NCBI GenBank assembly: GCA_021292105.1 | Contig: CM037874.1 | Coordinates: 53,054,540 to 53,118,539, forward strand | Reading direction: 5' to 3' | Length of the DNA stretch: 64,000 nucleotides | Source of the DNA: Anadara kagoshimensis | Taxonomy: Eukaryota; Mollusca; Bivalvia; Arcoida; Arcidae | Shown: one piece after another, positions 1-64,000 of the stretch | How positions within the stretch are numbered: position 1 is the stretch's first letter | Layout of the letters: every line of letters starts with the position of its first letter | Translations under genes and position numbers: made by a program | Notes under the pieces: model-generated | The model's input: the letters and a program-made list of their open reading frames with translations, nothing else | What the model was told of the DNA's origin: nothing | The model's database searches: none

Positions 1-118
1 TTTCAAGTGTCATATATTTTGTCAGTCAAGTTTCAAGTGACATGAATTTCGTCAGTCAAGTTTTAGGTGTCATGAATTTAGTCAAGTTTCAAGTGTCATG
101 AATTTGTTAGTCAAGTTA
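1..118. repeat. About 30-bp tandem repeat (GTCATGAATTT.GTCAGTCAAG), copy B
   Basis: About four degenerate units of GTCATGAATTTCGTCAGTCA plus AGTTTCAAGT, cut by the window edge. The same array in copy A (51235-51475) has about eight units. Confidence 0.85.
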
Positions 119-354
119 AAAAAATGAGTGAGCTTCTCTTGGCTCCTGGCACTCTTGCTTGCACCATCAATCAAGATCAAAATATTGATTACAGTGAAAA
201 TATCTTGCCTTTGACCAACCAATCAATCAGACCAACCAATCAATCTTCCAAATTCAATTCAAGTTTCAAACTTCAACAAAATATACCAGTGATCATTTAA
301 TCTGGGAGTGTATAAGAAAGAAGGTCATGTCAAAAGTTTGATAGATCAAAATCA

Positions 355-1110
355 TGACTAAAAATATAAACCAAATACCCTACCATCTCCCGATATAACA
401 GTATTTCTTTTGGTCAGTAACTATGACATTTTCCATATATCTAAGTATATTTCATGGAAAGTAACTAGACTCTCCCTAGTCCCTAGCCTCAACATCTAAA
501 TAGCAGTCTGACTAATACATAAACCAAATATGTTACCATCTCCCAATATATAAGAGCGTTTCTTTTGGTCAGTAACTATGACATTTTCAATATATCTAAG
601 TGCATTTCATGGAAAGTAACTAGACTCTCCCTAGTCCCAAGCCTCAACATCTAAATAGCAGTCTGACTAATATATAAACCAAATATATTACTATCTCCCA
701 ATATATAAGAGCGTTTCTTTTGGTCAGTAACTATGACATTTTCAATATATCTAAGTGCATTTCATGGAAAGTAACTAGACTCTCCCTAGTCCCAAGCCTC
801 AACATCTAAATAGCAGTCTGACTAATACATAAACCAAATATATTACTATCTCCCAATATATAAGAGCGTTTCTTTTGGTCAGTAACTATGACATTTTCAA
901 TATATCTAAGTGCATTTCATGGAAAGTAACTAGACTCTCCCTAGTCCCAAGCCTCAACATCTAAATAGCAGTCTGACTAATACATAAACCAAATATATTA
1001 CTATCTCCCAATATATAGGAGCGTTTCTTTTGGTCAGTAAATATGACATTTTCAATATATCTAAGTGCATTTCATGGAAAGTAACTAGTCTCTCCCTAGC
1101 CTGAACATCT
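355..1110. repeat. 155-bp tandem array, about five units, copy B
   Basis: The phrase AAACCAAATA recurs at 366, 521, 676, 831 and 986, an exact 155-bp step. Units include GAGCGTTTCTTTTGGTCAG and CATTTCATGGAAAGTAACTA. Copy A has only two units (51690-51960). Confidence 0.95.
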
Positions 1111-1304
1111 TAATACAAGGATGAAGATAAGCAGGGGCCCAGTAGCATATGCCTACTAAAAATCAGTCTGGGCTCCTTAATGTTTACACATTTTAGCTAT
1201 TTTATAATTTATTACTATTACAAATTCTTTTCTGAAGTCATCTGGACCCCTAACTCAAAATAGTTAAGCTTCATCCCTGTTAATATCAGTCAAATATGGA
1301 TGTT

Positions 1305-1440
1305 TGTCATCAAAAACAAACATACCAGTCCAAGTCCAAATCACAATCCCAAAGCAAAGTAAAAACTATGTAAAGACGTGAACTTCCACTAGGGAAATCA
1401 GGCCAGATACTCTGGTAAAGATAAGCACAGGAGCTGTTTG
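1305..1440. repeat. Interspersed repeat 'AATCACAATCCCAAAGCAAAG' family, fragment
   Basis: The family is defined here by the phrases CATACCAGTCCAAGTCCAAA, CAAAGCAAAGTAAAAACT and GAACTTCCACTAGGGAA. Other members lie at about 1795-2000, 4860-5040, 31070-31400, 43700-43830, 45895-46195, 47590-47745, 48925-49065, 52150-52290, 52670-52880 and 56520-56720. Both orientations occur. Probably a short non-autonomous element; class not determined. Confidence 0.7.
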
Positions 1441-1457
1441 TCATTAAATATACCTAC

Positions 1458-1515
1458 CAAAGCTAGATCTGGTGTTGCATGTCCTTTAACCAATGTCTCT
1501 ACCAAGTCTAAAACC
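1458..1515 (-). CDS. MYBBP1A: MYBBP1A copy B exon (VLDLVETLVKGHATPDLAL)
   Basis: Exon of 58 nt, phase 2 to 0. Last copy B exon inside the window; the next should lie left of position 1. Confidence 0.9.
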
Positions 1516-4500
1516 CTGTTTTAAAACACATAAAATTGTCAAGATTAAAATTAAACTATTTTTTTAATTTGCAATTACACAGCCATTTTTATTCACATGA
1601 ATTTTCCTGAGAAATTAACATGAATAGAGCTTATATATACGTGTGGAATTCACATGAAAAATTTCATTTAAATCTCACATGAAAGAATATATGTGTATTT
1701 CATGTTTTGATTCATGTTAATTTCACATGAAATTTGTCATGTGCATCTCCTTTCACTGTTGATACATTCTGCAAAGTTTTGCGAATTTCTGATAAATAAT
1801 CAAAATCAAACATTACAATCCATGTCCAACTCACAATCGCAAAGCAAAGTAAGAACTGTTAAACTGACAAGTTAGGTTATAACAAATATACTTCCACCAG
1901 GGATGTGAAGCAAGGTGCTCTAGAAAGGTAAGCAACGTCTGTTTAGGTAGCTACACCCGCCACCCGTGAAATCAAAATTGAAAATGTAAGGAACATGAAA
2001 CTACAAAATGTATTTGAAATTAAATATATAAACAGTTTTATCTGAGAATTAAACCAGAAAATAATTTCCTTCTGAACTCATTTTTAGATTATGATTCTGT
2101 TCTCTATATTCTTATGTCACAGACAGTGACACAATGATACCAACTGTTATTACCTTACCTTAACTTAAAAGCCACAATCTGTTTCAATTGTCCATATTTT
2201 TCTTTGCTTTTTGTTTTCTTTAAATTTCTAAATACAGAAGCCAATGCTTCATCAAATTTGAACATCTCGCTGTCGCTTAAATCATCAGCTTCTTCAACAC
2301 TATCTTCATCCTGAAATACATTTATAAATCATTTTTAGTAACCTACCACTACGGTAGCTCAGTTGGTTAAGTGCTTGCTCTGTATGTGGGAGGTTGTGGG
2401 TTTGAACCTTGGCAGGTCTGACAAGACCACTAAGGTAGCTCAATTGGTTAAGTGCTTGCTCTGTATGTGAGAGATCGTGGGTTTGAACCTCGGTCGGGTC
2501 TGACCAAGACTAGAAAATAGTTAGTGACTGTTCTTTTGCCAAGCACTCGCAATTTAGAAATGAAAGTTATTGGGTCCTTTGGTAGAGACCTTAAAAACAA
2601 TATAAATTAAATATTCTTGACTGGACGTTAAATCTCACTCAATCAATCAATTTATAGTAACCAAATAGATAAACAATTAGCAATCTCATCAAATTTTACC
2701 ATCTGGGTTTGAATCTTAGATATCTAAGTAGAGCCTTGTGTAAGAATATTTTTTTCTAAACTGACCACTTCTTTAAATTTAATTGAGTAAAACTGGTTGT
2801 TTGAATGAGGTTTAACATCCCAGGCAACAATGTTCACCAGCTATAGGTAAAGGGATAGAAATTCTGACCTTTGCAAAGATGGGTTCGTTCATGTGCAAAG
2901 CCTGCAGTGACATTGGACATCGGTTTTTAAGGTCTCTTGCGAAGAAGCTTTTAACTTTTACCGAGGTGGTCAGTTTATGAGTAGTGGAGTTTTATAATCA
3001 AATATCATATAGAGACATTACTATCTTATTAATAAGAAGATTTTGTGGTTTTATTATTTGCTAGAATCAATTTTCTGTCCAAAATTTCTGACAAACTAAA
3101 AATTAATTTGGCGTGGCCTAACTAAACAAATAAATAAAATACCTCTTCCTCTTCAGCAGCAGCATCTCCTAAAGCATTTTTCACAGATTTCCTAAACTCT
3201 TCATCTACATCCTCATCACCTTCTGAATCATCATCACTGGAACTACTTTCATCATCATCCTTGTCATCTTCATCATCAATGTCATCACTGCTTTCATCAA
3301 CATCACTCATATCTACGTCATTATTCAGACCATTGCTAAATTCTTCAGACGAAACATCATCCCCATCATCAATGTCTTCATCCATGTCATCTAAATATAT
3401 TTAAAGTCAAGGGGGGTTAATAAATATAAGTACTTTGCAAGAACCCAAAACAAGAACATGATATAAGAAACAAAAGAAAACGTAAACAATGCATATAACA
3501 GATTAAGCTGAGTGGTGTTTAAAAACCCCAGTCAAGATTCTTTCACCCAAATCCAGTTGGTCATTTCTGCAATGGTAGAGGAAACCAGAGTGCTCAGAGT
3601 AAACATTGACCTTGGGTGGAACCGACATCTTAAGGATGTAGCAACACTTGATATAGATTTATACCTCTTTGTTTCAAATTTTAATCCCATAACCCAACCA
3701 TGAAACTTTTGCTTTAAAACAATGAGGACTTACCTTCAAAACTCAACTGTCCTTCATCATCTGCATCGTCCGATTTCTCTGTCTTGAAAACCTACAAAGA
3801 TACAAAGATGTGTTTGTGAAACTATATGAGAATGACTGTTGATATTATGTATTTTAGGTGAAAGGTCAAAGATTTGTTGTGATGACACTATCTCACTTGT
3901 AAAAGGTCAAGGTCATCAGATCAGGTCAAGGATTGTAGTGATGACACTATCTCAGACAAACCAAAATACAGTGGAAAATATGAGAACAGTACAGTACTCT
4001 ATGGACATTTGATCTGCTAATTAAAAATATCAGCCGATAATATGTTATAACTGCATTTAAAAGAAATTGTTCATGATTTTGAATGTTACAGGTCTTGTGC
4101 CTCTAATACAGAAAGAAAGTACCTTATGGGTCATTTGATATGGGAATTAAATATAAAATTGTATGTTACAACTGCATTTGTAAAGATCTTGTTCATGATG
4201 TTTAATTTAGGAGGTTTTGGGCCTCTAAACTAATGGATATTTATATCTGGACAATACAGGTACTACTGGATTAAACTCACATTTGTAATGAGTCCTAGTG
4301 CCTCTGGTGTCACATGACTAGTCAGGTACCCAAACACACTCTTTGCTGTTATCCTAGCTAGACTGGATCCCTGTGACATCATACTTAATAGAAGTTCTGT
4401 AATAACTGCTATCCATTCTGGTTCTAAATAATTAATAAAGAAGGTTGTGTAAAAGATGGGCGGACAAGGCTGAGTGGTACTGTCACTGGCTTTAGATGTC

Positions 4501-6878
4501 AAGGGATGCTGGTTGGAACCTCATTCGGGACTTGGAAATTATCTGAGATGATTTTCAACTTCTGCCTTAAAAGCTTGACACTGGAATAGTGTTTCGGATG
4601 AGACTCAAAATTGAGGTCCCATGTCTCAGTGAATGCTAAAGACAGCTCTGTTGAGTTAAAAAAGAATAAGTCATATGTGGCTGCTACAGAGGACACTTAC
4701 AACTACAAGCAACTGAAACAGACTGAGCAAAGTAAGAAAAAAATATGTCAGGGATCAGAACCATATCAAATAATGTTAACCCAATGGCTTACCATCTCCA
4801 CTCTGAAAGGTTCTTTCTTAGTTTTGATTACACATGTGGTGGGTGGTTACCGTGTTACTAGCTAAAGAAACAAACATTTAAGTCAAGTAATGTCAAATCA
4901 CAATCCATAAAGCAAAATATAAACTTTGAAGTGTCAATTTTAGCTGAACATATGAATTGCCATGAAATATAGAGTATGCGAACTTCCATGAGAGAAGAGA
5001 GGTCAGGTGTGTTGGGGTGTTAAGAAATACTGACTTTAAGAAAGGTTGTTTTTTAAAAATAAAAAATAAAAAAATGTTTTTGTTAAAATATGAAGCAAAC
5101 AGATATTAAACCACTGGTATTAATGATGAGGTAGTCCTGATATAGATTTGGTCCCTAAAACAGTTTGTACTTCAACATAAAACTTCATGGGAAAGTTATA
5201 AAGCAAAATATAAAGAATCATATTTTAGGATTTAAAAATAGGGTGGCAATAAAAGCAAGTTGGCAATTATAAGATTTAGAATTAGTGTGACGATTTATGA
5301 AGGTAAAAATTTCAGAGTTAAATGTAGTGTGGCAATAAAGTAAGGTGGCAGGGTGTTATGAGATAACCCTTTAATAGACAATTGTATGAGTCTGACCTCT
5401 GACCTTGTAACCAGAGGACGCTTTTGTTCTACGCATGTCATTCATTGATTTCTGTAACATGTGCTTTTGGCAGCAGTTAGTCTGCAGCCTCCGACATAAA
5501 TGGTTGTACCTCGAGACGAGTTGTCTTATTTATTTCTTTATGAACGTGTGAGTTCATAACACAGGGTAATCAGAAGGAATTCAATAGGGTTTTATTCTAT
5601 ATGTCTTATGACCTAGGAATAAACAGGGATAAATAGAAAAATTCAATTCCATAGTCCAAATCTTACCTTCTTCTCCTTGGGACTTTTTAGATTTTCTCCC
5701 TTTTGTTGCTATTGGAAACGCTTTCAGATAACAAATTTGTATATCCTAAAAAATTAAAACGAGAAATATAAAGTTTTATAAATATTGGAAGTACATTTCA
5801 CATCATATGTGAATATAAATTATTACAGGTCTTCTTGGTTCTTACACATATGGATCTGTGCATAAGGTGGGGAGGGGGGGGGGCTTGGTGGCTGAGTGGT
5901 CTAAACCACACACGTATGGATCACAGGTCCTCTTATTGTCTAGGTTCCAATCCAACTCTGGACAGATACTAGTGTAAGATAAAGTTTGTCAGTTACTTCG
6001 CTGAAAGTGATTTTCTCTGGGTTTCCGCCACCATCCATGAAACGAATGCCTTTATATAAGTGCAAGAAACATAACATGGGTAAAAAGCTCTATTACTCCA
6101 GTCCTACCTGTCCATTAAGCCAATGAAATCATACTAAAAGAGAAAGGGTTCCTGTTCTATACTTGGATAAATTGTGATGCTATGGACAATGGACGATGCA
6201 CGACAGAGAGCAGACGGGAAGTGAACGCAATAGCTCATCTGAGCCCAAGGCTCAGGACTCAGGTGAGCTAAGAATTTGTCAAAATTATGACTTCTGTTAA
6301 TGCAAATGTGACTATGGATACATCTTATCCATAATCACTATCACTCTATTATAAGCTAAATTTATTAACAGGGACCAGTTAAAAAATCTTTCTAGTATTT
6401 CTACATCTGGCTTATCCATGTTATAACATTTTAAATTATTTCATAAATAACTTTTAAAATAACAATCATTATGTATAGCTAAACAACATTGACCTGTCTG
6501 CCTGACCTTTAATATAAATATTCATCATGGACCACTACATTTAGTTAAAAGGGGCACATGTTTTTATTTCAATTAAAAAAATGGAAAGAGTAAACACTTC
6601 CACTGTGTTTTTATTAATTGAGAGAATTTTAACTACCCATGTATTGGGTAGATCATCATATATGAATATTCCTGATAAAAGTTCAAGTCGACAGGTCAAT
6701 GTTGTTTGTCTGTATTATCAATCATTATCATCAGTATAATGTTTAAGTAAATTTCTGATTAGAGAAATTTAACTTTGAACTTTGACCTTGAACCTTGACC
6801 TTTATTAAAATCATGATAAACAAAATAATATATTATAATGGTGATATCAAAAAAATATTAGATTAATGTCACTGTGTG

Positions 6879-6944
<66 letters not shown>

Positions 6945-7124
6945 TTTACCAGTATGAGAGATATCATGTTCCCATGTTGGCAAAGTTGGTATCTACCGGT
7001 ATTGTTACTCCATGTGGAGAGTTAAATATGAGAGAGAGAGATTTACCATTTAACTGTATAAGAAGGCTCATGTTGACAAAATTGGTATCCATGGTTCCTC
7101 CATGTGGAGAGTTTGATATAAGAG

Positions 7125-7177
<53 letters not shown>

Positions 7178-10100
7178 TACACTACCTGTAAGACTGTAAT
7201 TGAATTACTGGCATCAAAAAACAGTTGTAGCATATGAAATATTGTTAGCAATTCAAATGCTCTACAAAGGTTTACATCTCCAGATCCAGAAGTAGTTTGG
7301 CAACTAGTAATCTGAAATAACACATATGATAATGGTTTCTTGTATAAAATATAAAATGTTCAAAATTAAATATTTTCATTTCTGATGTTTTATTGTATTA
7401 AACATGTTTCAGTCACTCATTCTGATTAATTTAATATGGCAGGTATCAAATTTCGCTGCTAACATCTGAGTTTCATGTCGGGAATACGTGTATTCCCGTC
7501 CACAATCCAGGTGCATATTTAATTTTATGTCCACTTCGTGGCAGCTATATAGTTATCTACCTTTCTTTAGGATTCTTGTTTTGTTGATCGTTTCTCAATG
7601 TTCCATAGTCATTGTAAACGGTTGAAAGGAATTTTTAATTCAGCCTTGTCAGTCAGTGTTTAATGGGAAATTTCAATGGAACCATGTAAGTTACAGCGAA
7701 GTTTCTTAAAGACTATTTTTGTAAACGGTTGATAAGAAACTTTAATAACCAGTAAGCCTGTTTAACAGAAGTTTCAATGGAACCTTGCAAATTACGCATA
7801 AGTTAACGATTTACTTTATTGCATCTAATATGGCATGCTTTAGAGCAAATTAACGAGAAATTACACTTTTAAGAAATTAAATCTTTTGCGATAAAAAAGT
7901 AATCTACAGTATACACTTGATTTCATGGAGTGGCTGTTCCAATGATTGGAAATGCATGCCATACACTATAGTGTTTTTAACTTATTTTAGGATTAAAAAC
8001 AAGAGGCCCATGGGCCTTATACGCTCACCTGATAACTAATGGCTAGCTGATAGATTTAAAGTAATCGTAAATACTAAACCCCAATGACTTTTTTTCTTTA
8101 CATCAAAATGATCATTGTGTCAATACCTACAACATTCTAATATACATGCCTATACAAAAAGTTTATAGTTTTCGAGATAATTAACCATTTTTGTGCTGTT
8201 TCACATCTGTGACCTTGACCTTTGAACCCATGATCTTTTTCCATACATCAAAATGATTGTTGTATCAATACCTACAACATTCTAATATACATGCCTATAC
8301 AAAAAGTTTATAGTTTTCAAGATAATTAACCATTTCAGTGTTTTTCGCATCTGTGACCTTGACCTTTGAACCCATGACCTTTTTCTGTACATCAAAATGA
8401 TCGTTGTATCAATACCTACAACATTCTAATATTAATGCTTAAACAAAAAGTTTATGGTTTTCTAGATAATTAACCATTTCTGTATTGTTTCGCATCTGTG
8501 ACCTTGACCTTTGAACCCATGACCTTTTTCTATACATCAAAATGATCGTTGTATCAATACCTACAACATTCTAATATACATGCCTATACAAAAAATTTAT
8601 AGTTTTCGAGATAATTAACCATTTCAGTATTGATTCGCATCTGTGACCTTGACCTTTGAATCCATGACCTTTTTCTATACATCAAAATGATCATCGTTTC
8701 AATACCTACAACATTCTAATATACATGCCTATACAAAAAGTTTATAGTTTTCGAGATAATCAACCATTTCAGTATTGATTCGCATCTGTAACCTTGACCT
8801 TTGAACCCATGACCTTTTTCTATACATCAAAATGATTGTCGTATCAATACCTACAACATTCTAATATACATGCCTATACAAAAAGTTTATAGTTTTCGAG
8901 ATAATTAACCATTTAGGTGTTATTTCGCATCTGTGGCCTTGACCTTTGAACCCATGACCTTTTTCTATACATCAAAATGATCGTTGTATCAATACCTACA
9001 ACATTTTAATATACATGCCTATACAAAAAGTTTATAGTTTTCGAGATAATTAACCATTTGGGTATTGTTTTGCATCTGTGACCTTGACCTTTGAACCCAT
9101 GACCTTTTTCTATACATCAAAATGATCGTTGTATCAATATCTACAACATACTAATATAAATGCTTATACAAAAAGTTTATAGTTTTCGAGATAATTAACC
9201 ATTTCTGTATTGTTTTGCATCTGTGACCTTGACCTTTGAACCCATGACCTTTTTCTATACATCAAAATGATCGTTGTATCAATACCTACAACATTCTAAT
9301 ATACATGACTATACAAAAAGTTTATAGTTTTCGAGATAATAATTATAATCAGAGGTAAAAAAAATTAGGTCATGACCTTCACAATTGACCTTGACCTCAT
9401 TTTGAAGATACTAACAAGAAGATGTCAAAACTAAAAACCCCATGTCATTATCTGGTCAAGTAGTCAAGTTATATCAATTTGAAGCTATTTTACGATTTTT
9501 TCAAAATTAAACGCAAAAACGTGTAACCCATTTTTCAACCGAATTTCACGAAATGAACAAACTAAAGGCTTAAGACCCTAAAGAAGCCAAATATCACATC
9601 AGATTTTTTCTCCCATCATCAGTTTCAGAGAAGAAGATTTTTCAAGATTTTTGCACCCCTAGGTCACTGTGACCTAGTTTTGGTAGCCATGGCAACGCCA
9701 TGAATAAATCTAAATTGCACCGACCTAGACATCCTTCTGACCAAGTCTTGTTGAAATCTGCCGAGTACTTTCAGAGGAGAAGTCGAAAATGTGTGTTAAC
9801 GACGCACGCACACACGCACGCACGCAGGCACACACGCACGCACGCACACACGCACATACACACGCCGCACCATACCATAAGCTCACATGACCTTTGGTCA
9901 GGTGAGCTAACAAAAAGAAAGTTTTCACAAATGCGAAATGTAAATATAACCATTGAGCTACCTAGAAATGACATTTAAAGTGCTAAAACTTCCATAGCTG
10001 TGCAAAGCAAACTTATCATAACATGCAAGAACACATTATTCTGTTAGCTTTGAATGTCAGTGGAAGTTATAGCACCATAAATACCATTTCTAAATAATTC

Positions 10101-12241
10101 AATAGTTAATCTAGAACTGTCTCTTGAGAGCCAAATACCCCTACCCCCAACATTTAAAGAGTTCCTGCGACCTTTACCTTTCCGATATTACCTTGCTTGG
10201 GTCAAGGTCATGACACTGGCCTTCGGTTCAAGGTCATGACACACCATTGGATCATGAAGATCATTCATGTGAAGTTTAATGAGAGTCTTTAAAAGCATTG
10301 ATGAGATACGGCCCGGACACGATTTTCTATGGACAGACAGACAGAAAGATATGGTGACATATAGTCGGTTCAGCCACTATACCTCTCTAATGTTTAATTC
10401 TATGCAAAGTCAAAGCCTAGACTGAAAAAATCATGTTAGTATTTATGTGTGGGATACTGGCATTTACACGTTCTAGTGTAGTATACATAATATTACTATG
10501 GGGACCTCACTAAACACAACAACATAGAGTGCTCCATTCATGTGTGGGATGTTGGCATTCACACGTTCTAATGTAGTATACATAGTACAGTGTATTACTA
10601 TGGGGACCTCACTAGACACAACGACGAAGAGTGCTCCATTCATGTGTGGGATGTTGGCATTCACACATTCTAGTTCTGTGTATATACTATCATAATCTAT
10701 GGGGACCTCACCAGACAAAACAACATTGGACATTAAATACTTACCTTGTTATGTATATCATTCACAAGTTCTGATGTTGTATTCCAGGATTCTAAAACCT
10801 AAAAATCAAAAAGAATATTCATATTCATTATAAGAAAATACAGTGATACCTGTATATAAGGACCAACTTTAGTAATTTTGTAAAAACCATACACAAAGAC
10901 TGCATATGGGATCTAAAAATATTAATTTTATAGACAGGACTTTGTAGACAGGTGGTCTTTATATGGAGGTTTTTTGATGAAAATTGAAGCAGAGGCCATA
11001 AACCAGTGGTCTTAATGGACAGGTGATATTAATTTAGAAAACTGTAAACCAAATTTTATTTGCCTCAATTCTCTTGGTGGCTTTCACGATATGACCAACA
11101 GGTAAATATTTTGTATAAATTACATATTATAGCAGTGTTTATTTTATAGCATTAGATGACCATTTCAAGTTTGCAACCATTAATATTCATGATCATTTTG
11201 TTCTCAGGAAACACATGAAAGTTGATCATACTTGAATAAAAGTTGGTTTACAGCGAGTTTTCTGTACCGTATAATATTTAGCCATTAGTCTGTCTACCCT
11301 TTTAATGGTTACCGTAGATATTATAACAATATTAAATCCTAAAATCAAACAAATGTAGATTTTTGCAACAAAATATTCTTTTCTGTGACATTTTCCTGTT
11401 TCCTTTGAATAACCATAATTTTATTCACTTCTGTGACACGTTCCTGGTTTATTTGTAGACACAAATTATCGACATGGAATTCATTTCTCATGGTTTTTTG
11501 ACATGTTCCTGGGGGTTTTAGGTTTTCTTTTTGTTTTTGTATTCTTTTTTTTTGTCAAAACATAGCAGACACAAAATATCAACCAGGAATTAATTTTTCA
11601 TGTTTTGTCACATATTATATTCCTGTTACCTTCCGTTAGACATTATACATTATATCACCTGTCCACCCTTTTAAAGGTTATACATAATAACAATATTAAA
11701 TCCTAAAATCAAACAAATGTAGATTTTTGCAACAAAATATCTGGCAGGAATTTTTTTCTGTGACATTTTCCTGTTTCCTTTGAATAACCATAATTTTATT
11801 CACTTCTGTGACATGTTCCTGGTTTATTAGCAGACACAAATTATCAACATGGAATTCATTTCTCATGTTTCTTTGACATATTCCTTGGGTTTTTTTAATT
11901 TTTTTTCCTTGGTCAAAACATTGCAGACACAAAATATCAACCATGAATTAATTTATGCTGTTTTTGTCACATGCTCCTGTTTCCTTTGGTTAGACATTAT
12001 ACTTCTATAATATTTACTCATTTATAAAGTTTCAAATTTGAAAATAAGTAGGATAATAAAAGCCCCCAAAAAGTACATGAAAATTTGTATGCTACAGTTT
12101 TTGGCTACAAGATGTTGGTTCTTATGGTTTTCTCCCACCTTAAGTGATTGCACATGATAAATCTGAGCAAATATTCACTAAACACATCCTTGTTTATATC
12201 TAGCACCTGTTTAAATTCAGGAAGTTTATCATCTGTTAACA
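1458..12241 (-). CDS. MYBBP1A: MYBBP1A-like gene, copy B, central exons (3' part beyond the left edge)
   Basis: Second head-to-tail copy of the gene at 42322-63279. Exons 12207-12241, 10745-10798, 7186-7311, 5667-5745, 4281-4423, 3734-3791, 3143-3390, 2159-2310 and 1458-1515 match copy A exons in length, phase and splice sites. Encoded differences are few and mostly conservative: acidic exon GDDVSS against GDNVSS and EGDEDVDEE against EGDNDIDEE; VKGHATP against VKGQATP; TKGRKSKKSQGEE with A against E before TKG. All nine exons are open, so nothing seen suggests decay. Likely upstream exons lie at 30244-30297 and 31824-31891, which would make the intron 5' of 12241 about 18 kb long. The remaining 3' exons lie left of position 1. 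Copy B could be a true paralogue or an allelic copy joined into the assembly. Confidence 0.88.
2159..2310 (-). CDS. MYBBP1A: MYBBP1A copy B exon (DEALASVFRNLKKTKSKEK)
   Basis: Exon of 152 nt, phase 0 to 2, donor GTAAGG. Only DSVEEA against DSAEEA separates the start from copy A. Confidence 0.92.
2344..2655 (+). mobile_element. tRNA-derived SINE with two head units, copy B
   Basis: Two tandem heads start at 2353 and 2434, each with an A box (GTAGCTCAGTTGGTTAAGTG) and a B box (GTGGGTTTGAACCT). They are followed by the SINE body (TTCTTTTGCCAAGCACTC) and a tail ending AATCAATCAAT. Not a tRNA gene: stems are degenerate and it is fused to the body. Confidence 0.85.
2800..2965 (-). mobile_element. 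SINE fragment, copy B
   Basis: GAGGTTTAACATCCCAGGCA, CACCAGCTATAGG and later AAGGTCTCTTGCGAAG match the reverse of the SINE body. The same fragment is in copy A at about 54415-54560. Confidence 0.6.
3143..3390 (-). CDS. MYBBP1A: MYBBP1A copy B exon, acidic tract
   Basis: Exon of 248 nt, the same length as in copy A even though the DNA is an ATC-type repeat prone to slippage. Begins DMDEDIDDGDDVSSEE and ends DEEFRKSVKNALGDAAAEEE. Confidence 0.92.
3734..3791 (-). CDS. MYBBP1A: MYBBP1A copy B exon (VFKTEKSDDADDEGQ)
   Basis: Exon of 58 nt, phase 0 to 1, acceptor TTTGTAG and donor GTAAGT. Confidence 0.85.
4281..4423 (-). CDS. MYBBP1A: MYBBP1A copy B exon (EPEWIAVITELLLSMM)
   Basis: Exon of 143 nt carrying the family signature SVFGYLTSHVTPEALG. 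The protein is the same as in copy A, so the two copies are constrained here or very recent. Confidence 0.93.
5667..5745 (-). CDS. MYBBP1A: MYBBP1A copy B exon (DIQICYLKAFPIATKG)
   Basis: Exon of 79 nt, phase 0 to 1, same borders as in copy A. Confidence 0.87.
6220..6272. repeat. End of a GCTCANNTGAG...GGTGAGCTAA element, copy B
   Basis: AATAGCTCATCTGAGCCCAA then GGCTCAGGACTCAGGTGAGC, a small hairpin. The copy A counterpart is at 58432-58470. It shares its end with the element at 7998-9910. Confidence 0.6.
6477..6714. mobile_element. Short TIR element (AACAACATTGACCTGTCTG), copy B
   Basis: About 238 bp. AAACAACATTGACCTGTCTG at one end is inverted as CGACAGGTCAATGTTGTTTG at the other. The copy A counterpart is at 58597-58834; related copies lie at 27985-28212 and 28273-28506. 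A MITE-like non-autonomous DNA element. Confidence 0.75.
6872..6946. repeat. (GT)n(GA)n microsatellite, copy B
   Basis: GT run followed by GA run. The counterpart is at 58984-59061 in copy A. Confidence 0.95.
7125..7174. repeat. (AG)n microsatellite next to an exon donor, copy B
   Basis: On the minus strand a (CT)n run begins about 12-15 nt inside the intron after the exon 7186-7311. Conserved in copy A (59246-59301). Confidence 0.95.
7186..7311 (-). CDS. MYBBP1A: MYBBP1A copy B exon (ITSCQTTSGSGDVN...)
   Basis: Exon of 126 nt. It differs from copy A at a few residues (QTT/QAT, FHML/FNML, VLQ/VLK). The donor GTAGTG is followed by a (CT)n run on the minus strand. Confidence 0.85.
7998..9910. 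mobile_element. Non-autonomous element with a nine-unit 145-bp internal array, copy B only
   Basis: Left end CAAGAGGCCCATGGGCCTTA then CGCTCACCTGATAAC; right end TAAGCTCACATGACC and GGTCAGGTGAGCTAAC, so GCTCACCTGA is inverted at the ends. The core (8078-9345) is about 8.7 units of exactly 145 bp: the GACCTTGACC phrase falls at 8210, 8355, 8500, 8645, 8790, 8935, 9080 and 9225. The right part has a CACG/CACA-rich microsatellite (9800-9870). Copy A keeps the empty site near 59670. No transposase is seen; the class is unsure (a tandem-repeat-cored DNA element, Helitron-like or TIR-type). Confidence 0.85.
10110..10390. mobile_element. Interspersed element 'TAGAACTGTC...GACAGACAG', copy B
   Basis: Contains CTCTTGAGAGCCAAATACCC, GGTCAAGGTCATGACAC and a GACAGACAGACAG run. 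The copy A counterpart is at 59868-60145; another is at 31515-31795. Class not determined. Confidence 0.7.
10473..10733. repeat. About 110-bp tandem repeat after an exon donor, copy B
   Basis: About two and a half units built of CTATGGGGACCTCACTAGAC, AGAGTGCTCCATTCATGTGT and GGGATGTTGGCATTCACACG. It begins about 25 nt past the donor of exon 10745-10798. On the minus strand each unit holds GTGAGGTCCCC, which resembles a donor. Confidence 0.9.
10745..10798 (-). CDS. MYBBP1A: MYBBP1A copy B exon (VLESWNTTSELVNDIHNK)
   Basis: Exon of 54 nt with the same protein as copy A, donor GTAAGT. The 110-bp repeat lies just after the donor. Confidence 0.8.
11380..12010. repeat. Repeated TTTTCCTGTTTCCTTTGAAT / GACACAAA block, copy B
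   Basis: Degenerate repeats of TTCCTGTTTCC, TTCACTTCTGTGACA and CAGACACAAAATATCAACCA, period about 120 bp and 340 bp. The counterpart in copy A is at 62000-63020. Confidence 0.8.
12207..12241 (-). CDS. MYBBP1A: MYBBP1A copy B exon (LTDDKLPEFKQ)
   Basis: Counterpart of 63245-63279. The donor CAG|GTGCTAG is shared; the acceptor is uncertain. It differs by L for P in DDKLPEF. Confidence 0.5.
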
Positions 12242-12481
12242 CTTTTATACACCACACCCCTGGATATCATTGTTTATATCAACTGCCTGTATGAATTCAG
12301 GACTTCAAGGATAATAAAGTTTTTAACCACATACCTGGATATAATTGTTTATATCTAATACCTGTCTGTGAGTTGAATTACTATAAAAGTTATTAACCAC
12401 ATCCCTGGATATCACCTTATATCAACTGTCTGTCTAAAGTCAGGAGTTTGATTAAGTTTATTAACCACACCCCTGGATATT

Positions 12482-12952
12482 ATACATTTATTGCCTTTGT
12501 GTGAGGGAGATATGAACATTTATTCACCCGCAACAAGTCATATTTCCCGAGGGCGAAGCCCGAGGGAAATGTGACTTGTTAAGGGTGAATAAATGTTCAT
12601 ATCTCCCTCACACGAAGGCAATAAATTGTTTATTATACCGAAAGATAACCATGGTAATAAGAAAGACAGAAAGAAAAAAATATTTTAAAAAAAGTCTGAA
12701 AACATCAGTCCTTTTCCGTTTCATTGTTTTTTCTTCTATCGGAACTCATCGGAGGCAAACGCTAGAACTTCAAGATCGATTCTCAATCGATGACGTCATA
12801 TAATTGTGACGTCACGGTGTGTTCCGAAGAGGTGGGATATGATGTTTTCAGAGGGATACACGATGTTTTCTCCACCCCGATCACATGATCCAACGATCCA
12901 ATCAAATTACAGATAGCATCGTATTTTTCTAATGAGGTATAATAACATTGCT
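12482..12952. mobile_element. Hairpin-ended element, copy B only
   Basis: About 470 bp inserted in one unit of the 76-bp array; copy A reads straight through at about 63515. The hairpin spans 12487-12625, arms about 65 nt, loop GGGCGAAGCCC at 12551-12561. The other end has TGACGTCATATAATTGTGAC. Ends show short TATAC/GTATA inverted repeats. No ORF for a transposase. Confidence 0.75.
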
Positions 12953-14189
12953 TATGTCCAGTACCTGTCCTAAGTCGGGAGTGTTATGATTATAAACCAT
13001 TAACCACATTCCAGGATATCATGGTTTATATCTAGTGTCTGTCTGAAGTCAAGTTTTATTACTATAAAAGCTTATTAACCACATCCCTAGATATCACTGT
13101 TTATATCCACTGCCTGTCTAAATTCAGGAGTTGTATAAAGTTTATTAACTACATCCCTGGATATCATAGCTTATCAACAACATTTCTGGATATCACTTTA
13201 TATCAACTGCCTGTCTAAAGTCAGGAATTTGATCAAGTTTATTAACCACATCCCTGGATATCATTGCTTATATCCAATACCTGTCCTACATCGGGAGTGT
13301 TATGAATATAAAGTTTATTAACCACATCCCTGGATATCACTGCTTATATCCACTGTCTGTCTTAAGTCAGGAGTTTTTTAAAGTTAATTAACCACATCCC
13401 TGGATATCATTGTTTATACCTAGTACATGTGTGAAGTCAGGAATAATATGATTAAAACCACATTCCTAGATATCATATGTTTATATCTAGTGCTTGTCTA
13501 AGTCCTTAGTTTGATAATTCTAAAATTTATTTTCCACATCCCTAAATATCACATGTTTATATTTAGTGACTGTCTGAAGTCAGAAGATTTGATAACTATG
13601 TTTATTAACCACATCCCTGAATATTATTGTTTATATCTAGTACCTTTTTAAAGTCATGCGCTTTAGGACTATTAAGTTTATTAACCACATCCCAGGATAT
13701 TACTGTTTATATCTGGTGTCTGTCTAAAGTCATGTGCTTTAGGACTATAAAGTTTATTAACCACATCCCTGGATATCATTTGTTTATATCTAGTGATTAT
13801 ATCAGGTTTATGATCTGTCATACATGTCTTACTCTGTGGTCTGTGTTTAAGTTTGTGTTGCTCTTGTTATTTTAGTATTTCTAGGTCACCTTATATAATT
13901 TTGATAAATACATTTTAATGTAATTGATTACAGAAAATAGAACATGTATACAGGTTATCAATTATAACAAATACACTGTATATAGTGGGGTAGTAAGACT
14001 GAACTTTATACTGGGGCTGACATGATCACATGAAGTTAACAGATATACTCTACAGGTAGAGAAACAGGAACATCTAACAAAGTATAAACAAAGATTTTAA
14101 GAATATGGTGACGGATTCTGAATAAAAAAGTAAGTCAAAATTGCAAAACAATTGCTTTTATACCCTTACACATTAAAATCCTTTTAATT

Positions 14190-17100
14190 TTTTGAAAATC
14201 AGTTGATGAGACATATTATAATCTCCTAATGAGACACAATATAATCACCTAATGAGACACAATATAAACACCCAATGACACAAAATATAATCACTTTATG
14301 AAACACAATACAATCATTTTATGAGACAAAATACAATCACCTAATGAAACACAATACAATCACTTGATGAGACACAATACAATCACCTAATGAGACACAA
14401 GACTATCATTTTATGAGACACAATACAATCACCTAATGAGACACAATACAATCACTTTATGTGACACAATACAATTACCTAATAAGACACAATACAATCA
14501 CTTAATGAAACACAATACAATCTCCTAATGAGATACAATACAATCACCTAATAAGACACAATATAAACACCCAATGACACAAAATATAATCACTTTATGA
14601 GACACAATACAATCATTTTATGAGACAAAATACGATCACCTAATGAAACACAATACAATCACCTAATGAGACACAATACTATCACCTAATGAGACACAAG
14701 ACTATCATTTTATGAGACACAATACAATCACCTAATGAGACACAATACAATCACTTTATGAGACACAATACAATTACCTAATGAGACACAATGCAATCAC
14801 CTAATGAAACACAATACAATCGCCTAATGACACACAATATAATCACATGATGAGACACAATACAATCACCTAATGAGATACAATACAATCACCTAATAAG
14901 ACACAATACAATTACCTAATGAGACACAATACAATCACCTAATGAGACACAATACAATCACCTAATGAAACACAATACAATCACCTAATGAGAGACAATA
15001 CAATCACCTAATAAGACACAATACAATTACCTAATGAGACACAATACAATCACCTAATGAAACACAATACAATCACCTAATGTGACACAATACAATCACT
15101 ATATTATAGAGACACAATATTGTCACCTAATAAGACACAATACAATGACCCAATAAGACACAATACAATGACCCAATAAGACACAATACAATCACATAAA
15201 TAGGCACAATACAATCACCCAATTAGACACAATACAATCACATCATGAGACACAATACAATCACTTTATGAGACACAATACAATCACCTAATGAGACTCA
15301 ATACTGTCACCTAATGAGACACAATACAATCACCTCATGATAAAAATGCAATCACCTAATAAGACACAAAACAATCACCTCATGAGACACAATACAATAA
15401 CTTTATGAGACACAATACAATCAACTAATAAGACACCATAACATTAACTAAATAGACAAAATACAATCACATAAACAGACACAATAAAATCACCTAATGA
15501 GACACAATACAATCACCTCATGAGACACAATACAATCACCTAATGAGACACAATACAATCGCCTCATGAGAGACAATACAATCACTTTATGAGACACAAT
15601 ACAATCACCTCATGAGACAAAATACAATCACATAATTAAACAAAATACAATCACATAAACAGACACAATACAATCACCTAATGAGACACAATACAATCAC
15701 CTCATGAGACACAATACAATCACTTTATGAGACACAATACAATCACCTCATGAGACACCATACAATCACGTTATGAGACACAATACATTCATCTCATGAG
15801 ACAAAATACAATCACCAAATTAAACAAAATACAATCACATAAACAGACACAATACAATCACCTCATGAGACACAATACAATCAACTACTGAGACACAATA
15901 CAATCACCTCATGAGACACAATACAATCACTTTATGAGATACAATCACTTCATGAGACAAAATACAATCACCTAATGAGACACAATACAATCACCTAATG
16001 ACACACAATGCAATCACCTCATGAGACACACTACAATCACGTTATGAGACACAATACAATCACCTTATGAGACACAATACAATCACATTATGAGACACAA
16101 TACATTCGCCTCATGAGACAAAATACAATCAACTAATTAAACAAAATACAATCACATAAACAGACACAATACAATCACCTCATGAGACACAATACAATCA
16201 ACTTTTGAGACACAATACAATCACCACATGAGACACAATACAATCACTTTATGAGACACAATACAATCACTTTATGAGATACAATCACTTCATGAGACAA
16301 AATACAATCACCTAATGAGACACAATACAATCACCTAATGAGACACAATGCAATCACCTCATGAGACACACTACAATCAACTTATCAGACACAATACAAT
16401 CACCTTATGAGACACAATACAATCACGTTATGAGACACAATACATTCGACTCATGAGACAAAATACAATCACCTAATTAAACAAAATACAATCACATAAA
16501 CAGACACAATACAATCACCTCATGAGACACAATACAATCAACTTCTGAGACACAATACAATCACCACATGAGACACAATACAATCACTTTATGAGACACA
16601 ATACAATCACTTCATGAGACAAAATACAATCACCTAATGAGACACAATGCAATCACCTAATGAGACACAATACAATCACCTCATGAGACACACTACAATC
16701 AACTTATGAGACACAATACAATCACCTAATTAAACAAAATACAATCACATAAACAGACACAATACAATCACCTCATGAGACACAATACAATCACCTCATG
16801 ATACACAATACAATCAACGTATGAGACACAATACAATCACCTAATAAACACAATACAATCAACTAATGAGACACAATACAATCACCTAATGAGACAGAAT
16901 ACAATCACCTAATTAGACAAAATACAAACACATAAACAGACACAATACAATCACCTAATGAGACACAATACAATCACCTAATGAGACACAATATAATCAC
17001 CTAATGAGAGACAATATAATCACCTAATGAGACACAATACAATCACCTAATGTGACACAATACAATCACCTAATGTGACAGAATACAATCACCTCATGAG

Positions 17101-18225
17101 ACACAATACAATCACCTAATGTGACACAATACAATCACCTAATAAAACACAATATAACCACCTTATGAAACACAATACAATCACCTCGTGAGACAGATTA
17201 CAATCACCTAATTAGACAAAATACAATCACATAAAAAGACACAATACAATCACCTGAAAACAATACAATCACCTCATGAGACACAATACAATCACCTTAT
17301 GAGACACAATATAATCATCTTATGAAACACAATACAATCACCTCATGAGACAGAATACAATCATCTAATTAGACAAAATACAATCACATAAACAGACACA
17401 ATACAATCACCTGAAAACATTACAATCACCTCATGAGACACAATACAATCACCTTATGAGACACAATATAATCACCTAATGAGACACAATACAATCACCT
17501 AATTAGACACAATACAATCACATAAATAGACACAATACAATCACCTTATGAGACACAATACAATCACCTCATGAGACACAATACAATTACATAATTAGGC
17601 ACAATACAATCAAATATTTAGACACAATACAATCACCTCATGAGACACAATACATCACATAATAAGACAAAATACAATCACCTACTGAAACACAATACAA
17701 TCACCTCATGAGACATAATACAATCACCTCATGAGACACAATACAATCACCTCATGAGACACAATACAATCACTTTATGAGACACAATACAATCACCTCA
17801 TAAGACACAATACAATCACTTTATGAGACACAATACAATCTACTAATGAGACAAAATACAATCACATAAATAGACAAAATACAATCACCCAATGAGACAC
17901 AATACAATCACCCAATGAGACAAAATACAATCACCTAATGAGACACAATACAATGACCTAATGAGACACAATACAATGACCTAATGAGACTCAATACAAT
18001 GACCTAATTTAACACAATACAATCACCTTAAGGACACAATACAATCGCCTTAAGGACACAATACAATAACCTAAAGGACACAATACACTCACCTTAAGGA
18101 CACAATGGCCCAATTCTCCACAAGGAGAGATGGACATAAGTCAAGTCAAGTAAGGACACAATACAATCACCTAAAGGACACAATGCAATCATCTAATGTG
18201 ACACATTATAATCACCTAATGACAC
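14190..18225. repeat. 23-bp satellite array, about 170 units
   Basis: Consensus unit CACCTAATGAGACACAATAC plus AAT (23 bp), with variants in the CTAATG part (CTCATG, TTTATG, ATAAAC). A higher-order order is visible: the CACATAAACAG variant recurs at about 15654, 15836, 16151, 16494 and 16747, with the same neighbours in between. Lies in the long copy B intron. Confidence 0.97.
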
Positions 18226-18239
18226 AAATAGAATTTGAA

Positions 18240-20912
18240 TAAAGTCTCATGTGCCGTGATGTAACATCACCCTCGACTGAGCCAACCCATATCGTTCATA
18301 AACATGTGACAGATTCTATTTCTCGAACCATTAAAGTGTTAATAACGATGATACGTACAAAACAAAACATTACCCTCATGGGGCCTCTTGCATGCCTTCG
18401 GGGCACTTTATGCATTGGACAAATCCGCCCTTTGAAAATAATACGATCGATAACACTTCAAACTTTTAAGATATCAATGATATGTATTCAATGCAAATAA
18501 AAAACTCTGACAATAAAATATTTTGAATAAAAAGTAAAATAAAACACATATTCAAAACATAGCACTGCCGTGCTGTTGTACGGCGTAGTTGGGAAAATGG
18601 TGTTCTGGCAAGACAGAATATAACCGAAAATTCCCCCCAAGGGGGGGGGGTGGTTGGTTTGATCTATGCAAAGTCAGACGGATGTTTTTTGGAAAAAGAA
18701 ACAATGTACCAAACCATGTATTACTAAATTAAATAGTAGAAAATAATAAGTTCATAAATAAATGAAAACATAGCAGCGTAGTTGGGAAAATTGTGTTGTG
18801 GTAAGACAGAATATAACCGAAAATTCGGGGGGGGGGGGGTGTCGTTGATCTATGTATATAGTCCGACGGATGGGTTTTTTTTTTGAAAAAAGAAACAAAT
18901 TTTTATGTACCAAACCATGTATTGCTGAATTAAATGGTAGAAAAAATTAATTTCATAAATATATGAAAAAGACAATCGGTAATTAAAATTTAAAAAAGTT
19001 GTACCCGATCGTTTTGTCATTTCGGATAGAGAGAAAGTAGAGTTTTGCAGATCCTACCGTCGCTATGAGGGGGTACATTCTAGCGGTTGTATGCATAACT
19101 GGATCATTAAGTTGTTTTACCAGTTCCGAATTTTTACTACCGAATAATCTAAAATTTCAATCCCGTTCAATTAAAGGAATCGCAAAATAACTTTCTCAAT
19201 TTGCTGTTTCTTCAACCGCTTCCCAAATGTACGACAGATTGTTGGTGACCTAGTTTAACGATGTAAACAAATCGTGATCACGGAAATGCTTTTTTCAAGA
19301 AAACATACTACCACGTGTTTTTGAGGACAAGTGTCGATATTTTGGAATCAGTAAACATTTGTAGTATTACACCACATAAATTTTATTTCCCCTGCTTGTG
19401 GATGACGTCTGCAGCAGCGCTTATATGAAACCCTGTTCGGAACGGGTAAAACGACTGTATTTAAAATTTGCATACAACACTGTACGAATTATCTCCCTTT
19501 CACGAAAGTAAAATCTAATCGATAAACATTTTAAAATATGACACAATTGCCTCAACATTAAAATACGTTATCATAACCTTCAAAATAAATTTAAATTTCC
19601 GTAGATTTCACGAAGAATTAATTAAACAACCTGCCGTTGCTGTTCATTTCTTAAAAAGTTATGATTTTACATCGTAGGACGCAAACTTCTCGAACTACTT
19701 TTTATTGTAAACATGAGATCAGTTCGCCAAATTGCAGAAATTATTAGATGCATCCCGTCGCAATATTTTACTAGATTCTGAAATGTATTCCGAAAATTTA
19801 TTCCAAATGTGCATATGTAACAAAATGCATTACCCGTCTCAGAATACATATCTCACGATAAAACAGATATACTTCTTTCACGCTCATTTATCAGGCGCAC
19901 TATTTCCAGGTGTACTCGTATCTTATAATTTCATAGCAAAGAAGCTCGATATCTTGGAAGAAAGCGATGACAAAGTACAGGTTCACTTTGTTCACGCTGT
20001 ACAAAAACAATCAGTAATTAAAATTTAATAAAGTCGTACCCGATCGTTTTGTCATTTCGAATAGAGATATCGTTTTGAAGACCCTACCGTCGATATGAGG
20101 GGGTAAATTATAGCGGCTGTATGTAACTGAATCATTTGCTGTTAAATCTTGGTTTTAATAAACTGCTGATTATCACTCACAATATTCCCGTTTCATGTTA
20201 ATGGTAAAGTATTTAAAATCCACATATGGTCATTTGCACACAACACTGTACGAATTATCTCCCTTTCACGAAAGTGAAATCTAATCGATAAACAGTTTTA
20301 AAATATGACACAATTGCCTCAACATCAAAATACGTTATCATACCCTTCCAATACATTTAAATTACCGTAGATTTTATGAAGAATTAATTAAATCAACCTG
20401 CCATTGCTGTTTATTTCATAAAAAGTTATGATTTTACATCATAGGACGCAAACTTCTCGGACTACTTTTTATTGTAAACACGACATCAGTTCGCCAAATT
20501 GCAGAAATTATTGGATGCATCCCGTCGCAATATTTTACTAGATTCCGAAATGTATTCCGAAAATTTATTCCAAATGTGCATATGTAACCAAATGCATTAC
20601 CCGTCTCAGAATACATATCTCACAATAAAACAGATATATTTCTTTCACGCTCATTTACCAGGCGCACTATTTCCATGCGTATTCATATCTTATAATTTCA
20701 TAGCAAAGAAGCCCGATATCTTTGAAGAAAGCGATGGCAAAGTAAAAATAATTAGAAACAAAGGCTTTGTTTTGATGACCTCAAGAAAAATGATCGGATA
20801 CGTCACCCTGATTGTTCAATTGTCGTGTGAGACAGTACCAGACAAACTGGACAAGACAGAAAAATCTAGTACTGGTGTGCGTGTGAGATTTTTCTCTCCA
20901 ATGTACGAGAAA
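18240..20912. other. Unknown block inside the 23-bp satellite, with internal tandem duplications
   Basis: Satellite-like AATACAATTACATAATGAGA returns at 20915 just after this block, so it looks inserted into, or grown within, the array. It holds a 210-bp duplication (18555-18970: GTAGTTGGGAAAAT, AGACAGAATATAACCGAAAA, with G runs). A larger duplication pairs 18976-20011 with 20012-20770 (shared GTACCCGATCGTTTTGTCAT). Base use differs from its surroundings: more CG dinucleotides. Confidence 0.7.
19732..20028 (+). other. Duplicated open frame, first copy (98 codons)
   Basis: Frame beginning MQKLLDASRRNILLDSEMYS. The second copy at 20499-20927 shares about 75 codons with few changes, then diverges. 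Both plus and minus frames are open in both copies, so coding is unproved. No family recognised. Confidence 0.25.
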
Positions 20913-20927
20913 AATACAATTACATAA
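20499..20927 (+). other. Duplicated open frame, second copy (142 codons)
   Basis: Shares its first about 75 codons with 19732-20028, then adds VKIIRNKGFVLMTSRKMIGY and a Ser/Thr-rich end. It stops inside satellite-like sequence, which argues against a settled protein. Confidence 0.25.
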
Positions 20928-21081
20928 TGAGACATAGTACTAACTACATATTTTTAGCAAAATGAATTTGAACATTTGTAAGTCTTTCATTTATTATAAA
21001 ACTGCATATATCTATAACAAATTTCTTGATAAAAATTCTAGATAATTTCAATTTTGTAATTTTAAATTATTTTTGTCAATT

Positions 21082-21160
21082 TAGGAAGAAGCTCCATTAA
21101 TTTACGCAACAACGGCAATCATCAGCAACATCATGTCAATTATCTACTAAAGACAAAACG
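21082..21160 (+). other. Possible 5' UTR exon of the TRIM-type gene
   Basis: A stretch bounded by TCAATTTAG and GTAAGTTG about 20 bp before the ATG. It looks like a non-coding exon. The downstream acceptor is not identified, since the ATG follows too closely for a normal intron. Confidence 0.25.
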
Positions 21161-21181
21161 GTAAGTTGAATATCAGTTACC

Positions 21182-22471
21182 ATGGCAACTGGAACCACAA
21201 GGGCACAAGAGTTGTTAGGTGACACCAAATGCGACTTATGTGACACATACAAAAATGTCTCATGGAAATGCCAGAATTGTAATGACATTCTGTGTCAACA
21301 GTGTAAAAAATCACATCTAAGGAGTAGAGTTTCCCAAAACCATATTGTAACTGAACTGGAGGATTCTATGGATGATGGTGAAGGTTCCAGTATATTTTGT
21401 CCTGATCATGAGGATGAAGCATTTCAGATGTTTTGTATCGAGTGTGATATTCTGGTATGCTTTGACTGTATAAGCGGGAAGCATAAAGGACATGATTGTA
21501 AGAAGATAAAAGAAGTAGTGAAACCAAAACAAACACAACTTGAAGATACATTTGAACAGATAAAGACCAAGCAGATACCAAAGTTAGAACAGTCTCTTGT
21601 GTCCATAACCAACATGCAGGAGAAATATAACCAAGATATAGACCGAGTGATTGCCGAGATAAAAACCAAGGGAGATGAATTAAAACAAGAAATAACGAGC
21701 ATACAAGACAGGTTAATAGATAAACTGATGCAACAGGTGAAAGAAGATACAAAATGTTTGAATGAAACAAAAGAACAATTAGATTTGAGACTGAGTGCCT
21801 TGAAGGAGCAACTAAAACAACATGAAGAGAAGATGAAAAAGTACACCGATATTGGCATAATTACCAAAGCTGCCAGCATCAAAGATTCTTTGTCACAGCT
21901 AACCAGTAGTATAGAGATACCAACAGTCAAATCTCCAAACTTTCAAATTGGTCAAGTCAATGGCAGCGATCTGGAGAACATGTATGGACAACTGGAACTA
22001 GAGAAGCCACCAGGTAAAATGCAGACAGAAAGGCCAAAACCTAACAGAAGCCAGACGAATCTTCCAGATGAAATAGTTAAACAAGACCAATCCAAATCCA
22101 AGGATACCAGAGTTATCAGAGGTAATATTGTCTCATCATTTACATGGAGAGAGGATCTAAATAAGATTGCAGTGACAAAACAGAAACAGAATGAAGCCTG
22201 GATGTTGTCAGATGATTTTATAACTGAGGAACAATATCTAAATCTGGTCAATGATCAAGGTAAACATATAACATCAATCAAACATAACTTACAAATACTG
22301 GACATGGCTACAACAGTATCTGGGGATTTATTGGTAACAGCATACAGTCAGATCAAGCGTGTGTCTAGATCAGGTGGTACAGATGTCTTTGCTGATTTAT
22401 CACCGTATCCGATATGGGGTATACATGTTACACAGATGGTGATGTACTTGTTGGTTTGTATGACTTCTTAG
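21182..22471 (+). CDS. RING-less B-box/coiled-coil TRIM-type protein, NHL-like tail broken
   Basis: Intronless ORF of 429 residues, start ATGG in good context. Residues 17-54 form a B-box 1 type zinc site (C17, C20, C30, C33, C38, C41, H45, H54). Residues 73-104 form a B-box 2 (C73, H76, C85, C88, C93, C96, H101, H104). Residues about 110-225 are a long charged coiled coil, then a linker, and from about 320 beta-type sequence like the NHL/six-bladed propeller of TRIM2/3/56/71-like molluscan proteins. No RING lies in front, so ubiquitin-ligase activity is unlikely by itself. The reading frame shifts near 22430, and propeller-like sequence goes on in other frames to about 22918. The gene lies on the strand opposite to copy B, inside its long intron. 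Bivalves have large families of such genes, many linked to immunity; the role here is unknown. Confidence 0.8.
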   Translation: MATGTTRAQELLGDTKCDLCDTYKNVSWKCQNCNDILCQQCKKSHLRSRVSQNHIVTELEDSMDDGEGSSIFCPDHEDEAFQMFCIECDILVCFDCISGKHKGHDCKKIKEVVKPKQTQLEDTFEQIKTKQIPKLEQSLVSITNMQEKYNQDIDRVIAEIKTKGDELKQEITSIQDRLIDKLMQQVKEDTKCLNETKEQLDLRLSALKEQLKQHEEKMKKYTDIGIITKAASIKDSLSQLTSSIEIPTVKSPNFQIGQVNGSDLENMYGQLELEKPPGKMQTERPKPNRSQTNLPDEIVKQDQSKSKDTRVIRGNIVSSFTWREDLNKIAVTKQKQNEAWMLSDDFITEEQYLNLVNDQGKHITSIKHNLQILDMATTVSGDLLVTAYSQIKRVSRSGGTDVFADLSPYPIWGIHVTQMVMYLLVCMTS

Positions 22472-22918
22472 AAAGAAGAGTACTAGACTGTCACAACAAG
22501 GAAAGACAATACAAGTGATAGACCTTACAGACAATGACTTAAGTATGTACGATTCATGTACCAGTATTACAGAGAATGTTAACCATGACATTGTGATGAT
22601 ATGTAACCGTACATCCTAGTTGTAAACAAAGATGGCTGGAGGAGGTTTATATACAGAGGACCACCATCAGGGAAAAAGACAATTCGCAACTTCTGCCCAT
22701 CAGACGTCATTTGTGACCAGAGTGGACGGATCCTTGTTGCTGATACAAATAACAGTACCATACACCTTCTAGATGAAGATGGTACATTTCTGCAATTTAT
22801 ACTGACAAAACAACATGTAATAGAAAATCCAACAGCACTAGCAATAGACCATAGTGGTAGAATCTGGGTTGGTTGTAGGATGGCAAAGTGTTTATAGCAG
22901 AATAATTTTGTGACATCA
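22472..22918 (+). pseudogene. Decayed NHL-like propeller tail of the TRIM-type gene
   Basis: Past the ORF stop, propeller-like coding continues in shifted frames: GDVLVGLYDFLERRVLDC, then GKTIQVIDLTDNDLSMYDSC, then an in-frame TAG after ICNRTS. A last segment reads SDVICDQSGRILVADTNNS, DEDGTFLQFI and AIDHSGRIWVG before TAG at about 22918. At least three frame changes or stops separate these from the B-box ORF. Either the gene has lost its C-terminal domain, or the assembly has indel errors here. Confidence 0.7.
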
Positions 22919-22919
22919 T

Positions 22920-25590
22920 ACAGTACATCTACAGGATATACATGACATCATCCTACAACAGATTCCACAAAGTAAGAGGGTTAGAATGTCCAAGGCCTCT
23001 GTTTGCATTGGTCTGCCTTTCTTTTAAAATGCCTTGAATTTTTGTCAGATTTTCAAAATATTTTAATATTGCATGCTTATGAAATTCAAATGTGAATCAT
23101 TGTCAGAATTTTGTGATTCGATAATAATAACTGTATTTTGTGAGCGTAAGTAAAATGAGAGCACGAGTGAACAGTACGAAAAATTACAGGTCACCGATAT
23201 TTATAAACTCATTTATTGTGGAAATCATAAATTAGTGCAATTCGTCTAGCGCGAAAATCGCTAAAAATAAGACCACTGATAAATAAAGTACATTTACAGT
23301 ACCAATATGTACAACTTCAAATTCCTGTGTCCTCAGATGTAGTAACAGTGAACACCATCACACAGCTCTTCCAACATAACAATGGATTGTTATTTATATT
23401 TTTGATCACCTAGAACGGATTTGTGTGTTTTTGTGGATTAGAGGAGTTTTTAACGGTTTAATTGGATATCGGCGTAAAAAATATTTAGTGTTTTATAAAA
23501 GAAAACATTATATTCTAGCGATATGAGACATACATATTAAATACACAGTGTTTGTACAATCCTCTGTATCAGGTTGATGCCCTTTTAGTTGCGTATCACA
23601 ACGAGTGGTGCTTGTGTGAGACCTGATACGAAGGCTTGTACATACACAGTGTGTATGATATTTTTATCTTTATTTCCAACTAGGTTACTTTAAATAACAA
23701 AACAATACTATGTGAAAAAAATTATATTTTACTACAGAAAATTACTGAACTATGTTATGACATATGTTCTGTAGTAATGACGTCATTATTTACATTTGAC
23801 AAATCAAAGATTCCCCAATGACATTACAATGAGAAATCCCAACTGACATGGTGTGAACTTTACCGTTAATGTTGTGTCAGCACACTGCTACAAGATAATG
23901 TATGGTACGTGTTCAATAAAACTTGTATTTGGTCAAATCAGATAGAAAAACTAGTCAAATATTAGATAAATTCCGATATAAAACAAACAAATCTTAAGGA
24001 TACAAGGAAGGGTGGACTACACTTAGACAACAATCGTAGAACATTTTTATAAACCTTCTGTGGACAATTGATGGGTTGCTGGCCACGTCCATAATGTTCC
24101 GACAAAGGTCTGGCATGCTTGAATTACACACAAAAAGAATGAAATCTTGGCCTGAATTATGGCATTTATTGATGTCACAAACACTTGTTAGTCATTAGTT
24201 GCTGTGATGCTGCTTTGCTACCGTAATGGCGGCCAGTGGCGGAACATAACAGGCATGACGGCGATACGTTAATTCTAGTTCTATTAAAGGAAATAGATAT
24301 ACCGGGAACAAAGAAAACTTCTTATGGAAATCTGAAAACATGCGAATGCCTCGTGAAAGTGAATATGAGACTACATCTTTATTTTGTGGAACTTTGTATA
24401 AATTACAATTATAATGTTATATCTTTTCTGTCTTGTTGTGATGCCTTAAAAAGTGACTGTGGGACTTTATAATCGTGGAAATGGAAAAGTTGATAACCTC
24501 GTCAGACAAGGATGGATGTATACTGCAAGACCTTATCGTCATGGAAATGAAAAAGTTGATATCCTCGTCCAACAAGGACGTTTGACATTTATTTACATGT
24601 AATTAATTTTCATTGTATCATAAGGACAAAATAATTATTAACTTACAGACAAATTAACCATAAGCTTACAGCACATGTCATTGCATTAAGATATAAATAG
24701 TGTTCTCTTAATGCCAGTATCATCTCTCTCTTATCTATAGATTAATATAGCTCTGTTTTGTTTACTGTTTTGTAATTTTTTTTGAAAAGTGGAAATTTTC
24801 ATGTTAACTCCATAAATTGTATGACCAAGTCAATTATATGCTTGTAAGATAATTATTTTTACCATTGTATGCAAGAGTTTTTAGTGACCTGTAGATATTC
24901 ACCACTATTAAAAGGAAAAACAGATGTTGCTATCTCTCTCTCACGGTCTCTCTCTCTTTCCTGCTAAAGTTGTGTGTACAACTAGTTATATGTGACTTGA
25001 TGGCGAGAATAATTTAGTCATCTACTACTTGGCTCCCATTGTTTATTTATTCATTGAATTTTATTTTTACTTTGTCTCTTTGGAAAGAGGAAAGAAATTT
25101 TCAATGTCATGTTGTTTAATTCGCCTTTTTAAAGATATGGTTTCAACCAGGAAAATTGGCAAACATTCAGATTAATAACATGAAAAATATGCACTTCTCA
25201 TATCATTAATGATACTGTCTTCAAAGCATTGTGAACTTCTGATCAAAAGCTTTGGAAATTCTATCCAAAGAAATTGACCTTCAAAGGACGTACCATAGCT
25301 CCAAGTAAAATTGGAAAAATTGTAAAACTCGGGTTTATAATGTGCATTTCTATCACAGTTGATACTGTCCACAATGTTTTGTAAACTTCTGACCAATCAA
25401 TACCTTTGGAGAATTTTCTGGACAAGAATTTGAAATGTAAGGAAAATTGGCAAACACACTCAGTTTAATAATATACACTTCCCTTAACACTGTTTTTAAT
25501 GTCCACAGAATTTTTGTAAACTTCTCACTAATAACTTTGAAGACTAACTCGGAACAATGACCTCAAAAAATGTTTTTCCTTTACTTATGA
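22920..25590. other. Non-coding stretch after the TRIM-type gene
   Basis: An AATAAA at about 23283 may be the poly(A) signal of the TRIM-type gene. A loose inverted repeat lies at 23540-23645 (ACACAGTGTTTGTACAA and its complement, GTATCAGGT/ACCTGATAC). A 55-bp direct repeat lies at 24474-24585 (GTGGAAATGGAAAAGTTGAT / ATGGAAATGAAAAAGTTGAT). Nothing else is supported. Confidence 0.4.
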
Positions 25591-25922
25591 GTGAGTGAGT
25601 GAGTGAGTAATGGTGTTTAACGTCCCAGTCAAGAATATTTCACTTATATCGAGACGTCGCCAGCTGTAGGCTAAGGTGCAGAAATTTTGCCTGTGCATTG
25701 CCCTGATGGCATTATACAGCAGAGTTCTTCAGTGTTCCAAGCCCACCATGACACGGGACCTCGTTTATTTTAAGTTCCAATCCGAAAGAACCGTGACTTT
25801 CATTTCGTAATGCCGAGTGCTTGGCAAAAGAACAGTCACTTCCCACTTTTAAGTCTTGACTCAGACCCGGCCAGGGATAGAACCCATGACCTCCCACTTA
25901 CGGAGCGAGCTACCGCAGTGGT
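25590..25922 (-). mobile_element. Near full-length tRNA-derived SINE
   Basis: Reverse orientation. The B box is seen as the complement of CGTGGGTTCGAAC-type sequence near 25880. The body contains GCCGAGTGCTTGGCAAAAGA and CGAGACGTCGCCAGCTGTAG, and the tail is GGTGTTTAACGTCCCAGTCA. About 330 bp long. Confidence 0.85.
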
Positions 25923-25969
25923 CCCTTTACTTATGATATCATTCTTACACTTTTCGTGTATATAATTAG

Positions 25970-26171
25970 GACCTCTCTATATATATATATGATTGTATTA
26001 TCATGCTAATTTTTGTATTTTGAATGTGATGATAGCATTAGAATTCCTATATTTCTAAATATCACAAACCTCACATTTTACACATCCAATCATGATTGGG
26101 ATTAAATAATTTTAATTTTTTTAACTTAACGTTTTTTTTTGCACTGCAGTTCATTTGCATTAAATATGGAC

Positions 26172-26252
<81 letters not shown>

Positions 26253-26420
26253 TGTATTATCATGCTAATTTTTATATTTTGAATGTGATGACAGCATTAA
26301 AATTCCTATATTTCTAAATATCACAAACCTCACATTTTACACATCCAATCATGATTCGGATTAAATAAATTTAATTTCTTTAACTTATTATTTTTTTTGC
26401 ACTGCAGTTCATTTGCATTA
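25970..26420. repeat. Tandem duplication of about 200 bp around an (AT)n run
   Basis: GGACCTCTATATATAT, GATTGTATTATCATGCTAAT and CACAAACCTCACATTTTACA occur at 25970-26165 and again at 26169-26420. The second copy has an (AT)n run of about 75 bp (26172-26249). Confidence 0.9.
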
Positions 26421-26479
26421 AATTTGTAACATTCATGTTTTGAAATTAACTTATAAAATCATAATAAAAAGTTACTTAA

Positions 26480-27628
26480 AGCCTGTCTCACACAGAACAC
26501 GGTTGGGCACACGGTTTCAATACGGTATACTCCGTTATACACGGGTGGACTGGTACAAGTATTGAGCTCCAACCGTGCCTAGGGATGAGTTGGTACGATT
26601 AAGACTCGAATGTAGCATGAGTATGTAAGACAAAGAATGGATATACTCAGTCAATCAAGGTTTGAACACGATTATCAAACGATTTTCATCTGATTGTTGT
26701 ACGGTTTCAAGTATGGTCTAGTATGGTCTGGTACGGCCTAATACGATTAAACACGACTTTTACTAGATTAACTGGACATTTACAGGGTTTACATACGGTC
26801 CTACCGACTTTTGTTTGAGTTATGCTCGAATTATCACACATTCGTGTATGTTTTGATATAAATTGACTCGTTTTGATGGCTTGGCTTTATAAATTTTCGA
26901 ATTTTCAACAGAGAAGTTATAAAAATGGCAGATGACAGAATAAGGGAATTAGAAATCATGATAAGACTGATAGACATTGAGATTTTTTTGGCCAGAAGGC
27001 GCGAGGGGGGACAAGAACAAACCAACAGAAGGAGAAGAAGAAGGAGGCAAGTTTGGACAAGAGGATGGCTCAACAGAAGGGTCATATTTGGTCAATATGA
27101 TACTATGTAACATGAACTAAATAGAGAGGACCCAAGGTGCTTGACCATGTATAATTCGAACTTGAACCGCATTGGTCGTATGGCGATCGTATGAATGTAT
27201 GATCGTATAAAACCGTATTGGTCATATAAAACCGTGTGTACACCCGTGTGAATCGTACGGTGATCGTGTGACATACGAGTGTTAATCTGAGTGTTGGATG
27301 TAGGACTTGGGAATGGTTTCACACGATTCCACACGACTTATATACGATATTGACACGGTTGAGCTCACTTGTGGAGTGGCCTTAATGTGCGGTTGTCTAT
27401 ACAGTCTCGTACAGTCTCACACGATCTTGTGCGATCTCTAATACGATCATAAACGGACATGGCACCCATGCCAACTTTTTTAAAAGGTTTAAAAATCATA
27501 AACGGCTTTAACAGATACATTCAAATGGACCGAGTGTAAGTCGGATAAGGCCACGGTTGGTTTGGTTGTATGTACGGTTTACACTGGTGGCCAACCGAAT
27601 AAGCCGTGTGTTCTATGTGAGACAGGCT
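26480..27628 (+). mobile_element. PIF/Harbinger-like element with ORF relic
   Basis: 1149 bp. Ends AGCCTGTCTCACACAGAACA and, inverted, the complement of TGTTCTATGTGAGACAGGCT, flanked by TAA on both sides (26477-26479 and 27629-27631). A 3-bp TWA duplication is the Harbinger signature. Inside, 26925-27110 encodes RRRRRRQVWTRGWLNRR then VIFGQYDTM, matching the start of HARBI1-type nucleases (usually ..WVRPWL..R..FGQY..L). The catalytic DDE part is missing, so the element is non-autonomous. The interior is rich in short inverted motifs around CACGATTC and ATCGTATG. Confidence 0.85.
26925..27110 (+). pseudogene. Relic of a Harbinger nuclease (HARBI1-like) N-terminus
   Basis: A 61-residue frame starting MADDRIRELEIMIRLIDIEI. 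Arg-rich run at residues 36-41, then WTRGWLNRR and FGQYDTM. It stops where the nuclease domain should begin. Full proteins of this family are about 350-400 residues. Confidence 0.7.
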
Positions 27629-27653
27629 TAAAATATAATTTAGTAAATATTTA

Positions 27654-27961
27654 CCGTCAAACCTGGTTTAAATGCCAACTCTATACAAGAAACACCTGCT
27701 TTGGAACGAGTTTTTTACCTTCCACTAACATTTTAATTGGAAAAAGTCTAAAAATGACAGATTCAAGCCATTTTTAACGTTTCTGTGAAAAATATTTTTC
27801 AAAATTTTATACAGGTACAAAAGAAAGTCTGACCCCTGCTTTTGTAGGCCAATAAATTTTATCCAGAATTATGTTAATTGAACCTGTATATAAACGTCAC
27901 TTGCCCATCAACACCAATTTTACTACTTCCCTTAAGTGGTCTTTAAAGACAGGTTTGACTG
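27654..27961. mobile_element. MITE with CAGTCAAACC-type ends, longer copy
   Basis: 308 bp between CGTCAAACCTGGTTTAA and AAAGACAGGTTTGACTG. It carries about 140 bp of extra sequence against the 44874 copy. Confidence 0.7.
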
Positions 27962-27984
27962 TATATAATATTTAGGATAATATA

Positions 27985-28212
27985 TGCAAACAATATTGAC
28001 CTGTCCTTTTGACCTTTAAGTAGTAATATTCATGATAGTCCTCCAAATACATGGGTAGTGTTTAGGATTTGCAGTTAATACATACACATTGCATGTTTCC
28101 CATGATTCATGTAAACGAAATAAACACCTATGTCCCCTATCAGTAAATATACTTGCCCATCATAAATGCTCCAATAAAAGGTCAAGAGGACAGGTCAATG
28201 TTGTCTGCCTAT
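27985..28212. mobile_element. Short TIR element (GCAAACAATATTGACCTGTC)
   Basis: About 228 bp. The ends are inverted copies (GACAGGTCAATGTTGTCTGC at the right), flanked by TATA-like sequence on both sides. Confidence 0.75.
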
Positions 28213-28272
28213 AACTGATGGCTATAGTTACTTTACACACATAAGATTTGTTGTTTATAATATAACTATATA

Positions 28273-28506
28273 GGCAAACAACATTGACCTGACTGTTTGA
28301 CCTTTAGTTTTGATATTCATTATAGACCAGTTTATTTATATATAAAGGGATTACCAGATTATTGTGTAAATTTTTTGTCATCTGCAGTGTGTACATGCAT
28401 TATCTTTGAATTCGGACATTATACATGTGTATAGTGGATCCTGAAGTCTTATGAATATTCCTAACAAATGAAAGGTCAAGCAGACAAATCAATGTTGTTT
28501 CCATAT
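28273..28506. mobile_element. Short TIR element (GGCAAACAACATTGACCTGA)
   Basis: About 234 bp, same family as the previous element and only 60 bp from it. The right end is more diverged (CAGACAAATCAATGTTGTTT). Confidence 0.7.
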
Positions 28507-28705
28507 ACCTACATATAATTAAGTGTTATTAGTTCAAACCCCAGTAATCATAGATAGAACTTTTGATATTGTGTGTCATACAAAGCTTAGAGAGAAACAA
28601 GATGAGATTGTTTGCATATGAAATAATAAATGTTGCACTTTCATTGTAATTTTTACAAATTTGTTCAATAAAATGATTTAGAAGTGTTTCATATTTATTC
28701 ATATA

Positions 28706-28935
28706 TACTTTTTCAGACTTTTGCACCCCTAGGTCACCTTGACCTAGTTTTGGAAGCCATGGCAACATCACAAACATATCTCAATTGCACCAGCCCATAT
28801 ATACTTCTGCTCAAGTTTCATTGAAATCTGTCTGGTGATACATAGGTGTGAACCACCCATGCATGTACACTAGCATACATAGATGCACATACATACACTG
28901 TGGCTATGCCATAAGCTCACAAGAAACTGATTAAC
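28706..28935. mobile_element. Fragment of the 3' end of the 7998-9910 element family
   Basis: CACCCCTAGGTCACCTTGAC and TTTGGAAGCCATGGCAACAT match 9655-9700, and CATAAGCTCACA matches the right end. No internal array is present. Confidence 0.7.
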
Positions 28936-28984
28936 TGAGTTACCACTATTTTCTGCGATGGATGAGATTACTTCAAGTAAGTAT

Positions 28985-30190
28985 TGAGACTACTTCCTGT
29001 AGGTAATGAGACTACTTCCTGTAGGTATTGAGACTACTTCCTGTAGGTAATGAGACTACATCCTGTAGGTAATGAGACTACTTCCTGTAGGTAATGAGAC
29101 TACATCCTGTAGGTAATGAGACTACTTCCTGTAGGTAATGAGACTACATCCTGTAGGTATTGAGACTACACCCTGTAGGTAATGAGACTACATCCTGTAG
29201 GTAATGAGACTGCATCATGTAGGTCATGAGACTACATCCTGTATGTAATGACACTACACCCTGTAGGTAATGAGACTACATTCGGTAGGTATTGTCACTA
29301 CATCCTGTAGGTCATGAGACTACATCCTTTAGGTAATGAGACTACACCCTGTAGGCACTGAGACTACATCCTGTAGGTCATGAGACTACATCCTGTAGGT
29401 CAAGGGACTACAGGATGTAGGTAATGAGACTACATCCTGTATGTAATGAGACTACTTCCTGTAGGTATTGAGACTACATCCTGTAGGTATTGAGACTACA
29501 TCCTGTAGGTCATAAGACTACATCCTGTATATCATGAGACTACTTCCTGTAGGTCATGAGACTACATCCTGTAGGTATTGAGACTAGACTGCTTTCTGTA
29601 GGTCATGAGACTACATCCTGTACGTATTGAGACTTCTTCCTGTAGGTCAAGAGACTACATCCTGTAGGTAATGAGACTACACCCTGTAGGCACTGAGACC
29701 ATCCTGTAGGTCATGAGACTACATCCTGTAGGTAATGAGACTACATCCTGTAGGCACTGAGACTACATCCTGTAGGTCATGAGACTACATCCTGTAGGTC
29801 ATGGGACTACTTCCTGTAGGTAATGAGACTACATCCTGTATGTAATGAGACTACTTCCTGTAGGTATTGAGACTACATCCTGTAGGTATTGAGACTACTT
29901 TCTGTAGGTATTGAGACTACATCCTGTAGATCATGAGACTACTTTCTGTAGGTAATGAGACTACATCCTGTAGGTATTGAGACTACTTTCTGTAGGTCAT
30001 GAGACTACATCCTGTAGGTATTGAGACTTCTTCCTGTAGGTCAAGAGACTACTTTCTCTAGGTCATGAGACTACTTCCTGTAGGTATTGAGACTACTCTG
30101 TGTAGGTCATGAGACTATTTTCTGTAAGGATTGGGACTACTTTCTGTAGCTTATGAGACTACTTCCTGTTGGTGTTGAGACTATTTCCTG
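28985..30190. repeat. 22-bp minisatellite, about 54 units
   Basis: Unit TGAGACTACATCCTGTAGGT plus AA, with TTCC/ATCC and AATG/ATTG/CATG variants mixed. Ends about 50 nt from the donor of exon 30244-30297. Confidence 0.97.
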
Positions 30191-30243
30191 ATTGAGATTG
30201 TAATTTTTTCAGGATTGTTTCAAGATAAATTAAACCTTCTTAC

Positions 30244-30297
30244 CTCTTTGGAGATCTTTAGAACAGGAACTATTTCTTTTCTATGTTCAAAAAGTGT
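30244..30297 (-). CDS. MYBBP1A: Probable MYBBP1A copy B upstream exon (TLFEHRKEIVPVLKISKE)
   Basis: Exon-like 54 nt, phase 0 to 0, acceptor CATTTTAG and donor GTAAGA. The protein can follow HSLVHYIK directly and aligns with human LLNHSHNVTTVTPFT. Its phase does not fit neatly to the guessed acceptor of 12207-12241, so a small exon may be missing or that acceptor is wrong. A 22-bp minisatellite begins about 50 nt past the donor. Confidence 0.55.
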
Positions 30298-31069
30298 CTA
30301 AAATGAAACATAAAAATTAAGCAATTTGACTTGCATATTACATTACACATGCATATTGCATTGTACATTGCTGAAAAATAGCTATGTGTAACTGCAAATT
30401 TCAGAAAAGCAAAGGAATTGTTGGAACAAATGTATGCTCTCTGAATAAAGGCTCGTTGTAAAAGTGCTATTTCTTAATTCAAATGTGTGTTTAAATAAAA
30501 ATTTTCGAAGAAAAATAACTCTTAAATGATAGAAAAGTTATGGTTCTTGTGCATTACACTTCTCATTGACCTCTATCTATCTATGAACAAGATATAATTG
30601 AAATAAGATGTCATTTCAAAAGTGCCTCCCAAACAAACCCCAACTGGGAAATCCTCAACCATGAACATGATGAAAATATGAATAGCCAATTGCACATCTA
30701 CTCCACCTAAATATTCTATGAGGTTTCAAAAAAAATTTTGGAAACAATTTTCAAGAAAAGTGGCATACAAAATGTTGGCAAGAGAAACTGAGTAAATACT
30801 ACATCCCCACCCCCACCCTCTTTTCCTGTTAATTACTACATCCCCCTCTACTTCCTTTAGAGGACAAAAATATTATGCGAAGTTTGAAAACTACAGCTGC
30901 ATTACAGCCAAACAGATTACACAAGTATGTGCCCTTAGTTGTGATAGACAAAAGGGGTGAGACAGAGAGATGGTGTCTAGCACCTATTAGACCCGATTTC
31001 AACATTGGTGACAAAGATAAAAATTTCAACTATTTCTTTCGTAATCTCTAAAACGTGTCAGATGTTGCT

Positions 31070-31420
31070 AAACTGAAGGTGCTTACTGTTCTGGAGCTCA
31101 TGGCCTTACTTGCCTGGTAGTGTTTAACATAATTTATGAGTTTACGAGGTTTTTACTTTGCTTTATTTGGAATTGTGACTTAGACATGGACAGGTATGTA
31201 TGCTTTTAATTTTTACTTTGCTTTAATTTATGATTGTGATCTGGACATGGATTGGTATGCTTTGGGATTGTGATTTGGATATAGACAGGTATATTTGTTT
31301 TTATTTTGCTTTTGGATTGTGATTTGGACATGGATTGATGTGCTTTGGGATTGTGATTTTGATATGGACAGGTATGTATGTTTTTACTTTGCTTTGGGAT
31401 TTTGATTTGGACATTGATTG
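31070..31420. repeat. Tandem reverse fragments of the CAAAGCAAAG repeat
   Basis: TTTTACTTTGCTTT.GGATTGTGATTTGGACATGG recurs about five times with spacers, giving a short cluster of the reverse end of the family. Confidence 0.65.
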
Positions 31421-31514
31421 GTATAATTGTTAAATGAGATTTACAAAGATGGATTTTGTTTTACAAGTTGGAATTTTCCATAAAAATAAAATACAGAACA
31501 TCAAACTTGTTATA

Positions 31515-31795
31515 AATTAGAACTGTCACTTGAGAGCCAAATACCCCCCTCCCAAACATCTACATGGGTTAAATGTTTTCCCACAACCTTGACCTTCATG
31601 TATGACCTTGGTTCAAGGTCATGACATACCTTTGGAATATGGAAATTATTCATGTTAAGTTTTATTTCAGTCGTCCAAAACAATTATTAGATATGGCCTG
31701 GACACATTTGTACTCAGAGAGACAGACAGATAGACAGACAGACATGGTGATTCCGATATGACCCCCCTCAAACTAGTTTGCAGGGGGATAATAAT
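31515..31795. mobile_element. Interspersed element 'TAGAACTGTC...GACAGACAG'
   Basis: Same family, with its end better preserved here: CCCCTCAAACTAGTTTGCAG then GGGGATAATAATA. Confidence 0.7.
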
Positions 31796-31823
31796 ATTAC
31801 CATAAGTAATGGTCAAAACTAAC

Positions 31824-31891
31824 CTTTATATAATGTACTAGAGAGTGGACTGTGTCTATGTAAGCATTTAATGATGAAACTTTAGACTTGT
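31824..31891 (-). CDS. MYBBP1A: Probable MYBBP1A copy B upstream exon (KSKVSSLNAYIDTVHSLVHY)
   Basis: Exon-like 68 nt with acceptor ATTTCAG and donor GTTAGT, phase 1 to 0. Encodes a helix ending HSLVHYIK that can be placed against human PWTYHLVQFADLLLN, just before the first exon of the shared block. The position on the minus strand upstream of copy B supports this, but similarity is modest. Confidence 0.5.
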
Positions 31892-32079
31892 CTGAAATTT
31901 AAAACAAAAAAAATTATACAATTAGAACCTATAAGTACAATTACCTAACACAACTAGGTTTCCACAAATTAAAATTTTAAGTAGATAAACTTTGTGCAAA
32001 TATAGTCCATTTAAAAATATTTTTGCACAAATTTACTAAAAAGGCTACTTTTTAATGAACTACTCGGAAATTGGTTGCC

Positions 32080-32320
32080 AATGGTGATTATGGGTACCAA
32101 GATTGGGAACATACGGCAAGCCCTCAGCATTTAATAAATGAAAGTCACAGGGTTCTGTGATAGAGACTTTAAAAACTGATGTGATAAAGAACCCTTCCTG
32201 CACATTGCCCTGAGTACACTGCAAAGGTAAAAAATTTATGTCAATTCACCTAAAGCTGGTGACATCTCAGTATAAGTGAAATATTCTTGACCGGGACCCC
32301 AATTAATCAATCTCTCATAT
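32080..32320 (+). mobile_element. SINE, 5' truncated
   Basis: Body and tail only: AGCATTTAATAAATGAAAGT, GCACATTGCCCTGAGTACAC, GAAATATTCTTGACCGGGA, then AATTAATCAATC. Confidence 0.75.
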
Positions 32321-32777
32321 TGGTCATTGTGATTCCGTGGTCTGTATGAGGTATCTCAACTTTTTAATAACATACTTTAACATGTTTAAAACATTTACAA
32401 TATGTTCTGATATTGATTCTGATTGACATTACTCTACAGTTTTATTAATTTACATTTTTATAATGTAATGTACAATGATTTGAAATTTGTGGTTCACCCC
32501 TACACGGTTCTTGCCAAAAGATGATGGTTTTACTGAACCTTTCCAGAACTGGCAAAATTGATACAAGTGAAATAGTCTGAACCAAGATGAAAAATACTTC
32601 ACACCATTTCACTCTCTGCATACTTATTCATTCATTAGCTGTGTGGTCTGGGACTAAATGTAAAATAAATTTTCATGCAAGGCAGATACCTCAAAATCAG
32701 GCTTTGACTTGAACCCATGATCCTTGAAACATCATAACCACTCTTCCACATATTTCCATATCATTTACTATACACTA

Positions 32778-32942
32778 CAGTCCAACCTGCCTTTAAGACC
32801 ATCTCTATATAAAGGTCACCTGCCTATAAAGACCAGTAGAATTGTATCCCAATTGTTGTTTAACCTGTATTTAAAAGCCCCCTGCCCATAAAGGCCACTG
32901 TTGCTGGTTCCCTTGGGTAGCTTTTAGAGACAGGTTTGACTT
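32778..32942. mobile_element. MITE with CAGTCAAACC-type ends
   Basis: 165 bp, CAGTCCAACCTGCCTTTAAG to AGAGACAGGTTTGACTT. Lies 28 bp before the plus-strand terminal exon. Confidence 0.8.
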
Positions 32943-32969
32943 TCATGTACTGTATCTCATGTATTTCAG

Positions 32970-33133
32970 TGGGTATTGGATGGTTTTCAGTGGGGTTGTG
33001 GAACCTAATTCTGTACCTGTCAGCACCACTGTCCATGATTATAGTTGGTATCAGTATTCTTCAGTTTTATGCTGCTTGCCACAATATTGCTGCCATAGAC
33101 ATGGAAGAAAGGAAGGCCGAAAAAGAGAAATAG
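32970..33133 (+). CDS. Terminal exon of a small membrane protein on the plus strand
   Basis: Open stretch after acceptor GTATTTCAG, ending at TAG 33131-33133. Encodes about 54 residues: GIGWFSVGLWNLILYLSAPL, a second hydrophobic part MIIVGISILQFYAACHNIAA, then a charged tail IDMEERKAEKEK. So it has two membrane segments or one hairpin, with a likely cytosolic basic/acidic tail. The GI..F..GLW......PL pattern recalls the C-terminus of TMEM128, but that is a guess. Upstream exons are not found. It is antisense to, and between, the candidate copy B exons 34213-34249 and 31824-31891. A CAGTCAAACC-type MITE ends 28 bp before the exon. Confidence 0.5.
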
Positions 33134-35400
33134 AGTCAAATAAGAGACAAAAGATAACAGAAATATTGTTAGACATTTTATAGACAAATGTTTTTTAATT
33201 TAACCACACTGTTGTTAAAATCACTGTTATGTAACTTAACTTTGTATGTAAATATACAAGTGTATATATTTATTTATATACAGTACAGACCTCTTCAAAG
33301 TTTAACACTATTAGTGCCAAATTGGCAAGTCATTCATCTTAGCCCCTCGTTAGCCACATTTTGACAATTTTTCACCAGATGGTATCTATCTATTGGCAGC
33401 TTTTAGCTACTGGCTATCAGTATCTCACCACTCAGCATCGACACATTTTTGTTTACCTAGCTAGTGTTAAGCTTTGGACAGTCCTGTACTATGTATATTG
33501 TCTGACTGCGTTTTACAAATCATGTTATGGCCAAATTTTGATGAAAATCCATTATGCTTAAGTTTTAATTTGAACAAATTTTAGCAAGGAACTCTTTTAT
33601 ATTTTTTCTATTCATTTGTATATATATATTTACTAATTCACTAATTCTCAATTCGTCTTCTTCTCCCATGTCTGTCTAAGACAAACATTTTGTAATCAGT
33701 GGTCTCGCTATGTATTAATTGTGCAGTATATATCATCTGCAAAGTTTATGTTTACATTATCTTCAAAATATTGTTTATGATTTTGCATCTCATATGTGTG
33801 TGTGCATGTGTGTCTGTGTGTGTTCGTACATGCATGTGTTTGTGGCTTTGACTTTACATACTTGACATATGGTGCCTGCATAATTTCTTTTTAAATATAC
33901 CATAAACATTAAATGTTATTGGTAGAATCTCATTTTATACCTATGCTCACATTTTTGGACACATTCAGAAATTCATTTTTTTCTCTCATTTTTATTGGCT
34001 CTTTTTTGTCATTTTGAATATAATAGTATTATATGCAAGTCATATGAAAACAAATATAAATATATACACAGTTAACAAATAACAGACATATAGAACATGT
34101 ATAATGTTGCACATTCAGAATTTCTGCTCAATTAAACATTATTGTTTTACACATAAATCAACAACTTTTTTTGTGATTTTTAATTTTCAAGTTGCAAATA
34201 CCAAATGCTTACTTTGTCCAAGAACTTTTGAGTTTATCACAATTTTTTGCTACAATAAAGCACCAAATTATTTTGTTTACATACACAATGGAATCCAAAA
34301 TCATATGACATAATTAGTTTCATGCAGTATGAATGTGTATGATGTTGAAAGATAACTTCCACAAATAAATAAATACTTGCTGTTGTAAATATTGTCTTGT
34401 GTCAGTGCTTCTTAGAACTAGATAAGATGGTGCTTAATGTTATTGGTTTGAATTTGAATTTCTGAATACTGGTAGTATAATCATCAAATCTGGTAAGAAT
34501 ATCTGTATTCTATATTCAAAGATTTTTATGGACAAGTGTTTGTATTTTGATGAACTAAAGGAGCAGGCATGACAAATACTGTTTAAGAAGGAATATTAGA
34601 GGCAGGAAACTTTTGCAGTTTTGACCTTCTAAACTACTAGTATTTCACGGTAAAAAATTTAGAGCATCTCCAAAACGCTTTATAGTTAGCCAGTAAACTG
34701 TTAGTATGCATTGATGTCAAAGTACAAAGGGACATAGTCCCTTACTAATAATATAAGTTTTCCAGGTTTTAAAATTTCCCTAGTTATAATGGTTTTCCAA
34801 CTTAACACATGGTACATCCACCAAAACCTTTAGGAAGTGATGTGGATACCAATTCATTAAACATTTTTCCATTAAAATATTATCACAGGGACATGTGATA
34901 TCAATGTGTTTTATTTCTGTTTGAAACAATTGTCTGAACAAATGTTGTTGAGAACTTGAATAATCAAAGTACTGAAGGTACTGAAGCATCAGCTAAACTG
35001 AGCAATTTGATAAAAAAAATGTGCACTTGAAACTGAGATTTGTCTAATGAATCAGTAACAAATGAAAATCATGCACATAATAGATACTGTGATCGGGAAG
35101 CTTCTAACAACAAGTCTGCTTTTTATGCAAGTTGTTAGGTTCTAACATATAAATATGTTACAATGGTCAAAATGGACATGCCACGCAATGTTTATCAATT
35201 GAGTAAACTAAGTAATTTGCATAAATATAAATTTTCAATTTTTCAAAAACCAAGAGAGGCTACTAAAGACCCGACCCCAAATCTGAGTGAAATATCTCAA
35301 GTGTAACGGAAAAAAGTCCAGAGAAACCATCATTTTGATAAAATTCACAAAGTGAAAGGGGCATAACTCCACTAAAACGCAGTTGACTGGAAGAAAACCC
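33134..35400. other. AT-rich stretch, possible 3' UTR of the plus-strand exon, otherwise nothing clear
   Basis: Follows the stop at 33133. It contains several A/T-rich runs, a short GT-rich run near 33796-33840 and an AATAAATAAATA motif at about 34363 that could serve as a plus-strand poly(A) signal. No convincing gene is seen apart from the weak exon candidate 34213-34249. Confidence 0.35.
34213..34249 (-). CDS. Possible MYBBP1A copy B upstream exon (QKIVINSKVLGQ)
   Basis: A 37-nt stretch between TTTATTGTAG and GTAAGC, open in one frame. Its final base plus the first two bases of 31824-31891 make an Asn codon, so the phase fits. The sequence alone is too short to identify. Weak. Confidence 0.25.
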
Positions 35401-35409
35401 AAACTGGAT

Positions 35410-35663
35410 CTGTAATCATCACCATCACCATCATTATAACTCCTCATATCACATTTTGATCATCAACATAAAGATATCATCATCATCATCATCATCGTCG
35501 TCATAAGCAGCAGCAGTAGAACCCATGCCATGACAATCACCACCACCATTATATTAATCATTTTCAGAAATCCTCATATTACATCATTAATATGGTCACA
35601 TCATCATCATAGCTCTTTGTGTCACATACTCATCATCATTATCAGCAGTAGCAGTACTGAATG

Positions 35664-35730
<67 letters not shown>

Positions 35731-36390
35731 GTCACATCATCAGCATGAAGACATTGGCTTTGTTATCATCATCATCATGAATTATTATCATCATCGACAG
35801 CAGCAGAACTGAATGTCATCATCATCATCATCATCATCATCATCACAACCATCTTCATCATCATCATCATCATCATACTATCGGCAGTGCTCAGCAGTAC
35901 TGAATGTCATCATTGCCACCATCATCATCATCGGTAGCAACAGAACTCATGTCACCATCATAATCATCATCATAGTTCGTCAAGTCACATCGTCATCATC
36001 ATTCATAGCAGCAGAGCTTATTTTCATCACCACCATCACTATCATCTTCTTCATCACGATAATCATTATCATCATCGGCATCAACAGAACTCATGTCACC
36101 ACCATCATCAACATCATTATCATATCTCCTCGTGTCACATCATCATCATGGTGACATCATCATCATATCTCCTCATGTCACATCATCATCATCATCATCA
36201 TCATCATTATATCTCCTCATGTCATATCATCATCATTATGGTGACATCATCATCATCATCGGCAGCAGCAGAACTGAATGTCATCATCATCATCATTATT
36301 ATTGTCATCATCTCCACCAGATCATCATGCCACATCATCATCGACATAGTGTCATCATCACAAAAACAACTTCCACCATGACCAGCTATT
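35410..36390. repeat. (ATC)n-rich minisatellite block
   Basis: Long ATC/CAT triplet runs (longest 35664-35730) separated by recurring AGCAGCAGAACTGAATGTCA-type spacers about 70-150 bp apart. It opens frames rich in His or Ser that are not genes. Confidence 0.95.
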
Positions 36391-36774
36391 TCCCTTGACT
36401 TGCAATTGACAGATTAACCATTGTTGAAGTCATTAATTTTATTCATTGAATTCACAATTAATTTGAAAAAAAAATAAAAATAAAACCTTTGTTTTAGAAA
36501 TAATTTAAATGTATTTAAAATTATTGTTGAATATATATAAATTGTCCAAGTGAGCTTCAAAACCCTGAATTGGTATAAACCATCCTGACACAATAAGCTA
36601 ATAATCTGTACCTCCCAATTACAGAAGTTGTCCAGGCAACTGTCTCTTTCAAAAAAGTTTGTTGACAAGAATTGTGTACAAAAGGGGAAAATATTTCTGA
36701 ATACGATTAATTGAAAATTAATTGATTATTATTTAGACAACTAAAATGTTAAAATAAAATTACTTTGAATTTAA

Positions 36775-37355
36775 GAGAAACTGCAAGAAGAGTTGAGTTC
36801 ACAAAGTAGGTACCCCCATTCTAATACTTGCTAAAAAGTGACTAAGTTTCAAAGTCTGGAAAAATGGAGAAAAAATCTTGAAATATTTCCATAAAGTCAG
36901 GTGCACATCTTCAATATATATATAAACATTCTGTGAAGTTTCAAGGCTTTTGGTTGAAAACTGTAAGAGGAGTCGAGTTCACAAAGTAGGTACCCCCATT
37001 CAAATACTTGCTAAAAAGTGACTAAGTTTCAAAGTCTTGAAAAATGGAGAAAAAATCTTGAAATATTTCCATAAAGTCAGGTGCTCATCCTCAATATATA
37101 TAGAAACATTCTGTGAAGTTTCAAGCTTTTTGGTTGAAATCTGTAAGAGGAGTTGAGTTCACAAAGTAGGTACCCCCATTCAAAAACTTGCTAAAAAGTG
37201 ACTAAGTTTCAAAGTCTTGAAAAATGGGGGAAAAAATCTTGAAATATTTCCATAAAGTCAGGTGCTCATCCTCAATATATATAGAAACATCCTGTGAAGT
37301 TTCAAGGTTTTTGGTTGAAAACTGTAAGAGGAGTTGAGTTCACAAAATTGGTACC
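36775..37355. repeat. 180-bp tandem array, just over three units
   Basis: CTGTAAGAGGAGT recurs at about 36781, 36961, 37141 and 37322. Units contain AGTTCACAAAGTAGGTACCC and GACTAAGTTTCAAAGTCTTG and are over 95 percent alike by eye. Confidence 0.95.
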
Positions 37356-37359
37356 CTAT

Positions 37360-39285
37360 TTCCCCCGTCCTTAGTTACTGTTCTACTACACCAACGGTGC
37401 TCTAAAAATCGGAAGAACTTAAGAAAGCACAACGTTTCAGTTTTCCTACATGCCCAGAGTTCACATCATATTTGTTTATTTTATGTGAAATAAAGTAATA
37501 TGGCTTCATGAAAAGAAATTAAAGGTTGTGAAAACCATGGATTAAACTACTGACAACAACTTTAATCGGATATCCACTGTAAAAACGATCTAATAAGGAC
37601 TTGTAACAAGGTAAATAAATTTTATCTGAAAATTTTAAAACATCGTTTTTTTTCAGTTTTGTTTAGATTTTGATTTCAAGTTGTTCTTTCTTGCGATTTA
37701 TTTTGTTGATTGAAAATAAACAACTGGAAAAGGTATTTAAATGAACATTGGTGATGAAATTGTCTGTCTTCGGAGACATATGGTGAGAAGTGGAGTGTGT
37801 GCGGAAGATCGGAAGTATGTAGCAGAGATTCGAGAATAAAGCATGTCGTTTTTATATTAAACTGATAACTGAAAAGGACAGGGTGTCATGATCATTTTAA
37901 AAGGGGCAAGGGTGTACTGGACTAAAAAGGTCAGTCGCTACGCTATGTGAATACATTTGAGCAGGGGCATCGGGTGTCAAATGCAGGCATGCCCACAAAC
38001 ACATGGCTAATTTGCATACGAACTACGGTATCGATATCCTACACAACTTCACGAGTCGCAAACAATTTATGAACATAGCCAATAACTTGTAAATAAACTT
38101 CTCTTTCATTTTCGTATCACATTTTTTGGGAATCTTTGATTTCTACTTTTTTGTTATGCATAATTTCGCCACAGGAATGTATTTTAATACCCAATGAAAG
38201 CTGAAAATCCTCGTGACGACTGACGTTATGATGAATATTAATGAACCAGGTCGGGATATCCCAAACACGAAATATTATTGACAATCAATTTTTAAAAAAT
38301 ATATATAATTTATCATCAAATGTGATCAATGTTTAAAGTTATTTAACTTAAAAACTGTTTAATGAGCATACTTTGTGTTTATTTATCGATGTCACTTTGC
38401 GTAAATTAAAAAATTCAATATGGCGGCGACTGTAAAACAACCACATGTACAGCACTGTAGGTCAAAAAGAAGAACGTCGGCGCGAAGTGACAAGATCGTC
38501 ATTTTTGTTGGGTTTTCCGAGGGGCGTATATTTAATGGATTTTTGTGGTTTTTATCTTAAAATTATCATACAAAAGTGAAGAATTAAAATATATATCCAG
38601 CAAAAACAATTACGGACTAATACGCGTATGAATACATTTCAAATCGGCACATGTGTACATGATGAAAACATTGCTTTCGTAACTTTCCGGGAGACCCAAT
38701 CACTCAGATTAGAGTTTATACATACCTGGGATACCGTATGTGGAAATTCCCGTAATTTCAGACGAAAGGAAGGATTTGATTGGCTGTCAAGGTGAAATGA
38801 GAGCGGCGCTAAATACGAAAAAAACCAACGATCGCTATAAAGCATTCAGCATGGCTGATGCTTTAAAAATTATATGCTGAAGTTCCTCATTGAACTTTCT
38901 ACTGGGTATGACATGGTATTTTGGAGAACCCGAAATCGAGAGAATATTTCTTTCATGTAGCACATGGTTCGTTTGAGAACTCCGGTTAATTCTTCTGTAA
39001 GATATCATATGTTGGTGCTGAAAAAGAATTCATATTTGTATATGTATATTAAACAAAATTTAATTAATCGTATGTTAAATTTACATTGATGTTTTTTTTG
39101 ATTTGAAAAAGTCAATAATTTTGTAATTTTTTTTTTTTTTTTGCTGCTATTTTAACAATGACATGTAAGAATAATAGTGCAATAGTAAAGTGAAATATTA
39201 AAATAATTTTGTTTGTTTAATTTCAAACTAAATGACATAAGTACGAGTCATATAAACCATCAATTAAATTGTGACTTAATTTTGA
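37360..39285. other. Spacer between the two MYBBP1A copies, no clear gene
   Basis: AT-rich, with local CG-containing patches at 38190-38240 and 38430-38530. ATGGCGGCGAC at 38419 looks like a start but closes after 13 codons unless spliced. The N-terminal exons of copy B would be expected in 34-40 kb and were not found. Confidence 0.35.
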
Positions 39286-39287
39286 CC

Positions 39288-39632
39288 TTTAACCACCATG
39301 GTTGCTCAATTGGTAGATTGCTCACTCGATATGTGGGAGGTCATGGATTTGAACCTAGTCTCTGGTCTGTTCAAGACTTAAAAGGGTTGCGACTGTTGTT
39401 TCTCCAAGCACTCAGCATTTGGAAATGATAGTCATCAGGCCTTCAAAAGTGCCCTCTAAAACCAATGTTCCATGTCACAGCAGGCACGTTAAAGCCCTTC
39501 ATGCACAATTCCCTGAGCACACTGCAAAGGTCAAAATTTCTGCAACTTCACCAATAGCTGGTAATGTCTGAATAGGAGTGAAATATTCTTGACTGGGATG
39601 TAATACCCCATTAAATCAATCAATCATTTTGA
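39288..39632 (+). mobile_element. tRNA-derived SINE, full length, degenerate
   Basis: Head TTGCTCAATTGGTAGATTGC with B box CATGGATTTGAACC. Body CTCCAAGCACTCAGCATTTG and CACTGCAAAGGTCAAAATTT. Tail ends AAATCAATCAATCA. Confidence 0.85.
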
Positions 39633-39782
39633 CCTAGTTCTAGAATGAGACAAGTACAAATTTTGATATCCATAAATGATACACACCCATGTTCAAATCT
39701 ATTGTTATCCAAGAAGTGTATGAAAAACAAACACAAATCCATGTCTTAATCATGATCCCAAAGCAACATAATTACAAACTTT

Positions 39783-40986
39783 ACGTTGTTACACAATTTA
39801 GAGCATTTTCATTGGTTGTCGTCTTGCAAAAACACGGTGTTATTTTCCAATAACAACGTTTTCTACCGGAACTACTTTGGGCCTGTTTCGGGGATTACCC
39901 TTCTCTGAACGGCCATTTTAAGATTGTAAACAAACGGGGAGGTCGGGAACGATTTCACATAGAAACATTAAAATACTTTGATCTTTTTATAAATTCAAAT
40001 TTTAAAAAATTAATTCAAACATGTTCTGATTAATTTTCACCGATATTTTTAATAATTTACATTCAAGATTGTACATTTATAAAAATTTATGTTTTTCAAA
40101 ATCGACATTTTATCGTCACCGAGCATTTTACGTGTCTATGGACTACTAAGTATAAGCAATATGACACGCACCATGGTATTCTCGGATGCCAAACCTCAGT
40201 GCGGGGTGTTTTGTTTGAAATTCATTACATGCGCATCCTTTTGAAAGCAAAGATATTTTATTTCCCCCAGACAATGTATAGCCGGGGATCAGGATAAATA
40301 TTTTGAAGAATGCAATGCCAGTGTGCAAATAAGATGGTTGATTATGAACTGGAACTTGATGATAATGACAGAGATAGGCCTGCCAATAATAATTTAATAA
40401 AATTGATAACATACTATATTCCAGTCTAATGTTCACCCGTACCGCTTGTTTACCTTCTCAAAATGTCCCTGATCAGCTCATACAGCTACCACCGGTGACA
40501 GAATCCCTCATCTCACATCCATTCCATAGGTGGTAAAACATTGATTCATCCAAGAAAACATTAATTCCATGTCAATAGTTGGTTTCAGGGTTTGTTCAAT
40601 CAACCAATGCAGTTTTTCTTATGTTATTGGTAAAATCAAAATGTAAACACGCATGTCCTACAAACGTTTGGCCGTCACGTATGACGTTGTTCAAAGTGTT
40701 GTTTGTTTTCATGATTGCGAGACATAATATAATCCCTTTTTGTCAATGAATTTAAATGTAACATAATTTATATGTTGACTGAAAATAACTAAAAAAAGAA
40801 TAAAAAGATATAAATTCAAAACTATTTTAGTTTTTTTATCGGATATTTTATCGTTTCATAAAGATGTCATTTATTGTATCACTACGCAGTTCAGCCTTGT
40901 AACGTCGATTTTCTGAAAATCAGCTGCTCAGTTCGGAAATGTAGGTCAGCTTAAAAACTTAAATTTCGGGTTGGTTTGTAATTATA
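39783..40986. other. Body of the probable large hairpin element
   Basis: No coding frame recognised. Starts TTACGTTGTTACACAATTTA, which repeats part of the hairpin arm. Short CG-containing patches differ from the AT-rich surroundings. The TGACGT core also seen in the other hairpin elements appears near 40682. Confidence 0.4.
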
Positions 40987-41153
40987 AGAATTGAATTGCA
41001 CTTTTTACGTTGTTATCGGGGTGTAACAACGTGAAAATTATCACAAATTATGCGTAAAACCGCTGCGCTACGCTACGCGGTTTTACACAATTTGTGATAA
41101 TTTTCACGTTGTTACACCCCGATAACAACGTAAAAAGTGCAATTCAATTCTTA
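40987..41153. mobile_element. Long hairpin, end of a probable third hairpin element
   Basis: Near-perfect inverted repeat with arms of about 75 nt. The arm TTTTTACGTTGTTATCGGGG (41002-41021) returns inverted at 41115-41134. The loop is the GC-rich CGCTGCGCTACGCTACGCGG. A matching ACGTTGTTACACAATTTAGA lies at 39783, so the whole element may run 39783-41153. Confidence 0.7.
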
Positions 41154-41589
41154 AATAAAAACTTTGGAAATTGCAAATTAAGTTAAACACAGTTAAATGC
41201 AGTTAGTTAGCTAAAGGTTGGTTGATTTCCAGCACCCTCACAGAAACAGAACTGACTGCTTTGATATTATAAGATATACAGGGCTTTGGCAGGTTACACA
41301 GCCCCATGTACCCCGTCAACGATTTATGTACCCTCAGCCGCGTTTTTGTCACCCTTCAAAGCGTTGCCAGTTGGATCTTTTTAACTTCCATTTCACATTT
41401 TGCGTGACTTGCGTATGTTGTCGCCATGTTTGTTTACCGTAACTAGACGTCAGAGATGTACGAGTTACTTCCCTTTTACCGCTAAACGTCATGTGCATTC
41501 ATTTACCCCGGCAGATCTCCGAACATAGTTCCATGTACCCCGGCAAGTTAACCAATCGCTATGCAAGAAATTTCTTTGAAGAGTAACAA

Positions 41590-41640
41590 AAATGAAGTAA
41601 TCTTGACTGGGATGTAAATCACCATTACTCTACTATTATG
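41590..41640 (+). mobile_element. SINE tail fragment
   Basis: Only the tail phrase TAATCTTGACTGGGATGTAA is present. Confidence 0.5.
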
Positions 41641-41699
41641 GGAGAAAACTTTAAGACAAGATTGACTCTATATTTTCGTGTAACATCATAAAATATCTA

Positions 41700-42321
41700 C
41701 AAATTCTAAATTACACAAAAACATGATATTTAAAATTTATTTCCATCTTAATAACATATTCATGTAAGAACAGACCTAATGATGCAACAAATAGTTACAG
41801 TAAAATATCTGTACACAAATAAAACAAAAAATACATGTAGCATTTTAGTTGTATACAGTAAAACATGTTTATAACGAAGCCCTTGAGACTCTATTTTACC
41901 TTTGTTATAAAGCTACTTTGTTATACATGTATTGTTATATATAGACTTATATAGAGGAGTAGTCGGGGCCCAATATTTGACATCATACTATCCATGTAAG
42001 CGTATGAATCGTTATATTCATGTTTTACTGTACATCGGTCATACACTTAGAATTTGTCAGACAATAACATGTACTAAAAAGCATGTTAAGATAGAAAATG
42101 CACAGCAGTGGTCAACATTGTTTTAGTTATTTCTGAGGCTTAAATGAATCGGACATTGTACAAAATTGATCTTGCATGTGATTGCACACAAAGGGAATAA
42201 ACATGACTGCTGAGCAAGCTGTCCTTACACACAGGTTCAAAACAGATAATTACAGAAGAAATACTGTAAACAGTTCTACTGTTCAATTCTAGAAGACCGA
42301 GACAATTTGATATCATTCTGT
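41700..42321 (-). other. Likely 3' UTR of MYBBP1A copy A
   Basis: AT-rich DNA directly after the copy A stop codon. On the minus strand an AATAAA motif lies at about 41731-41736. No other coding feature is seen. The extent is inferred. Confidence 0.4.
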
Positions 42322-42415
42322 TTAAACTTTAACTTTCTTTTGTTTTGGTGTTTTAATCTCTTTATCTGCATCTTTTTGTTTCCTTTTCTTTTTCATTTTC
42401 TTTTTATCTTCAGAA
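42322..42415 (-). CDS. MYBBP1A: MYBBP1A copy A last coding exon, Lys-rich tail and stop
   Basis: Exon of 94 nt, phase 2 to stop (TAA at 42322-42324). Begins SEDKKKMKKKRKQKDAD and ends KQKKVKV. A basic nuclear/nucleolar-localisation type tail is typical of this family. The tail is far shorter than the human one. The acceptor is preceded by a poly-pyrimidine run (poly-A on the plus strand, 42419-42436). Confidence 0.87.
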
Positions 42416-45400
42416 CTGCAAAAAAAAAAAAAAAAAATTACAAATTAAAAACAGTAAACGTAACCGGATATTTTGCAATATGAGAGAGTGAGAGAATTTG
42501 CTTTCCACAACTCCTCCTAAATCATACATACGAATCAGAATATCTTTTGATTTTATAATTGTGTAATTGAATTTTCTTCAACTGATTTTTATAGCAAATA
42601 TAACTTTTGATATTTTGCAATATGGCAGAGATAGAGAGAGAGAGAGAGAGTGCAATCATCTGCTATCTGTAACTCCTCCTGAACTGTTTACATAAAAATA
42701 CATATTATCTTTCAAAACTTTGGATGCATGTAATGGCAGGAATTCCATCAAAGAATGTTATATTCCTTCTTCATGAAACAAAGTTGTGCACCTAGTTGAT
42801 GCTTTAATTCAATTTTAACAAAAACACTTCTTTGAAATTTTGCAACAACGGTGGTTGGAAACAGAGAAGGGGAGGGTTGTGTACATGTGATGAACCTTTA
42901 ATACGTAAATGAATAGTTACGATGTAAGACTCACACTTGTCCATTGTCTGTATTTAATTTTGTTACTATTTTCTTGTATAATCTTCTGGTATCTGTATTA
43001 AAATGATCATGTAACGATTCCAAATTGTCTAACACGTCTTTTGATAACATCTGAAATTAGAAATAGAAAACAATTGTGAACCATGTTTTATAAGCAATTT
43101 TAATTAAATTAGCATATCAGTTTCTCATGTGTACTTTGAGTCATTCATATATCAATTATAACGACAAACTTTTCACTGAGAAAAACACGCAATAAATTAA
43201 TAATATCCTCCATATTCTATTTGCTTAATGCAAAAATACGACCATTTCTTTATTAAGCATACAAAAATGACTTCATTCACACCTGTAATCCCATCAGGCT
43301 TATTTCACTTGACCCTGTACTATTTCTTAGCAATCGTTTTATTGTGTATTTATTTATACATTAAGGTAGGCATGACAAAGAGCTAGGGACATCTAGTCAT
43401 TTTATGTGGGTTGTCTTTAGATGTATTGAAGATTTCAAAGTGACTGACTAGATGAACAGTTCCAATAACATCAGAGATGATAAACTTTTCGGTTAACATT
43501 GTTAGCTGTATATATGGTCCATTCATTTCATTTCAATTGTTTTTAATTATTTATAAGCTAAGGCTTACCTCAAAAAGTTTTGTAGTTGTCATCATAATAT
43601 TGTTGATAAGCATAATGTCTCTGTATCCAAAATTACCCTGGTGATATTTGAAGTCCAATATTCTATGCTCCTTTCGCTCAATTTTGATATTACAAGTGGT
43701 TTGCTAAATAGGAGGTGCTAAACCATTGATGCACCTGGCCTCATGGTGGAAGTTCGTGTGTTTCACTTAATTTGGCAGTTTTAATTTTTTTTTACTTTGG
43801 GTTTGTTATTTGGACATGGATTGGTATGTTTATTATTTTATATCTTTACCTGTTGATTGTCAGGAAGGTGAACATATTTATTTATCAGCACTAAGATTTC
43901 ATGAAACAATCCTGATTTAAAGTTGTCTGTGGTCATCCCCATAATTACCTAATAAAAAAATTAAAAACATAAAAATATGTGTTAGTGGTAACTTGTATAT
44001 AACAACCTCTTCACCTAGGTTTAATTGGCAAGGTCACATTCTGTTTCTCTTTAGCTATAAGTACATTACACCTGTTTGTGTTGGCACTCACTTCTCTATA
44101 ACAATCACCTGTCTATAAAGATTTCAATATTCAGGACACAATCACTTTAGCTGTACATATACCACACCTGTCTAAAGTGGACAACCTTATAATGTGGCAA
44201 GAGTTTGTTAAATATTTAGACCCTTTGATAATATTTTGTGTTGATGGTCACTTACCATAAAACATGTCTATATTGCAAAGCAGTTCATTCAATATGCTAT
44301 TCCTGCCTCTTATTCATAATAATGAATGTATACACTCAAATGGAATGGCATTTCTTAAGTGACTTACTTTACTGACTGTATCTGTGAGAGCAGTACTAGA
44401 CTCATCCCAGATGTCCTCACAAATGTGGTTTACCTGGTATATAAATAATATAAAATGAATCTAAATTCGACAATAAAATAAAACCTTTTGGTTTTCATAG
44501 TTCAATAGATTAAAAAAATTAAAACCCAGGTTTAATTAATGGATAACAACAACTCTTAAATTTAAAAATAGCTATTTACAAACCCACAATAAAATGAAAC
44601 CTTTTGGGATTTCAAATTTCAATAGATTTTTTTTTAAATTTAAAACCCAGGTTTAATCAATAGACAACAACAACTCTTAAATTTAAAAATAGCTATTTAC
44701 AAACCCACAAAAAAATTAAAGATTCAAGTAAAAACTAGAATTTAGGATTTAGAAATACAAACATCTTTATTGAAAGAAGATGTTCTGTAATTAGACAGAT
44801 ACTTTTAATCTGTAAATAGCTCAAGTATACTGATTTTTACAGTCTTCTCAATCCATTCAACTACAGTCAAACCTGTCTTAAAGACCACTTCTATATAAGG
44901 ATCACCTGCTTATAAAGGTCAGTAGAATTAAATCCCAATTTTTCTGTATTCATATTATTTGAACATGTATATAAAGACCACTTTTACTGGTTCCCTTGGG
45001 TGACCTTTATAGACAGGTTTGACTGTGCTGGTAACTGCCTGATCCATAACTATTTGCTATTGAGTTTTCTTATCTATTCAAAAACAATATACATGTAACT
45101 ACAAGTAACTTCATTATTGAATGTTTCTTACTGTTGATATACATGTATTAAAATAAAATAAAATGACGAAGAAGTAATTTGTCCTTTACTTTGACCTTTA
45201 TGAAGTTATATACATTTTACTAGTGAACTTTACTATCACAAATGAAAATTGACAAAAATGTGAACAAAACTTACAGAATCTCTGTTTATCATAACTGATA
45301 ACATGGAACATGCTTGTGTCTGAAATAAATAAATAAATAAATGTTAATATATTTTTTTAAATGTTAAAATCTAAATCTTACATTGCATTACATTTCATTT

Positions 45401-48400
45401 ATCCATGAATAAAAAGAGATATGTTGCAGTCAGTCTTTAAACATACTTATGGCTGATTTTAAGAAAACATTCTTGTAAAACATCTTTTATGTACAATGAT
45501 ATCCAAAATAAACATCTAAAAATAACCTCTTTCTCTCCAAATATTTTGGTTTCAATTCAACAAATATCTTTGAGATGTAAGAATTAATAGTTAAAATCAA
45601 ATCTATACTTTTTTTAGAAAGGCAATCATGCTTTAATTTTAATTTATATATATATATATATATATATATGTTTACATTACAAATGCATTGCCTTATTTGA
45701 ATCTCTTTGGAACCATGGCATAAATTTTTCGATGATAGCAGTGTGTCAAGCGCTCTGTGTAAAGCGATACGTCAGTTAATATCTTCAGCCAATCCTTAAA
45801 TATAAGTATTGCATTATTGTTTCATAATCTGATATGCTTACCCTTCCCGAGTATCCAATCAGCTTCATTTCCCTGATACTTTCGAAAGTGTTAATCAAAC
45901 ACAAACATACTAATCCATTTCCGAATCACAATCCAGAAGCAAAGTTAAAACTTTGGAACTGACAAGTAAGGTTAGACACGTGAACTGCCACTAGGGAAGT
46001 GAGGCTGGGTGCTCCGGAAGTGTAAGCACCTCCTGTTAAGCTAGCTTCACCCGCCACATGTGTAATCAAAATTGTGTAAAAGGAACATGGAACTATGGGA
46101 CGTCAAATATATCCAACGCAATTCTGGACACAGAGACATCAAACCTTATTCCAGTTTCAAAGGTTTTATTATGCTTTCGGATTGTGGTTTGGACATGGAT
46201 TGGTATATATATTTGTTTTTGATGCATACCCGTATATTGACCATTACTGAGTGTGTTTTTCAATGTGCAGGAAGGGTTCTTTTATGTGCTACGCCTGTTG
46301 TGACACAGGACATCAGCTCTCTTCCTAACTGTTTTCAGGTCTTAGTCATAACATACCGGTTTTGATCCCACAACCTCCCACATAGTAAGCAACCACTCTT
46401 TCTAATGAGCTATCGTAGTGGTCATACAACAAGAGAATGTATACTTACTTTACAATAAACTTTAACATTTTCATCCTGTAGAGAATTTAACAAAGTTTCT
46501 GTTATTGGCCAAAATAAAACCTGTAAAACAAAACAAGAACAGTTAGGACAAAGACATAACATAACAACACATGTCCTGTTCATCGAAACAAAGCTTATCT
46601 CAAGAACGTTGGCTATATCTACAATCATCTAAATACTTATAAATGATTACTATAACTGTCAAAAGATCATTAGATGTCGTAGTTTACATTGGTATTCATT
46701 CTGACACTTGAGAAATGACATAACTGCATTATTTACACAGGGGAGATAACTCATATAACTTGTTTGGGTATTTATAAAAATGCATAGTTGACAATTTTTT
46801 ATAATTCTTGATGTATACTACAGTCAATTCTTGTTAATACTTTGGTTTTATTGTATTTTTATCAATACATTGAAGAAAGAGGGATGACTGAGACAAACAA
46901 TGACTTACAACTACTTGTCTTCCTTTATCAAGATAAAATTTGTTTTATGCTCAAGTTTACTGATCCTATTGTTTATTTTATTTCATTAAAGAAAATTATT
47001 TCTTGGTAATACATAATGTATATAGAGGATAAAGGATATTTAAAGTGAAAATGAATATGAACTATATTGTGTCAAGTGAAGCAAAAGAATCAATATTTTC
47101 ACAAGATGGTGCAGTCGTCATGTGAAAATATTTATTTTTTCACTTCACAAGTAAAGCTGGTAGTTGGTGTACTGTGATAACAACGATAAGAAACACAGGA
47201 CACCAGTTCTGAAAGGGACGTAACTCATCAATGGCACATGAAGGAATTTGGAGTGAAATACATATATCTTCACCAGTGAAAATACATGTATATGTATTTC
47301 ACTACTTCGAAAATATGCATTTTAGCAGTTAAATATTTTCCATTATTCCATTATTAATATAAAATAAAGTGCAATAATATTATAGTTATACTTACTGGAT
47401 ACTTTGAAAATAAATTCTGGAAAAATGCTGGATTAATCTATGGTTCCTACAAGAACAAAATGTGGATGAATAAAAATAAAACTGAATAAAATTTATAAGC
47501 AATAATCCTGCAAAATTTGGTCCAATTACAATCACAAAACAGTAAAACAAGTGAAAACTGGTCATTAAGTTAAACAGAGAATAGAGGTTCTGAATGTCTA
47601 CCTAGCTACAACCCTCATGTGTGTAATTAAATTTGAGAATGAAAGGAATATGGAAGTATTGTGCGTCAAATATTACCAGGGCAATTTTGGCTATAGAGAC
47701 CACATACATTATTGTGATGATAGCCATAAAACTTTTTGAGGGTCTTGTTAAGCCTAGGCCGGTAATATACTGGAGTCAACAATTTATACTTTTTATTTGT
47801 AAGCAAGTTGCTTAGTTATATAAAGATCCTGTAGTTATTGGGTTTAACTTACCTTTTATAGATAAAATCTTCAAGACTTTGTCTAATCAGTTCAATAACC
47901 TGACTGTGTACCTCTTCTTTCTCCTTTGAAGAAAAAACCCAAATTAACAAGATGTCAAAATATTATACCAGTCCATCCAAAAATTCCAACACAAAGATAT
48001 GAGTCACAATCCAAGTTATAATCTTAAAAGTCAAACACAAACATACGAGTGACTATCCAAGTTATAATCTTAAAAGTCAAACACAAACATAGCGGCCCCT
48101 GTTATAATCTTAAAAGTAAAATAAAAACATACTGATTCATATCCAAGTTGCAATCGACATATTGACAAAATAAACTTTCCAATGGGACATTTTCAAATTT
48201 TCAAATAAAAAAAAGAAGACAAAACTGCATTTAATTGAGACTTGTCTAATACTCATTTGTGAAACTAATCCCTAACATCAATGGGTGCTTTCCTTCAGGT
48301 ATTGAGGTTTCTTCCTAAGAGTTATAGCTCTCACTGACTTGATAGAAACAGATTAATCGTTTTCAAGGTAACCGTCTGAACAATGAAACATTTACTCCTA

Positions 48401-51400
48401 TATAACAAAAAAGCAAAGCTAATGACCTTTTCTGTGACATCCTTTTTATCTGCTAAAGATGCTCTCTGTGACCGAGTTCTAACTGGCGAGGGACCAACGT
48501 TACCGATCTCTAAATTCAACAACAGTCTTATCTGCAATAAAAGACAAAATGAAATATCAAACAATATCATCAGTGGAAATAAAGAATATTCCATTATGAT
48601 TCTGGAACTGATAACAGCAATAATTTCATTACAGTACCACCCCCACCCACCTCCAAAAAACTAAAGTAAATTCAAAATTAACCTGCACTGTAACTTTTAA
48701 ATTGATTGTTTTTTTTAATGAAATTTATCATTTTTTATCATTTTGTATCTCTTGCATTGAAAAATATCCATTCAAAAAAAGTTACGGAAGAGTGGTCATG
48801 TTCCTTGATCTTCTTTTTCAGAGTGCAAGGTCACATGATTATTGTTGTTATATGTGGTTGTGGTGTGCCAGGGTGTCTATAGTGGAATATACATGTATTA
48901 GAAGAAATTATTTACTTTGTAGCTAGCTAAACAGAAGGTGCTTACCCTTCCAGAGCACCCAGCCTCACTTTTCTAGTGAAAGTTCACTACTGTAATCTGC
49001 CAATTTCAAAGTTTTTACTTTGCTTTGGGATTGTGATTTGGTAAAGGATTAGTATGTTTGTTTTTGATTACTGTTTTAGGAAATTTATATTCCAATTTAC
49101 TGGAACATTTTAGATAAAATTTTGGTTAAAACTTACAACTAAGAGACAACCATCTGATACTGTGACTACAACTTGTTTACTAGGTGCTAAAATATACAAA
49201 AAACATCAAATCATCAATTAATATTTACAATCACTGATTTTTTCTTACATAAATGTTACATTTCAGTAACCTTGCATGACCTGTCAACCTCTCGTCGAGT
49301 CTGATTTTGGTTTGGGTTGTTTATAAGTTTATGTGTTTAAGCTTGACAGACATTAATTTCCTAATTTGACTGTAAATATTCATCCTAACCTTTGACCTTA
49401 GATAATAAGTTTCTGATGTGACTGTTAATAACTTTATATTCATCATGACCTTTGACCTTACAGATAATAAGTTTCTGATGTGACTGTTAATAACTTTATA
49501 TTCATCATGACCTTTTACCTTACAGACAATAAGTTTCTGATGTGACTGTTAATATTCATCATGACCTTTGACCTTACAGATAATAAGTTTCTAATGTGAC
49601 TGTTAATAACTTTATATTCATCATGACCTTTGACCTTACAGATAATAAGTTTCTGATGTGACTGTTAATATTCATCATGACCTTTGACCTTACAGATAAT
49701 AAGTTTCTAATGTGACTGTTAATAACTTTATATTCATCATGACCTTTGACCTTACAGATAATAAGTTTCTGATGTGACTGTTAATAACTTTATATTCATC
49801 ATGACCTTTGACCTTACAGACAATAAGTTTCTGATGTGACTGTTAATAACTTTATATTCATCATGACCTTTTACCTTACAGACAATAAGTTTCTGATGTG
49901 ACTGTTAATATTCATCATGACCTTTGACCTTACAGATAATAAGTTTCTGATGTGACTGTTAATATTCATCATGACCTTTGACCTTACAGACAATAAGTTT
50001 CTGATGTGACTGTTAATAACTTAATATTCATCATGACCTTTGACCTTACAGAAAATAAGTTTCTGATGTGACTGTTAATAACTTTATATTTATCATGACT
50101 CTTGGCCTTACAGATAATAAGTTTCTGATGTGACTGTTAATATTCATCATGACCTTTGACCTTACAGACAATAAGTTTCTGATGTGACTGTTAATAACTT
50201 TATATTCATCATGACCTTTAACAAGTATTCATTCTAACCTTTGACCTTATAGATAACAAGTTTCTGATGTGACTGTAAATATCTAGTGACCTTTGACCTT
50301 ACAGATGTCACTTAATATTGATTATGACCTTTGACCTTACAGATATCAAGTTCCTGATGTCACTGTTAATATTCACAGTGACCTGAGACCTTACCTTCTT
50401 CAGACATCTGTAATATACTTTTAACTGTATCCAGACATTTATCTTTACCTACAGCAGATTTTGCATGAACCTAAAAAAAGATGTAGCCCAATTTTATTAT
50501 TATCATTTTTAAAATATGGAATTACATAATTTGATATTTTTGGAAATCATTACATTACTCTGGTGATTTGTGATGTAAACATTTTCCATATTGTGATGTA
50601 AACCTTTTCTATTTTATACTACACAAGTGTTATGGAGTATTGATCCTGTAGTATGGTAGCAAACTCCATTACCTACAAACAAATGGTATTTTGAGTTCCT
50701 AGATACTGACAAATACTGGTAAACGGTAAACAAGAAAAATGTATTACACACATGTTAGAACAGGCAGTTTTAAGAACAACTGAAGTTATTTCAAAAATAT
50801 CAACATCTCAAATGAACAATAGCATTACAAAAGTCTTAATATTTTACGAATCTAATGGCCAAATCTACAAACCTTCCCAGAATCATCAAAATTTTGAGTT
50901 AACGTCCTGCTACAAATGAAATACACAACTCACATAATGATCACATGACCTTACCTCAGCTCTTTTGTAAAGGAGGTGAAATAGGTTAGTGGCTCTGTTA
51001 CCCAATTCCCGTTCTTCCTTTTGCTTGGCTCCATGCACCATCAATTCCAATAATGGCATTACAAGATCCTATAAATAATAAAAACAGATATGGTTTAAAA
51101 ACATATTTTATCAAAAGAATTTAATAATTATTTTTGAATTTTATCTTCAAAGTTAACTGGTCTCTCTGGCAGACTGGTCTAAAGTGCTTGCTTTCATATC
51201 TCAATATGTTTAACAATTTGGTTTGATAAATCAAGTGCCATGAATTTTGTCAGTCAAGTTTTAAGTGTCATGAATTTCGTCAGTCAAGTTTCAAGTGTCA
51301 TGAATTTCGTCAGTCAAGTTTCAAGAGTCATGAATTTTGTCAGTCAAGTTTTAAGTGTCATGAATTTTGTTGGTCAAGTTATAAGTGTCATGAATTTTGT

Positions 51401-54400
51401 CAGTTAAGTTTCAAGTGTCATGCATTTGTCAGTTAATTTTCAAGTGTCATGCATTTGTCAGTCAAGTTTCAAAAATGAGTAAGCTTCTCTTGGCACCCTT
51501 GGATAAACCATCAATATTGTACAGTGAAAATAACTTGACTTTAGCATAAAAAAACCGACTCAATCAGACCAACCAATTAATTTTCCAAATTCAATTCAAC
51601 AAAATATGCCAGTGATCATTTTATCTAGGAATGTATAAGAGAGAAAGGCCATGTCAAAAGTTTGACAGATCAAAATCATGACTAAAAATATAAACCAAAT
51701 ACCCTACCCATCCTGATATTAGACCTATTCTTTTGGTCAGTAACTATAACATCTTCCACATATCTAAGTACATTTCATGGAAAGCAACTAGACTCACCCT
51801 AGCCTGAACATATTAATATCAGTCGGACTCATACATAAACCACATATATTACCATCTACCAATATATAAGAGCGTTTCTTTTGGTCAGTAACTATGACAT
51901 TTTCAATATATCTAAGTGCATTTCATGGAAAGTAACTAGACTGTCCCTAGCCTGAACATCTTAATACAAGGATAAAGATTAGCAGGGGCCCAGTAGCATA
52001 TGGCTACTCAAAATCAGTCTGAGACCCTTAATGTTTACAAATTTTAGCTATTTATCACTATTACAACTTCTTTTCTGAAGTCATTTGTGCCCCTAACTCA
52101 AATAGTTTAGCTTAATGCCTGTTAATATCAGTCAAATATGGATGTTTGTCATAAAAAAAACATACCAGTCCTTGTCCAAATTACAATCCCAAAGCAAAGT
52201 AAAAACTTTGGAATAGGCAAACTATGTAAAGACATGAACTTCCACTAGGAAAATTAGGCCAGATGTTCTGGTAAAGGTAAGATCAGAAGCTGTTTGTCAT
52301 TAAATATACCTACCAAAGCTAGATCTGGTGTTGCTTGTCCTTTAACCAATGTCTCTACTAAGTCTAAAACCCTGTTTAAAACATAAAAATTGTCAAGATT
52401 AAAATTTTAAAATTAAACAAACTTTTTTTTTATTTGCAATTACGCAGCCAAATTTTATTCACATGAATTTACACGAGAAATTAAAATGAATAGAGCTTAT
52501 ATATACATGTGGAGTTCACATGAAAAATTTCATTTAAATCTCACATGAAAGAAAATATGTGAATTTTGTGTATAATTTTGATTCATGTTTATTTCACATA
52601 AAATTTTTCATGTGCATCTCCTTTCACTGTTGATACATTCTGCAAAGTTTTGCGAATTTCTGATAAATAATCAAAATCAAACATTACAATCCATGTCCAA
52701 ATCACAATCGCAAAGCAAAGTAAGAAGTGTTAAACTGACAAGTTAGGTTATAACACATGAGCTTCCACCAGGGATGTGAGGTTGAGTGCTCTGGAAAGGA
52801 AACAACGTCTGTTTTGCTAGCTAGCTACACCCGCATCTTGTGAAATCAAAATTGAAAATGAAAGAAACATGGAACTATTTGACATAAAATATATCAACAT
52901 TTTTAAAGGATTACTTCAGAAAATAATTTCTTAATGAACTTTTCCATTTATTAAATTACGGTTATTTTCTTAATATTCTTAGTCACAGACACCAGGGGTT
53001 CATAATTATGTTTTGTAATGAAAGAACCAGGACCATTTGCCTTTATTTTTGGAAGGTCACACAAAGATTTTTAAAAGTCTATTATCTGAACGACCCATGT
53101 GAATTATCTTATAGAAAAAGCAGTGCTATCCTGGTAAACAAAGATAGATCCTATGGACTTTTACTTTTAAATTTCAAGGGTCCCAATGTAAAATAAACAG
53201 GTCATAGACAGACATTGGATCTGGAAAATTTTGAAGCCCTGACACATATTACAAACCGTTATTACCTTACCTTAACTTAAAAGCCACAATCTGTTTCAAT
53301 TGTCCATATTTTTCTTTGCTTTTTGTTTTCTTTAAATTTCTAAATACAGAAGCCAATGCTTCATCAAATTTGAACATCTCGCTGTCGCTTAAATCATCAG
53401 CTTCTTCTGCACTATCTTCATCCTGATATACATTTATAAATCATTTTTAGTAACCTACCACTACGGTAGCTCAGTTGGTTAAGTGCTCACTCTGTATGTG
53501 GGAGGTTGTGGGTTTGAACCTCAGCCAGGTCTGACCAAGACCACTAAGGTAGCTCAGTTGGTAAAGTGCTCACTCTCTATGTGGGAGGTTGTGGGTTTGA
53601 ACCTCAGCCAGGTCTGACCAAGACCACTAAGGTAGCTCAGTTGGTTAAGTGCTCACTCTCTATGTGGGAGGTTGTGGGTTTGAACCTCAGCCAGGTCTGA
53701 CCAAGACCACTAAGGTAGCTTAGTTGGTAAAGTGCTCACTCTCTATGTGGGAGGTTGTGGGTTTGAACCTCAGCCAGTCTGACCAAGACCACTAAGGTAG
53801 CTCAGTTGGTTAAGTGCTCACTCTCTATGTGGGAGGTTGTGGGTTTGAACCTCAGCCAGGTCTGACCAAGACCATTAAGGTAGCTCAGTTGGTAAAGTGC
53901 TCACTCTCTATGTGGGAGGTTGTGGGTTTGAACCTCAGCCAGGTCTGACCAAGACCACTAAGGTAGCTCAGTTGGTAAAGTGCTCACTCTCTATGTGGGA
54001 GGTTGTGGGTTTGAACCTTAGCCAGGTCTGACCAAGATCACTAAGGTAGCTTAGTTGGTAAAGTGTTCACTCTGTATGTGGGAGGTCGTGGGTTTGAACC
54101 TTGGCAGGGTCTGACCAAGACTAGAAAATAGCTAGTGACTGTTCTTTTGCCAAGCACTCAGAATTTAGAAATGAAAGTTATTGGGTCCTTTGGAAGAGAC
54201 CTTAAAAACAATATAAATAAAATATTCTTGACTGGGACATTAAATCTCACTCAATCAATCAATTTATAGTAACTAAATAGATAAACAATTGGCAATCTCA
54301 TCAAATTTTACCATCTGGGTTTGAATCTTAGATATCTAAGTAGAGCCTTGTGTAAGAATATTTTTTTCTAAACTGACCACTTCTTTAAATTTAATTGAGT

Positions 54401-57400
54401 AAAACTGGTTGTTTGAATGAGGTTTAACATCCCAGTCAACAATGTTCACCAGCTATAGGTAAAGGGAGAGAAATTCTAACCTTCGCAAAGATGGGTTCGT
54501 TCATGTGCAAAGCCTGCAGTGACATTGGACATCGGTTTTTAAGGTCTCTTGCGAAGAAGCTTTTAACTTTTACCGAGGTGGTCAGTTTATGAGTGGTGGA
54601 GTTTTATAATCAAATATCATATAGAGACATTACTATCTTATTAATAAGGAGATTTTGTGGTCTTGTTATTTGCTAGAATCAATTTTCTGTCCAAAATATC
54701 TGACCAACTAAAAATTAATTTGGCATGGCCTAACTACCAAATAAATAAAATACCTCTTCCTCTTCAGCAGCAGCATCTCCTAAAGCGTTTTTCACAGATT
54801 TCCGAAACTCTTCATCTATATCATTATCACCTTCTGAATCATCATCACTGGAACTACTTTCATCATCATCCTTGTCATCTTCATCATCAATGTCATCACT
54901 GCTTTCATCAACATCACTCATATCTACATCATTATTCAGACCATTGCTAAATTCTTCAGACGAAACATTATCCCCATCATCAATGTCTTCATCCATGTCA
55001 TCTAAATATATTTAAAATCAAGGGGAGTTAATAAAAATAAGTACTTTGCAATAACCCAAAACAAGAACATGATATAAGAAACAAAAGAAAACGTAAACAA
55101 TGCATATAACGGATAAAGCTGAGTCGTGTTTAAAAACCCAAGTCAAGATTCTTTCACCCAAATCCAGTTGGTCATTTCTGGGAAGGTAGAGGAAACCAGA
55201 GCGCTCAGAGAAAACCATTGACCTTGAGTGGAACCAATATCTTAAGGATGTAGCAACAATTTATATAGATTTACACCCCTTTGTTTCAGATTTTAATCCC
55301 ATAACCCAACCATAAAACTCTTGCTGTAAAAGAATGAGGATTTACCTTCAAAACTCAACTGTCCTTCATCATCTGCCTCGTTTGATTTCTCTGTCTTAAA
55401 AACCTACAAAGATACAAGAAGTGTTTGTGAAACTATACATGAATGCCTGTTGATATTATGTATTTTAGGTGAAAGGTCAAGGTCATGAAAGATTTGTAGT
55501 GTTGACACTATCTCACGTAAAAGGTCATGGTCATCAGATAAGGTTAAGGGTTTGTAGTGATGACACTCAGACAAACCGAAATACAGTGCAAAAAATGAAA
55601 GACTTTCTTTAATTAAGAGACCAGTGAAAGTACTCTATGCACATTTGATCCGCTAATTAAAAATATCAGCCGATAATATGTTATAACTGCATTTTAAAAG
55701 AAATTGTTCATGATTTTGAATGTTACAGGTCTTGTGCCTCTAACACAGACAGAAAGTACCGTACCTTATGGGTTATTTGATCTTGGAATTAAAAGTATCA
55801 GCAGATCTATAAAATTGCATGTTACAACCAACTGCATTTGTAAAGATATTGTTCATGATGTTTAATTTAGGAGGTTTTGGGCCTCTAGACTAATGGAAAT
55901 TAATATCTGTACAATACTGTCATTTAAACAGGAACTGTTGTATATAACTCACATTTGTAATGAGTCCTAGTGCCTCTGGTGTCACATGACTAGTCAGGTA
56001 CCCAAACACACTCTTTGCTGTTATCCTAGCTAGACTGGATCCCTGTGACATCATACTTAAAAGAAGTTCTGTAATAACTGCTATCCATTCCGGTTCTAAA
56101 TAATTAATAAAGAAAATTGTGTAAAATATGGGCGGACATGTCCGATTGGTACTGTCACTGGCTTTAGAAGTCAAGGGATGCTGGTTGGAACCTCACTCGG
56201 ACTTGGAAATTATCTGAGGTGATTTTCATCTCCTGCCCCAAAAGCTTGACACTAGAATTGTGTTTCCGATGAGCCTCAAAATTGAGGTCCCATATCTCAG
56301 TGAATGCTAAAGACACCTCTGTTGAGTTAAAAAAGAATAGGTCACATGTGGCTGCTACAGAGGACACTTACAACTACAAGCAACTGAAACAGACTGAGCA
56401 AAGTAAGAAAAAAATATGTCAGGGATGGAACCTTATCAAATAATGTTAACCCAATGGCTTACTATCTCCATGGTGATAGATTCTTTCTTAATTTTGATTA
56501 CACATGTGGTGGGTGGTTACCATGTTACTAGCTAAACACACAAACATTTAAGTCCAAGTAAGGTCAAATCACCAAAAAGCAAAGTTAAAACTTTGATAAG
56601 TGTCAATTTTAGTTGAACATATGAGTTGCTATGAAATATAGAGTATGTGAACTTCCATGAGAGAAGAGAGGCCAGGTGTGTTGGGGTGCTAAGAAATAAT
56701 GACCTTTTAGAAAGGTGGTTTTCAAACAAAAATATTTTTGTTAAAATATGAAGCAGATATTAAAACACTGGTATTAATGATGAGGCAGTCTTGATATAGA
56801 TTTGGTTGTACTAAAACATGAAAATTTCATGTTTCTGGATTAAGTTGGCTCCATAGTTGCCAGGGGAATAATAAAACATATTAAAGTAGTAGTAGTAAGA
56901 GTAATGGGGTTTAACATCCCAGTCAAGAATATTTCACTTATATCGAGACGTCGCCAGCTATAGGCGAAAGTGCAGACATTTTGCCTGTGTCTTGCCCTGA
57001 TGGCATTATACAGCAAGGTTTTTTAGCATGCCAACCCCACCGTGACACGGGACCTCGTTTATTTTAAGTTCTCATCCGAAAGAACTGACTTTCATTTCAT
57101 AATGCCGAGTGCTTGGCGAAAGAACAGTCACTACGCACTTTCAAGTCTTGGGTCAAACTCGGCCGGAGTTCGAACCCACGACCTCCCACTTACGTAGCGA
57201 GCACTCTACCAACTGAGCGACCGCAGTGGTCATATGTTAAAGTACAGTAAAACCTTAATCATTGCCAGAATTTGTAAAATTTAAGCTTTATAAAGGAGTA
57301 AGTTGATAAATCATGGGAGAGCTATAAAGCAAAATATAGAAGAATCATATGTTAGGATTTAAAAATAGGGTGGCAATAAAGCAAGTCTGCAATTATAAGT

Positions 57401-58982
57401 CTTAAAATTAGTGTGGCAATTCATGAAGGTAGAAATTTCAGAGTTAAATATAGTGTGGCAATAAAGCAAGGTGGCAGGGTGTTATGAGATGACCCCTCAA
57501 TAGACAATTGTATGAGTCTGACCTCTGACCTTGTAACCAGAGGGCGCTTTTGTTCTACACATGTCATTCATTGATTTATGTAACATGTGCTTTTGGCAGC
57601 AGTTCGTCTGCAGCCTCCGACATAAATGGTTGTACCTCGAGACGAGTTGTCTTATTTATTTCTTTATGAACGTGTGAGTTCATAACACAGGGTAATCAAT
57701 AGGAATTCAATGGGGTTTTATTCAATATGTCTCATGACCTAGGAATAAACAGGAATAAATAGAAAAATTCAATTCCAATAGTCCAAACCTTACCTTCTTC
57801 TTCTTGGGACTTTTTAGATTTTCTCCCTTTTGTTTCTATTGGAAACGCTTTTAGATAACAAATTTGTATATCCTGAAAAATTAAAATAAGAAATATAAAG
57901 TTATATAAATATTAGAAGTACATCTCATATCATTTATGAATATAAATTTTTACAGGATTTTTTTGTTCTTACACTTATCTGTCCATAGAGGGGGCCTTTG
58001 TGTCCCAGTGGTCTAAAGCACACACTTAAACATCACAGGTCCTCTTACTGCCTAGGTCCAAATCCGTTCTGGACACAAGTTTATCAGTTCCCTGCTTAAA
58101 GTCGATGATTTCAACCATCCATGAAATGACTGCTTTGATATCAGTGAAAGAACCATTACTGGGGTAAAAAGCTCCATTACTACAATCTTCCCTGTTCATA
58201 AAGTCAATTAAGTCATACTTGGATAAATTGATCAAAACTATTCTGAGAAAATTTACTTTATATATGAATTTGCCACAGAGAGACTTCGCAAAATTACACA
58301 TTAATAAATTTTTCACAATAAAAAAGTAACCTACAGTATTGCAAGGATACTTCCAAGTTTTTAATTTATCATCCTATGAATGCTATGGACAATGGACAAT
58401 GCATGACAGATGGCAGACAGGGAACTAATCCCAATAGCTCATGTGAGCCCAAGGCTCAGGTGAGCTAAGAATTTGTCAAAATTATGACTTCTGTTGATGC
58501 AGATGTGGCTATGGATACATCTTTCTAGTATTTCTACATCTGGCTTATTTTAAATTATTTCATAAATAACTTTTAAAATAACAATCATTATGTATAGTTA
58601 AACAACATTGACCTGTCTGCCTGACCTTTAATATAAATATTCATCATGGACCACTACATTTAGTTAAAGGGAGCACATGTTTTTATTTCAATTAAAAAAA
58701 TGGAAAGAGTAAACACTTCCACTGTGTATTTATTAATTGAGAGAATTTTATTTACCCATGTATTGGGTAGATCATCATATATGAATATTCCTGATGAAAG
58801 GTCAAGTGGACAGGTCAATGTTGTTTGTCTGTATTATCAATCATTATCATCAGTTTAATGTTTAAATAAATTTCTGATTAGATAACTTTAACTTTGAACT
58901 TTGACCTTTAACCTTGACCTTTATTAAAATCATGATAAACAAAACATGATGGTGATATCAAATAAAATATTAGATTACTGTC

Positions 58983-59038
<56 letters not shown>

Positions 59039-59242
59039 AGTGAGAGAGAGAGAGAGAGAGCGATTTACCAGTATGAGAGATCTCATGTTCTCATGTTGGC
59101 AAAGTTGGTTTCCATGGTTTCTTCATGTGGAGAGTTTAATATTAGAGAGAGAGAGAGATTTACCATTTAGCTGTATAAGAAGTCTCATCTTTGACAAAAT
59201 TGGTATCCATGGTTCCCCCATGTGGAGAGTTTGATACAAGAG

Positions 59243-59304
<62 letters not shown>

Positions 59305-62300
59305 TCATACACTACCTTTAAGACTGTAATTGAGTTACTGGCATCAAAAAACAGTTGTAGCATATTAAATATTGTTAGCAATTCAAATGCTCTACAAAGG
59401 TTAACATCTCCAGATCCAGAAGTAGCTTGGCAACTAGTAATCTGAAATAACCCAACATATAATGTTTCCATGTATAAAATGTTCAAAATAAATATTTTTT
59501 GTCAAAATTAAACATTTACATTTCTGATGTTTTATTGCATTAAACTCTGTTTTAGCTACTCATTTCTTGTGTATCCCTATACACTTGACATCGACTCATG
59601 AAGTGGACGTTCCAATGATTGGAAATGCATGTAATACACTAGTGTTTTTAATTTATTTTAGGATACCAACAAAAAGAAAGTTGTCACAAATGCGAAATGT
59701 AAATATAACCATTGAGCTACCTAGAAATGGCATTTAAAGTGCTAAGACTTCCATTACTGTGCAAAGCAAACTTATCATAACATGCAAGCACATATTTTTC
59801 TGTTAGCTTTGAATGACAGTGGAAGTTATAGCACCATAAATACCATTTCTAAACAATTCAATAGTTAAACTAGAACTGTCTCTTGAGAGCCAAATACCCC
59901 TGCCCCAACATTTAAAGAGATTCTGCGACCTTTATCTTTCCGATATGACCTTGGGTTTAAGGTCATGACACACCTTTGGACCATGAAGATCATTCATGTG
60001 AAGTTTCATGAGAGTCGTTCAAAGCATTTATGAGATACGGCCCGTACACGATTTTCTACGGACAGACGCACAGATGGACAGACAGACAGACAGACAGACA
60101 GAAAGATATGGTGACATATAGTCGGCTTAGCCACTATACCTCTCCAGACAACACTGTAGGAAAACAGTTCCCTCAAAAGAGGTCCATAATTGAACTGGGG
60201 ATGTTAGAGTTCACTTCGAATAGATTTGAAATTATAAATTGATAGTGCTCAGTCAGTACAGTGTCTATTCAAAATCAAAGCCTGAAAAAATCAAGTTGGT
60301 AGAGTGCTCCATTCATGTGTGGGATGTTGGGGGCCTCACTAAACACAAGGGTGTAGTATACATAGTACATTGTGTATTACTATGGGGACCTCACTAAACA
60401 CAACGCGAAGAGTGCTCCATTTATGCGTGGGATGTTGGCATTCGCACGTTCTAGTGTAATATACATAGTACATTGTGTATTACAATGGGGACCTCACAAG
60501 ACACAACGACGAAGAGTGCTCCATTCATGTGTGGGATGTTGGCTTTCACACGTTCTAGTGTAATATACATAGTACATTGTGTATCACTATGGGGACCTCA
60601 CTAGACACAACGACGAAGAGTGCTCCATTCATGTGTGGGATGTTGGCATTCACACATTCTAGTGTAGTATACACATTATTACTATGGGGACCTCACAAGA
60701 CACAACGACGAAGTGTGCTCCATTCATGTGTGGGATGTTGGCATTCACACATTCTAGTTCTGTGTATATACTATCATAATCTATGGTGACCTCACCAGAC
60801 AAACAACATTGGACATTAAATACCTACCTTGTTATGTATATCATTCACAAGTTCTGATGTTGTATTCCAGGATTCTAAAACCTAAAAATCAAAAAGAATA
60901 TTTTTAAATTCATCATAAAGAAATACAGTGATACCTGTAAATAAGGACCAACTTTAGTAATTTTTATAATACCCATTTATAAAGACCGCATATGGGATTA
61001 AGGAACAATTTCAGTAATTTTTATAATACCCATTTATAAAGATCACATATGGGATCAAGGTCCAACTTTAATCATTTTTATAAACCCATTTATAAAGATC
61101 GCATATGGGTTCAAGGACCAACTTTAGTAATTTTTGTAATACCCATTTATAAAGATCGCATATGGGATCAATGACCAACTTTAGTAATTTTTGTAATACC
61201 CATTTATAAAGATCGCATATGGGATCAAGGACCAACTTTAGTAATTTTTATAATACCCATTTATAAAGACCGCATATGGGATCATTGTTTATTATATAAT
61301 CCACTAAATATTCCATGTTATACGGTCATACAATAAAAATCGTATTGAATGAGTGTGAGGTCATAAAAAGAATAAAAGTCATTCCAGAGTGACGTCACAT
61401 TATTAACCTAGTTCACAGTTGTTTGTTTCATTTGACAGTTTGTTAATTCTAATTTAGGTCGATACTTTTATACTTTTCTTCTAAAAAGAAGATACATTGT
61501 ATTTAAATTGAAAATGTTTGTTTTTTTTTGTATCCTGCAGACTTTTAATATTTCAGCAGGATTATTTTTGGTGCATGAACTTGTTGTGTTTCGGTCAATC
61601 AGCTGTTTTCTTATAATGAAAAGAGAAGTTTTATCTATGAAAAACATGTTTTTTATGGGAATTTATAATAAATAGAATCTTGCATGAGTGTTTATGCAAT
61701 ATTGAATTTATTTAACTCGTTGAATAAATTCAATATAACATAAACACTCATGCAAGATCCTCTATTTATTTTAGAGCACTTGACGACCATTTCAAGAAAC
61801 AAGTTTGCAACCAGTAACATTCATGATCATTTTGTCCTCACGAAATGCATGAAAGTCATACTTGAATAAAAGTTGGTTTACAGCGAGTTTTATGTATAAT
61901 ACTTCGCCATTAATCTGTGTACCTTTTTAATGATTAGATATTATAACAATATCAAATCCTAAAATCAAACATATCTAGCTTTTTGCCACAAAATATCTGT
62001 CAGGAATTCTTTTCTGTGACATCTATTTGTTCCCTATGACTAACCATAATTTAATTAATTTCTGTGACATTTTCCTGGTTCGTTTGGGAAAATATTACCA
62101 ACACAAAAATATGACTAGGAATTCACTTGACATCTTTCCGTTTTCTCTGGCTAACTATAATTTATTTAATTTTTGTTACATTTTCCGTTCCCTCTGGTAA
62201 ACCATAGATTACAGGTAAACCTAAAAAGGCCACCTCTATATAAGGACCATCGGCTTTTACAGGCCAGTAAATTTTATCACAATTTCTTTTTATTCATTTC

Positions 62301-62906
62301 ATTTGAACCTGTAGATAAAGACCACCTGTCCATAAAGGCCACACATACTGGTTCCCTTTGGTGACCTTTACAGACAAATTTGACTGTAATTCACTGTGTG
62401 ACATCTTTCTGTTCCCTCTAGCTAACCTTAATTTAATTCACTTCTGTGACATGTTCCTGGTTTATTTTTAGACACAAATTATCGACATGGAATTCATTTC
62501 TCATGTTTCTTTGACATATTCCTGGGGTTTTTTGGGTTTTGTTTTTGTTTTTGTATTCTATTTTTTTGTCAAAACATAGCAGACACAAAATATCAACCAG
62601 GAATTATTTTCTCATGTTTTGTCACATGTTCCTGTTACCTTTGGTTAGACATTATACATTATATTACCTGTCCACCCTTTTGAAGGTTATACATAATAAC
62701 AATATTAAATCCTAAAATCAAACAAATGTAGATTTTTGCAACAAAATATTCTTTTCTGTGACATTTTCCTGTTTCCTTTGAATAACCATAATTTTATTCA
62801 CTTCTGTGACATGTTCCTGGTTTATTTGCAGAGACAAATTATCAACATGGAATTCAATTTTCATGTTTCTTTGACACATTCCTTGGGTTTTTTTTTTTTT
62901 TTTTTT

Positions 62907-62941
<35 letters not shown>

Positions 62942-63279
62942 TTTTGGTCAAAACATTGCAGACACAAAATATCAACTAGGAATTAATTTATGCTGTTTTT
63001 GTCACATGTTCCTGTTTCCTTTGGTTAGACATTATACTACTATAATATTTACTCATTTCTTAAAGTTTCAAATTTAAAAATAAGTAGGATAATAAAAGCC
63101 CCTAAAAAGTACATGAAAAATTTGTATGCTACAGTTTTTGGCTATAAGATGTTGGTTCTTATGGTTTTCTCTCCACCTTAAGTGATTACACATGATAAAT
63201 CTGAGCAAATATTCATTAACCATATCCTTGTTTATATCTAGCACCTGTTTAAATTCAGGAGGTTTATCATCAGTGAAAT
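42322..63279 (-). CDS. MYBBP1A: MYBBP1A-like gene, copy A (5' part beyond the right edge)
   Basis: Twenty-one phased exons read right to left. MYBBP1A/Pol5 proteins are nucleolar, built of helical repeats with an acidic tract and a basic tail, and act in rRNA synthesis, ribosome biogenesis and transcriptional control. Seen here, in order: a helical segment, the EPEW..SVFGYLTSHVTPEA block (human: EPPW..SVFGHICSHLTPRA), an Asp/Glu/Ser tract followed by DEEFRKSVKNALG, the segment DEALASVF and VLDLVETLVKG (human VLDLVEVLVTK), further helical exons (NPAFFQNLFSKYP, human VPMFLSLFSRHP), and a Lys-rich end. Visible coding length is about 1.9 kb, roughly 630 codons, and the stop is TAA at 42322-42324. 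Phases agree at all junctions except 47853/47437, which is out by one base. The N-terminal half lies beyond 64000. Family assignment is by remembered motif similarity, not by a search. Confidence 0.9.
42935..43050 (-). CDS. MYBBP1A: MYBBP1A copy A exon (MLSKDVLDNLESLHDHFNTD)
   Basis: Exon of 116 nt, phase 0 to 2, acceptor AATTTCAG and donor GTGAGT. Ends TRRLYKKIVTKLNTDNGQV. Confidence 0.82.
43850..43948 (-). CDS. MYBBP1A: MYBBP1A copy A exon (VIMGMTTDNFKSGLFHEILV)
   Basis: Exon of 99 nt, phase 0 to 0, acceptor TTTATTAG and donor GTAAAG. Ends LINKYVHLPDNQQ. A helical segment with acceptable frame and borders. Confidence 0.8.
44368..44433 (-). CDS. MYBBP1A: MYBBP1A copy A exon (VNHICEDIWDESSTALTDTV)
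   Basis: Exon of 66 nt, phase 0 to 0, acceptor ATACCAG and donor GTAAGT. Corresponds to human VRSCFEDPEWKQLMGQVLAK. Confidence 0.82.
44874..45025. mobile_element. MITE with CAGTCAAACC ends, best copy
   Basis: 152 bp. CAGTCAAACCTGTCT at the left is exactly inverted as AGACAGGTTTGACTG at the right. A TA precedes the left end, which fits a Tc1/mariner-type target. Other copies lie at 27654-27961, 32778-32942 and 62212-62385. Confidence 0.85.
45275..45319 (-). CDS. MYBBP1A: MYBBP1A copy A exon (TQACSMLSVMINRDS)
   Basis: Exon of 45 nt, phase 0 to 0, acceptor ATTTCAG and donor GTAAGT. Corresponds to human HQACLLLQKTLSMRE. Confidence 0.85.
45643..45670. repeat. (AT)n microsatellite
   Basis: Simple AT run inside a copy A intron. 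Confidence 0.9.
45895..46195. repeat. Best copy of the CAAAGCAAAG interspersed repeat
   Basis: Runs from ATACTAATCCATTTCCGAAT through GAACTGCCACTAGGGAAGTG and GTAAGCACCTCCTGTTAAGC to GGACGTCAAATATATCC. It is followed by a short inverted piece (GATTGTGGTTTGGACATGG). Confidence 0.65.
46255..46425 (-). mobile_element. SINE fragment with head
   Basis: Reverse orientation. It has complements of the B box (near 46365) and A box (GAGCTATCGTAGTGGTC) plus part of the body (GTGACACAGGACATCAGC). Confidence 0.65.
46449..46520 (-). CDS. MYBBP1A: MYBBP1A copy A exon (VLFWPITETLLNSLQDENVK)
   Basis: Exon of 72 nt, phase 0 to 0, acceptor TTTTACAG and donor GTAAGT. Corresponds to human VLCQSLLPILVQHI. Confidence 0.85.
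47040..47330. other. Intron segment with inverted repeats
   Basis: GTGAAAATATTTATTTTTTC and its near complement, plus TGAAATACATATATCTTCAC against GTATATGTATTTCACTACTT, form short stems. Possibly a small foldback element; no ORF. Confidence 0.4.
47396..47437 (-). CDS. MYBBP1A: MYBBP1A copy A exon (INPAFFQNLFSKYP)
   Basis: Exon of 42 nt whose frame is fixed by its join to VLFWP in the next exon. NPAFFQNLFSKYP matches human VPMFLSLFSRHP. The acceptor is either at 47438 (ACCATAG) or at 47447 (CTTGTAG). Neither restores the reading frame from the upstream exon, so a one-base assembly error or an unusual splice is possible. Confidence 0.7.
47853..47923 (-). CDS. MYBBP1A: MYBBP1A copy A exon (EKEEVHSQVIELIRQSLEDF)
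   Basis: Exon of 71 nt, phase 0 to 2, acceptor TTCAAAG and donor GTAAGT. Matches the human LVTRVYSTALSSFLTKR helix. The phase at its 3' end does not meet the start of the next recognisable exon; the mismatch is one base. Confidence 0.8.
48427..48531 (-). CDS. MYBBP1A: MYBBP1A copy A exon (IRLLLNLEIGNVGPSPVRTR)
   Basis: Exon of 105 nt, phase 0 to 0, acceptor ATTGCAG. The donor AAAAG|GTCATT is weak. The end of the exon is polar and basic (RSQRASLADKKDVTEK). Frame is kept into the next exon. Confidence 0.75.
49137..49186 (-). CDS. MYBBP1A: MYBBP1A copy A exon (APSKQVVVTVSDGCLLV)
   Basis: Exon of 50 nt, phase 1 to 0, acceptor ATTTTAG and donor GTAAGT. In frame with both neighbours. Confidence 0.75.
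49370..50394. repeat. 54/62-bp minisatellite filling an intron, in register with the 5' splice site
   Basis: About 17 units. Plus-strand unit: GATGTGACTGTTAATATTCA, TCATGACCTTTGACCTTACA, GATAATAAGTTTCT (54 bp); the 62-bp form adds eight bases (AACTTTAT). On the minus strand the unit starts GTAAGGTCAAAGG. The first unit is the intron start itself: bases 50394-50341, exactly 54 nt, beginning with the true donor GTAAGG. Confidence 0.95.
50395..50470 (-). CDS. MYBBP1A: MYBBP1A copy A exon (VHAKSAVGKDKCLDTVKSIL)
   Basis: Exon of 76 nt, phase 0 to 1, acceptor TTTTTTTAG. Its donor GTAAGGTC is also the first base of the 54/62-bp minisatellite that fills the following intron. Confidence 0.86.
50955..51068 (-). 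CDS. MYBBP1A: MYBBP1A copy A exon (DLVMPLLELMVHGAKQKE)
   Basis: Exon of 114 nt, phase 0 to 0, donor GTAAGG. Encodes the helix after VLDLVE (human LELLEPLLSIIRRS) and then NRATNLFHLLYKRAE, matching human HKTARIFTHHLCRAR. It is the first exon downstream of the part shared with copy B in this window. Confidence 0.9.
51235..51475. repeat. About 30-bp tandem repeat, copy A
   Basis: Eight or so units of the CATGAATTTTGTCAGTCAAG type. It marks the left limit of visible homology with position 1. Confidence 0.9.
51690..51960. repeat. 155-bp repeat, two units, copy A
   Basis: Counterpart of 355-1110 with two units, the first degenerate. Confidence 0.85.
52314..52371 (-). CDS. MYBBP1A: MYBBP1A copy A exon (VLDLVETLVKGQATPDLAL)
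   Basis: Exon of 58 nt, phase 2 to 0, acceptor AAACAG and donor GTAGGT. VLDLVETLVKG is nearly the same as human VLDLVEVLVTK. Confidence 0.92.
53271..53422 (-). CDS. MYBBP1A: MYBBP1A copy A exon (DEALASVFRNLKKTKSKEK)
   Basis: Exon of 152 nt, phase 0 to 2. Reads DEDSAEEADDLSDSEMFKFD, then EALASVF and a basic helix ending IVAFKLR. Human has DEAMMALDQSLASLFAEQKL at this point. Immediately upstream in the intron is an array of tRNA-like SINE heads. Confidence 0.93.
53455..54265 (+). mobile_element. tRNA-derived SINE with eight tandem head units, copy A
   Basis: Same insertion as 2344-2655 but with eight heads about 83 bp apart, starting near 53464, 53548, 53631, 53715, 53798, 53880, 53963 and 54046. 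Each keeps GTAGCTCAGTTGGT and GTGGGTTTGAACCT, so up to eight internal pol III promoters are preserved. Then follow the SINE body and ATCA tail. Confidence 0.9.
54754..55001 (-). CDS. MYBBP1A: MYBBP1A copy A exon, acidic tract
   Basis: Exon of 248 nt, phase 1 to 0. Encodes about 60 residues that are almost all Asp, Glu or Ser, then DEEFRKSVKNALGDAAAEEE, which matches the human DQGFREQLMTVLQAGKALG segment. Such acidic tracts are usual in MYBBP1A. On the plus strand the same DNA is an imperfect (ATC)n/(TCATCA)n repeat, so replication slippage could change tract length. Confidence 0.92.
55346..55403 (-). CDS. MYBBP1A: MYBBP1A copy A exon (VFKTEKSNEADDEGQ)
   Basis: Exon of 58 nt, phase 0 to 1, acceptor TTTGTAG and donor GTAAAT. 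It opens the acidic region. Copy B has DD where this copy has NE. Confidence 0.85.
55953..56095 (-). CDS. MYBBP1A: MYBBP1A copy A exon (EPEWIAVITELLLSMM)
   Basis: Exon of 143 nt, phase 1 to 0. Best family signature in the window: EPEWIAVITELLLS, then ITAKSVFGYLTSHVTPEALG, closely matching human MYBBP1A. The donor is GTGAGT. The protein sequence is the same as in copy B. Confidence 0.93.
56890..57236 (-). mobile_element. Full-length tRNA-derived SINE, copy A only
   Basis: Best preserved SINE of the window, about 345 bp, reverse orientation. The head at 57236 has TCGCTCAGTTGGTAGAGTGC and GTGGGTTCGAACTCC, and the tail is GGATGTTAAACCCCATTAC. Copy B has no insertion at the matching place (about 5160), so the SINE arrived after the copies split. 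Confidence 0.9.
57794..57872 (-). CDS. MYBBP1A: MYBBP1A copy A exon (DIQICYLKAFPIETKG)
   Basis: Exon of 79 nt, phase 0 to 1, acceptor TTTTCAG and donor GTAAGG. DIQICYLK corresponds to human DIQTCIRKS. It ends in a basic KGRKSKKS stretch and joins the EPEW exon through a split Glu codon. Confidence 0.88.
58597..58834. mobile_element. Short TIR element (AACAACATTGACCTGTCTG), copy A
   Basis: Orthologous to 6477-6714, with the same inverted ends. Confidence 0.75.
58984..59061. repeat. (GT)n(GA)n microsatellite, copy A
   Basis: Counterpart of 6872-6946. Confidence 0.95.
59246..59301. repeat. (AG)n microsatellite next to an exon donor, copy A
   Basis: Counterpart of 7125-7174, slightly longer. 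Confidence 0.95.
59316..59441 (-). CDS. MYBBP1A: MYBBP1A copy A exon (ITSCQATSGSGDVN...)
   Basis: Exon of 126 nt, phase 0 to 0, with acceptor TTTCAG and donor GTAGTG. Encodes a helical segment including AFELLTIFNMLQLFFDAS, matching the human FQHLLLLVGIHLLKSP region. On the minus strand a long (CT)n tract follows the donor within about 20 nt. Confidence 0.85.
59868..60145. mobile_element. Interspersed element 'TAGAACTGTC...GACAGACAG', copy A
   Basis: Orthologous to 10110-10390 with a longer GACA run. Confidence 0.7.
60300..60800. repeat. About 110-bp tandem repeat after an exon donor, copy A
   Basis: Same repeat as 10473-10733, expanded to about four and a half units. Confidence 0.9.
60828..60881 (-). 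CDS. MYBBP1A: MYBBP1A copy A exon (VLESWNTTSELVNDIHNK)
   Basis: Exon of 54 nt, phase 0 to 0, bounded by TTTTTAG and GTAGGTA. It aligns by position with the human AWDRMLQTLKELE helix. A 110-bp repeat array starts just past the donor, and a 58-bp array lies before the acceptor. Confidence 0.8.
60940..61290. repeat. About 58-bp tandem repeat before an exon acceptor, copy A
   Basis: About six units of AATACCCATTTATAAAGATC, GCATATGGGATCAAGGACCA and ACTTTAGTAATTTTT. Copy B has a single unit at about 10860-10920. Confidence 0.9.
61290..61770. mobile_element. Hairpin-ended element, copy A only
   Basis: About 480 bp absent from copy B. It contains GTGACGTCAC (about 61390) and ends in a hairpin centred near 61717. 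The arm AATCTTGCATGAGTGTTTAT (61676-61695) is inverted at 61741-61756. Arms are about 48 nt. Confidence 0.65.
62212..62385. mobile_element. MITE with CAGTCAAACC-type ends, copy A only
   Basis: About 174 bp, ends diverged (CAGGTAAACC and AAATTTGACTG), inner ATAAAGACCACCTGTCCATA shared with 44874-45025. Confidence 0.7.
62390..63020. repeat. Repeated GTTCCTG / GACACAAA block with poly-T, copy A
   Basis: Counterpart of 11380-12010. It contains a 50-nt T-rich run (62889-62940), which is shorter in copy B (11890-11907). Confidence 0.8.
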
Positions 63280-64000
63280 CTTTTATACACCACACCCCCT
63301 TGATATCATAGTTTATATCAACTGCCTGTATGAATTCAGGAGTTCAAGGATTATAAAGTTTTTAACCACATACCTGGATATAATTGTTTATCTCTAGTAC
63401 CTGTCTGTGAGTTTCATTACTATAAAAGCTTATTAACCACATACCTGTATATAACTTTATATCAATTGCCTGTCTATATTCAGGAGTTTGATCAAGTTTA
63501 TTAACCACATCCCTGGATATCATTGCTTATATCCAGTACCTGTCCTACGTCGGGAGTGTTATGATTATAAAGTTTATTAACCACATCCCTGGATATCACT
63601 GCTTATACCTAGTACCTGTGTGAAGTAGTGAGTTTAATTATTATAAACTTTATTAACCACATCCCTAAATATCACTGTTATTATCCATTGCCTGTCTTAA
63701 GTCAGGAGTTTTATAAAGTTTATAAACCACCTCCCTGGATATCATTGTTTATACCTAGTACATGTGTAAAGTAGTGAGTTTTATGATCATTAAGTTCATT
63801 AATCACATCCATGGATATCATTGTTTATACCTAGTACCTGTGTGAAGTAGTGAGTTTTATGATCATTAAGTTCATTAACCACATCCCTGGATATCATCGT
63901 TTATACCTAGTACCTGTGTGAAGTAGTGCGTTTTATGATCATTAAGTTTATTAACCACATCCCTGGATATCATTGTTCATACCTAGTACCTGTGTGAAGT
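63225..64000. repeat. 76-bp minisatellite seeded from an exon end and donor, copy A
   Basis: Same array, uninterrupted, cut by the right edge. The last units are homogeneous (GTACCTGTGTGAAGTAGTGA), a sign of recent expansion. Confidence 0.92.
63245..63279 (-). CDS. MYBBP1A: MYBBP1A copy A exon (TDDKPPEFKQ)
   Basis: Short exon ending CAG|GTGCTAG, reading FTDDKPPEFKQ in phase with the next exon. The donor side is firm because phase 0 joins to VLESW. The acceptor (AAAAG at 63280) is a guess, since an in-frame reading continues further upstream. Its 3' end and donor are copied many times in the adjoining 76-bp array. Confidence 0.55.

Follow-up and report, generated by a model that had tools for sequence, protein, structure and literature searches.

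We suggest that a minisatellite in an intron of the window, the whole 64,000-nt stretch of DNA analysed here, began as a tandem duplication of the start of that intron, and that its unit starts at intron position +1 or within a base or two of it. Its units contain GTAAGG, which is the intronic side of the 5' splice site, and lack the exonic side. Combining the sequence of this intron with that of its paralogues, we propose that (i) the array most likely arose when roughly the first 54 intron bases were duplicated in tandem in the ancestor of a cluster of nine blocks, (ii) units were then gained and lost through slippage or unequal exchange, independently from block to block, and (iii) splicing is probably unaffected. 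Judged from sequence, this account as a whole is a probable one. The window corresponds to C18:53054540-53118539 in a genome of 1.115 Gb in 36 contigs, and positions are window positions unless C18 is named. The features concerned are:

55920..56192, minus strand: open reading frame matching DNA_pol_phi (PF04931) positions 573-622 (profile match, E 2.5e-12)
53271..53422, minus strand: upstream exon matching DNA_pol_phi (PF04931) positions 703-756, with donor AAG/GTAAGGTAAT (profile match)
50395..50470, minus strand: exon A (predicted, 76 nt), from its open frame and the comparison of nine blocks
50389..50394, minus strand: putative true 5' splice site AAG/GTAAGG, placed by frame, AG/GT flanks and conservation in nine blocks
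50341..50394, minus strand: unit 1 of the array (54 nt), from intron +1, 45/54 identical to the internal-unit consensus
49346..50394, minus strand: tandem array, mainly of 54- and 62-nt units, low end approximate
49187..50394, minus strand: intron of 1,208 nt with 3' end TATATTTTAG, from sequence and block comparison
49137..49186, minus strand: exon B (predicted, 50 nt), followed by GTAAGT, its frame running on from exon A as APSKQVVVTVSDGCLLV

Exon A is open in one frame, with stops in the other two (by eye), and its 3' end reads AAGAAG, after which the intron starts with GTAAGGTC at 50394 on the minus strand. The putative 5' splice site at this border is predicted to form a U1 duplex of -10.0 kcal/mol. 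Joined at +1, exons A and B would encode a peptide of 42 residues that is identical in nine blocks save for one A/T difference, the single variable residue of exon A, and one L/F difference, and the frame of both exons is preserved in 9/9 blocks.

The coincidence of intron start and repeat start had been pointed out in an earlier note on this DNA, and it holds up well. GTAAGGTC stands at intron +1 and next at 50340, a spacing of exactly 54 nt, and the first 54 intron bases align without gaps to the internal-unit consensus at 45 positions; 5,000 dinucleotide shuffles of the same bases reached at most 30 identities to the consensus, and the best other 54-mer in the window (both strands, with the minus-strand array excluded) reached 31. 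The window intron contains 20 repeat cores including the first, counted at up to four mismatches, and 16 copies of GTAAGG, that is, 15 behind the true donor where the note had spoken of at least 14 donor-like sites. Two details of that description need adjustment: the array is where it was placed, at 49370..50394, except that at the low end one tandem-repeat row reaches 49346, and the 54-nt period is exact for the first spacing but not uniform thereafter, most units measuring 54 or 62 nt and others 38 nt, 52 nt or, in one composite, 23+62 nt. Head-to-tail units of tens of bases in variable copy number correspond to what is generally called a minisatellite.

The same start recurs in a family of paralogous introns. 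The 76-nt exon A has nine matches in the genome, all of them on one strand of C18 between 52.95 and 53.41 Mb, in blocks spaced 46 to 83 kb apart that we number c1 to c9 by rising coordinate, the window intron being c4. The 54-nt register at the intron start is common to all nine introns, with GTAAGG in seven and GTAAAG in c3 and c6, so that the comparison with other copies of the intron proposed in the earlier note finds the register in 9/9 homologous introns with 3 to 27 cores each. At up to four mismatches, c1 to c9 hold 27, 3, 21, 20, 16, 16, 18, 21 and 4 cores, respectively. The type of array differs as well: c1, c4, c5 and c8 consist of 54/62-nt units and c3, c6 and c7 mainly of 40-nt units, and c2 and c9 have few units (3 and 4 cores) in introns of 1,860 nt, much of it other sequence, and 349 nt, respectively. 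Unit 1, the second unit (~33 to 40 nt) and the terminal unit recur across blocks, and three or four units are therefore probably older than the duplications that produced the blocks.

Contact with an exon sets the intron array apart from its neighbors. In a comparison of nine tandem arrays chosen in or near the c4 block with five putative exons, the latter being a partial list, only the intron array touches an exon; the next nearest array begins ~35 nt from exon 53271-53422, on its acceptor side, and the remaining arrays are at least 761 nt away. The window also contains two long arrays at 14206-18234 (23-nt units, 176 copies) and 28962-30190 (22-nt units, 56 copies), the consensuses of which both start with ATGAGAC. 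Tandem arrays of an 83-nt unit, starting ~33 nt from an acceptor site, are found at 53457-54121 (eight units) and, in the other block, at 2345-2510 (two units). This unit looks to us tRNA-derived in view of the box-like GTAGCTCAGTTGG and GGTTTGAACC; ARAGORN reported 0 tRNA genes in the window, and we did not adopt a tRNA reading of the array at 53457-54121.

The unit at the edge of the array and the units in its interior differ in what they conserve. In the nine copies of unit 1, mean column conservation is 0.963 for the donor hexamer and 0.900 for the next ten bases, and the corresponding values for 125 internal units are 0.907 and 0.955. Because internal units were located by the core pattern, their core conservation is inflated, and we rely only on the lower retention of GTAAG, which opens 87 of the 125 internal units and is missing from the start of 38, some of these reflecting the way in which composite units were divided. 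Of 141 units, seven that were short had been left out before alignment. Among themselves, unit-1 copies have a mean distance of 0.121 (36 pairs), which is smaller than the mean of 0.197 (125 pairs) between them and internal units from the same intron. These distances are used in preference to the unit tree, in which unit 1 does not form an exclusive clade, the smallest clade with all nine copies comprising 48 of 134 tips. The pattern fits a fixed edge unit and an interior that turns over.

Block c5 provides a case in which this turnover may have left a trace. At the sites separating c1/c4/c8 from c3/c6/c7, c5 sides with c3/c6/c7 in exon A and unit 1 (7/8 informative sites) and with c1/c4/c8 downstream of the intron (27/27). 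From the third unit onward, its array also resembles those of c1/c4/c8. Given this switch between unit 1 and the downstream sequence, one exchange seems to have been resolved inside the c5 array. The 700 nt upstream of exon A in c5 are mixed, with 1/3 sites shared with c3/c6/c7. This is a single clear switch and the blocks are mosaic elsewhere too, which is too little to claim a recombination hot spot in the array. In another pair of blocks, c9 and c4, identity is 99.9% at a distance of 1 to 2 kb upstream of exon A and 90.6% in the nearest 1 kb (L027, L028), which suggests a recent conversion.

The exon does not contribute detectably to the unit. Smith-Waterman alignments of the exon tail, taken at lengths of 24, 30, 40 and 76 nt, with four versions of the unit gave p values of 0.11 to 0.71, none of the 16 being significant. 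Given that the exon end has no significant similarity to the unit in these alignments, duplication appears to have begun from the first bases of the intron. An 8-nt match, GATGTCTG, connects the exon end with the terminal unit (p 0.11 to 0.22) and gives past copying of exon sequence a small probability. Duplication of the exon tail was rejected as a candidate, and neither this match nor the weak resemblance TTACAG..AAGAA was used.

The consequences for splicing can be gauged from the pairing of the sites with U1, which was computed with the U1 5' end from two U1 loci of the genome for sites of a fixed hexamer set and not for every GT. For the true donors the pairing energy is -10.0 kcal/mol (seven blocks) or -6.8 kcal/mol (c3 and c6). 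Among the copies listed the strongest reaches -5.1 kcal/mol, a typical GTAAGG copy -4.8 kcal/mol and GTTAGATC -0.4 kcal/mol, and in c3 and c6, which have the GTAAAG donor, the margin over the copy at +55 is only ~2 kcal/mol. The copies pair weakly because the exonic half is missing: the nine introns together have 102 GTAAG sites beyond +1, none of them preceded by G and nearly all preceded by TCT, TAT or TGT. What the earlier note called donor-like sites are thus half sites, which possess the intronic GTAAGG but not the exonic G at -1. Moreover, reading through from exon A leads in 9/9 blocks to a stop in frame, the last base of which is at intron +23 to +35, and splicing from a copy at +55 or beyond would therefore include an in-frame stop. 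Taking together the better U1 pairing of the first site, the lack of an exonic G at the copies and the in-frame stop, splicing is probably unaffected by the array. Our analysis consequently favors the last of the options raised in the note, that the array is tolerated because the first site wins, and we regard a passive expansion tolerated for this reason as the most likely interpretation. The U1 snRNA has 42 matches in the genome, which comprise a tandem cluster at C6:24556553-24590906 with many copies ~860 nt apart and dispersed single copies.

A row of half donors could conceivably act as a U1 snRNP platform behind the true donor, either strengthening the recognition of exon A or shielding against premature polyadenylation. 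One intron (c1) offers up to 24 copies of GTAAGG at -4.8 to -5.1 kcal/mol, and U1 is reported to bind behind a 5' splice site in PAH intron 11 (PMC5933811) and in work on exon-specific U1 (PMC4822034). However, the number of GTAAG sites behind +1 ranges from 2 to 25 between blocks, 14 units in c3, c6 and c7 carry GTTAGATC with its pairing of -0.4 kcal/mol, and almost a third of the internal units (38/125) lack GTAAG at their start, and we consider such a platform very unlikely. A slimmer chance still is given to a more specific version, in which weak contacts would reinforce the definition of exon A, exchange between blocks would shift the copy number and the platform would be needed most at GTAAAG donors. 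Passive expansion behind a winning first site is thus the reading that we retain for the effect of the array on splicing.

Other alternatives start from the 13-nt core of the unit, AGGTCAAAGGTCA, and depend on how far unit and core extend beyond these introns. A 116-nt query of two units gave 73 matches genome-wide at E up to 10, and 73/73 are inside the nine introns; in this search all ten first-look candidates were scored, very common words were skipped and the counts are lower bounds. The exact 15-mer CTGTAAGGTCAAAGG occurs 62 times in the genome, 60 of these in the cluster, and its reversed control 93 times. AGGTCAAAGGTCA occurs 6,986 times compared to 75 times for the reversed string and is thus ~90-fold commoner. 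Based on the confinement of the two-unit matches and the frequency of AGGTCAAAGGTCA, the unit appears to be private to this intron family and the core to be a common genomic word. Twenty stretches sampled around AGGTCAAAGGTCA on C1 (L065-L084) fall into at least three recurring unrelated sequence families plus single cases, and none of the 20 has any likeness to the unit outside the core (by eye). The presence of AGGTCAAAGGTCA in at least three unrelated repeat families looks as if different repeats had converged on one 13-mer. A dispersed transposable element or other dispersed repeat as the source of the unit found no support in the genome-wide search (73/73 matches in the nine introns, as a lower-bound count); for the 13-nt core such an origin may apply.

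The abundance of the core bears on the order of events, as the intron may have acquired or already held a sequence with the AGGTCAAAGGTCA core, one unit of which then supplied its GTAAGG as the donor. Alternatively, the intron may itself have arisen from the repeat. The excess of AGGTCAAAGGTCA over its reversed control, its occurrence in several unrelated sequences among the 20 sampled stretches and the loss of detectable unit homology past the exon border are all in line with a repeat that came first, but all matches of the two-unit query, as a lower-bound count, are within the nine introns, and the sampled stretches, by eye, share only the core with the unit. We therefore view a repeat that preceded the donor as unlikely, and prefer duplication of the intron start. 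The sequence supports homology between the repeat and the true start of the intron. That the array began by duplicating the donor, as the earlier note states, is likely but goes beyond this homology, the core being abundant elsewhere and the direction calling for an outgroup. Both observations that the note had named as speaking against its idea, an intron start unrelated to the repeat and a unit widespread away from donors, have turned out the other way, with 45/54 identities and with two-unit matches confined to the nine introns. The core could also have a role of its own. We take AGGTCAAAGGTCA to be a DR1 nuclear-receptor site, and the array might then be an intronic enhancer built of such putative sites, as 64 perfect cores over the nine introns and the internal core columns, the best conserved of the unit (0.955, a figure biased by the core-based finding of units), would allow. 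Perfect cores, however, vary from 2 to 14 per intron, 6/9 copies of unit 1 are without one, and the 13-mer is common genomic background, all of which makes an enhancer very unlikely in our view. Duplication of the intron start followed by passive turnover is the interpretation with which we compare other systems below.

Based on their strand and order in the blocks, exons A and B are assigned to a MYBBP1A-like gene. Neither exon has a Pfam match, and three PDB sequences with E 1.3 to 9 (designed helical repeats etc.) were not taken as relatives that would provide a domain name. DNA_pol_phi (PF04931), which we take to represent the MYBBP1A/Pol5 family, has 18 matches genome-wide, 18/18 without a stop: positions 573/574-622 are matched nine times, positions 703/704-756 eight times, with none for c8 and that for c6 just below the curated cut-off. 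A single exon, at C18 53452858-53453055 upstream of c9, matches the N-terminal part (57-124), and it is single-copy by DNA search too. The MYBBP1A/Pol5-like locus at C18:52950600-53453600 has one 5' end and nine 3' blocks of ~50 kb, and the window copies are at 55920-56192 and 4263-4520. The locus may be one gene with nine alternative 3' ends or may include eight partial copies that have been kept open. Exon 53271-53422 ends in a phase other than that in which exon A starts (by eye), implying that at least one exon lies between them or that the genes differ; behind its donor AAG/GTAAGGTAAT, the tandem-repeat listing has no array directly adjacent. Between the two block copies in the window, the reading frame 56192-55923 has 4 synonymous and 5 other changes, and codon comparisons of open stretches are mixed; only open frames are claimed, and not coding selection.

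The blocks extend beyond the exons. Twenty 301-nt samples were taken between c4 and c5, and 17 of them have a match in the window, the other 3 having none. Among the matching samples two (L095, L102) are out of place and several are partial, and the remainder are arranged as in the c3-c4 interval. On the plus strand at 21170-22897, opposite to the MYBBP1A-like exons, a B-box/TRIM-like open reading frame is followed by one with an NHL repeat, and this region is matched at 95% by one sample from the next block.

The earlier note knew of no described class of minisatellite defined by splice-site register. Such a class is in print as the amphioxus 'mirages' of Adh3 and the globins BflGb6 and BflGb9, which are described, in the available part of the paper, as minisatellite-like tandem duplications at an exon-intron boundary, with many units carrying splice signals, unstable length and edge units outside homogenization, and for which RT-PCR suggests undisturbed regular splicing (PMC3087553). 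Mirages are also stated, in the part available, for lancelet troponin C and PGBD5 (PMC3902484). The array described here resembles mirages as far as these are described there: a 54-nt minisatellite unit lies at the exon-intron boundary in 9/9 introns, many units have splice signals, the edge unit seems to be fixed, and the copy number differs among the nine blocks (3 to 27 cores per intron), an instability of the kind seen in mirages. In contrast to mirages, which according to the same sources duplicate the boundary and include exonic sequence in their units, copying of the donor is detected here for its intronic half alone (p 0.11 to 0.71 for the exon tail, 0/102 copies after G). A further difference is that this case allows a comparison of nine paralogous introns that start alike. 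As exon sequence is not detectably copied, we call the array a variant of the published mirage class.

Two other systems share some of these properties. In human segmental duplications, internal tandem repeats are reported, in the available text, to change gene structure by affecting exons or creating new introns (PMC2812944). Minisatellite expansion within recently duplicated paralogues is common to those cases and ours, whereas here both coding exons are in the same frame in nine blocks. CeRep25B of C. elegans is likewise an intronic minisatellite discussed in connection with splicing; it is found in several genes, with clusters on two chromosomes, and the accessible part of the report makes no mention of a splice-site register (PMC4039745). 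In the open-licence literature, to the extent that its text was available, no splice-register minisatellite was found outside lancelets. The intron array thus extends a class otherwise found in print for lancelets by a splice-register minisatellite of another genome, one of 1.1 Gb. With a common donor and arrays of differing length and type, the nine introns constitute natural replicates for a direct test of the effect of half donors on splicing. If splicing is unchanged, as we expect, they would provide a measure of how much donor-like sequence an intron tolerates without the exonic half.
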